Source: Candidatus Polarisedimenticolia bacterium
GTDB lineage: Bacteria > Acidobacteriota > Polarisedimenticolia > Gp22-AA2 > AA152
Reading direction: 5' to 3'
Assembly (NCBI GenBank): GCA_036004685.1
Contig: DASYRE010000028.1
Coordinates: forward strand, 1 to 37,055
DNA length: 37,055 bases
Shown here in pieces: positions 1 through 37,055 of this stretch. The stretch's first letter is position 1, and every line of letters starts with the position of its first letter. The notes under the pieces were generated by a model. That model searched no databases and was not told the DNA's origin. It was given only the letters and a program-made list of their open reading frames with translations. A program made the position numbers and the translations under genes.

Positions 1-660
1 AAGCTCATCGAAATCGCGGGCAATCTGCGTCACTCCACCTCGGTGCATTTCGATGAACCTCGCACGCGAGACGGGTCCGACATACGCCGGTCCATCGGGG
101 CGCCCAGCAATAAGCCACGAAAGCGCCAGCTCATTGCCGAAGTCAAAGAAGATGGGCGCATGACTACCTGCCCAGTCCCGCAGCAACGCGCACTCATCCG
201 AGCGCACTTGCACGATCGGTAGGTTTGCAGCAAACCGTGCGCCGTTGTTCACCGCCTCGATGAATTGTTTTCCATCTCTCTTTCGTCTTGTTCCATCCAC
301 CACCCAGACTAGCTTCGGGTAGAACGCATCGCGAGACCGACGCTCTTCGGGCTTGATGTATGAATGTTGGAACTCGATCACCCAACCACGCTCGGTCTTG
401 ACATCTGCGATGTGCTTCATACCGTTCTCGGCTGGATGAACAACCTCCTGCCACTTCGCAGGAAACTGTCCTTTCCAGACGCGGTGCCATTCGGTTTCGT
501 TCTCCCACCAAGGGTCACAGACGCGACTTCCTTGGTGAGCCCAGTGCCAAATCCTGACTTCACCGCATTTTGCAACCATCGGGTGACCGCAACTTGGACA
601 CTCGCCCGAAAGATTGGGCTGAGCCTCTTGGCGCTGTCCATTGATGACTGCAAATCTCAT
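1..660 (-). CDS. CoiA-like competence nuclease (partial, C-terminus off the left edge)
   Basis: The minus-strand frame opens at an ATG (658-660) and runs without a stop to base 1, giving 220 codons with the C-terminus missing. Residues 18-43 hold a likely zinc-binding segment, ECPSCGHPMVAKCG followed by WHWAHQG. Around residues 85-100 comes HIADVKTERGWVIEFQHS, which fits the D...E-x-Q core of a PD-(D/E)xK-type nuclease. This zinc finger plus nuclease order is that of CoiA, a protein needed for DNA processing in natural competence; CoiA-like proteins also occur widely on mobile DNA. The downstream residues (KLVWVVDGTRR) continue the nuclease fold. GC content and codon use differ from the genes beyond 2.4 kb, suggesting transfer. 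An attC-like palindrome lies just upstream, so the gene could be an integron cassette gene. CoiA-like family membership is fairly sure; a competence role is not. Confidence 0.72.
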   Translation of the reverse strand, partial: MRFAVINGQRQEAQPNLSGECPSCGHPMVAKCGEVRIWHWAHQGSRVCDPWWENETEWHRVWKGQFPAKWQEVVHPAENGMKHIADVKTERGWVIEFQHSYIKPEERRSRDAFYPKLVWVVDGTRRKRDGKQFIEAVNNGARFAANLPIVQVRSDECALLRDWAGSHAPIFFDFGNELALSWLIAGRPDGPAYVGPVSRARFIEMHRGGVTQIARDFDEL

Positions 661-711
661 GTCCGAGTCATATCCGACTCTTGGTCGGTTATCTCGCAGT
701 TTCTCTGTGGC

Positions 712-807
712 GCATAACGCTGCGGTTCAGGGGCGATGGGCGAGCGCGGACGGTCTGGGTCCGCTGCGAATCCGCCGCCCACCGTCGCCTGCAAGCGCGT
801 GTTTGAC
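712..807 (+). repeat. attC-like imperfect palindrome (possible integron recombination site)
   Basis: GCATAAC at 712-718 resembles the R'' core (RYYYAAC) and GTTTGAC at 801-807 resembles the R' core (GTTRRRY); each departs from consensus at one position. Between them is an imperfect inverted repeat: the left arm (732-751, blocks GGCGA, TGGGCG, AGCGCGGAC) pairs with 759-789, with bulges only on the right arm. A total of 96 bp and asymmetric bulges fit attC sites. No integrase gene is visible, so this could also be a generic dispersed palindrome. Confidence 0.4.
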
Positions 808-847
808 CTACCGCCGCCCATGTCGAATCCTTTGCTCGTCTGACGGG

Positions 848-868
848 GCATAACTGATGCGGTTCAGG
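848..868 (+). repeat. second copy of the GCATAAC..TGCGGTTCAGG end motif
   Basis: The first 20 bases of the attC-like site (712-731) recur here as GCATAAC, then TGA instead of GC, then TGCGGTTCAGG. The similarity stops after 868. The two copies are direct repeats 136 bp apart, as if a second attC-like site had been truncated by the sequence beyond 870. Confidence 0.5.
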
Positions 869-893
869 TCGCCTGGCTTCTCGTTACCGTAAG

Positions 894-1172
894 GCGTCCG
901 GCTCGTGTAAACCTCATAGTTCGAGGGAGGGAAATGTTTGGCTCCCCAGGTAGATCGGTACTTCGAACTCGATCTCGACTCGGGACTCTGTCTACGTGGG
1001 GGACCAGGTGATCGGAGGTTCGAACCTGGCTACCCTATGCAAGTACCTGGCGCGTAGTTACTTCGTCTCTTCGTTGCCTCCACGGCCGCTGGGATAGCTA
1101 CCCGGCCGGGACGACCTTTACCGGGGCAGGACTCTCACCTGCTGGAACAACGCGCCTTTACTCACGGCGCAC
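894..1172 (-). mobile_element. possible degraded group II intron (5' end and domain V half only)
   Basis: Read on the minus strand, the stretch begins GTGCGCC at 1172, matching the GUGYG start of bacterial group II introns. It continues with a CAGGTGAGAGTCCTG segment and a GGTAGCTATCCC segment of the kind found in domain I. It ends with GAGCCGGACGC (894-904), which matches the 5' strand of a domain V hairpin, but the GAAA-capped hairpin and its 3' strand are absent. At about 280 bp it is far too short for an intact intron and has no reverse transcriptase. Nothing here encodes a convincing protein. The assignment rests on motif memory only. Confidence 0.28.
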
Positions 1173-1196
1173 GTGGACCAACTTCACTCAGCAGTT

Positions 1197-1811
1197 TCAT
1201 CGCTTTGTAGACGGAGCCTTCACTAGACTAGGCAGATTCATTCGAAACCCTACCATCCACTTCACTAGTTCATCCTGATTTGTTCTGTTAAACGGGCCTC
1301 TGATATTGTAATGAACAGATTCCTGCCAGGTGTCAAACCAATACTCATAGTCGTAAGCATTATCGAGACTTGCCCGGGTCGCCAATCGGGGAGAGATTCG
1401 AATAGTTCTGAGCTTCTCGAGCTCACCTTCCAGCGCCGCATAATCGATAACTGAGCGCTTAACATCGACCTTGAACTTGTTCGAGATGTCTTCGCCCTTC
1501 ACGTTGGGATTCTCAGCCACCATTTTGGCGATAACCTGAGAAAGGGAGGCATTTTGTGGACCAGATAGGCTGTACTGTAGAAGCTCGCATTTTGCACCCG
1601 GGTATATAACCGCAACTAGTTGCGTATCAGAGTCTCCAAATCGAAGGACCATCTTCGTAAAATACGGGATAGGCGTCACTTCCAACGGAAAAAGGATATC
1701 AAGAACTCGGGCTTTCATATTTAGATGGCGTGCTCCGGGCTCCGCACTCACAGTTCCAGCGAAGAGAACACAAATGATCAACTCACACGCCAGAACAATA
1801 CGTCTATTCAT
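1197..1811 (-). CDS. secreted protein of unknown function
   Basis: A 204-residue protein with a clear Sec signal peptide: basic MNRR, hydrophobic core about residues 5-20, and a probable cut after VSA at residue 23. The mature part has no family I recognise. The C-terminal third is aromatic-rich (YDYEYWFDTWQ). The ATG overlaps the stop of the Rhs fragment upstream by 4 bp (ATGA), with GGGAG about 9 bases before it, so the two frames are probably translated together. In Rhs loci, the small gene directly after the Rhs frame is often an immunity protein. A signal peptide would allow a periplasmic immunity protein, but no toxin domain is visible here, so that role is only a suggestion. Base composition is lower in GC than the rest of the window. 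Confidence 0.6.
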   Translation of the reverse strand: MNRRIVLACELIICVLFAGTVSAEPGARHLNMKARVLDILFPLEVTPIPYFTKMVLRFGDSDTQLVAVIYPGAKCELLQYSLSGPQNASLSQVIAKMVAENPNVKGEDISNKFKVDVKRSVIDYAALEGELEKLRTIRISPRLATRASLDNAYDYEYWFDTWQESVHYNIRGPFNRTNQDELVKWMVGFRMNLPSLVKAPSTKR

Positions 1812-2152
1812 GGATACACTCCCTGCCTAGGGGCGTAATTGTATATATCTACTTTCGTTTGGGACAAGGAATCGTAGGTCATCTTGACTTGGCTATCCAT
1901 CAGACCATCGCTGGGATCCAGGTCGTCCACGGCCCGGGTCACGCGGCCCAGCCCATCGTACTCCAACACTTGCTGCTTCGTGCCGTAGACCGAGGGGGCT
2001 CCGCTACGGTTGATGTCTTTTTGATCAAGGCGGTGGAGCTCGTCAAAATGCCGGGTTACTACGAGGTTGGCAGTTGCTTTCACTTCATTCCAGGTTGTGG
2101 GCAAGGAGTCGATGTTATAGACCGGTTCTGTGGCCGGTTTAGCGCTTTCGAT
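1808..2152 (-). pseudogene. Rhs/YD-repeat protein fragment
   Basis: An open frame of about 114 codons with no good start: the preceding in-frame codon is TGA (2153-2155), and the only start-like codon is TTG at 2104. The sequence carries Rhs/YD-repeat hallmarks: RHFDELHRLDQ, VLEYDGLGRVTRAVDD and MTYDSLSQ are typical RHS-repeat strand motifs. The Rhs shell needs many such repeats and a conserved core before a variable toxin tip; only one to two repeats are left. It ends by a 4-bp overlap with the secreted protein gene. I read it as a remnant of a much larger Rhs gene, cut at its 5' end, rather than as a working protein. Confidence 0.6.
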
Positions 2153-2257
2153 TCAGAGGGCCGCTTGGTAGCTCCTTTCGTACTCCAGGGGAGAGGCGTA
2201 GTCAAGGCTAGGCGCGGCCAGGCCCATCCCCGGAGCTGCGCCGGGGCCTTCCGCTCC
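2153..2257 (-). pseudogene. probable IS3-type transposase OrfB C-terminal remnant
   Basis: In the Rhs frame, but upstream of its TGA, lies a short open stretch ending LDYASPLEYERSYQAAL followed by the stop. This pattern (x-LGY-x-SP-x-E-[FY]-E near the end) is the usual C-terminus of IS3-family OrfB transposases, which follows the catalytic DDE core. An in-frame TAA at 2258-2260 bounds it on the other side, and the catalytic core is missing. It suggests that an IS3-type element inserted into or beside the Rhs gene and then decayed. The match is short, so this is tentative. From 2258 to 2403 I see no further gene. Confidence 0.35.
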
Positions 2258-2403
2258 TTAACACCTGAGGGCTCGCCCAGGCCTCCGATCGTCTGGCCTA
2301 GGCTGGGATTGGTCGCCTTTTTCTCGGGCTCATCCGAAGTCTTGATGCCCTGCCGCTGCTTGAAGTAAACTGCGGTCCCTCATACTTATCTTCAGGAGTC
2401 GCC

Positions 2404-2619
2404 ATGCCCCAGTGGACGGAGAAGCAGCTGGAAGAGTTCTCGGCGCTCATCAAGAAGGAGCGCGAAGCCCTCAACGAATTCGAGCACCTGATGCGCCTCG
2501 TGCGCGATCAGTCCGAATCGCTCGAGACCATTCAACCGCGGATCCAGGAATTGTTGAAGACCGTCAGCGAAACGACGACCCGGCTCCAGAGCTTCCTCGA
2601 AGCCGCCCCGGGGAAGTAG
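2404..2619 (+). CDS. small helical hypothetical protein
   Basis: A 71-residue protein whose ATG has AGGAG at 2394-2398. Apart from the first few residues it is charged and heptad-like (FSALIKKEREALNEF, RLVRDQSESLETIQPRI, LLKTVSETTTRLQSF), so it should form a long amphipathic helix or coiled coil. It has no membrane segment and no cysteine. It is the first gene with the high-GC codon use of the rest of the window, so the boundary of the acquired segment lies just upstream. No family recognised. Confidence 0.65.
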   Translation: MPQWTEKQLEEFSALIKKEREALNEFEHLMRLVRDQSESLETIQPRIQELLKTVSETTTRLQSFLEAAPGK

Positions 2620-2689
2620 AGGTCCCGCAGGGAGTTTCCGGCGATCCCCATCCGCTTGCCAGCCGTCTTGCGGGGCCTAGATTATCTGG

Positions 2690-3460
2690 GTGAGGTATCC
2701 CAGGCTCCCGAGCGCTTTCCTTCTGTCGCTTCTCTTCCATCAGGCTCTGGCCGGTTCTTCTCCGGCGGGAGCCACCGAGTCCCCGGCCTGCGGCGCTCAA
2801 GACGGGCGCTGTCCCGAAGCCGGCCGCCGCTGCGCGGATCCGGGTTGCGGGCGCGGCGCCGATCTCTGCCTGACGCAACGAAGAGAGCGCCAGGGAGAAG
2901 AGGGAGAGTGGATCTTCCGGAGCTATTCCTTCGATCGCTTTCTCGGCCTCAATCAGGTCTCGACCCCGCGAAACGAGCAGCGCGCGCGGATCGACCCGGC
3001 GACGCTCGGGCAGATCGAGCTCCTCGAAGAGCACTCGGGAGCGATGCTGGAGGGGTACCTGGTCGGCGTGCGGCGGATCAAGCGCGCCAGGAAGACATGC
3101 TCCGACGTTGCTCGCGGGACGAAGCGTCTGGAGACGCTGGAGATTCTGATCGCCTCCGCCCCCGGCGCGCCCCGGAGTCTCGCTATTCGCGCCGAGGTGA
3201 CGCCGGGAATCCGCCTGCGGCACCCGTCGTGGACGTACGAGCGGCTCAAGCATTGGACAGCGAAGGGGCGTTCCGACGCTCCCCGGATCCGGATCCGCGG
3301 TTATCTCCTGTACAACAACGTTCGGGGAGGCGAGGTCGGGGCGGGGAGACGTCCGACGGCTTGGGAGATCGCGCCCGTCACCGAGGTCTTCTTCTGTCCT
3401 TCCGATTGGAAGTGCGGGCCCTCCGACGCCGAGGGATGGCTCGAGCTGGAAACCCTCTGA
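2690..3460 (+). CDS. secreted hypothetical protein with a C-terminal WEI-PVT motif
   Basis: A 256-residue protein starting at GTG, with a signal peptide (hydrophobic stretch about residues 8-21, AFLLSLLFHQALA). The next 40 residues are rich in Cys (six within residues 34-60) and in Ala and Gly, as if a disulfide-bonded or linker region. The C-terminal half (about 120-256) reads RIRIRGYLLYNN, then RRPTAWEIAPVTEVFFC. An R-G-x-L-L-Y-x followed by R-x-T-x-W-E-I-x-P-V-T pair recurs in small extracytoplasmic proteins that I know only as hypothetical. It is convergent with the PilZ gene 21 bp away. The start is uncertain because no clear Shine-Dalgarno precedes the GTG. Confidence 0.6.
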   Translation: MRYPRLPSAFLLSLLFHQALAGSSPAGATESPACGAQDGRCPEAGRRCADPGCGRGADLCLTQRRERQGEEGEWIFRSYSFDRFLGLNQVSTPRNEQRARIDPATLGQIELLEEHSGAMLEGYLVGVRRIKRARKTCSDVARGTKRLETLEILIASAPGAPRSLAIRAEVTPGIRLRHPSWTYERLKHWTAKGRSDAPRIRIRGYLLYNNVRGGEVGAGRRPTAWEIAPVTEVFFCPSDWKCGPSDAEGWLELETL

Positions 3461-3481
3461 CCGTTCCCGGTTGGTCTAGTG

Positions 3482-4084
3482 CTAGCGGCTCTTGAGGAAG
3501 GCCCGGACGGCGGCGTCGGCCTCCTGGCGCGTCCAGAAAGCTTCGCGGAAGGCCGCCTCGTGCGATCCATCCGTCAAGGGGAGCTGGAAAATCCGGATGT
3601 AGATGGCGCCGACGCGCTCCGTCTCGCGAACCTCGAACGTGTTGCCGGCCATGGTGCTGACTTGGCGCCGGCGCGTCGGCAGGGCTTCCAGCTCGTACTC
3701 GGCCGCTTCGGGAGGGATCCCCTTCTTGCGCGAGCGAGCCGGCGGCGGGGCCTCCGGCTGCGGCGCGGCCGCGGCCCGGGCCGCGGTCGCATCGACGAAT
3801 TCCAGCCCCATCCCCCCCCGCAGGCTCCTCTTGAAGGCGGGGGGAAGATCCCTCGCCCAGCGGACGACCCCCCGGACCGTGAGGGCGCCGTCGGGATATT
3901 CGATCTGCAAGACGAGGACGGTATTGGGCGGGTAGATGATGCTGGCCTGGAGGTAGATGCCGCTTTCGGAGACGTCCTGCGTGTAGCCGGCATGGGCCAG
4001 ATCTCCCGGCCCGAAACGGACCTGCAACCTCTTCCGGAGGCGCGTGTGGCGGCGCCGATCTTTTCCATCTCCCCCGCCGGTCAC
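3482..4084 (-). CDS. PilZ domain protein (probable cyclic-di-GMP receptor)
   Basis: A 200-residue cytosolic protein. The PilZ domain spans about residues 9-105. It has the arginine-rich binding loop RRRHTRLRKR followed by the D-x-S-x-x-G motif (TQDVSESGIYL), the two signatures that bind cyclic-di-GMP. Then come the expected beta strands and the closing GMGLEFVD. After a proline/alanine-rich linker (about 106-130) a second small domain (about 131-200) contains the end of the protein; I do not recognise it. The start is GTG (4082-4084), with weak upstream ribosome binding; the stop of a 15-codon mini-frame overlaps it. The likely role is to couple cyclic-di-GMP levels to motility or surface behaviour, but nothing nearby names the target. 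Confidence 0.85.
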   Translation of the reverse strand: MTGGGDGKDRRRHTRLRKRLQVRFGPGDLAHAGYTQDVSESGIYLQASIIYPPNTVLVLQIEYPDGALTVRGVVRWARDLPPAFKRSLRGGMGLEFVDATAARAAAAPQPEAPPPARSRKKGIPPEAAEYELEALPTRRRQVSTMAGNTFEVRETERVGAIYIRIFQLPLTDGSHEAAFREAFWTRQEADAAVRAFLKSR

Positions 4085-4128
4085 GGGAGATTTCCGCCGC
4101 GCTTTCCACCGCCGGAATTTTTGCTCAT
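4081..4128 (-). CDS. possible leader mini-ORF of the PilZ gene
   Basis: ATG at 4126-4128 opens a 15-residue frame, rich in Gly, Lys and Ser, whose TGA lies inside the GTGA that starts the PilZ gene. The purine-rich AGAGGGG sits almost against the ATG, which is closer than ideal. The arrangement would allow translational coupling, but the sequence alone does not show that it is translated. Confidence 0.18.
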   Translation of the reverse strand: MSKNSGGGKRGGNLP

Positions 4129-4295
4129 CCCCTCTTGACCACGGCTGCTCGCGGGAGCATATTGGCGTCTCTTCACTTCAGATCACGATCAGGGGCCGGA
4201 ACGATGAAGATCTTCTGTCTTTCCGAGAGCTTCTCGATTCGCGTCGGCCGAAGGGGCATCTGGATCTTCGCCCCGGCCATCTGCGCCGACCCCAT

Positions 4296-4865
4296 CTATC
4301 TCGACGACCGGCGCTTGGCCGAGATGGGCCTCGGCCTCCTCGCCACCCGCGAGGGCGGCAAAGGCTCCCCGCCGCCCGGCGGAGTATCGGAGCCGAACCG
4401 TTTCATCCAGTAGTCCATCTCCTCCTGGGAGGAAACCCCCGGCTTCTCGCCGCTTCCCGGCTTTTCGCCCGGCGCCCGGCGCATTCGGCGAAGAAAGGAC
4501 TCGGAGGAGATCCAGTGGACTCCCTCGGCCTGGGCGATTCTTCCGATGTCTTTTCGATCCGACGTCACGACCGTCACCGCGCTGCGGCGCTTTTCTTTGA
4601 CGATCATGTCCAGGATCATCTGATCCGCCGTCTGCGGAAAGCGCGAGAATCGTACCTCGACGCCGGCCGGCGAGGTTCCTTTGCCGGTTCTCCCTTCGTT
4701 TGCCCGCCCGTCGAAGACGACGACGATCTCCACGTCACCTCGGCGGTAGGCCCCGACGGCCGCGATCAGTTGCTCGCGGGCCGCTTCGAGGCTTCTTTCC
4801 GCCTGGCTCTTGAGCACGCCGTCCTTGTGGAGGAGGTTGTAGCCGTCGATCAGGATCTTTTCCAC
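4296..4865 (-). CDS. YacP-like NYN/PIN-fold ribonuclease
   Basis: A 189-residue protein. Residues 2-130 form a NYN domain: ILIDGYNLLHK holds the first acidic residue, IVVVFDGRANEG the second acidic patch, QTADQMILDMI the third, and VTVVTSDRKDI the last. This is the pattern of YacP-like proteins (the Rae1 family in Firmicutes), which cut mRNA associated with ribosomes. The C-terminal tail (about 145-189) is Pro/Arg/Gly-rich and disordered. I chose the GTG at 4865: homologous starts lie just before this strand, and a promoter -10 (4872-4877) ends only six bases upstream, implying a nearly leaderless transcript. A longer frame upstream lacks family similarity. Confidence 0.82.
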   Translation of the reverse strand: MEKILIDGYNLLHKDGVLKSQAERSLEAAREQLIAAVGAYRRGDVEIVVVFDGRANEGRTGKGTSPAGVEVRFSRFPQTADQMILDMIVKEKRRSAVTVVTSDRKDIGRIAQAEGVHWISSESFLRRMRRAPGEKPGSGEKPGVSSQEEMDYWMKRFGSDTPPGGGEPLPPSRVARRPRPISAKRRSSR

Positions 4866-4871
4866 CGGCGC

Positions 4872-4900
4872 GTTATAGCACGCGCTCCGGGGCCTCGCAA
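4872..4900 (-). promoter_or_regulatory. sigma-70-type promoter of the YacP-like gene
   Basis: Minus strand: -35 TTGCGA (4895-4900), 17-bp spacer, -10 TATAAC (4872-4877). Only GCGCCG separates the -10 from the GTG start, so the message should be leaderless or nearly so. Confidence 0.55.
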
Positions 4901-5038
4901 CTCCTCCCGTGCCTTGACTTGGATCGCCTGGGCGGCATACCATGTCGCTCCTTCGCAAGCGTTCCCCAGGTGCAAGCGCTCTGCGTGGCGCCCGCGAATG
5001 GGCCGCTTCGAGTCCGATACCGGGCATGGGAGGGTTTG

Positions 5039-5245
5039 ATGGCAGAGCCGAAGGCGGGGCGGAGCCGTGCGGGAGGCTCCCGGTCCGCCGAACCGAAGAA
5101 CGTGACGACCGATCTCATCCCCGCGCATCCCCTCACCGCACGGCAGGCGCTGATTCAGGTCGCCCTCCTCGTGGGCATCCCGCTGCTGTTGCTGCTGCTG
5201 TTCCGATACCTCCTCCACCGCTTCTTCCCGGAGCTGGGTTACTGA
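5039..5245 (+). CDS. small single-pass membrane protein
   Basis: 68 residues. The ATG at 5039 is preceded by GGGAGGG about six bases upstream, which decides this start over longer in-frame options. Residues 1-33 are polar and Ala/Ser/Arg-rich. Residues 34-58 (ARQALIQVALLVGIPLLLLL and on) make one strongly hydrophobic helix, followed by a short basic/aromatic tail (RYLLHRFFPELGY). A weak TTGACT at 4914-4919 may belong to its promoter. No family recognised. Confidence 0.6.
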   Translation: MAEPKAGRSRAGGSRSAEPKNVTTDLIPAHPLTARQALIQVALLVGIPLLLLLLFRYLLHRFFPELGY

Positions 5246-5434
5246 GATCGGCCGCGTCTCGCTTTCCGGTCCACTTCCCGGCGCCGGAAGCGCATTGACA
5301 GCTCCTCTCCCCTTTGATTACCATGAACCCCCTGAAGGGGTTCCTGCGTCGAGCCTCGAACCCCGACCCCGCCTGTTTCAAAGTTTGCTGAACTCGGCCC
5401 GCCGCTTTGCGGCGGGAGCCCCGGAGGTTGTGGC

Positions 5435-5911
5435 ATGGCCCAGCAGTCCGGAGATCCCCCTTCTTCGGTCGAGGTGCGCCCGGAGCGTCAAGACAAGCTC
5501 GTGGCTCATTTCAAGGACGGGGACGTGGCCCGCGGCTATTCGCTCGACTTCCACCCCGAAAAGGACGTCTTCTTCCTCATGACCTGGGACGGCGAGGTCA
5601 CCTCGTCGCGCAAGATCCATGTCGACCAGCTCAAGGCCCTCTTCCACGTGAAGACGTGGGGCACTCCGGGAGGACACTCCGATCGCCGGCGGGAGTTTCT
5701 CACGGAGATCGAATTGGAGGGGGTGTCCCGGGAGAGCGCCTCGAAGACGATCGTGGAGTTCTACGACGGGGAGGAAATCTGGGGGTACAGTCACGGCTAC
5801 CATTCGCCGGCCCCCGGCTTCTTCCTTTTTCCCGCCGATCCCGAAGACAACAACCGGAAGATATTCGTCGTGCGATCCTCCCTGGTGAACATCCAGTTCC
5901 TGGACAATTGA
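5435..5911 (+). CDS. hypothetical protein with two tandem beta domains (DUF6982-like)
   Basis: 158 residues, cytosolic, no signal peptide. It is built from two similar units. Residues 21-75 begin KLVAHFKDGDVARGYSLDF and end KALFHVKTW; residues 104-158 begin KTIVEFYDGEEIWGYSHGY and end LVNIQFLDN. Each has the V-x-F-x-D-G-x-x-x-x-G-Y signature that I associate with a small beta-barrel domain (DUF6982-like) often found beside PilZ or regulatory domains. The match is from memory. A good -35 (TTGACA, 5295-5300) lies upstream, but its -10 is poor. The gene is seven bases before the next, so 5435-9623 is probably one transcript. Confidence 0.65.
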   Translation: MAQQSGDPPSSVEVRPERQDKLVAHFKDGDVARGYSLDFHPEKDVFFLMTWDGEVTSSRKIHVDQLKALFHVKTWGTPGGHSDRRREFLTEIELEGVSRESASKTIVEFYDGEEIWGYSHGYHSPAPGFFLFPADPEDNNRKIFVVRSSLVNIQFLDN

Positions 5912-5918
5912 GGCTCCG

Positions 5919-6485
5919 ATGAGGAAGCGAGGAATCGTTCGCGCGGCGCCGGCGCTGGTGACCCTGGCCCTCCTGTCGCTTCAGGCTTCCCCGGCGCTCG
6001 CCCGCCCCAGCGAGTTCAAGGTCCTTCTCCATTTTCTCAACCCGGATGGGCGGGAAGAGACGGTCAGCGCCGGCAACTTCCGTTTCGTCTATTACGATCG
6101 CCGTTTCATCCACCATCCGCGCGGCATCGGCCATAAAGGCGATCTGGAGATCCGGGACCTTCCGAGAGAGGTCCGCTCCCTCCAGGACGAGGACTTGAGG
6201 CGCCTGAAATTCGCCAAGCTCCGCGAGGTCCGATTCGAATATCGTCCGGAAAACGGCAAGGAGCACCTTCGGATGATCGCGACCTGGAAGTCCCGGCGGC
6301 GGAAGCCGGTCGACTGGCCGGGCGATTTTCTCCGGAACGCGAACACCGCGCGACTTCCCCATTTCCGGGCGAACGTGTCGGGGAAGGAGAAGGATATTCC
6401 GGTTCCGCCTTACGTGAGACCGGCCCCCCCCGCCGAGCCGATCCTCGTCCAGATCGACTTCGTCTCCGCCCAGCGGCGCCGCTGA
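5919..6485 (+). CDS. secreted hypothetical protein
   Basis: 188 residues with a clear signal peptide (MRKRG, hydrophobic core about 9-25, probable cut after ALA at residue 28). The mature part is basic. It has two beta-rich stretches, EFKVLLHFLNPDGREETV and KFAKLREVRFEYR, that look like a weak repeat of the V-x-F-x-x-x-x-G pattern in the preceding gene, and a Pro-rich stretch before the last strand (PILVQIDFVSA). No family recognised. The spacing to both neighbours is short, so it is cotranscribed with them. Confidence 0.6.
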   Translation: MRKRGIVRAAPALVTLALLSLQASPALARPSEFKVLLHFLNPDGREETVSAGNFRFVYYDRRFIHHPRGIGHKGDLEIRDLPREVRSLQDEDLRRLKFAKLREVRFEYRPENGKEHLRMIATWKSRRRKPVDWPGDFLRNANTARLPHFRANVSGKEKDIPVPPYVRPAPPAEPILVQIDFVSAQRRR

Positions 6486-6524
6486 TTGGCGATCCGCCCA
6501 CGCCATCGGCCCGGAGCCGGCCCG

Positions 6525-9500
6525 ATGCCGCGGCAGCCCGAGCCGAGCCACCCGCACCGCCGGCTCCTTCTGCTGCTTTTCTTCCTCTCCGGCTTCGCGG
6601 CTCTGGTGCTGGAGATGGTCTGGGCGCGCCGCCTTTCCCTGCTGACCGGCAGCGGCTTGCGGGCCTCCGCCGCCATCGTCGCCCTGACGATCGCCGGGCT
6701 CGCCCTCGGGGCCCGGTGGGGCGGGAAGCGCGCCGACAGCTCGCCGAGCCCGCTTCTCGTCTATGGCCATCTGGAAGCGGGGGTCGCTCTCGTGGCGCTC
6801 GCGACTCCTTTCCTGTTCCGGCTTCTCCCGCGTCTGATCCTCCAGCGCTTCCCGGGCGAAGGGATGCGGCTCGACCTCGGCGCCGGCGCTCTTCTCGCCG
6901 CGGCGGCCGTCCTCCTTCCCGGAACTTTTCTCATGGGCGCGACGACGCCCTTCCTGGTCCGTCACGGTTCCGTTCATTGGGGCGCTTCCGGCCCGATCCC
7001 GCCTGACGGCCGGGCCGGGAGGCTGCTCGGCTCTCTTTACGGCTGGAACACTTTGGGAGGCTCGTGCGGCGCCCTGGCCTCGGTGTTCCTCATGCTGCCA
7101 TTGCTGGGAGTCGGCAAGACCACTCTTGCCGCGGGCCTCATCGATGCGGGAGTGGCCGCGGCGGCCATCCACCTGGCGCGCCGCCTCTCCCCTTCGGCGG
7201 GAGTCGCGCGGCCCTCGGAGCCGGCCGCCCCTCCCGGCGCCGCTCCGCCGGCGGCTTGGCGGCCGCTGATTCTCCTGGCGCTGTTCGCCGCCGGCTCGCT
7301 GGGAGGAATCTGCCAGATTGCCTGGACGCGCCTTCTGGTGCTCCTCTTCGGATCTTCCGCCCACGCGCTCGGGCTCGCCCTCGCCGTGGACTTGGCGGGA
7401 TTGGCCCTCGGCTCGGTCTGGGCGGCGCGCCGCCTTCGGCGCGGGGCGGCGCCCCGGACGCTCGCGGCGGCCCTGTCGACCGCCGCGGGACTGGCGACCG
7501 GAGTCTCGATCCTGCTCTGGGGGCGCGCCCCCGCCCTGCTGGTCCTCGGCTCCGAGAAGCTGGGCCACTCCCTTTGGGCGTCGTCGGCCTTGCAGGTTTT
7601 GGTCTCGGCAGGGCTGCTGCTGCCGATCGGCTTCGCCTTCGGGGCGCTTCTTCCCGCTCTCACCGCCCTGCTGGGCGGCGCCGCCCGGCGTGACGGACGC
7701 GACGCCGGGGACGGGGTCGCGGTCGATTCCTGGGGAACGGCTGCCGGAGCTCTCGGTGCGGCGTTTCTCCTTCTGCCAGCGGCCGGCGTCGAGTGGACGC
7801 TGCGCCTGTCCGGGGTCGTCGAGGTCCTTCTTCTCCTTCTCCTCTTCGCGTCGCGCCGGGGCGCCCCGCGGCGGCTCTGGCTCGGAGCGGCGGCGGCGAT
7901 CCTGGCGCTGCTGCTCGCGGCGCCGCCCTGGAGCCCGGCGCTGATGACGTCGGGGCCTCTGCTGTACGCCGAGACCTACGGCCGATCGGGCGGAGGGATC
8001 GGCTCCATCGAGGAGTCGATGCGGCGGCGGGGAGCGCTGCGGTTCCTCGAAGAGGGTCCCGAGGGAACGGTCACGGTGCGCGAAGGAGCCGGAGGGATCC
8101 TGTCGCTTCAGATCAACGGCAAGACCGACGCGTCGACCGGCGGCGACCTGCCGACCCAGCTGCTGGCCGGAAGCCTGCCGGCAGTGCTTCACGCCCAGCC
8201 GCGCACTGCCCTCGTCATCGGGCTCGCCAGCGGCACCACCGCCGGCGTGCTTACCGGCGGGCCGGCCCGGCGCGTCGATTGCGTCGAAATCTCCCCGGCG
8301 GTGACGCGCGCCGCGGCCCTCTTCGCCTCCGTGAACGGCGGAGTGCTCGAAAATCCGCGCTTCCACCTGGTCCGAGGCGATGGCCGCGCCTACCTTCAAC
8401 GCGTCGCGGCCCGCTACGATCTCATCGTCTCCCAGCCGACGAATCCCTGGATCGCCGGAGTCACGAATCTCTTCACCCGGGAGTTCTTCGCGCTGGCGCG
8501 GGAACGGCTCGCTCCCGGCGGTCTCCTGACCGTCTGGATCCAGGGCTACCGGATCGACCTCGCCGACTTCCGCAGCGCCGTCGCGACGTTTCTTCAGGTC
8601 TTCCCGGAAGCGCAGCTCTGGGAGGAATCGGCGGCGGGAGGCGACTACTTCCTCATCGGCCGTAGAGGGGGGGCCTGGCCCGGCTTCGAGGCGCTCGAGA
8701 AGGGGATCGGGAAGGAGCAGTCCGCCCTCTCCCGGGCCGGGATCCGGGACCCGGCCGATCTGCTCGCCCGCTTCGTCGCGGGACCGGCGGGACTGCGGCT
8801 CCTGGCCCGGGGCGCGCCGATCGTCACCGACGACAATCTGCGTCTCGAGTTCTCGGCACCGCGCGCCCTCTGGAGAAACCGGCTGCCGGAGCTGATCGCG
8901 CGGCTCGAGGAGGTTCGCGAATCGGCGGTGGCCGTCTTCCCGCCGCCCGCGGCTCCCGAGGGAGACCCCCTCAGGAGCCGGCTCGAGGAGGAGCAATCGC
9001 GGCGAGCGAGCCGCATTCGCTTGGCGCTGTCGCTGCGGCAGTCGGACTACGAGATCCTCGGAACCCCCGAAATCTCCGCCGCGGCCGCGTTGATCCGGAG
9101 CGGCCGGGCCGACGCCGCGCTGCCGCTGCTTGAGAAGGCGCGCCGGCAGGCTCCACGCGCGCCGTCGCTGGCTCTCCTCGAGGCGTGGATCCGGCTCTCC
9201 CGCGGCGAGGTCGCGGCGGCCGGCCGGGCCTTCCACGAGGCTTCCGATCTCGATCCCTCCTCCGGCGAGGCGCTGAACGGAGAAGGGCTCGTGGCGTGGC
9301 GCCTCGGCGATCTGGCGCGGGCCGCTTCACTCTTCCAGGCGTCCGCCGGCCTGGCCCCAGAGGATCCGGAAGCCTCCAACAACCACGCTTCGGTTCTGCT
9401 GTTGGAGGGGAAGGAGGCGCCGGCGCTGGCGATTCTCGATCGGGTCGTCGCCGATCATCCCCGCTACGTGCCGGCGATCATCAACCGCGGCGTAGCCCTG

Positions 9501-9623
9501 GCGCGTCTGGGGCGGCTGGGGGAAGCGGCATCGGACTATGGGCGCGCCCTGGCGCTCGAGCCGTCGAACGCCGACGCCGCCTACAATTTGGAAAGGCTTC
9601 GGGTCCGGGAAAAAGAGCGCTAA
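6525..9623 (+). CDS. membrane-anchored spermidine-synthase-like protein with TPR repeats (three-part fusion)
   Basis: 1032 residues from the ATG at 6525 (CGGAG upstream; a TTG at 6488 would add 13 residues). Residues 12 to about 475 hold many hydrophobic helices, starting LLLLLFFLSGFAALVLEMVW, the MFS-like membrane part of fused spermidine synthases. Residues about 555-720 are the SpeE-like Rossmann methyltransferase-type fold: the glycine loop VIGLASGTTAGVL (about 562), CVEISP with the ribose-binding Glu, GDGRAYL, then DLIVSQPTNPWIAG in place of the catalytic Asp loop. Residues about 845-1030 are four to five TPR units (NNHASVLLLEGK, INRGVALARLGR). Such fusions are annotated as spermidine synthases but usually lack proof of polyamine synthesis; the S-Q-P-T-N-P-W loop argues for another substrate. 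Confidence 0.85.
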   Translation: MPRQPEPSHPHRRLLLLLFFLSGFAALVLEMVWARRLSLLTGSGLRASAAIVALTIAGLALGARWGGKRADSSPSPLLVYGHLEAGVALVALATPFLFRLLPRLILQRFPGEGMRLDLGAGALLAAAAVLLPGTFLMGATTPFLVRHGSVHWGASGPIPPDGRAGRLLGSLYGWNTLGGSCGALASVFLMLPLLGVGKTTLAAGLIDAGVAAAAIHLARRLSPSAGVARPSEPAAPPGAAPPAAWRPLILLALFAAGSLGGICQIAWTRLLVLLFGSSAHALGLALAVDLAGLALGSVWAARRLRRGAAPRTLAAALSTAAGLATGVSILLWGRAPALLVLGSEKLGHSLWASSALQVLVSAGLLLPIGFAFGALLPALTALLGGAARRDGRDAGDGVAVDSWGTAAGALGAAFLLLPAAGVEWTLRLSGVVEVLLLLLLFASRRGAPRRLWLGAAAAILALLLAAPPWSPALMTSGPLLYAETYGRSGGGIGSIEESMRRRGALRFLEEGPEGTVTVREGAGGILSLQINGKTDASTGGDLPTQLLAGSLPAVLHAQPRTALVIGLASGTTAGVLTGGPARRVDCVEISPAVTRAAALFASVNGGVLENPRFHLVRGDGRAYLQRVAARYDLIVSQPTNPWIAGVTNLFTREFFALARERLAPGGLLTVWIQGYRIDLADFRSAVATFLQVFPEAQLWEESAAGGDYFLIGRRGGAWPGFEALEKGIGKEQSALSRAGIRDPADLLARFVAGPAGLRLLARGAPIVTDDNLRLEFSAPRALWRNRLPELIARLEEVRESAVAVFPPPAAPEGDPLRSRLEEEQSRRASRIRLALSLRQSDYEILGTPEISAAAALIRSGRADAALPLLEKARRQAPRAPSLALLEAWIRLSRGEVAAAGRAFHEASDLDPSSGEALNGEGLVAWRLGDLARAASLFQASAGLAPEDPEASNNHASVLLLEGKEAPALAILDRVVADHPRYVPAIINRGVALARLGRLGEAASDYGRALALEPSNADAAYNLERLRVREKER

Positions 9624-9628
9624 GGGAG

Positions 9629-11068
9629 TCAGCGTTTGGCAGGGGGTTTCGCGGGGGTCGCGGGCTTTCCGGGCGACGTGGCGGAGGGCTCCGGCTTCGG
9701 TTTCTCCGGCTTCGGCTTCTCCTCGGCCACTTTCAGCGCTTGCGCGCGGACCCGCCCCCATTGGTCGGCGGGGACGAGGAACAGCGGGGTCCAGGCCTTG
9801 TCCCGCAGGGCGATCTTCTCCTTCACGGCCGCCGTCCCCACTTCGATGACGGCCGCAGGGCTCTTCGCCTCGTCCTTCTGCCAGAATTCCAGGGTCGACT
9901 GTGGCCGGAGCAAACCGTACCGCCCCAGGTCGTCGCCGGGACGATCGTCGAACGAGTCGGCTTTCAGATCGGAGAGATCCCGCAGGAGGAGATCGACCGA
10001 TTCATCCGACACCGTTCCGGGGGCCGGTGAAGCCCGCGTCCATTTCCGGTCGTCCTTCCGCTGGAGGTCGAGAGGCGCCGCGCCGACACCGCCGATCCTG
10101 AGCCGCGAGATCTCCCAGCGGGAAAGGGGCAGCACCTCCTTCTTCCTCAATGCCGCCGCGGAGAGCTTTAGCTTCGCGGCCACCGTATCGGGAACGCGAA
10201 CCAGCGCGCCGGTCGAGGGGTGGAGCGTGTAGAGGCTTCCTCCTTCCGTTTTCCCGAAACGCAGCTCCTTCTCCCCCTTCCATTCCTCGCCCGACAGGAC
10301 GACGCGGACCTCCGGCGGATCGAGGCCGCGCTGGGCAAGGGCGGAGGGAGTCGGATGCTCGTCGACGAATTCGCTCACGGAGAGCCTCTCGAGCGCGCCG
10401 GCGAGGTCGGCGACGCCGGGGTCGTCGGCCGGAGCCGCGACCGGCTCCGCGAGACGCCACTTTCCCCCAATCCGCGCCAGCGAGACGGTTTCCTTGCCTC
10501 TCTCGAGCCGCAAAGCGCTCAGGCGCGACGGATCGAACTTCAGAAACGACTTGTCCCGCAGAGACAGGAAGGTGGCGCTCTCGAGAGCCGGGGCGCCCGA
10601 AACGACCAGGATCTTCGCCGAGCCGTCCCGGCGGGCGTAATTCCCCCCTCCGGTCGGCGCCTCCGCGCCCAGCGATATCGCCGGCAGCTTCCGGCCGCCG
10701 GCGAGAGCCTCCACGCGGGTCCCGGCGTCCTTGAGCCCGTACGGCGCCTCGTCCGCTTGCTTTCCGAGATCGTGCAGGATGCGGAGATCTTCCAGAGCCC
10801 GGACGGTCCGGTCGACCGCGTCGGGATCGGGATCGGAGGGAAGGGGCTCCTGGATCCTCCATTTGCCCGCCACCTTCTCCAGCCGCACGCGCTCTCCGGG
10901 GCGAGTCAGCGTCACGCCGGTGACGTCGCCGGCCTTGACCTGCAGCAGATGCTCGCCGGCTTCTTTTTCCTTCTGCTTTTTCTCGCCGCCTTTGATTTCG
11001 ACGAGATAGACGTAGGCGGCCAGCCCGGCGAGGATTCCCAGGGCGATGAGAGGGTTCCGAAGCTTCAC
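9629..11068 (-). CDS. DUF4340 domain protein of a Gld-type ABC operon
   Basis: 479 residues from GTG at 11068, which overlaps the GldG-like stop by 4 bp (GTGA). One N-terminal membrane helix (residues 5-22, PLIALGILAGLAAYVYLV) anchors a large extracytoplasmic part made of two or three copies of the DUF4340 unit. Each copy has V-x-x-V-x-L-x-[RK] followed by W-x-[IL]-x-x-P (LEKVAGKWRIQEPL, LARIGGKWRLAEPV, and a third around KWTRASPAP). The tail is a Lys/Pro/Ala-rich low-complexity run (about 450-479). DUF4340 proteins regularly follow GldG-like genes in many phyla; their work is unknown. It is the last gene of the operon and stops five bases from the convergent fusion gene. Confidence 0.85.
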   Translation of the reverse strand: MKLRNPLIALGILAGLAAYVYLVEIKGGEKKQKEKEAGEHLLQVKAGDVTGVTLTRPGERVRLEKVAGKWRIQEPLPSDPDPDAVDRTVRALEDLRILHDLGKQADEAPYGLKDAGTRVEALAGGRKLPAISLGAEAPTGGGNYARRDGSAKILVVSGAPALESATFLSLRDKSFLKFDPSRLSALRLERGKETVSLARIGGKWRLAEPVAAPADDPGVADLAGALERLSVSEFVDEHPTPSALAQRGLDPPEVRVVLSGEEWKGEKELRFGKTEGGSLYTLHPSTGALVRVPDTVAAKLKLSAAALRKKEVLPLSRWEISRLRIGGVGAAPLDLQRKDDRKWTRASPAPGTVSDESVDLLLRDLSDLKADSFDDRPGDDLGRYGLLRPQSTLEFWQKDEAKSPAAVIEVGTAAVKEKIALRDKAWTPLFLVPADQWGRVRAQALKVAEEKPKPEKPKPEPSATSPGKPATPAKPPAKR

Positions 11069-12630
11069 AGCTTCCGTCTCCGGAACCAGATCGCCACGCC
11101 CACGATCAGGATGGCGGAGGGCGTCACGAGCAGCGAGACGATCCAGATCAGGCTGGCCTGGCGCTGCGTCAGGGTGACCAGGGAGGGGAGCCGGGACTTG
11201 GGAGGGACCGCGACGAGATCCTCCTGGCCGCTGAGCCAGTTCGCGACGTTCAGGAAGAGTTCCCCGTTGCTCGTGCCGCCGAAGTAGGCGTTGCTCGGGA
11301 AGTCGGAATCTCCGAACACGACGAGGCGGCTCTCCGCTTTCGCGGGCTTCGCGGCGCCGGCGGCGGCCGGCTGCGGCTCCGCCCCGGCGGAGCGCGTCGC
11401 CACGGCGGCCACGACGAGCGGTCCCGGCTTGTCGTTCGGATCCATCCGGAGCTTCCCCGTGGGAGCCTCCTTCTCGTAGCTCATCTCCCCCCAGGAGAGG
11501 GGCGTCGTCCGGGCGAGCGCCTCCAGGCTCACCCCCGCCGGCGGCGGGGTCGCCAGGGTGAGGGAGGTCGCGAGCGGATAGAACGTCTGATAGCCGAACC
11601 CTTTGGTGATCGGGTGGGACTCGTAGCCGTCCCCCGGCACCATCGGGATGTCGGCCTTGCCTCCGAAAAGGGCCGAGACACGGTCGATGATGAGATCGTG
11701 CGCGAAGGTGATCCCGTAACGGGCGAGGAGCGGCTCGAGGCCCGAGTCCTGCCCGGGATCGAGCAGGATGGCCGCCTTGCCTCCCTGATCCAGATAGGCC
11801 TGCAGCTTCTCCGATTCCGCCGGGAGCCACGGCTTCCGAGGACCCGCCACCACGACCGCGGCGCAGCGATCCGGGACCCCCATCGCCGGGGAGAACGACT
11901 CCACCTTCGTCTGCTGCTTCTCCACGGCCGCCTGGAACGAGGAGAACCCTTGCGGCCCGGTGTCCTTGATATCCTTCTCCCCGTGCCCGATCGCGAAGCA
12001 GAGCGTCTTGACGGAGTCGCGGGTCACCTTCAGGATGCCGTTCGTGAGGGCTTCCTCGTCGCCGGTGACCACGGTGCTGCTCTGGCTCCCCGATTTCAAG
12101 ACGACCGACTGCTCCTGGGTGATGCCATCGGCCTTCGCCTCGGAGGGATTCTTGAGGGGGTCGATGAACCGGACGCGGAACTTCTTGGGCGCCTGATAGT
12201 GATATTCGTCGAGGAGGTCCTTCATCTTCCGCTCGGCCGCCGTGCCGCCGTAGTAATAGGCCCGCGCCTCAACTTCCCGCGGCAACCCAAGCAGGATCTT
12301 CCCCGTCTGCTCCGACAGGGTGAACTCCCCTTGCGCGCTGAGGTCCTTCCGCAGGTGATGACGGGAGGAAAGGAAATTCAACGCGACGAGGACCAGCGCG
12401 ACGATGATGACGTAAGCGACGTCGGCCGTCCCCTCGCGCGCCGCACGCCCTTTGAGCAGGCTCAGGATTCCCTGGGCGTTAAGCGCCACGCCCGCCAGGA
12501 CCAGGAGAGCTCCGAGGCCCAGGAGGATCGCGGCGGCGACTCCCCGGTCGGGAAAGACGAGCTTCACCGCCCCTCCGGCGAGGAGCACCAGGAGGCCCGA
12601 CGGAGCCGCGAGCTTCCTCAGGACCTCCAA
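11065..12630 (-). CDS. GldG-like auxiliary protein of an ABC transporter
   Basis: 521 residues starting at TTG (12630) with a strong GGAGGTGA upstream. Three hydrophobic helices occupy the first 105 residues and one more lies near the C-terminus (about 493-515, ending WFRRRKL). Between them is the extracytoplasmic GldG/IFT52-like domain: LSEQTGKILLGL, the Y-x-x-x-P-K-K-F-R-V-x-F-I-D-P stretch, then VVVAGPRKPWLPAESEKL and LVVFGDSDFPSNAYF. GldG works with an ABC ATPase (GldA) and permease (GldF) in Bacteroidetes gliding, but the same trio occurs in many non-gliders. It lies four bases after the permease gene and overlaps the DUF4340 gene, so it is tightly cotranslated. Confidence 0.87.
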   Translation of the reverse strand: MEVLRKLAAPSGLLVLLAGGAVKLVFPDRGVAAAILLGLGALLVLAGVALNAQGILSLLKGRAAREGTADVAYVIIVALVLVALNFLSSRHHLRKDLSAQGEFTLSEQTGKILLGLPREVEARAYYYGGTAAERKMKDLLDEYHYQAPKKFRVRFIDPLKNPSEAKADGITQEQSVVLKSGSQSSTVVTGDEEALTNGILKVTRDSVKTLCFAIGHGEKDIKDTGPQGFSSFQAAVEKQQTKVESFSPAMGVPDRCAAVVVAGPRKPWLPAESEKLQAYLDQGGKAAILLDPGQDSGLEPLLARYGITFAHDLIIDRVSALFGGKADIPMVPGDGYESHPITKGFGYQTFYPLATSLTLATPPPAGVSLEALARTTPLSWGEMSYEKEAPTGKLRMDPNDKPGPLVVAAVATRSAGAEPQPAAAGAAKPAKAESRLVVFGDSDFPSNAYFGGTSNGELFLNVANWLSGQEDLVAVPPKSRLPSLVTLTQRQASLIWIVSLLVTPSAILIVGVAIWFRRRKL

Positions 12631-12634
12631 CGCC

Positions 12635-13414
12635 TCACCTCCACCGATGGGAGTCCACGACCCGCTGGGCCAGGAACAGCGAGAAGAAGATCATCGACAG
12701 GTAATAGACGACGTGGTGGGTGTCCAGGATTCCCTTCGAGAAATCGGGGAAGTGCTCGATCACCGAAAGATTCTTGAAGAATCCCGCCGCCCGCTCCCCG
12801 ATCCCCCCGACGTTCTTCTCCATCGCCGACATGAACCACAGGACCAGCAGCGCCCCAACGCTCAGCACGTAGGCCAGGACCTGATTGTCGGTGAAGGACG
12901 ACAGGCACAGCCCCACCGCCAGGAAGGAGGCCCCGAGCAAGAACACCCCGAGATAGAGCCCGCCCACGATCCGCAGGTCGGGCTGGGACACGAACGTCAG
13001 GACGAAGACCAGCCCGAGGCTCAGCGCCAGCATCGCGGCGAACACGACCAAGACGCCGAGGTACTTCCCGACGACGATCTGGCTCGAGGTGACGGGCGAA
13101 GTCAGGATCAGCTCGCTGGTACCCTGCCGCCGCTCTTCGGGCAGCAAGCGCATCGTCAGCGCCGGAAGGAGAATCAGGAAGAAGACCGGGACGAACCCGC
13201 CGAACAGGGGGCGCACCACCTGCTCGTTGACGTTGAGCTGCTGGAGCGCGTAGGGGTTGCTGCCGTAGATGAGGCATTCGTTGGCGAAGGAGATCAGGTT
13301 CAGGCTGAAGGAAAGCCCGATGACGAAAGTGAAGACCGCCAAGATGAGGTAAGCCAGCGGCGAGACGAAATAGCTCGCCAGCTCCCGGCGGGCGATCCAG
13401 AAGACGCTTCTCAC
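12635..13414 (-). CDS. ABC-2 type permease (GldF-like)
   Basis: 259 residues with six predicted membrane helices, beginning WIARRELASYFVSPLAYLIL, the usual N-terminus of ABC-2 permeases of this group. The segment LTMRLLPEERRQGTSELIL between helices two and three is the typical cytoplasmic coupling stretch (E-E-[KR]-x-x-G-T-x-E-x-L). GTG start at 13414 overlaps the ATPase stop by 4 bp, with GGAG before it. Together with the ATPase, it should form the membrane channel or force-transmitting unit; the substrate is unknown. Confidence 0.9.
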   Translation of the reverse strand: MRSVFWIARRELASYFVSPLAYLILAVFTFVIGLSFSLNLISFANECLIYGSNPYALQQLNVNEQVVRPLFGGFVPVFFLILLPALTMRLLPEERRQGTSELILTSPVTSSQIVVGKYLGVLVVFAAMLALSLGLVFVLTFVSQPDLRIVGGLYLGVFLLGASFLAVGLCLSSFTDNQVLAYVLSVGALLVLWFMSAMEKNVGGIGERAAGFFKNLSVIEHFPDFSKGILDTHHVVYYLSMIFFSLFLAQRVVDSHRWR

Positions 13415-14352
13415 GCCACTCCCCTTTCCTCGCCCGTGAGCTGAAGGAAGACCTCCTCCAGGCTGGAGCGCACGGGGCTGACCTCGACCAGGGGCCAGCG
13501 CTCGGCGAGCGCCCGCTCGAAGATCCGGCGGCCGATCTCCGATCCGGTCCGGGCCTCCACGAGAAACCGGTTGGCCGCCCCGTCCTCCTGAATCACCGAC
13601 TGAACCCCGTCCAGCAACTCCAGCCGCGAGCGCAAGGCGCCGCCCGACGCGTCCGCGAATTGGACCGAGACTCTCTCCGATTGCTGCAGTCTCTCCGCCA
13701 GGCGGGCCTGGCTGTCGAGCGCCACGATCCGCCCTTCGTTGATGATCGCGACCCGATCGCAGAGCTTCTCGACTTCGGGGATGATGTGGGTCGAGAGGAT
13801 CACGGTCTTCTCGCCGTGAAACGATCGGATGAGATTCCTGATCTTGAGGATCTGCCGGGGGTCCAGACCGACGGTGGGCTCGTCCAGGATCATGACCTCG
13901 GGAGAGTGGACGATCGCCTGAGCGATCCCCACCCGCTGCTGGTATCCCTTGGAGAGGTTCCCGATGAGGCGGTTCGCGACCTCGGTCAGGCCGCAGCGCT
14001 CCAGGACGGACGCGATCCCCGCCGCGACGCGGTTTCCGGGAACTCCTTTGATCCGGGCGACGAAGGCCAGATAGGAGCGCACCGTCATCTCCTTGTACAG
14101 AGGAGGGTGCTCGGGTAGGTAGCCGATCCGCCGTTTGACTTCGCGCGGGGAGGCCACCACGTCGAGCCCGGCCACGCGCGCGGTGCCCGACGTCGGCGGC
14201 ATGAAGCCGGTCAGGATGCGCATCGTGGTCGTCTTGCCGGCGCCGTTGGGGCCCAGGAAGCCGAGGATCTCCCCCTTCTCAACGCGGAAGGAGATCCCGT
14301 CGATGGCCGTGCGCTTCCAGTAAGCTTTCCGGAGATCTTCGACTTCGATCAT
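13411..14352 (-). CDS. ABC transporter ATPase (GldA/NatA-like)
   Basis: 313 residues. Walker A GPNGAGKTTT (34-43), Q-loop region near residue 85 (here GYLPEHPPLY, with Glu/His in place of the usual Gln), signature LSKGYQQRVGIAQA, Walker B VMILDEPTVGLDP and switch STHI. The 80-residue C-terminal extension (SVQFADASGGALRSRL and on, ending LEEVFLQLTGEE) is the regulatory tail found in this ATPase family. It is first in the four-gene operon and reads from a good promoter at 14419-14447. No Shine-Dalgarno is apparent before its ATG. The replaced Q-loop Gln is common in this subgroup, so it does not imply inactivity. Confidence 0.92.
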   Translation of the reverse strand: MIEVEDLRKAYWKRTAIDGISFRVEKGEILGFLGPNGAGKTTTMRILTGFMPPTSGTARVAGLDVVASPREVKRRIGYLPEHPPLYKEMTVRSYLAFVARIKGVPGNRVAAGIASVLERCGLTEVANRLIGNLSKGYQQRVGIAQAIVHSPEVMILDEPTVGLDPRQILKIRNLIRSFHGEKTVILSTHIIPEVEKLCDRVAIINEGRIVALDSQARLAERLQQSERVSVQFADASGGALRSRLELLDGVQSVIQEDGAANRFLVEARTGSEIGRRIFERALAERWPLVEVSPVRSSLEEVFLQLTGEERGVA

Positions 14353-14418
14353 CGGGGCCGGGGGCTCGCTGTTGTGATAAATGCTTTGCTTTTAGTCACA
14401 TCGGTAAAAACGGGCGAT

Positions 14419-14447
14419 ACTATAGATCAAGGTTTTCGGATTTTCAA
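14419..14447 (-). promoter_or_regulatory. sigma-70 promoter of the Gld-type ABC operon
   Basis: Minus strand: -35 TTGAAA (14442-14447), 17-bp spacer, -10 TATAGT (14419-14424), each five of six to consensus. Transcription should start near 14412, about 60 bases before the ATPase ATG, within an AT-rich island in an otherwise GC-rich region. Confidence 0.7.
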
Positions 14448-14494
14448 CACCTTGCCCCCCGGGCGCGCGCCGTGCTATATGCAGGCCGCAACTT

Positions 14495-14520
14495 GAACTT
14501 TTCCGGCGGGATCTCCGTTA
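14495..14520 (+). promoter_or_regulatory. candidate ECF-sigma promoter before the sigma factor gene
   Basis: GAACTT (14495-14500) and CGTTA (14516-14520) are 15 bp apart, resembling the GAAC... and CGT... halves of ECF promoters. It lies about 40 bases before the sigma gene, where autoregulation would place it. The spacing is slightly short of the usual 16-17. Confidence 0.33.
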
Positions 14521-14558
14521 TCGCTCATGAGTGAAGTTCGAAGGGGAGTGCCAAATCC

Positions 14559-15188
14559 TTGGCCCCGACGGACAGCGAGCTGGTGGCCCGATGCCTCCAG
14601 CAGGATGAATATGCCTGGCAGCTGCTGGTGGAACGGCACTCCCACCGGATCCTCAACATCGCCTTCCAGTTCACCGGCAGGCGCGAGGAAGCCGAAGATC
14701 TGGCTCAGGAGATCTTCCTTCGGGTCTTTCGATCCCTGCGCCGGTTCGACTTGAACACGGTCTTCCTTCCGTGGCTCGTGCGGGTCAGCCGGAACCTCTG
14801 CATCGACGAGTACCGGAGCCGGGCGCGGGAAAAGGCCTCCCTCACCGGCGACGAGCCCGATCCGGAGCGCACCGCCGATCCCGGGGCCGGGCCGCTGAGA
14901 TCGCTGGAGTCCCGGGAAGTCGAGGGGCGCGTGCGGCGGGGACTCGACCAACTCTCCGAGGAGCTTCGCGTGGCGCTGATTCTCAGGGATCTTCAAGGCC
15001 TCTCCTACGCCGAGATCGCCCAGTCCCTGGAGGTCCCGGAGGGAACGGTCAAGTCGAGGATTCACCGCGCCAGGATAGAGCTGGCGGAGATACTATCGCG
15101 CGAGCCGGGCGGCGCGGATTCGGGAAAAATGAAGATGATGAAGATCCTGGACCCTGGCGAGAGAGGGACGAGCGGGGAGCCGGCATGA
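14559..15188 (+). CDS. ECF-type RNA polymerase sigma factor (RpoE-like)
   Basis: 209 residues from TTG (14559), with GGGGAG about 10 bases upstream. Sigma region 2 spans about 25-95: RREEAEDLAQEIFLRVFRSL and FLPWLVRVSRNLCIDEYRSR are the core-binding and -10-recognition helices. An acidic linker with Pro and Gly (about 96-118) leads to region 4 at about 122-180, where LQGLSYAEIAQSLEVPEGTV is the -35-binding helix-turn-helix. The C-terminal 25 residues are outside the domain. The stop overlaps the anti-sigma start by 4 bp, the standard arrangement for a sigma/anti-sigma pair. The stimulus is unknown; the membrane genes around suggest envelope stress. Confidence 0.92.
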   Translation: MAPTDSELVARCLQQDEYAWQLLVERHSHRILNIAFQFTGRREEAEDLAQEIFLRVFRSLRRFDLNTVFLPWLVRVSRNLCIDEYRSRAREKASLTGDEPDPERTADPGAGPLRSLESREVEGRVRRGLDQLSEELRVALILRDLQGLSYAEIAQSLEVPEGTVKSRIHRARIELAEILSREPGGADSGKMKMMKILDPGERGTSGEPA

Positions 15189-15778
15189 ACCACGATCAAT
15201 TCAGGGACCTGCTGAGCGATTACCTGGATCGCGCGCTGCCGCCGGCGCTCCTCCAGGAGTTCGACGCTCACCGCCGGGAGTGCCCCTCGTGCGCCCGAAC
15301 CGCCTCTCTTCTGGAAGCGGCGCTGCTCGACCTACGGAGCTTTCCCCGGCTCGAGGTTCCCGCCGACTTCACGCTCCGGGTCCTCGAGAAGACGATGCGT
15401 CGATCCGCGGCCGCCGGGTCGTGGGAGTTCTTCCGATATCTCTTCGGCCTTCCGAAGCTCTCGCCCGCGGCCGCGGCGCTGCTGCTCGCGCTGCCCGTCC
15501 TCTTCTTGGCGGGAACGCGGGACGGCCGGCAGCTCAGCCGCGAGATCAACATGGCGGGACATCGCGCCTACAGCGACGCGATCCGCCTGGCGGCGCGGAA
15601 GAGCGATCTTCGGGAAAGCGCCGCCTCGGTCGGCAAGAGAATTCCGGGACAGCTCGAGGAGGGCGTCGACTGGTTCCGGCAACGCCTGGGAAGCGGCGAA
15701 ACGGAAAAGCCCAAGCCGCGGCCCGGGGAACCGAATCAGCGAAGCTTCCGTTCCCTCGAGAGAAGCCCGAGCGCCTGA
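15185..15778 (+). CDS. zinc-finger anti-sigma factor (ZAS type)
   Basis: 197 residues. The first 45 form the zinc-binding anti-sigma domain: MNHDQFRDLLSDYLD, then H-x3-C-x2-C (HRRECPSC, about residues 31-38), which holds the sigma factor inactive. A predicted membrane helix follows (about 96-112, AAAALLLALPVLFLAG). The region after it (about 113-197) is charged, with a Lys/Pro-rich tail, and would lie outside the membrane as the sensor. Start chosen by the ATGA overlap with the sigma gene. The third gene of the set follows 32 bases later. Confidence 0.88.
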   Translation: MNHDQFRDLLSDYLDRALPPALLQEFDAHRRECPSCARTASLLEAALLDLRSFPRLEVPADFTLRVLEKTMRRSAAAGSWEFFRYLFGLPKLSPAAAALLLALPVLFLAGTRDGRQLSREINMAGHRAYSDAIRLAARKSDLRESAASVGKRIPGQLEEGVDWFRQRLGSGETEKPKPRPGEPNQRSFRSLERSPSA

Positions 15779-15810
15779 GGCGCTCGCGACACGTCGAAGG
15801 AGAAACCTGA

Positions 15811-16431
15811 ATGAAGTGCTACTACCATCCCGAAACCGAGGCGGTCCAGGAGTGCCGGCTGTGCAACCATCCCCTCTGTCCCGCCTGCGTCGTCCTGGTG
15901 AAGGGAGCGCCGTATTGTCCCGACTGCCTGCAGGCGCGCGTCGAAGGGCCCGCGGTCCCCGACGCGCCCGTGGCCGCCGGCGGGGAGTATCGATCGCCGC
16001 GCGCCGCCGGATGGCTTTCGGTCATGCCGGGACTGGGGCTTCTCTACCTGGGGCAGTACATGAAGGCGCTGGTGATCGGCCTCGTTTTCATGGGCGCCAT
16101 CCATTTCGCCGATCGAAGCGACGCGGGGGGATTCCTCGTCCCCCTCGTCTGGTTCGGACAGATCTTTTACGCGGTGCAGGAAGCGAAACGGCTCAACCGG
16201 AGGCGCGCCGGAAGCGCCGAGGCCGTCGAGTCCGACCTCGACGAGGCGAAGGACTCTCCGTTGTGGGGCGGGATCCTGATCGGGCTGGGGACGCTTTTCC
16301 TGCTGGATCAGTTCGACCTGATCCGGTTCACCGACATCTTCGAGAAGTTCTGGCCGGTCCTGATCATCGGGCTGGGGCTGCAGATTCTTCTGCGCGGACG
16401 CAGGAAGGGGATGGATCCCTCCCGGCCCTGA
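15811..16431 (+). CDS. B-box zinc-finger / DUF5668 (LiaI-LiaF-like) membrane protein
   Basis: 206 residues; ATG preceded by AAGGAG. The first 40 residues are a B-box-like zinc finger: C3-x3-H, C-x2-C, C-x2-C, C-x2-C (CRLCNHPLCPACV, YCPDC). A linker leads to a hydrophobic hairpin (about 68-118, LSVMPGLGLLYLGQYMKAL). The C-terminal part (about 148-196) is a DUF5668 helix pair: LWGGILIGLGTLFLLDQF and FWPVLIIGLGLQILLR. LiaI/LiaF-type domains occur in envelope stress proteins. Its place after an ECF sigma/anti-sigma pair supports a role as target or partner of that system; this is inference. Confidence 0.78.
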   Translation: MKCYYHPETEAVQECRLCNHPLCPACVVLVKGAPYCPDCLQARVEGPAVPDAPVAAGGEYRSPRAAGWLSVMPGLGLLYLGQYMKALVIGLVFMGAIHFADRSDAGGFLVPLVWFGQIFYAVQEAKRLNRRRAGSAEAVESDLDEAKDSPLWGGILIGLGTLFLLDQFDLIRFTDIFEKFWPVLIIGLGLQILLRGRRKGMDPSRP

Positions 16432-16442
16432 TCGCGCGCGCC

Positions 16443-17144
16443 TCAGGAAGCCTGTTTCTTGTCTTCCCTCTCTTCCAGCAGAACGTAGCCCGCGCCGCCA
16501 GCGAAGATGCGATACGTCTTTCCTTCCGCCGGCATCCAGGGCGTCCGCCGCTCCGCGACTTCGGCGATCGGGAACCAGAAGGGGTGGCGGCGCGCCAGGT
16601 AGGAGAGGGCGAAGGTTCCCGAGACGCTCGCCCGCGAGTCGGCCGGACGGTCCTGCGATCCCGACGCGGCCGAGGTCCCCAGCGCCGACTCGATGCGGTG
16701 TCCCGGGTAAAAGCCGAGCCAGTGCGGACCGACGCGCCAGCGCAGCGATTCTCCCGCCAGCGACCAGCGCGCACCCGGAAGATCGGCCTCGAGGCTGCGG
16801 GCTCCTGGATAGTCCTCCTTCATCTCGAACTTGAGACGGATCCTCCCAGGCTGCGAGGCTTCGACGCGGACCTTGCCCATCTCGCGGGGCCCGCGCGCTC
16901 TCTGGAAGCCGCCCTGGAGCGCCGACGCCACGAGCAAGGCCGTGCCCAACAGCGCGATCGCTGAGCATCCGAGCGCGAAGAGGAAATAGTCGGAGGCCGA
17001 GCCCTTCAGGTACGGCTTACCGCGACGGAACTTCCGCGACAGCATCCGCAGGGAGCCCGACCCGAATCGGATGGCATAGTAGAAGGTCGGGACCGCAAGC
17101 GCGAGACCGATCACCGTGAGGCGGCCGAGCGGAGGGAGATTCAC
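16443..17144 (-). CDS. hypothetical membrane protein
   Basis: 233 residues from GTG at 17144, chosen because it overlaps the DUF721 stop by 4 bp (GTGA). Two membrane helices (about 8-26, RLTVIGLALAVPTFYYAIRF, and about 53-76, FALGCSAIALLGTALLVASA). The C-terminal 155 residues lie outside the membrane and are beta-rich, with no motif I recognise (LEADLPGARWSLAGESLRW, then LGFYPGHRIES). The only cysteine is in helix two. It is convergent with the B-box gene, 11 bases apart. Confidence 0.6.
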   Translation of the reverse strand: MNLPPLGRLTVIGLALAVPTFYYAIRFGSGSLRMLSRKFRRGKPYLKGSASDYFLFALGCSAIALLGTALLVASALQGGFQRARGPREMGKVRVEASQPGRIRLKFEMKEDYPGARSLEADLPGARWSLAGESLRWRVGPHWLGFYPGHRIESALGTSAASGSQDRPADSRASVSGTFALSYLARRHPFWFPIAEVAERRTPWMPAEGKTYRIFAGGAGYVLLEEREDKKQAS

Positions 17145-17584
17145 CGACCTTCCCGTTCGCGGCGGGCCAGCAGGCGGCTCACCGCCGCGATCCAGCGTCC
17201 CGCCACGGCGGCGTCCATAGCGGCGGCGCAGCCCGAGAGCTCCGCCGATGTCCCGGGATCGGCCGGGACCGGGGAGCCGGTTGCGGGGCCGGCGTCCGAT
17301 CGAGCCAGATCCGGCTCGATCACCAGGTCGAGCGCGTGCAATCCGTGGAGATTTCCCGATCTCCGCAGGCGCGCCAGAATCTCGTCCCGATGCGCCGCGA
17401 CTTCGTCCCGCCAGCGCGCGTCGGGAACCGCGACGAGCAGCCTGCCTCCCGAGATCCCGCGCGGCGCGGCGGTGCGCGCCACCGCCGGGCCGACGGCGCG
17501 CCACCACTCCCCCAGGAGAATCACCGAGCCGGGCGTTCCGGAAGAGCCGGAACCGGTCGGCGGAGCGAAACGGGGAATCTCCAT
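17141..17584 (-). CDS. DUF721 family protein (DciA-like)
   Basis: 147 residues. The ATG at 17584 is fixed by AGGAGG five bases upstream. The DUF721 core is visible at about 26-95: LLGEWWRAVGPAVARTAAPR, then GRLLVAVPDARWRDEVAAHR and the Leu-rich helix that follows. DciA, the studied member, loads or recruits the replicative helicase DnaB in bacteria lacking DnaC/DnaI. The N-terminal Pro/Gly-rich stretch and the low-complexity C-terminus are less typical, so function by homology is moderate. It reads from a clear promoter (17604-17632). Confidence 0.72.
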   Translation of the reverse strand: MEIPRFAPPTGSGSSGTPGSVILLGEWWRAVGPAVARTAAPRGISGGRLLVAVPDARWRDEVAAHRDEILARLRRSGNLHGLHALDLVIEPDLARSDAGPATGSPVPADPGTSAELSGCAAAMDAAVAGRWIAAVSRLLARREREGR

Positions 17585-17603
17585 GCCACCTCCTGGCGCG
17601 GCC

Positions 17604-17632
17604 AGTCTAGGAGGACCGCCCGCCGCTGTCAA
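17604..17632 (-). promoter_or_regulatory. sigma-70 promoter of the DUF721 gene pair
   Basis: Minus strand: perfect -35 TTGACA (17627-17632), 17-bp spacer, -10 TAGACT (17604-17609). The start of transcription should fall about 13 bases before the ATG at 17584. Confidence 0.65.
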
Positions 17633-17647
17633 CGGATCCGAGCGCTC

Positions 17648-17676
17648 TTGACGCCGGCCCCCGGGCGCGCCATGAT
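17648..17676 (+). promoter_or_regulatory. sigma-70-type promoter of the small Cys/His gene
   Basis: Plus strand: TTGACG (17648-17653), 17-bp spacer, CATGAT (17671-17676); ATG follows at 17707. It is back to back with the DUF721 promoter, with their -35 boxes about 15 bp apart. Confidence 0.45.
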
Positions 17677-17706
17677 TCCCTCCGGCGCCCCGTGCCCGGA
17701 GCCTCG

Positions 17707-17955
17707 ATGACGTCTGCGAACGATCCAGGTCACTGCCGGTTCCTCTCGAGCCTGGGAGGGATCTACCAGTGCGCCGATCTCGTCTACCGCGAGGGCTTCT
17801 GCCGTTTCCACTTCGAAGCCTTCCTCAAGGGAGAGGTCCAGGCCAACGGCCAGATCGACGAGCGGGTGTCGGATCAGCACCGGCGCCGCGACATCAACTA
17901 CCACGGCCTCCCGCCGGAGGCGGTCTCCCCGGCGCCCGATCCCACTCAACGCTGA
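17707..17955 (+). CDS. small Cys/His-containing hypothetical protein
   Basis: 82 residues. ATG at 17707 has GGAG five bases upstream, which favours it over the GTG 15 bases earlier. Cysteines at residues 10, 22 and 32 with H35 (C-R-F-L, Y-Q-C-A-D, G-F-C-R-F-H) suggest a zinc site or metal cluster. The C-terminal half is charged with no motif. No family recognised. Its last 10 bases overlap the end of mltG on the other strand. Confidence 0.6.
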   Translation: MTSANDPGHCRFLSSLGGIYQCADLVYREGFCRFHFEAFLKGEVQANGQIDERVSDQHRRRDINYHGLPPEAVSPAPDPTQR

Positions 17956-19001
17956 TACTTCTGCACCGCCCGGGTGTGCTCCTCGAGATTCGAGGAGAAG
18001 GTATGCCGGCCGTTGTTCATCGAGACGAAAAACAGGTACTCCGTCCGATCGGGGAACAGGGCCGCCTGCAGCGCGCCTTTTCCCGGATTGGCGATCGGGC
18101 CGGGCGGCAGTCCCGGATAGGCGTAGGTGTTGTATCGCGAATCGAGCTCCAGGTCCCGGCGCGTGATGAAACCGTGGTAACGGCCCCGCATCGCCAGCGC
18201 GTAGATGATCGTCGGATCGCATTGAAGTTTCATTCCCTTTGCCATCCGGTTGTGGAACACCGAGGAGACCAGGCCTCGCTCCTCGGGACGCGCGGTTTCC
18301 TTCTCGATCAGAGAGGCGAGGGTCACCGCGTCGCGCATCGTGAGGCGCACGGCGCGGGCCTGCTCGTTCCACTCCGGCGTCCAGAGGCCCAGGTGATGAT
18401 CGACCATCTGCTCGACGATTTGCCGGGAGGTCGCCCCGCGGGCGAGAAGGTAGGTGTCGGGGAACAGGTAGCCCTCCAGGTCCGTCGCGGCGGCATCCAG
18501 CGCCGCGATCTTGGAAACATCCTGGAACGCCTCGTGGAATTCCTCTTCCGATCCGAACCCTTCGCGGAGGAAAATCGAGAAGATGTCGGCGCTGCGCAGT
18601 CCCTCGGGAACGGTCACCTTGTGATAGAAGATCTCCCCCCGGATCAGCTTGTCGAGAACCTGTGGCGCGGTCAGGGGACGTTCGAACAGGTACTCCCCCG
18701 CCTTCAAGTCGCCGGTGTGCCCCGTGGCGAGCAGGTAGATTCTCCCGAACGGCCCGGAGCGGATCACCCCCCGCTGCTCCAGGATGCGCAGAACGTCCTG
18801 CGCGGGACGACGCGGGATCTCCAGGACGAGACGGCGCCCCGCGTAGCCGCGGTAAGGCACCGACGACCACAGATAATAGAAGACAAGGCCCATCATCACC
18901 GGAGTCCAGAGGAAGACTCCGAGGAAGATCAGGATCGTCTTCACGGTAGAGCGGGCGCGCGAGCGCTCCCGGCGCGTCCCCCGGCGCGGCGCCGCGGTCA
19001 T
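17946..19001 (-). CDS. mltG: endolytic murein transglycosylase MltG
   Basis: 351 residues. A basic cytoplasmic N-terminus (1-20) precedes one membrane helix (about 21-45). A LysM-like region (about 55-120) is followed by the YceG catalytic domain, with VPEGLRSADIF, the active-site Glu233 in LASLIEKET, and the C-terminal signature YNTYAYPGLPPGPIANPG. MltG cuts nascent glycan strands in the periplasm and sets where chain elongation ends. The start overlaps the ruvX stop by 4 bp. The ruvX-mltG pairing is common in bacteria. Nothing is missing from the catalytic core. Confidence 0.93.
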   Translation of the reverse strand: MTAAPRRGTRRERSRARSTVKTILIFLGVFLWTPVMMGLVFYYLWSSVPYRGYAGRRLVLEIPRRPAQDVLRILEQRGVIRSGPFGRIYLLATGHTGDLKAGEYLFERPLTAPQVLDKLIRGEIFYHKVTVPEGLRSADIFSIFLREGFGSEEEFHEAFQDVSKIAALDAAATDLEGYLFPDTYLLARGATSRQIVEQMVDHHLGLWTPEWNEQARAVRLTMRDAVTLASLIEKETARPEERGLVSSVFHNRMAKGMKLQCDPTIIYALAMRGRYHGFITRRDLELDSRYNTYAYPGLPPGPIANPGKGALQAALFPDRTEYLFFVSMNNGRHTFSSNLEEHTRAVQKYQR

Positions 19002-19429
19002 CCCGGCTCTCCCGGCGCGCCGGCCGCGTCGAGAAAGCCCTGCAGGATGAGACTCGCGGCCATTCCGTCGATCACTTCCTTGCGGCGCGCGCGGCTCACA
19101 TCCGCCTCGATGAGCCGGCGCTCCGCTTCCCGCGTGGTGAGGCGCTCATCCCAGGTGACGACCGGAACCTTCGTGGTTCCCCGCAGACGGCGCACCAGAT
19201 CCATCGCCCGCTCGGCGCTCTTCCCCGGGGTCCCGTCCAGGCGCACGGGAAGCCCGACCACGACCCGGGCGACCTCGTGCTCCTCGAGCAGCGCCCGGAT
19301 CCGGGCCAGGTCCTTCTTCCAGCTGGCGCGCTCGATGGGCGGAAGCGGAGAGGCGGTCCAACCCAGCGGATCGCTCAAGGCCACCCCGATGCGGCGCTCG
19401 CCCACGTCCAGCCCCAGGCACCGACTCAT
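18998..19429 (-). CDS. ruvX: Holliday junction resolvase-like RuvX/YqgF
   Basis: 143 residues, the usual length. RNase-H-like fold with LDVGERRIGVALSD (first Asp at residue 8), VVVGLPVRLDG, VVTWDERLTT (the central acidic motif), and the final Asp in VIDGMAASLILQGFL. YqgF proteins act in pre-16S rRNA 5'-end maturation and resemble Holliday junction resolvases. ATG preceded by GGGAGGAAGGA. It is the first gene of the ruvX-mltG pair. Confidence 0.92.
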   Translation of the reverse strand: MSRCLGLDVGERRIGVALSDPLGWTASPLPPIERASWKKDLARIRALLEEHEVARVVVGLPVRLDGTPGKSAERAMDLVRRLRGTTKVPVVTWDERLTTREAERRLIEADVSRARRKEVIDGMAASLILQGFLDAAGAPGEPG

Positions 19430-19495
19430 TCCTTCCTCCCGAACGTTTCCGGCGCTTCGCCGGGCCGCCGCATTATGGCCGATCCGGGTCCCGCC

Positions 19496-19523
19496 TTGAC
19501 AGCTCCCTACGCGGCGGTAGAAT
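19496..19523 (+). promoter_or_regulatory. strong sigma-70 promoter of the exonuclease gene (leaderless arrangement)
   Basis: TTGACA (19496-19501), 16-bp spacer, TAGAAT (19518-19523). Only seven bases separate the -10 from the ATG at 19531, so the transcript should start at or next to the start codon. No Shine-Dalgarno fits in that space. Confidence 0.65.
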
Positions 19524-19530
19524 CCCCGCC

Positions 19531-20427
19531 ATGACCGGCGCGCCGCCGACCTTCCGCCAGAAGACCCTACTTCTCCTGCAAGAGCTGCAAGAGCTTCTCC
19601 AGGAGCGCGGAGCCCTGCCCGCCGAGGAAGTCTGTCGCGTGCTGCTCCGGGTCCCGCGGATCCAGCCGGCGATCGCGGCGCGGATCGTCGGGGAGATCGT
19701 CTCGGGGGACCGGCGGTTCCGGTTCGTTCCCGATGGCTCCATCGTCCTGGCGACGAGCCCGACGCTGCCTTCCGGACCTCTGCGGGCGGCGAGCTTCACC
19801 GTCGTGGACCTGGAGACGACCGGCGGCTCCCACGCGAGCGATCGAATCCTCGAGGTGGGCGCCGTGCGCGTCGAAAACGGCCGAATCGGAGAGTCCTTCG
19901 CCTCGCTGATCAATCCGGGCGTGCCGATTCCGCCCTTCGTCGCCTCCATGACCGGGATCGACGACGGCATGGTCGCCGCCGCCCCGTCGTTCGCCGCGGT
20001 GGCCGAGAGCCTCTCGGCCTTCATCGGCGAAACGGTGTTCGTCGCCCACAACCTCCCCTTCGATCTCGGGTTCCTCAATCGCGAGCTCGAGAGAAGCTCC
20101 GGGTTCATCCTGTCCAATCCCTCCCTGTGCACCGTCCGGCTGGGCCGCCGCCTCCTTCCGAACCTCCCGGATCGGCGGCTCGACACCCTCGCCGACTATT
20201 ATGGATTCACGTTCGCGGGGAGGCATCGCGCCCTGGGCGACGCCGCGGTGACCGCCCGCCTCCTCCTGAAGTTCATCGGATTGCTCGAAGAGCGGGGCGT
20301 GGAGGATCTCGTCGGGGTGGAGGCGTTCCTGGCGGGCGGGGCGGGGGAAACGGAAGAGCGGATCAGCGACGGGAGCCCCCGGCCGCGGCCCCGGCGCCCG
20401 GATCCGTCTTCCAATGGCGGATCTTGA
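19531..20427 (+). CDS. DEDDh 3'-5' exonuclease (DnaQ/PolC epsilon-like)
   Basis: 298 residues. An N-terminal helical region (1-70) precedes the exonuclease domain (about 86-255). The five catalytic residues are visible: D and E in VDLETTG, D in VAHNLPFDLGFL, and H and D in HRALGDAAVT. These are DEDDh features of the epsilon proofreading subunit and related free-standing exonucleases. The C-terminal 40 residues are Gly/Arg/Pro-rich and disordered. The N-terminal part, which resembles a winged-helix-like region, is not part of ordinary DnaQ, so it may not be the replicative proofreader. Its 3' end overlaps the cytochrome gene on the other strand by 65 bp. Confidence 0.9.
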   Translation: MTGAPPTFRQKTLLLLQELQELLQERGALPAEEVCRVLLRVPRIQPAIAARIVGEIVSGDRRFRFVPDGSIVLATSPTLPSGPLRAASFTVVDLETTGGSHASDRILEVGAVRVENGRIGESFASLINPGVPIPPFVASMTGIDDGMVAAAPSFAAVAESLSAFIGETVFVAHNLPFDLGFLNRELERSSGFILSNPSLCTVRLGRRLLPNLPDRRLDTLADYYGFTFAGRHRALGDAAVTARLLLKFIGLLEERGVEDLVGVEAFLAGGAGETEERISDGSPRPRPRRPDPSSNGGS

Positions 20428-21883
20428 TCATGTACGCGGTCGGATCGAAGTCGGGGCTGTTCTCCGGGGTGTGGCAGGGGCGGCAGGTATCGAGATTCGC
20501 CGCGCCGTATCCCTTCCCGACCGTCTCCGGGTGGCCCTTGCCCGGGCCGTGGCACGACTCGCATTGCACGTTCATCAAGTCGGGAGTCGATTTGGCGTTG
20601 ACGTAGCCCGTGGGCTTCCGAAAGCCGGTGGTGTGGCAGCCGACGCATTCCGGATTGTAGTCCTGGTGCTTTTCCTCCAGGATGCGGAATGCATGAGCGT
20701 GCTTCGTTTCCTCCCAGATCCGGTATTCCTCGGCGTGGCAGTCCTTGCACGCGCCGGATTGAACGTATGCGGCGCCCTCGTACATCGCGATCATCTTCTT
20801 GACGTCGACCAGGGGCGCTTCCTTCCGGTTGATCTCGTTGATCGCCAGCCGGTTCGCCGTCACGAGATCCATGATCGCCGAATCGTCCGGCACGTTCTTT
20901 CCAAGGTTCACCAGGATCGGATTCAGCCGGGGCGGCTTTCCCGGGTCCAGGAAAACGCGGATCTCCCCGAGCTTCTTGCCCTGATTGCCGGCGTAGACGA
21001 TGCGCGAAGGCGGAGTGTTCGGCCCGGCGGGAATCTCCTCGGTCGTCTGGACGGCGCCGAATCCGCCCAGGAGGGCATCGATTCCCGGAACCTCCTTGGA
21101 AAGCGCCTTGGCCTCTTCGAGCTCCAGCGTCACCAGCGCGACGACCAGATCCGATTTCTTTTTCAGGGCGGGAACCGCCCGGCGCGCCGCCTCGACCGGA
21201 TCGGAGGTGACGATGCGCCGGCCCTCGGGGGTCTTCTGGGAGAAGCCGGCGTTCTGCCGCGCCAGGCCGAGAATCCCGAGGCGAATCTTGCCTTTCTTGG
21301 CTCCTGGGGCGCCCGCCCCGGAGCGCGGGACGCTGAGAATCAAGGTGGGCTGCAGGAACGGCTCGCCGCTGTCCTGATACACCATATTGGCGCTCACGAA
21401 CGGGAAGCTCGCCTTTTTCATCTCCTGCTGCAGTCGATCGAGACCGAAGTTGACCTCCCGCTCCCCGAGGTTCACGGCGGCATAGCCGATCCGCGTCATC
21501 CCTTCGGTGAGCGTCTGGGTGTTCTTCAGCCCTGCGGCGCTGCTGTCGCCGAAGTAGTCGCCCGCGTCGAGCCAGACCACAGGAGTGTTGGGGAAGGTTT
21601 TCTTGAGCTCCTTGCCGTAACCCGCCCGCCGGGCGAGTCCTCCCGAGGGGTTGTGCGGTCAGCCACAGGGTTCGGTCCAGCCCATCACCTCGCCGGCGTA
21701 GAGGATCACGAGATCCGGTATGGGGCCTTGCTGGACCGAGGAGCCGACTGGAAGGGTGGCGGAGGGAGGAGCGGCGGGCTCGCCCGGGCCCGCGGCCGCC
21801 ACGCCGAGCGCCGACGCCAGAAGGAGGCCAGCCCCGGCGAGGATCGCCAGGACACCTCGGGGCCAAAGATTTCTGCTTACCAC
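20363..21883 (-). CDS. secreted metallophosphatase-like / tetraheme cytochrome c with in-frame UGA (probable selenocysteine at residue 75)
   Basis: The minus frame from GTG 21883 to the stop at 20363 is continuous except for one TGA at 21659-21661; upstream and downstream parts are in the same phase (81 bases = 27 codons from the TGA to the next start-like codon). Residues 1-35 are a signal peptide. The next region (about 55-350) is 5'-nucleotidase/metallophosphatase-like: LVILYAGEVMGWTEPCG, the TGA, then PHNPSGGLARRAGYG, VVWLDAGDYFGD and AAVNLGEREVNFG. Family members usually read EPCGC at the TGA, so UGA replaces Cys. Four CxxCH hemes follow at residues 379, 413, 441 and 467, resembling cytochrome c-554-like modules. 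Total 506 residues. A perfect -10 lies upstream. Start GTG has GGGGGAG nearby. Alternatives: nonsense mutation or base error. Confidence 0.72.
21625..21650 (-). other. SECIS-like hairpin after the in-frame UGA
   Basis: Counting from the base after the UGA, bases 9-11 (CCC) pair with 32-34 (GGG), then U13-G30 and C14-G29, then 15-17 (GGG) pair with 26-28 (CCC), leaving an eight-base loop AGGACUCG at 18-25. One C-C mismatch (12/31) interrupts the stem. Bacterial SECIS elements need a short hairpin with G in the apical loop roughly 16-37 bases after the UGA; the loop G19-G20 lies where it does in the classic fdhF element as I recall it. Confidence 0.5.
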
Positions 21884-21904
21884 CTCTCCCCCGAAATGGA
21901 AATC

Positions 21905-21933
21905 ATTATAATGTCTGCATTCGGGGAGTTCAA
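21905..21933 (-). promoter_or_regulatory. sigma-70 promoter of the cytochrome gene
   Basis: Minus strand: perfect -10 TATAAT (21905-21910), 17-bp spacer, -35 TTGAAC (21928-21933). The predicted start near 21898 gives a leader of about 15 bases before the GTG at 21883. Confidence 0.65.
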
Positions 21934-22002
21934 TGCTCCGCCGGAGCGTCGCGGAAGACGAGCGGCGCGCCGGGCCGCGGAGCGGCTCCCGGGAGGCGAA
22001 GG

Positions 22003-22266
22003 ATGGCGGCGTCGAGCGGCAGGATTCTCCTCTGGACTCTCCTCGGAGGCGTGTTCGGAACCGCCCTGGGGGAGATCCTCGGCCGTCTCCTCCCGGTGAA
22101 CTCGCTGACCCGGTTCCTGACCGCCAGCGTCGCCCTGGGCACGTCCCATCCCCTGACGCTCGATCTGAGAATCGCGGAATTGACCTTGGGCATGCTGCTG
22201 CGGGTGAGCCTTCTCGGATTGGTCGGAACCGCGGTCGTTTTCATCGCGCAATTGAAGCGCTCGTGA
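22003..22266 (+). CDS. DUF4321 small membrane protein
   Basis: 87 residues, hydrophobic, with about three predicted helices. The pattern of glycine-rich first helix (LLWTLLGGVFGTALGEILGRLLP), the LTASVALGTSHPLTLDLRI strand-like stretch and the last helix (LLRVSLLGLVGTAVVFIAQ) is that of DUF4321, a membrane family often found just before maf in Firmicutes and Acidobacteria. Function unknown. GGGAGGCGAAGG precedes the ATG. Its stop overlaps an alternative GTG start of maf. Confidence 0.75.
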   Translation: MAASSGRILLWTLLGGVFGTALGEILGRLLPVNSLTRFLTASVALGTSHPLTLDLRIAELTLGMLLRVSLLGLVGTAVVFIAQLKRS

Positions 22267-22274
22267 AGGACACG

Positions 22275-22871
22275 ATGATTCCTCTGGATCGGCCTCTCAT
22301 CCTCGCTTCCGCTTCCTCCCGGCGTTGCGAGCTGCTGCGCTCGGCGGGCCTGCAATTCACCCAGCGGCCCTCCCGGATCGCCGAGGAGATCCTGCCGGGC
22401 GAGACGCCGGAGAGCTTCGTGCTTCGGATGGCCCGGGAGAAGGCGGATCGCGTCCGGCCCGACGCGCCCGAGCGCAGCCTCGTGCTCGGCTGCGACACGG
22501 TGGTGGTCGCGGGAAGCAGGCTCCTCGGGAAGCCGCGCGATCGGGCCGATGGCCGGAGGATGCTGCGCTCCTTGATGGGCCGATCCCACCTGGTGCTCAG
22601 CGGCATCGCGATGCTCCTTCTTCCCGAGGCGCAGTGGGCCGTGGGGGTATCCGAGACCCGGGTCACGTTCCAGACGATCCCGTCTGCCGCGCTGGAGGCC
22701 TACCTCGACACCGGTGAGTACGCCGACAAAGCGGGAGCCTATGCCCTCCAGGGAGCCGCCGCCTTTTTCGTCGACAAGATCGAAGGCAGCGCCGCCAACG
22801 TCATCGGGCTGCCGCTCGATCTGCTGCCCCGCCTGTTTCGCGAGCTGGGGCTCTGGTTTCCGGAGGCCTGA
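22275..22871 (+). CDS. maf: Maf-like nucleotide pyrophosphatase
   Basis: 198 residues from the ATG at 22275, which has AAGGA just upstream; the GTG at 22263 would overlap the preceding stop as GTGA and add four residues. Signature motifs: LILASASSRRCELL (the usual Pro is Ser), then EEILPGETPESFVLRMAREKA, the catalytic DTVVV, and YADKAGAYALQGAAAFFV. Maf hydrolyses non-canonical or methylated nucleotides (dTTP, UTP and modified forms) and limits their entry into nucleic acid. Cotranscribed with DUF4321. Confidence 0.93.
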   Translation: MIPLDRPLILASASSRRCELLRSAGLQFTQRPSRIAEEILPGETPESFVLRMAREKADRVRPDAPERSLVLGCDTVVVAGSRLLGKPRDRADGRRMLRSLMGRSHLVLSGIAMLLLPEAQWAVGVSETRVTFQTIPSAALEAYLDTGEYADKAGAYALQGAAAFFVDKIEGSAANVIGLPLDLLPRLFRELGLWFPEA

Positions 22872-22912
22872 GCCCGCCGCCTCCCCCCGCCCCCGCGTCG
22901 CTCCTCCTCTTC

Positions 22913-22941
22913 TTGATCCCGGCCCGGCGGGACCCTACATT
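22913..22941 (+). promoter_or_regulatory. sigma-70-type promoter of the [2Fe-2S] gene
   Basis: TTGATC (22913-22918), 17-bp spacer, TACATT (22936-22941); the ATG lies at 22983. Each box is four of six to consensus. Confidence 0.45.
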
Positions 22942-22982
22942 GGCACGGAAGAGCCTCTCCGCCTTCAGGATGGCCCGATACC

Positions 22983-23258
22983 ATGGAAACGAGTCTTCTC
23001 GATGATTACGAAAAAGAGATCCGGATCCGGATCGCCGGGAAGGAGTTCGTGGTTCCGGAGAACAACACCTTGCTGCGGATCCTGCAGCACCTCTCCTTCG
23101 AGATCTCGTACAGCCGTTTCTGCTGGAACGGCGATTGCCACAATTGCATCTTCGCCTACCGCGCGGGAGCCCTCGAGAAGAAGGCTCTCGCCTGCCGCGT
23201 CAAAGTGACGGAAGGAATGGAGATCTGCGGGCTGCCCGAGGGAATTTCCTTTAACTAG
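22983..23258 (+). CDS. small plant-type [2Fe-2S] ferredoxin-like protein
   Basis: 91 residues. Residues 12-25 (EIRIRIAGKEFVVPENNTLL) begin a beta-grasp fold. The cluster ligands are C-x4-C-x2-C (FCWNGDCHNC, about residues 47-54) and the fourth Cys in LACRV about 17 residues on; a fifth Cys follows in EICGLPEG. This spacing is plant-type [2Fe-2S]. It is a small stand-alone member, so it probably acts as an electron carrier for an unknown partner. It is convergent with gcvPB, three bases away. Confidence 0.8.
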   Translation: METSLLDDYEKEIRIRIAGKEFVVPENNTLLRILQHLSFEISYSRFCWNGDCHNCIFAYRAGALEKKALACRVKVTEGMEICGLPEGISFN

Positions 23259-23261
23259 CGC

Positions 23262-24746
23262 TTACGCCTCGCCCTTCGAGGCGGCCGGAGTCCACCGGAG
23301 GATCGGCTTGCGCGCCGCGGCCGCCTCGTCGAGCCGGCCGATCGGTGTGCTGTGCGGCGCCGTCCGGAGAATCTCGGGATCCTCCTCCGCTTCCCGGGCG
23401 ATCCGGATCATCGCCTCGATGAAGGCGTCGAGCTCCCGAATCCCTTCGCTCTCGGTCGGCTCGATCATCAGCGCCCCTTTCACAATCAGCGGGAAGTAGA
23501 TCGTCGGCGGGTGAAAGCCGTAGTCCATGAGGCGCTTCGCCACGTCGAGGGTCCGCACGCCGTGCTTCTCGAGGTTTCGATCGGAGAAGATCACTTCGTG
23601 CAGGGTGGGAGAGGAATAGGGCAGGTGATAGGTGCCTTCGAGCTGCTTGCGGACGTAATTGGCGTTCAGGACGGCGGTCTCGGCGATCTCCCGCAGCCCC
23701 GCCGCGCCGTTGGCGAGGATGTAGGCGTAAGCCCGCAGCACCATTCCGAAGTTTCCGTGGAAGGCATGCACCCTGCCGATGGAGTCGGGAAAATCGGAGC
23801 GCCACCGGTATCCGGCCTCGGTCCGGACGACCCGGGGCACCGGCAGGAACCGCGCCAGCGGCTCTTTCACGCCGACGGGCCCGCTCCCCGGGCCGCCGCC
23901 GCCGTGCGGCGTGGAGAAGGTCTTGTGGAGATTCACGTGCATCACGTCGGCGCCCATGTCGCCCGGACGCGCCACGCCCACGAACGCGTTGAGGTTCGCT
24001 CCGTCGAGATAGACCATGCCGCCGCGCTCGTGCACCACCCGGCAGATCTCCCCGATCTCGGTCTCGAAGACTCCCAGAGTGTTCGGATTCGTCAGCATCA
24101 GGACCGCGACGTCCTCCGACATGCGCTCCCGGAGGTGCGGCAGATCGACGCAGCCGCGAGGATCGGAGCCGATCTCCTCCACCCGGTATCCGCAGAGATG
24201 CGCCGAGGCGGGGTTGGTCCCGTGGGCCGAGTCGGGAATCAGGACGACCTGCCGCGGGTTGCCGCGGCTTTCGTGGAAGGCGCGCACCATCCGGATCCCG
24301 GTCAGCTCCCCCTGGGCCCCGGCAGCGGGCTGCAGCGTGAAGGCGTCCATTCCGGCGATCTCGCACAGGAACCTCTCCAGCTCGGAGAGCACCCGGAGGC
24401 TGCCCTGCGCCGCCTCTTCCGGAACGAGCGGATGGGCCTCCGCGAAGCCCTCCAGCCGCGCCGCTTTCTCGTTCACCTTCGGGTTGTATTTCATCGTGCA
24501 CGAGCCGAGGGGATAGAGCCCCTCGTCGTTCCCATAGTTGAGCCGCGAGATGCGGGTGAAGTGGCGCACCACCTCGCGCTCCGACAGCTCGGGAAATCCC
24601 TCGATCGTCTCGCGGGTGAATCGGGGATCGAGCGGAGCGGCGGCGGGCACTTGCGCGGCCGGAACCTCGCAGCCCCGCTTCCCGGGGGTGCTTTGCTCGA
24701 ACAGCAGCCCCTCCGGCCGCTTCGGAGGGACCTTCGGCACGCTCAT
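23262..24746 (-). CDS. gcvPB: glycine dehydrogenase (decarboxylating) subunit 2, PLP-binding
   Basis: 494 residues. The PLP-lysine is K275 in VNLHKTFSTPHGGGGPG. Other features are LYPLGSCTMKYNPK, QGELTGIRMVRAFH, SAHGTNPASA and YLDGANLNAF. With GcvPA it makes the split P-protein, which decarboxylates glycine and passes the aminomethyl group to the lipoyl arm of GcvH. The ATG overlaps the gcvPA stop by 4 bp. It is the last of four gcv genes. The 15-residue N-terminal Pro-rich lead is unremarkable. Confidence 0.96.
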   Translation of the reverse strand: MSVPKVPPKRPEGLLFEQSTPGKRGCEVPAAQVPAAAPLDPRFTRETIEGFPELSEREVVRHFTRISRLNYGNDEGLYPLGSCTMKYNPKVNEKAARLEGFAEAHPLVPEEAAQGSLRVLSELERFLCEIAGMDAFTLQPAAGAQGELTGIRMVRAFHESRGNPRQVVLIPDSAHGTNPASAHLCGYRVEEIGSDPRGCVDLPHLRERMSEDVAVLMLTNPNTLGVFETEIGEICRVVHERGGMVYLDGANLNAFVGVARPGDMGADVMHVNLHKTFSTPHGGGGPGSGPVGVKEPLARFLPVPRVVRTEAGYRWRSDFPDSIGRVHAFHGNFGMVLRAYAYILANGAAGLREIAETAVLNANYVRKQLEGTYHLPYSSPTLHEVIFSDRNLEKHGVRTLDVAKRLMDYGFHPPTIYFPLIVKGALMIEPTESEGIRELDAFIEAMIRIAREAEEDPEILRTAPHSTPIGRLDEAAAARKPILRWTPAASKGEA

Positions 24747-26089
24747 CGGGCCTCCCCCAGGGCCTCGGCGAGGCGGTCGATCTGGCTTTTGGAGTTCACC
24801 TCGGTGAACGCCAGGAGAAGATCGCGCTTTCGTTCCGGGAAGTAGTCGGCGAGCGGCAGCCCCGCCACGATCCCCTCGCGGAGCAGCGCCCGATGCAGCG
24901 GTTTCGCCTCGCGCGGCAGCTCGAGGACGAATTCGTTGAAGGTCGGACCGCCGTGCGGGATGCGGCAGCCCGGAATCCGGGAGAGCCTCGATTTGGCGTA
25001 CTCCGCGCGGGCCCGGTTGAGGTCGGCCAGATCCCTCATCCCCTGCTTCCCGAGCGTCGCGAGGAAGATCGAGGCGGCGAGCATGCACAGCCCCTGGTTC
25101 GTGCAGATGTTCGAGGTGGCCCGCTCGCGTCGGATGTGTTGCTCGCGCGTCGCCAGCGTGAGCACGTAGCCCGTCCTCCCCGCGCCGTCCCGCGCCTGTC
25201 CGACGAGTCTTCCCGGAAGCTCCCGGAGGAAGTCGGAGCGGATCGCCATGAACCCCAGGTACGGCCCTCCGAAAGAGAGGGGGACGCCGAGCGACTGCGC
25301 CTCCCCGAGGACGGCGTCGGCGCCCTGGCTGCCGGGCCCCTTCAGCAATCCCAGGCTGACGGCCTCGTTCACGACCACGAGCAGCAGCGCGCCGGCGCGG
25401 TGGGCTGCCTCGGCGATCGGCTCCACCTCCTCCAGCCGGCCCAGGAAGTTGGGCTGCTGGATCACGACCGCCGCGGTCTCCGGATCGAGGCTCTGCGCCA
25501 GGCGGCCTGGATCGACGAGACCGTCCGCCCCGGAAGGAAGCGTCTCGATCCGGAGGTCGAGGCGCGAGGTGAGCGTCGCCGCGACCTTGAGATACTCCGG
25601 ATGGACGGTCGAGGCGGCCACGATCCGGCGGCGCCGCCGGGCCCGGTGGGCGAGCAGGATGCCTTCTCCGAGCGCCGAGGCCCCGTCGTAAAGCGACGCG
25701 TTGGCGACGTCCAGGGAAGTGAGCTGGCAGATCAGCGTCTGGAATTCGAAGATCGCCTGCAGCGTCCCCTGGCTGAACTCGGGCTGATAAGGAGTGTACG
25801 AGGAATAGAACTCGGAACGGGAGATCAGGTGATCGACGACCGCCGGAATGAAGTGGCGGTAGGCTCCCGCCCCCAGGAACACCGCGGCCTCGCGGGGATC
25901 GAGGTTCTGCTCGGACAGGCCGCGAAGATGCTCGACGAGATCGGCCTCCGGCATCGGATCCGGAAGGCTCAGCGGGCGCTCGAGCCGGAACTCACGGGGA
26001 ATCGAGTCGAACAGCTCTCCGGCGTGGCGCAGCCCGATGGCTTCGAGCAGACGCCGGCGCTCTCCGGGGCTGGACGGAATGTAGCGCAC
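24743..26089 (-). CDS. gcvPA: glycine dehydrogenase (decarboxylating) subunit 1
   Basis: 448 residues from GTG at 26089. N-terminal MRYIPSSPGERRRLLEAIG, then FLGAGAYRHFIPAVV, SSYTPYQPEFSQGTLQAIFE and NASLYDGASALGEG are typical of GcvPA. It pairs with GcvPB in the split P-protein of the glycine cleavage complex. The catalytic PLP lysine belongs to GcvPB, so its absence here is normal. Start and stop overlap or almost touch both neighbours (three bases after gcvH, 4-bp overlap with gcvPB). Confidence 0.96.
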   Translation of the reverse strand: MRYIPSSPGERRRLLEAIGLRHAGELFDSIPREFRLERPLSLPDPMPEADLVEHLRGLSEQNLDPREAAVFLGAGAYRHFIPAVVDHLISRSEFYSSYTPYQPEFSQGTLQAIFEFQTLICQLTSLDVANASLYDGASALGEGILLAHRARRRRRIVAASTVHPEYLKVAATLTSRLDLRIETLPSGADGLVDPGRLAQSLDPETAAVVIQQPNFLGRLEEVEPIAEAAHRAGALLLVVVNEAVSLGLLKGPGSQGADAVLGEAQSLGVPLSFGGPYLGFMAIRSDFLRELPGRLVGQARDGAGRTGYVLTLATREQHIRRERATSNICTNQGLCMLAASIFLATLGKQGMRDLADLNRARAEYAKSRLSRIPGCRIPHGGPTFNEFVLELPREAKPLHRALLREGIVAGLPLADYFPERKRDLLLAFTEVNSKSQIDRLAEALGEAR

Positions 26090-26092
26090 GTC

Positions 26093-26494
26093 CTACTCGC
26101 CCTCCTCCACATGGCTGCGATAGGCCTCCGACGACAGCAAGCCATCGACCTCCGGCCGGTCTCCCACGCGGACTTTCACGAGCCAGCCATCCCCGTAGGG
26201 ATCGCCGTTGACTTTCTCGGGATGATCCCGGAGAGCCTCGTTGACCTCCACCACTTCTCCCGAGACGGGCGCGTAGATTTCGGAGACGGCCTTCACCGAT
26301 TCGATCGTCCCGAGCTCCTCTCCCGCCGCCAGGGCCCGCCCCTTCTCCGGAAGATCCACGAAGACCACGTCCCCCAGCTCCGACTGGGCGTACTCGGTGA
26401 TGCCGATGATGCCCACGCCCCCCTCCAGGCGCACCCATTCGTGCTCCCGGGTGTACTTGCGATCCGAGGGATAGCCCTGGCGCTTTTCGCTCAT
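26093..26494 (-). CDS. gcvH: glycine cleavage system H protein
   Basis: 133 residues. The lipoyl lysine is K68 in GTIESVKAVSEIYAPVSGEV. The conserved opening YTREHEWVRLEGG and GITEYAQSELGDVVFVDLP are present, and the C-terminal half continues NGDPYGDGWLVKV. H carries the methylamine intermediate between the P, T and L proteins. ATG at 26494 overlaps the gcvT stop by 4 bp. No L-protein (dihydrolipoyl dehydrogenase) gene is in this window; it is usually shared with other complexes. Confidence 0.96.
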   Translation of the reverse strand: MSEKRQGYPSDRKYTREHEWVRLEGGVGIIGITEYAQSELGDVVFVDLPEKGRALAAGEELGTIESVKAVSEIYAPVSGEVVEVNEALRDHPEKVNGDPYGDGWLVKVRVGDRPEVDGLLSSEAYRSHVEEGE

Positions 26495-27600
26495 GCCCGC
26501 CTCTTGTAGAAAGGAGTCTTCACGATGATCCCGGGCACCGCCGCGTCCCGGATGACCACTTCGATCCGCTGGCCGATCCGGGCCGAGCCGGCCGGGGCGT
26601 AGCCGAGCCCGATGTTCTTCTTCAGAAAGGGGGCGTAGCTGCCGCTCGTCACGCTCCCCGATTCGCGCCCTTCGACGCGCAGGGGATAGCCGTGCCGGGC
26701 GATGCCGCGTCCCGTCATCTCGAAGCCGATCAGCCGTTTCGTCACGCCGCGCTCGTGCTGCTCGCGCAGGATGGCGGAACCGAGAAACTCCCCTTTCGCG
26801 AATTTCACCATGAACCCCAATCCCGCCTCGAGGGGCGTGACCGTTTCGTCGATGTCGTTTCCGTAAAGCGGCAGCCGGGCTTCCAGACGCAGCGTGTCGC
26901 GGGCCCCGAGGCCGCAGGGAGCGATGCCCTCCCCCTTGCCGGCTTCCAGAAGCACGTTCCACACCGTCTCGGCGCGCCCGGGCGGCAGATAGATCTCGAA
27001 GCCGTCCTCCCCGGTATATCCGGTCCGGGAAAGGATCGCCCGGGCCCCGGCGACCTCCGCTTCGACGAAGTGATACGAGCGGATCGCGCCGACCTCCGCG
27101 CCGGTCACGCGCGCCAGAATCGCGCCGGCGAGCGGCCCCTGCAGCGCCAGTTGGGCGTAGGCATCGCTTACGTCCGCCACGTCCGCCCGAAGCCGGGCGG
27201 CGCTCGCCCGCACGTAGGAGAAGTCCTTGGCCGTGTTGGACGAGTTGACGCAGAGGAGGAACCGCTCGGGCTCCAGCCGGTAGATCAGGACGTCGTCCAC
27301 GAACGTCGCCTGCGGCGTGAGCAGGGCGCTGTACTGGGCCTGGCCCGGGGCCAGCGACGCGACGTCGTTGGGAGTGAGATGCTGCAGGAGGGCGAGCGCC
27401 TCCGTGCCGGTGATCTCGATCTCTCCCATGTGACTGACGTCGAAGAGCCCCGCCCGCGCGCGGACGGCCAGATGCTCCTCGATCACCGATTGGAACTGGA
27501 CCGGCATCTCCCAGCCCGCGAAATCGACGAGGCGGGCTCCCAAGCGGCGGATCGCGTCGTTGAGAGGAGTCTTCCGCAGACCGGTCACCTCGGACCGCAA
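26491..27600 (-). CDS. gcvT: glycine cleavage system T protein (aminomethyltransferase)
   Basis: 369 residues from TTG at 27600 with GGAG six bases before it; a GTG four codons later is the alternative. Features include [27 protein letters not shown], the catalytic Asp region (FDVSH), [15 protein letters not shown] and [17 protein letters not shown] transfers the methylene group to tetrahydrofolate. First gene of the operon, with a clear promoter 35 bases before the start. The 5' leader is too short for a glycine riboswitch, unlike many gcv operons. Confidence 0.96.
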
Positions 27601-27635
27601 CGATTTCTCCGATGAATCTCTTCCAGGGAGGCCGC

Positions 27636-27665
27636 ATACTAGCGCACGCCCGAGGGGGGTGTCAA
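27636..27665 (-). promoter_or_regulatory. sigma-70 promoter of the gcvT-gcvH-gcvPA-gcvPB operon
   Basis: Minus strand: perfect -35 TTGACA (27660-27665), 18-bp spacer, -10 TAGTAT (27636-27641). The leader is about 30 bases. It is divergent from phoB and separated from its operators by about 90 bp. Confidence 0.7.
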
Positions 27666-27752
27666 ATGCGCCCGCCGCGGCGAGAATCGGCGTTTAAGCC
27701 CAACAAATCAGGGATATTCTCGGCTTCCCCCCGGCCCCCGATCGCGCATCGC

Positions 27753-27804
27753 GTCACCCAAGTGTCACCCCTTCGTCACCGGTTCTCTTCAAGTTCTCCT
27801 CAAA
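27753..27804 (+). promoter_or_regulatory. PhoB operator (Pho boxes) before phoB
   Basis: GTCAC occurs at 27753, 27764 and 27775, exactly 11 bp apart, the period of PhoB half-sites. Directly after are two 11-base repeats, TTCTCTTCAAG (27783-27793) and TTCTCCTCAAA (27794-27804), which may be further degenerate half-sites slightly out of phase. A perfect -10 TATAAT follows at 27848-27853 with no matching -35, consistent with activator dependence and phoB autoregulation. Confidence 0.7.
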
Positions 27805-27881
27805 CTGGGAGGCGCGTTCGATCCGCCGCCGACGGCGGGCGTCGCACTATAATCGGAGAATCGATCTCGAGGAGACTCCTC

Positions 27882-28586
27882 ATGTCCCAGAGCGTGCTGG
27901 TGGTCGACGACGAGCGAGACATCGTCGAGCTCGTCCGCTACCATCTCGTGCAGGCCGGGTTCCGGGTTCATGCCGCGGCGGACGGCAAGCAGGCGCTCGA
28001 TCTGGCGCGCCGGGAGCGCCCCGATCTCATCGTGCTCGATCTCATGCTTCCCGCCTTTCCCGGCACGGAGGTGGCGCGCCTTCTCCGGCAGGACGAGAAG
28101 ACCCGCAGGATTCCGATCCTCATGCTCACGGCGCGGGGCGAGGAGGTGGACCGGGTGGTGGGCTTCGAGCTGGGAGCGGACGACTACGTCGTCAAGCCCT
28201 TCTCGCCGCGCGAGCTGGTCCTGCGCGTCCAGGCTATCTTGAGGCGGGAAGGGCACGATCCGGAAGAGATCGAAAGGCCCCTCGTCTTCGATCCGCTGGT
28301 CATCGATCTCGCGTCGCATTCGGTCCGGCTGAGAGGCAGCGAGGTCGATCTCACTTCCACGGAGTTCAAGCTCCTCCACCGGCTGGCCCGCCGCCCCGGC
28401 CGCGCCTTCAGCCGCGAGCAGCTGCTCAGCGAAGTGTGGGGCTACGGGGGCGACGTGGAGACCCGCACCGTCGACACTCATGTCAAGCGTCTCCGGGCGA
28501 AGCTCGGCGCGGCGGGAGAGTGGATCCAGACGGTGCGCGGGGTCGGCTACCGCTTCCGGCCCGACGGCTCCGATTCATCCGACTGA
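27882..28586 (+). CDS. phoB: phosphate regulon response regulator PhoB
   Basis: 234 residues; GAGGAG precedes the ATG. Receiver domain 1-120: acidic pocket VVDDE, phospho-acceptor D53 in IVLDLMLP, and the conserved Lys K105 in DYVVKPFSPREL. The winged-helix DNA-binding domain (about 135-230) has LTSTEFKLLHRLARRPGRA, SREQLLSEVWGYG and the recognition helix RTVDTHVKRLRAKLG. It is an OmpR/PhoB-type regulator. PhoR follows 12 bases later and the pst genes lie downstream, which supports the PhoB name. It is expected to bind the GTCAC arrays before itself and before the porin. Confidence 0.93.
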   Translation: MSQSVLVVDDERDIVELVRYHLVQAGFRVHAAADGKQALDLARRERPDLIVLDLMLPAFPGTEVARLLRQDEKTRRIPILMLTARGEEVDRVVGFELGADDYVVKPFSPRELVLRVQAILRREGHDPEEIERPLVFDPLVIDLASHSVRLRGSEVDLTSTEFKLLHRLARRPGRAFSREQLLSEVWGYGGDVETRTVDTHVKRLRAKLGAAGEWIQTVRGVGYRFRPDGSDSSD

Positions 28587-28598
28587 AAAGGAACGCCT

Positions 28599-30356
28599 CT
28601 GAGGCTTCGCGACCGTCTGACTCTTTCCTTCGCCCTGGTGGCCGGGCTTTCGACGCTGCTCACCGGCCTGTTCTTCTATCGCATCGTCGGATCCTACCTC
28701 TCCGATCGCGCCTCCGCCGAGCTGGGGCTCGAGTCCCGCCTCGTGCAGAGGATGCTGCTCACGGAGAAGGACCTAGCCGCGACGGCGGATGAAAGGGCGG
28801 ATGAATACGGGCGGGATCTCGGCGTCCGGGTCACGATCGTCGCCGCCGACGGCAAGGTCCTGGGGGATACGGATCTGGACGGGGAGGAGCTGGCGCGCGT
28901 CGAGAACCACGGGCACCGGCCGGAAATCGCCGGCGCGCTGCGGGAAGGCGCGGGCACGTCGCAGCGCTACAGCAGCACGCTCGGCCAGACGCTCCTGTAC
29001 GTCGCTCGCCGCATCGATCCCGACGATGCAAGCCGCGGAGTGGTCCGGCTCGCCCTCCCCCTCACCGCCGTCCGCAGCGCGCGGAGCCACCTTCTTCTCC
29101 TCCTGATCCTTCCTCTTCTCCTCTCCGTCCTGTGCGCCGTGGTCCTCGGATGGATGCTGGCCCGCCGCACCGCCCGAAGGCTGGAGGACATGGCGCGCGC
29201 CGCCTCGGAGATCGCGGCGGGAAGGAGCGCGGCCCGCGTCCGGCCGGGGGGAAGCGACGAGATGGATCACCTCGCCCGCTCGCTGAACCGGATGGCCGAG
29301 GAGCTGGAAAAGAGACTGCTGCTGCTCTCCCGCGAGCGCCACCAGCTCCAGTCGGTCGTCGACGGGATGGTGGAGGGGGTCCTCCTCACCGACGCCGAGG
29401 GAACGATCCTGCTGGCGAACGGCGCCTTCGAGAGGATCTTCGACGCCAGCGCGCCCCTCGCGGGAAGGCGTCCGCTGGAGGTGGCGCGGGTGCCGGCCCT
29501 GCAGGAGATCCTCGAGCAGGCCCGCCACGCCACGGCCCCTTTCCACCGCGAGATCGCCCTCGGAGGCTCGGCCGACAAGACGCTGCAGGCCAGCCTGGCT
29601 CCGGTGCGCGAGGAGGGGCGGATCGTGGGGACGGTGGCCGTGTTCCACGACATCACCGAGCTCAAGCGCCTGGAGAGGGTCCGGCGGGAGTTCGTGGCGA
29701 ACGTGTCGCACGAGCTGCGGACGCCTCTCACAGCGATCCGGGGATACGCGGAGACGCTGCGGGACGGCGGGTTGAAGGATCCGGAGAAGGCGGCCGAGTT
29801 CGTCCGGGTCATCCACCGCCATGCCGAGAGGCTCCAGGCGCTCATCGCCGATCTCCTCGATCTCTCGCGGGTGGAGCAGGGGAAGGCGAAGCTGAGCCTC
29901 GGTCCGGTGCCGCTTCGCGACGTCGCGGCGCAGGCGGAGGCGGTGATCCTGCCGCTGGCCCGACGCAAGAATCAGCGAGTGCTCCTCGACCTCCCTGACA
30001 CTCTCCCCTCTCCGTGGGCCGATCGCGATCGGCTGGCCCAGGTTCTGATCAACCTGATGGACAACGCGGTGAAATTCACGCCGGACGGCGGCGAGATCGT
30101 CCTTTCCGGCTCGGCCCGCGAAGGGTACGTCGACCTCCGGGTGACCGACACCGGGATCGGCATCCCGCCCGCCGAGATCGAGCGCGTCTTCGAGCGCTTC
30201 TATCGGGTCGAACGGTCGCGCGACCGCCGGGAGGGGGGCACCGGTCTGGGCTTGGCGATCGCCAAGCACCTCACCCTGGCAATGGGGGGGACCCTCGAAG
30301 TCGAGAGCACTCCCGGCGAGGGGACCTCCTTCCGGCTCACCCTGCCGGCAGCCTGA
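28599..30356 (+). CDS. phoR: phosphate regulon sensor histidine kinase PhoR
   Basis: 585 residues from CTG (28599), which has AAGGA a few bases upstream. The next in-frame start, GTG at 28638, would cut into the first membrane helix (about residues 7-28, LTLSFALVAGLSTLLTGLFF). A periplasmic part (about 30-150), helix two (about 160-182) and a HAMP linker are followed by a PAS domain (about 245-355, ITELKRLERV at its end). His371 in VANVSHELRTPLTAIRG is the phosphorylated residue. The catalytic domain has NLMDNAVKFTPDGG (N box), DTGIGIPPAE and GGTGLGLAIAKH (G boxes). It controls PhoB with input from PstSCAB and PhoU. Confidence 0.92.
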   Translation: MRLRDRLTLSFALVAGLSTLLTGLFFYRIVGSYLSDRASAELGLESRLVQRMLLTEKDLAATADERADEYGRDLGVRVTIVAADGKVLGDTDLDGEELARVENHGHRPEIAGALREGAGTSQRYSSTLGQTLLYVARRIDPDDASRGVVRLALPLTAVRSARSHLLLLLILPLLLSVLCAVVLGWMLARRTARRLEDMARAASEIAAGRSAARVRPGGSDEMDHLARSLNRMAEELEKRLLLLSRERHQLQSVVDGMVEGVLLTDAEGTILLANGAFERIFDASAPLAGRRPLEVARVPALQEILEQARHATAPFHREIALGGSADKTLQASLAPVREEGRIVGTVAVFHDITELKRLERVRREFVANVSHELRTPLTAIRGYAETLRDGGLKDPEKAAEFVRVIHRHAERLQALIADLLDLSRVEQGKAKLSLGPVPLRDVAAQAEAVILPLARRKNQRVLLDLPDTLPSPWADRDRLAQVLINLMDNAVKFTPDGGEIVLSGSAREGYVDLRVTDTGIGIPPAEIERVFERFYRVERSRDRREGGTGLGLAIAKHLTLAMGGTLEVESTPGEGTSFRLTLPAA

Positions 30357-30649
30357 TCGCGCTGGCCAGCCACCCCACGACAACGCCGCGACCTCGTGAC
30401 GGGTTCGTCACGCGCCCGCGGCCGGTCGCCCGCGGCCGTCGTCGCCGCTTTCGAGCGCATGCCTTCGCGCAGTACGCACCAGAAACTCGTCACCGAGTTG
30501 CCACTCTCACGCCGTAATGCCGTCACCTCACCGTGACATTGTGACGGCCGATTGGGCCGACCGGCGAGGCCGATCGGCCCGCCAAAGGGGAGTGCCGGCA
30601 GAAAGGAGGGGCATCGAGACTCGGAAAATGCCGGCCCGGATCCCGGCTT
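30357..30649. other. non-coding stretch between phoR and the porin Pho boxes
   Basis: No supported gene. Scattered GTCAC/GTGAC motifs occur at 30399 (GTGAC), 30409 (GTCAC), 30489 (GTCAC), 30522 (GTCAC), 30533 and 30541 (GTGAC), most of them not at 11-bp spacing; two form an inverted pair GTCAC-ctcacc-GTGAC at 30522-30537. No convincing terminator is visible. Confidence 0.5.
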
Positions 30650-30700
30650 GTCACGTCCCGCTCACACCGTTGTCACGCTTCCGTCACAGAACGGTTCTAT
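30650..30700 (+). promoter_or_regulatory. PhoB operator (four Pho box half-sites) before the porin-pst-phoU genes
   Basis: GTCAC at 30650, CTCAC at 30661, GTCAC at 30672 and GTCAC at 30683 are each exactly 11 bp apart. The last half-site ends about seven bases before a -10-like TTCTAT (30695-30700), the position expected when PhoB replaces the -35. The ATG of the porin is at 30745. Confidence 0.8.
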
Positions 30701-30744
30701 CGTCCGGCCTGAAGTCAGGCCCAACGCATGGAGGAATCCGAGCG

Positions 30745-31890
30745 ATGTCCCCGTCGAAGGCCCTCGTCCTGGCCCTGGCCGCTCTCGCGAGCCTCGCACC
30801 GGCTTTCAACCAATCGGTTTCCGCGCAGGTCACCCCCGCGGCGGGATACACGGGCGCGGACGACACGCCGACCGTGAAGGTCGGAGGGACCATCTTCACC
30901 GACTACACCTATACCGACGAGCCGACCACGCTGGACGTCGATGGGAATGAAATCCATCCCACCGCGTTCGACGTGAAGCGGGCGTACCTCAACGTCACCG
31001 GCACGCTGCATCATCTCATCGGCTTTCGCATCACGCCCGACATCGTGCGGGAGACCGGATCGGGCGGCAACGTCGACGGCAGCCTGACCTTCCGGCTCAA
31101 GTACGCCTACGGACAGTTCAACTTCGACGACGCCTGGTCGAAAGGATCCTGGGTCCGGCTCGGCCTCCAGCAGACCCCCTACGTCGACTACGCCGAATCG
31201 GTCTATCGCTATCGGTTCCAGGGGCCCACGTTCGCCGACGCCGAGAAGTACATCACCTCATCGGATTTCGCCCTGTCGGCCCACTACAACTTCCCCGGCA
31301 ACTTCGGCGACCTGCACGCCGGCTACTACAACGGCGACGGCTACACCAAGGCCGATCCCAACGATCAGAAGGCGATTCAGATCCGGGCGACGCTGCGGCC
31401 CGTCCCGAACGGGGGGATCATCAAAGGGCTGCGGCTCACCGCCTTCTACGACGCCGACCATTACGCCAGCGACGACGCTCGGACCCGACTGATCCTCAAC
31501 GCCACCTTCGAGCACAAGTACGTGAACGCCAGCGTCGAGCATCTCGACGCCAAGGACCAGCTCACCGCCGCCGCGCCGGAAATCGAAGGAAAAGGGTGGT
31601 CGGTGTGGGTCGTGCCGAAGTTCACCAGAACCCCTCAATCCCGCGATGGCTCCCCGCCCCCCGCGGCGGTGGGACAATGGGAGATGCTCCTTCGGTGGGA
31701 TCGGTTGAAGCCCGACACGGACGTGGAGGCCGAGAAGGAGCGGAAGATCGCGGGGGTGGCCTACTGGTTCGCGATTCAGAGGCCGGTCGCCGCGTCCCTG
31801 CTGCTGGACTATGAAGAAGTCACCTACGATCCCTTGCTGGCGAAGCCCGATGAGAAGCGTTACGCCCTGCACGCTCTTTTCAACTTCTAG
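30745..31890 (+). CDS. OprP/OprO-like phosphate porin
   Basis: 381 residues from the ATG at 30745 (GGAGGA about 10 bases upstream; longer frames lack the signal peptide). Signal peptide about 1-27 (ALVLALAALASLAPAFNQS, cut near SAQ). The mature protein is a chain of alternating aromatic beta strands such as VKVGGTIFTDYTYTDE, FRLKYAYGQFNF, WVRLGLQQTPYVDY and AGYYNGDGY, ending in Phe (LHALFNF), the usual outer-membrane C-terminus. The pattern is of the OprP/OprO (PF07396) family. Placement behind four Pho boxes and before pstS makes phosphate or polyphosphate uptake its likely job; OprP-type porins are phosphate-selective by basic residues in the channel, which I cannot place here. Confidence 0.83.
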   Translation: MSPSKALVLALAALASLAPAFNQSVSAQVTPAAGYTGADDTPTVKVGGTIFTDYTYTDEPTTLDVDGNEIHPTAFDVKRAYLNVTGTLHHLIGFRITPDIVRETGSGGNVDGSLTFRLKYAYGQFNFDDAWSKGSWVRLGLQQTPYVDYAESVYRYRFQGPTFADAEKYITSSDFALSAHYNFPGNFGDLHAGYYNGDGYTKADPNDQKAIQIRATLRPVPNGGIIKGLRLTAFYDADHYASDDARTRLILNATFEHKYVNASVEHLDAKDQLTAAAPEIEGKGWSVWVVPKFTRTPQSRDGSPPPAAVGQWEMLLRWDRLKPDTDVEAEKERKIAGVAYWFAIQRPVAASLLLDYEEVTYDPLLAKPDEKRYALHALFNF

Positions 31891-31918
31891 CGCCGCGGCG
31901 CTCTTTCAGACGAGGTCG

Positions 31919-32959
31919 ATGACGATGAAGATGCTCTCGAGGGTCTTCCTGGTCCTGCTCCTGGTTCTCGGCTGCACCTCGCCTCCTCCGCCGATCGCCG
32001 CGCCCATGCAGATCAACGGCGCCGGCGCGACGTTCCCCTACCCGATCTACTCCAAGTGGTTCTCCGAATACAACAAGCTCCATCCCGACGTGCAGATCAA
32101 CTACCAGTCGATCGGCTCGGGAGGAGGCATCCGGCAGCTCTCCAATCAGACCGTCTTCTTCGGGGCCACCGACGGCCCGATGACCCCCGAGCAGCAGCTC
32201 GGAGCCCCCGGGCCCATCCTGCACTTTCCGACGGTCCTGGGCGCGGTGGTTCCCGTCTACAACCTGCCCGGGGTCGACGCCGAGCTCAAGTTTTCCGGCC
32301 AGGTCCTCGCCGACATCTTCCTGGGGAAGATCACCAAGTGGAACGACCCCGCCCTGGCCAAGGACAATCCGTCGGTGAGTCTCCCGGCCCAGGAGATCAC
32401 CGTCGTCCATCGCTCCGACGGCTCGGGCACTTCCTACATCTGGTGCGAATACCTCTCCAAGGTATCGCCCGAATACCGCAAGACGGTGGGCGTGGCCACG
32501 GCGGTGAACTGGCCCGTCGGACTGGGCGGCAAAGGGAACGAAGGGGTGGCCGGGCTCGTCAAGCAGACTCCCGCCTCCCTCGGATACGTCGAGCTGATCT
32601 ACGCGCTGCAGAACAAGATCCCTTTCGGCTCGGTGCGCAACGCCGACGGGGAGTTCGTCCGGGCGTCGGTCGAAGCGGTCACGGCCGCGGCCGCCTCAGC
32701 CGCCACGAAGATGCCCGCCGATTTCCGCGTCTCGATCACCAACGCCCCGGGAAAAGGCGTCTATCCGGTCTCCTCGTTCACCTGGCTGCTGTATTATCAG
32801 AACCCCAAGGACAAGCAGCGCGGCCGGATCATGGTGGACTTCCTGAAGTGGGCGCTCAGCGACGGACAGCGCTTCGCCGGCGAGCTGGGGTACGCCCCGC
32901 TTCCCGAGGCGGTCGTGAAGCTCGAGATGGCCGCGCTGGGCAAGGTCAAGACGAAGTAG
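31919..32959 (+). CDS. pstS: phosphate ABC transporter substrate-binding protein PstS (lipoprotein)
   Basis: 346 residues from ATG 31919 (GAGG a few bases before; ATG at 31925 or 31931 also possible). A lipobox LVLGC puts Cys19 as the lipid-modified N-terminus, unusual for a Gram-negative PstS. The fold begins QINGAGATFPYPIYSKWF, then YQSIGSGGGIRQL (phosphate-binding loop), GATDGPMTPEQ, HRSDGSGTSYIW (second binding loop) and GKGNEGVAGLVKQ. It captures phosphate in the periplasm for PstCAB. 28 bases from the porin, in one transcript. Confidence 0.94.
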   Translation: MTMKMLSRVFLVLLLVLGCTSPPPPIAAPMQINGAGATFPYPIYSKWFSEYNKLHPDVQINYQSIGSGGGIRQLSNQTVFFGATDGPMTPEQQLGAPGPILHFPTVLGAVVPVYNLPGVDAELKFSGQVLADIFLGKITKWNDPALAKDNPSVSLPAQEITVVHRSDGSGTSYIWCEYLSKVSPEYRKTVGVATAVNWPVGLGGKGNEGVAGLVKQTPASLGYVELIYALQNKIPFGSVRNADGEFVRASVEAVTAAAASAATKMPADFRVSITNAPGKGVYPVSSFTWLLYYQNPKDKQRGRIMVDFLKWALSDGQRFAGELGYAPLPEAVVKLEMAALGKVKTK

Positions 32960-32975
32960 ATCTCGAGAGGCTCCG

Positions 32976-33932
32976 ATGCCTTGGGTTTCGCCGTCCTCGA
33001 CGAGCTCGCGGGAAGGAAAGGCGTTCCGATGGGTGACCGGAGCGGCGGCGGCTCTCGTTCTCCTCGCCGTGGCCGGGATCGCCGTGACCCTGACGCGCGA
33101 CTCGTGGCTTTCGATCCAGAAGTTTGGCTTGAGCTTCTGGAGGACTACGATCTGGGATCCGGTCGCCGGACAATTCGGCGCCCTTCCCTTCCTCTGGGGA
33201 ACGCTCTACTCGTCGCTGCTGGCGCTGCTCCTGTCGACGCCGATCGCGCTGGGCATCGCGATCTTCCTGTCCGAGATCTCGCCGCACGCCCTGAAGCGGC
33301 CGCTGGTGTTCCTCACCGAGCTGCTGGCCGCCATCCCCTCCATCGTCTACGGCATGTGGGGGATCTTCGTCCTCGTCCCTGCGGTACGAATCCTGGAGGC
33401 GCACGTCCCGGGATGGCTGCGGGCGACGCCGTTCTTCAGCGGCCCTCCTTTGGGGATCGGGCTTCTGGCGGCGTCCCTGGTCCTGTCGGTGATGATCATT
33501 CCGTTCACGGCGAGCGTTGCGCGGGAGATCCTCAAGGCGGTGCCGTTCCATCAGAGGGAGGCGGCTTACGCGCTCGGCGCCACGCGCTGGGAGGCGATCC
33601 GAATGACCCTCTATTACGGGCGGACCGGAATCCTGGGAGCGATCATGCTGGGCCTGGGAAGAGCCCTGGGGGAGACGATGGCCGTGACGATGGTGATCGG
33701 GAACAATCCTCAGATCTCTCTTTCGCTGTTCGCTCCCCAGTACACGATGGCCGCCGTCCTGGCCAACGAATTCACCGAAGCGGCGGATGATCTCTATCTC
33801 CACGCACTCGTGGAGATCGGCCTCGTCCTGTTCATCGTCACGGTGGCCATCAATTCCCTGTCCCGGCTCTTGATCTGGCGCGTGGGCGGCGCCGGAAAGC
33901 GCTCGGCCAGCGCTTCGGCGGTTCTCGGATGA
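32976..33932 (+). CDS. pstC: phosphate ABC transporter permease PstC
   Basis: 318 residues with about six membrane helices after a Ser-rich N-terminus (1-18). Helix one is about 19-41 (WVTGAAAALVLLAVAGIAVT). Typical features: FLWGTLYSSLLALLLSTPIALG, AAIPSIVYGMWGIFVL, and the cytoplasmic EAA loop REAAYALGATRWEAIRMTL, which contacts the ATPase. The residues ALGETMAVTMVIGN near residue 230 are typical of PstC. ATG preceded by GAGAGG. Stop overlaps pstA by 4 bp. Confidence 0.95.
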   Translation: MPWVSPSSTSSREGKAFRWVTGAAAALVLLAVAGIAVTLTRDSWLSIQKFGLSFWRTTIWDPVAGQFGALPFLWGTLYSSLLALLLSTPIALGIAIFLSEISPHALKRPLVFLTELLAAIPSIVYGMWGIFVLVPAVRILEAHVPGWLRATPFFSGPPLGIGLLAASLVLSVMIIPFTASVAREILKAVPFHQREAAYALGATRWEAIRMTLYYGRTGILGAIMLGLGRALGETMAVTMVIGNNPQISLSLFAPQYTMAAVLANEFTEAADDLYLHALVEIGLVLFIVTVAINSLSRLLIWRVGGAGKRSASASAVLG

Positions 33933-34786
33933 GGCTCGTGCGCCATCCGATCCGGCGAAAGGCGGTGTCGGCCGCGTTCGTGGTTTTCTGCGGCGCCTCC
34001 GTCCTCCTCGCCTTGATTCCGCTCGCCTTCATCCTGTTCTTCGTCCTGAAGCAAGGCCTTCCCTCCCTGAGCCTCGATTTCTTCACACGGACGCCCCAGC
34101 CCGTGGGAGAGGCGGGCGGGGGAATGGCCAACGCGATGGTCGGAACGGTGGTGCTGATCGGCATCGCCGCCCTCCTGGCCGTCCCCGTCGGGGTCCTCAC
34201 GGGAATCTACCTCTCGGAATACCGTAAGAGCTCCCTGTCGACGGCGGCCCGCTTCGCCGCCGACGTCCTGAACGGAGTCCCGTCGATCGTCGTCGGGATC
34301 TTCGCCTATGGCCTGGCGGTCCTTCCCTTCCGGAGGTTCTCCGCGCTGGCGGGAGGGCTGGCGCTCGGGGTGATGATGATCCCGCTCATCGTCCGGACCA
34401 CGGAGGAGCTGCTGAACCTGGTTCCCGAGACCCTGCGCGAGGGGGCCTTGGCCCTCGGGGCGACGCGGGCGCGGGCGGTTTTCCGTGTTATCCTCCCGGC
34501 GGCGCTTCCCGGCATCCTGACGGGAGTGCTGGTGGCGCTCGCGCGCATCGCGGGCGAGACGGCGCCGCTGCTGTTCACCTCGTTCAACAACCGGTACTGG
34601 TCGACCCGTCTCGACCAGCCGATGGCGTCGCTGACGGTGCAGATATTCACCTACGCCATCTCCCCATACGAGGACTGGCACCGGCAGGCCTGGGCCGGCG
34701 CGACGGTCTTGATCTTCGCCGTCCTCCTGTTCTCGATCCTGGCCCGCGTCGCCACCGCGCGTCTCGAGAGGATGCACCGCCCATGA
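33929..34786 (+). CDS. pstA: phosphate ABC transporter permease PstA
   Basis: 285 residues, about six helices. After a basic start, helix one is about 15-37 ([19 protein letters not shown]). [36 protein letters not shown], the EAA loop [20 protein letters not shown] and [15 protein letters not shown] are PstA features. Starts at the ATGA overlap with pstC and ends overlapping pstB by 4 bp, so the three transporter genes are tightly coupled. Confidence 0.95.
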
Positions 34787-35634
34787 TGCGGACCTCCGCC
34801 CCCGAGCGGCCGATGCCTCCGATGGTCCGCCCGATGCCTCCGGAAGGACGCGAAGGGCAATCCCGCGGCGAGCCCTCCGGCGTCTCGCGGGTGTCGATCC
34901 AGAACCTGAGCTTCTATTACGGCGACCGGCGGGCCCTGGCTGGAATCTCCCTGGAGGTTCCCGACCGCAGCGTCACCGCCATCATCGGCCCTTCCGGTTG
35001 CGGCAAGTCGACGCTCATCAAGTCGATCAACCGGATCGCCGAGATCGGCACCACGATTCGGGTCGAAGGAGAGGTGCTCTTCGACGGCAAGGACGTCTAC
35101 GCGCCGGGCACCGATCTCGTGGATCTGCGCCGGCGCGTCGGCATGCTGTTCCAGAAACCGAACCCCTTCCCCAAATCGATCTTCGAGAACGTCGCCTTCG
35201 GCCCCCGGATCCATCGAAGCGCGCGGCGCTCCGATCTGGAGGGGGTCGTCGAGAAGAGCCTGAGGCAGGCGGCGCTGTGGGAAGAGGTCCGCGACCGGCT
35301 CCACACGTCCGCCATCGCCCTTTCGGGAGGCCAGCAGCAGCGTCTCTGCCTGGCCCGGGTGCTGGCGGTGGATCCCGAGGTGATCCTCATGGACGAGCCC
35401 TGTTCCGCCCTCGACCCGATCTCCACCGCCCGCATCGAGGAGCTGATCGAGGAGCTGCGCAAGAGCTACACGGTCGTGATCGTCACGCATAACATGCAGC
35501 AGGCGGCCCGCGTCTCCGATCGGACCGCCTTCCTCTTGAGCGGCGAGCTGATCGAAATGGGCGACACCGCCAAGATCTTCACGAACCCCTCGGATCGCCG
35601 CACCGAGGATTACATCACCGGCCGATTCGGCTAG
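34783..35634 (+). CDS. pstB: phosphate ABC transporter ATPase PstB (N-terminally extended)
   Basis: 283 residues against about 250-260 in usual PstB. The added first 35 residues are Pro/Met/Arg/Glu-rich ([17 protein letters not shown]) with no homology to the fold. The domain begins about residue 36 ([16 protein letters not shown]). Walker [10 protein letters not shown] (69-77), Q-loop [13 protein letters not shown], signature [16 protein letters not shown], Walker [13 protein letters not shown] and switch [11 protein letters not shown]. The extension is in frame with the ATGA overlap start; a later start near the domain is possible but would remove coupling. Confidence 0.95.
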
Positions 35635-35651
35635 ACGGAGGAGCGCTCCGC

Positions 35652-36356
35652 GTGGAACACACCAGCCGGCAGTACGAGCGGGAGCTGCAGGAGCTGAAGG
35701 ACAAGATTCTTCTGCTCGGCGGCACGGTCGAGATGATGATCGCCTCCGCCATGAAGTCGCTGCTGAACCGTGATTCCGATCTGGCCCGCAGCGTCATCGC
35801 CTCGGATCCGCGCGTCGACAACGCGGAGCTCGAAATCGATCACCTTTCGGTGAGCCTTCTGGCGCTCCGGCAGCCCGCCGCCTCCGATCTCCGCTTCATC
35901 ACGACCGCCCTGAAGATCGTCACCGACCTCGAGCGCATCGGCGATCTCACGGTGAACATCGCGGAGCGGGCGATCGAGCTGAACGAGGAGCCGCCGCTCA
36001 AGCCGTACATCGACGTCCCCCGGATGGCCTCGACCGCGGCGGGGATGGTCCACCAGGCGCTGGACGCCTTCGTGAACCGCAACCCGGCCGAGGCCCAGGA
36101 AGTGCTCAGCCAGGACGAGGGCGTGGATCGGCTCAACGTCCAGCTGTTCCGCGAGCTCTTGACCTACATGATCGAGGATCCCAAGAGCGTCACCCGCGCC
36201 CTGCGGATCACGTTCATCGCCAAGTATCTCGAGCGCGTCGCCGATCACGCCACGAACATCGCCCAGATGGTGATCTACCTCTGTGAAGGCCGCGACGTCC
36301 GGCATCCCTCCGCCGCGAAGCTCCCGCCGGGCGGCTCGACGCCCGCGGCGCCCTGA
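35652..36356 (+). CDS. phoU: phosphate signalling protein PhoU
   Basis: 234 residues from GTG 35652 with GGAGGAG upstream. Two three-helix bundles, each with the metal-binding E/D-x-x-x-D signature: ASDPRVDNAELEIDHLSV (about 56-75) and QDEGVDRLNVQLFRELL (about 155-172), and the paired KIVTDLERIGDLTVNIAERA and KYLERVADHATNIAQMV. PhoU links PstSCAB to PhoR and keeps the regulon off when phosphate is ample. Last gene of the pst operon, 17 bases after pstB. Confidence 0.95.
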   Translation: MEHTSRQYERELQELKDKILLLGGTVEMMIASAMKSLLNRDSDLARSVIASDPRVDNAELEIDHLSVSLLALRQPAASDLRFITTALKIVTDLERIGDLTVNIAERAIELNEEPPLKPYIDVPRMASTAAGMVHQALDAFVNRNPAEAQEVLSQDEGVDRLNVQLFRELLTYMIEDPKSVTRALRITFIAKYLERVADHATNIAQMVIYLCEGRDVRHPSAAKLPPGGSTPAAP

Positions 36357-36553
36357 GGGCCGGCTCCCGCCTCCACGCCCCGCAAGGCATCCTCCCGCTC
36401 CGGTCCGCGCGGCGCCGCGTCGTCCCGAATTTGTCACCTCTGCGCCTCCCCGCCGCAACATCGCTCCCGTAGATTCCGGGCGCATTCATCGCGCTCCGAT
36501 GCCGCTCTTCAGCTAGCCCATGACGACGCCTCAGAAGAGGGGGAATCACCAGC

Positions 36554-37055
36554 ATGAAAGGGACACTGCGAAAGCTCCGGCGCCTCGGGCTCCTCGGCGG
36601 GATCGTCTTGGCAGCGTCGCTCCCGGCGGCGGCCGCCTCCATCCCGATCACCGGCAACATCACCACCAGCACGACCTGGACGGCCGACAACGAGTACCTG
36701 CTTGAGACCGTGATCTACGTGACCAACGGCGCAACGCTGACGATCGAGCCGGGAACGGTGGTGCGCGGCTGGCCCGACTCGATGACTCCCGGCACGAACG
36801 ATCCCGGCACGCTGGTGATCACGCGCGGCTCGAAGATCAACGCTCTGGGCACCGGGTTGAAGCCGATCGTCTTCACCAACATCGACGACGACAACATCGG
36901 GTCGAATCCGGGATCGTTCCCCTACGACAGCCCCGAGGACGCGCTGAGCGTGACGGGGACGTGGGGCGGCTTGATCCTGCTCGGCCGCACCTACGTGGCC
37001 AACAACACCACGACCGGGCCGAACGCCTCGCGCGAGGTCCAGATCGAGGGGCTCA
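36554..37055 (+). CDS. secreted repeat-type surface protein (partial, 3' end off the window)
   Basis: 167 complete codons are in view and the frame is still open at the right edge. Signal peptide 1-27 (LGLLGGIVLAASLPAAAA). The mature start is rich in Thr/Asn: ITGNITTSTTWTADNEYL, then NGATLTIEPGTVVRG, GTLVITRGSKINALGT, PIVFTNID and WGGLILLGRTYV. This is a right-handed beta-helix-like pattern seen in large secreted proteins of Bacteroidetes, Acidobacteria and Verrucomicrobia. A lone TTTGTCACC at 36429-36437 lies upstream but is not a repeated Pho box. The ATG at 36554 has GGGGGA about 12 bases before it. Confidence 0.7.
   Translation, partial: MKGTLRKLRRLGLLGGIVLAASLPAAAASIPITGNITTSTTWTADNEYLLETVIYVTNGATLTIEPGTVVRGWPDSMTPGTNDPGTLVITRGSKINALGTGLKPIVFTNIDDDNIGSNPGSFPYDSPEDALSVTGTWGGLILLGRTYVANNTTTGPNASREVQIEGL

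Follow-up and report, generated by a model that had tools for sequence, protein, structure and literature searches.

The question raised by this locus is whether a single in-frame TGA, at positions 21659–21661 on the minus strand, ends a gene or is translated as selenocysteine (Sec). The window, that is, the whole 37,055-nucleotide stretch of DNA analysed, holds one continuous minus-strand frame that runs from a GTG at 21883, the likely start codon, to a TGA terminator at 20365–20363, and the only internal TGA in it is codon 75. With UGA read as Sec, the gene (20363–21883, minus strand, terminal TGA included) would encode 506 residues, arranged as an N-terminal hydrophobic signal, a 5′-nucleotidase-like domain and a C-terminal cytochrome c554-like domain. 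The translation around the TGA is VMGWTEPCG-U-PHNPSGGLARRAGY. The initial annotation had described this frame, with its one TGA, EPCG before it and PHNPSGGLARR after it, and proposed a selenoprotein; the description is accurate but for one detail taken up below, and every comparative test run, covering the Sec machinery, the TGA/Cys site and a covarying SECIS hairpin, supported the proposal. We put the probability that the gene encodes a Sec-decoded member of the UshA-like family at about 0.95.

If the TGA were a true stop, the result of a recent nonsense mutation or a mark of a pseudogene, the product would be a 74-residue stub, or translation would re-initiate at a possible GTG start downstream of the TGA, at 21580, from which an ORF of 405 amino acids extends. 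The presence of that ORF favors termination, and it corrects the initial annotation, in which a stop would leave the hemes orphaned with no start of their own. The shorter ORF, however, has no export signal. The predicted signal (21791–21883, minus strand) is a hydrophobic helix within residues 1–31 of the full-length protein, spanning residues 9–30 in the structure model, and a re-initiated product lacking it could not have its hemes attached in the periplasm.

The site itself was followed through homologs from 60 related genomes and from the genome collection. A readable CGx..GG motif is present in 98 homologs, of which 36 have TGA as the site codon and 62 have TGC or TGT; about a dozen more loci, with an unreadable motif and often matching over the cytochrome part only, lie outside this count. 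The TGA genes comprise 22 of an Acidobacteriota type, the window's gene included, and 14 distant ones. In two alignments, the column of Sec75, the last residue of the motif Cys73-Gly74-Sec75 (CGU), holds Sec or Cys in all homologs, and the invariant columns of the family are C73, G74, C/U75, G81, G82 and the heme residues. Therefore, the UGA does stand at an expected Cys, as had been claimed, and other homologs share it. Non-Cys sense codons in relatives and a scrambled downstream frame had been named as signs against the selenoprotein reading; the relatives have TGA or Cys codons instead, with conservation on both sides. The recurrence of the same TGA in all 36 genes, within protein that is conserved before and after it, argues against a true stop.

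The same comparison bears on a sequencing or assembly error, in which the true codon would be TGC or TGT. The window does come from a single draft assembly (62 contigs), which leaves some room for such an error. Against this, the codon is independently TGA in the three same-family genomes and in the same-order homologs with a readable site, and protein identity with these is 40–62% on both sides of the TGA. A TGA shared by relatives, with identity kept either side, is attributable neither to chance nor to a base error, and we regard an error here as extremely improbable. We place at the same very low level the reading of UGA as some other amino acid, either through genome-wide recoding or through Trp suppression, in favor of which the analysis turned up nothing. 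The homologs without UGA have Cys at the aligned residue, TGA also terminates the window's gene and many of its homologs, and the genome encodes a tRNA-Sec with anticodon TCA.

On a maximum-likelihood tree made with the site masked, the Sec and Cys forms require at least six interchanges, and four of these changes are forced by well supported branches. One further homolog (L047, G025:C196:41982-43268), whose genome yielded no selA, has lost the first Cys of the CGU motif as well as the Sec/Cys, the segment reading LEDPGLARAPGGG; the motif can thus be lost. In three genomes (G004, G006 and G007), a second, TGA-free paralog is present beside the TGA copy, with about 31–33% identity and a longer open frame.

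Decoding of UGA as Sec needs a dedicated apparatus, and the initial annotation had counted a genome lacking selB and selC as evidence against its proposal. The survey of this genome (3.84 Mb, 62 contigs) found selA (563.9 bits), selB (302 bits, or 327 with its neighbour in the frame), selD and a tRNA-Sec whose TCA anticodon was called by ARAGORN. In addition, every genome from which a copy with TGA at this codon was fetched has selA above cut-off. The presence of the machinery is a further point against a true stop, which we consider very improbable on the whole. The likely course of events is as follows. The ribosome would decode the UGA at 21659–21661 as Sec, delivered by SelB and tRNA-Sec, with a hairpin at 21619–21639 positioning it. 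A second tRNA-Sec candidate (L010) was rejected, being a tRNA-Ser. The selD gene (G000:C8:40973-41899), outside the window, is itself a selenoprotein gene with an in-frame TGA, in SSGG-U-AAKL, and a likely SECIS hairpin with a GGA loop about 18 nt after the UGA can be read from its sequence. SelD with an in-frame UGA is a known kind of selenoprotein.

The candidate bacterial SECIS hairpin (21619–21639, minus strand) has a 9-bp stem that pairs +20 to +28 with +32 to +40 after the UGA, and its apical loop, GGC, is at 21628–21630, or +29 to +31. The bacterial SECIS model calls for a loop of 3–9 nt with a G in the first two positions, a stem of 4–16 bp, a spacing of 16–37 nt from the UGA and a minimum free energy of −7.5 kcal/mol or lower (PMC13188914). 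The hairpin agrees with the model throughout, with its GGC loop, 9 bp, 28 nt from the UGA and −14.7 kcal/mol. When the single sequence was folded and compared with shuffles, no excess stability was found (z about 0). Since energy is uninformative in a gene this rich in GC, a comparative test with synonymous shuffles was used instead.

The comparative test considered pairs that join two wobble positions, on which the protein places little constraint: +21:+39, +24:+36 and +27:+33. In the 22 Acidobacteriota-type Sec genes, these pairs are formed in 0.924 of cells, compared with 0.432 (sd 0.059) under the synonymous null, a value reached by none of 2000 shuffles. The shuffles preserve protein and codon usage but take no account of how closely the genes are related, and one of the genes tested is the one that first revealed the hairpin, so this probability should not be read as exact; leaving out the window's own gene does not alter the result. 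Among the pair types at +21:+39 are C-G, G-C, G-U and U-A. In eight Cys homologs drawn from the same relatives, the value is 0.417 against an expected 0.444, that is, no signal. This contrast between Sec and Cys genes is a stronger point than the shuffle probability. Covariation confined to TGA genes is also not what a true stop would leave behind.

The 14 distant TGA genes, from Thermodesulfobacteriota, Pseudomonadota and others, do not have the +29 hairpin as a group, with 50% of cells paired, which equals chance. In many of them, a stem closes a GGUCU-like loop at +19 to +20. The Acidobacteriota-type genes (L022–L052) have GGC, GGA or GUC loops at +29, a form also present in one distant gene, L054, from Myxococcales; the other distant Sec genes are L057–L126. 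For the Acidobacteriota type, the placement of the distant Sec genes (a hairpin at +9 to +34, loop at +18) was also tried and was rejected: it gives 65% of pairs versus 94% for +20 to +40. RNAalifold on all 36 Sec genes gave no clear common structure, which fits two SECIS placements, and Rfam at curated thresholds found nothing in the window. It may be new, in a modest way, that the Acidobacteriota-type SECIS loop appears to lie about 10 nt further downstream than that of most distant Sec genes. Together, two placements and repeated Sec/Cys changes at one site offer a natural test of SECIS movement within constrained coding sequence.

The initial annotation knew of no described selenoprotein in this cytochrome family. 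That statement has to be withdrawn, as the family is already on record. With Sec read as Cys, the protein scores 275.1 bits (E 1e-81) against NF041198, the NCBIfam model 'UshA-like (seleno)protein' (UshA_like_PCGU). The cut-off is 275; the score is just 0.1 bit above it, and a genome search that scores the two halves apart stays below. The PCGU/PCGC motif and the GG that follows are present (EPCGUPHNPSGG), the CGU/CGC site and the domain order are the same, profile positions 354–517, the cytochrome part, match residues 324–480, and nothing essential differs. With a score right at the cut-off, the protein is best described as a somewhat divergent member of the NF041198 family. UshA-like selenoproteins of the CxU kind (COG0737) were reported in 2008 from the Global Ocean Sampling survey (PMC2398784), and a 2026 review lists them as well (PMC13188914). 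The set in the survey shares the CxU motif, the UshA-type domain and the Sec/Cys pairs; it comes from marine reads, and the cytochrome domain is not mentioned there. A second model, NF049981 ('UshA-like (seleno)protein family 2'), whose motif is CxxU (PMC13188914), shares a UshA-type domain with Sec but matches only weakly, over residues 58–146, at 52.2 bits, far below its cut-off of 140. Without a rule for NF041198, gene callers would split the protein in two, a stub and a cytochrome lacking its N-terminal part; the many Acidobacteriota genomes that have the gene should therefore be annotated with the full-length product.

The initial annotation had also read the protein as a metallophosphatase-like domain joined to a tetraheme cytochrome, and fold and profile matches bear out both parts. 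The cytochrome part matches PF13435 (cytochrome c554) at 68.2 bits, with a cut-off of 20.8, and contains four heme-binding motifs, all on the minus strand: CKDCH (20735–20749, residue 379), CVGCH (20633–20647, residue 413), CESCH (20549–20563, residue 441) and CRPCH (20471–20485, residue 467). As the motifs imply, the N-terminal signal would export the chain, and four c-type hemes would be attached outside the cytoplasm. Cytochrome c554 (PF13435), ExtKL (NF040886) and MccSep (PDB 9wt8) are likewise multiheme c-type cytochromes, and the latter two also contain Sec; they are nevertheless different families, with matches limited to short cytochrome stretches.

The predicted 5′-nucleotidase/UshA-fold domain extends over about residues 54–355 (20819–21724, minus strand), and Cys73-Gly-Sec75 would be located within it. 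The structure model is confident here, with pLDDT values of about 90 or above at most of residues 55–350. It aligns with E. coli UshA (1ush) at Z 32.6, over 280 residues at 2.4 Å, and with SoxB (2wdc) at Z 31.2, and the sequence profile also matches nucleotidase structures. The fold is thus shared with the 5′-nucleotidases (UshA, CD73) and SoxB, with two differences, as follows. The place of the nucleotidase C-terminal domain is taken by the tetraheme cytochrome, and the metal-ligand positions are not conserved. In nucleotidases, the DxH, GD and GNH motifs hold metal ligands. When the protein was aligned to the nucleotidase 3ivd, DxH fell on E65/M67, immediately ahead of the CGU motif, and GNH on G140/E141/R142. 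The ligands of the two-metal site (DxH, GD, GNH, H and GHxH motifs) were not found, and their columns vary across the family. This lack of conserved nucleotidase metal ligands in the UshA-like selenoprotein family would be a modestly new observation.

Since the metal ligands vary while the CGU/CGC and heme motifs are invariant, the nucleotidase-like domain is probably no longer a metallophosphatase. It is tempting to propose that Cys73-Gly-Sec75 works with the four hemes as a redox or nucleophilic centre, a role to which we would give roughly even odds. Sec75, together with Cys73, would act on a substrate in what was the nucleotidase cleft and exchange electrons with the hemes. The cytochrome part is poorly predicted (pLDDT about 35–69), and the model is too uncertain for a Sec-to-heme distance. 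Alternatively, the domain could still be a hydrolase of the UshA/SoxB kind, in which Cys73 and Sec75 bind a metal or attack a sulfur substrate as nucleophile and the hemes have a separate task. The close match of the fold to UshA and to SoxB fits such an enzyme, and the metal could be held by Sec or Cys instead. Yet variation at the positions that match the DxH, GD and GNH metal motifs speaks against it, as does the tetraheme domain, which nearly all fetched homologs keep; those from the genome collection, however, were selected by a heme-motif pattern, which guarantees that they have it. A retained hydrolase seems to us possible, and on balance somewhat doubtful. As to the redox proposal, its fullest form would have a nucleotidase fold that lost its two-metal site become a heme-wired selenenyl redox enzyme, with a SECIS that moved, or arose twice, at one Sec site; we offer this combined account tentatively, at slightly less than an even chance.

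The neighbouring genes were checked for a functional partner and offered no hint of what the protein does. They are conserved in the nearest genomes, the flanking ORFs at 17946–19429 and 22191–23258 among them, which suggests that the gene was inherited vertically and belongs neither to a mobile element nor to a functional cluster. Two other features of the window may be recorded. At 22983–23258 on the plus strand is a gene for a 91-residue protein, 81–88% identical in same-family genomes, whose cluster motif, CWNGDCHNC, read by eye, makes it look like a 2Fe-2S ferredoxin-like protein. Further along, at 27612–36356 on the plus strand, lies an apparently complete and ordinary phosphate-response cluster which, as named by eye from the ORF translations, would comprise a response regulator, a sensor kinase, a porin-like protein, a phosphate-binding protein, two permeases, an ATPase and a PhoU-like protein.
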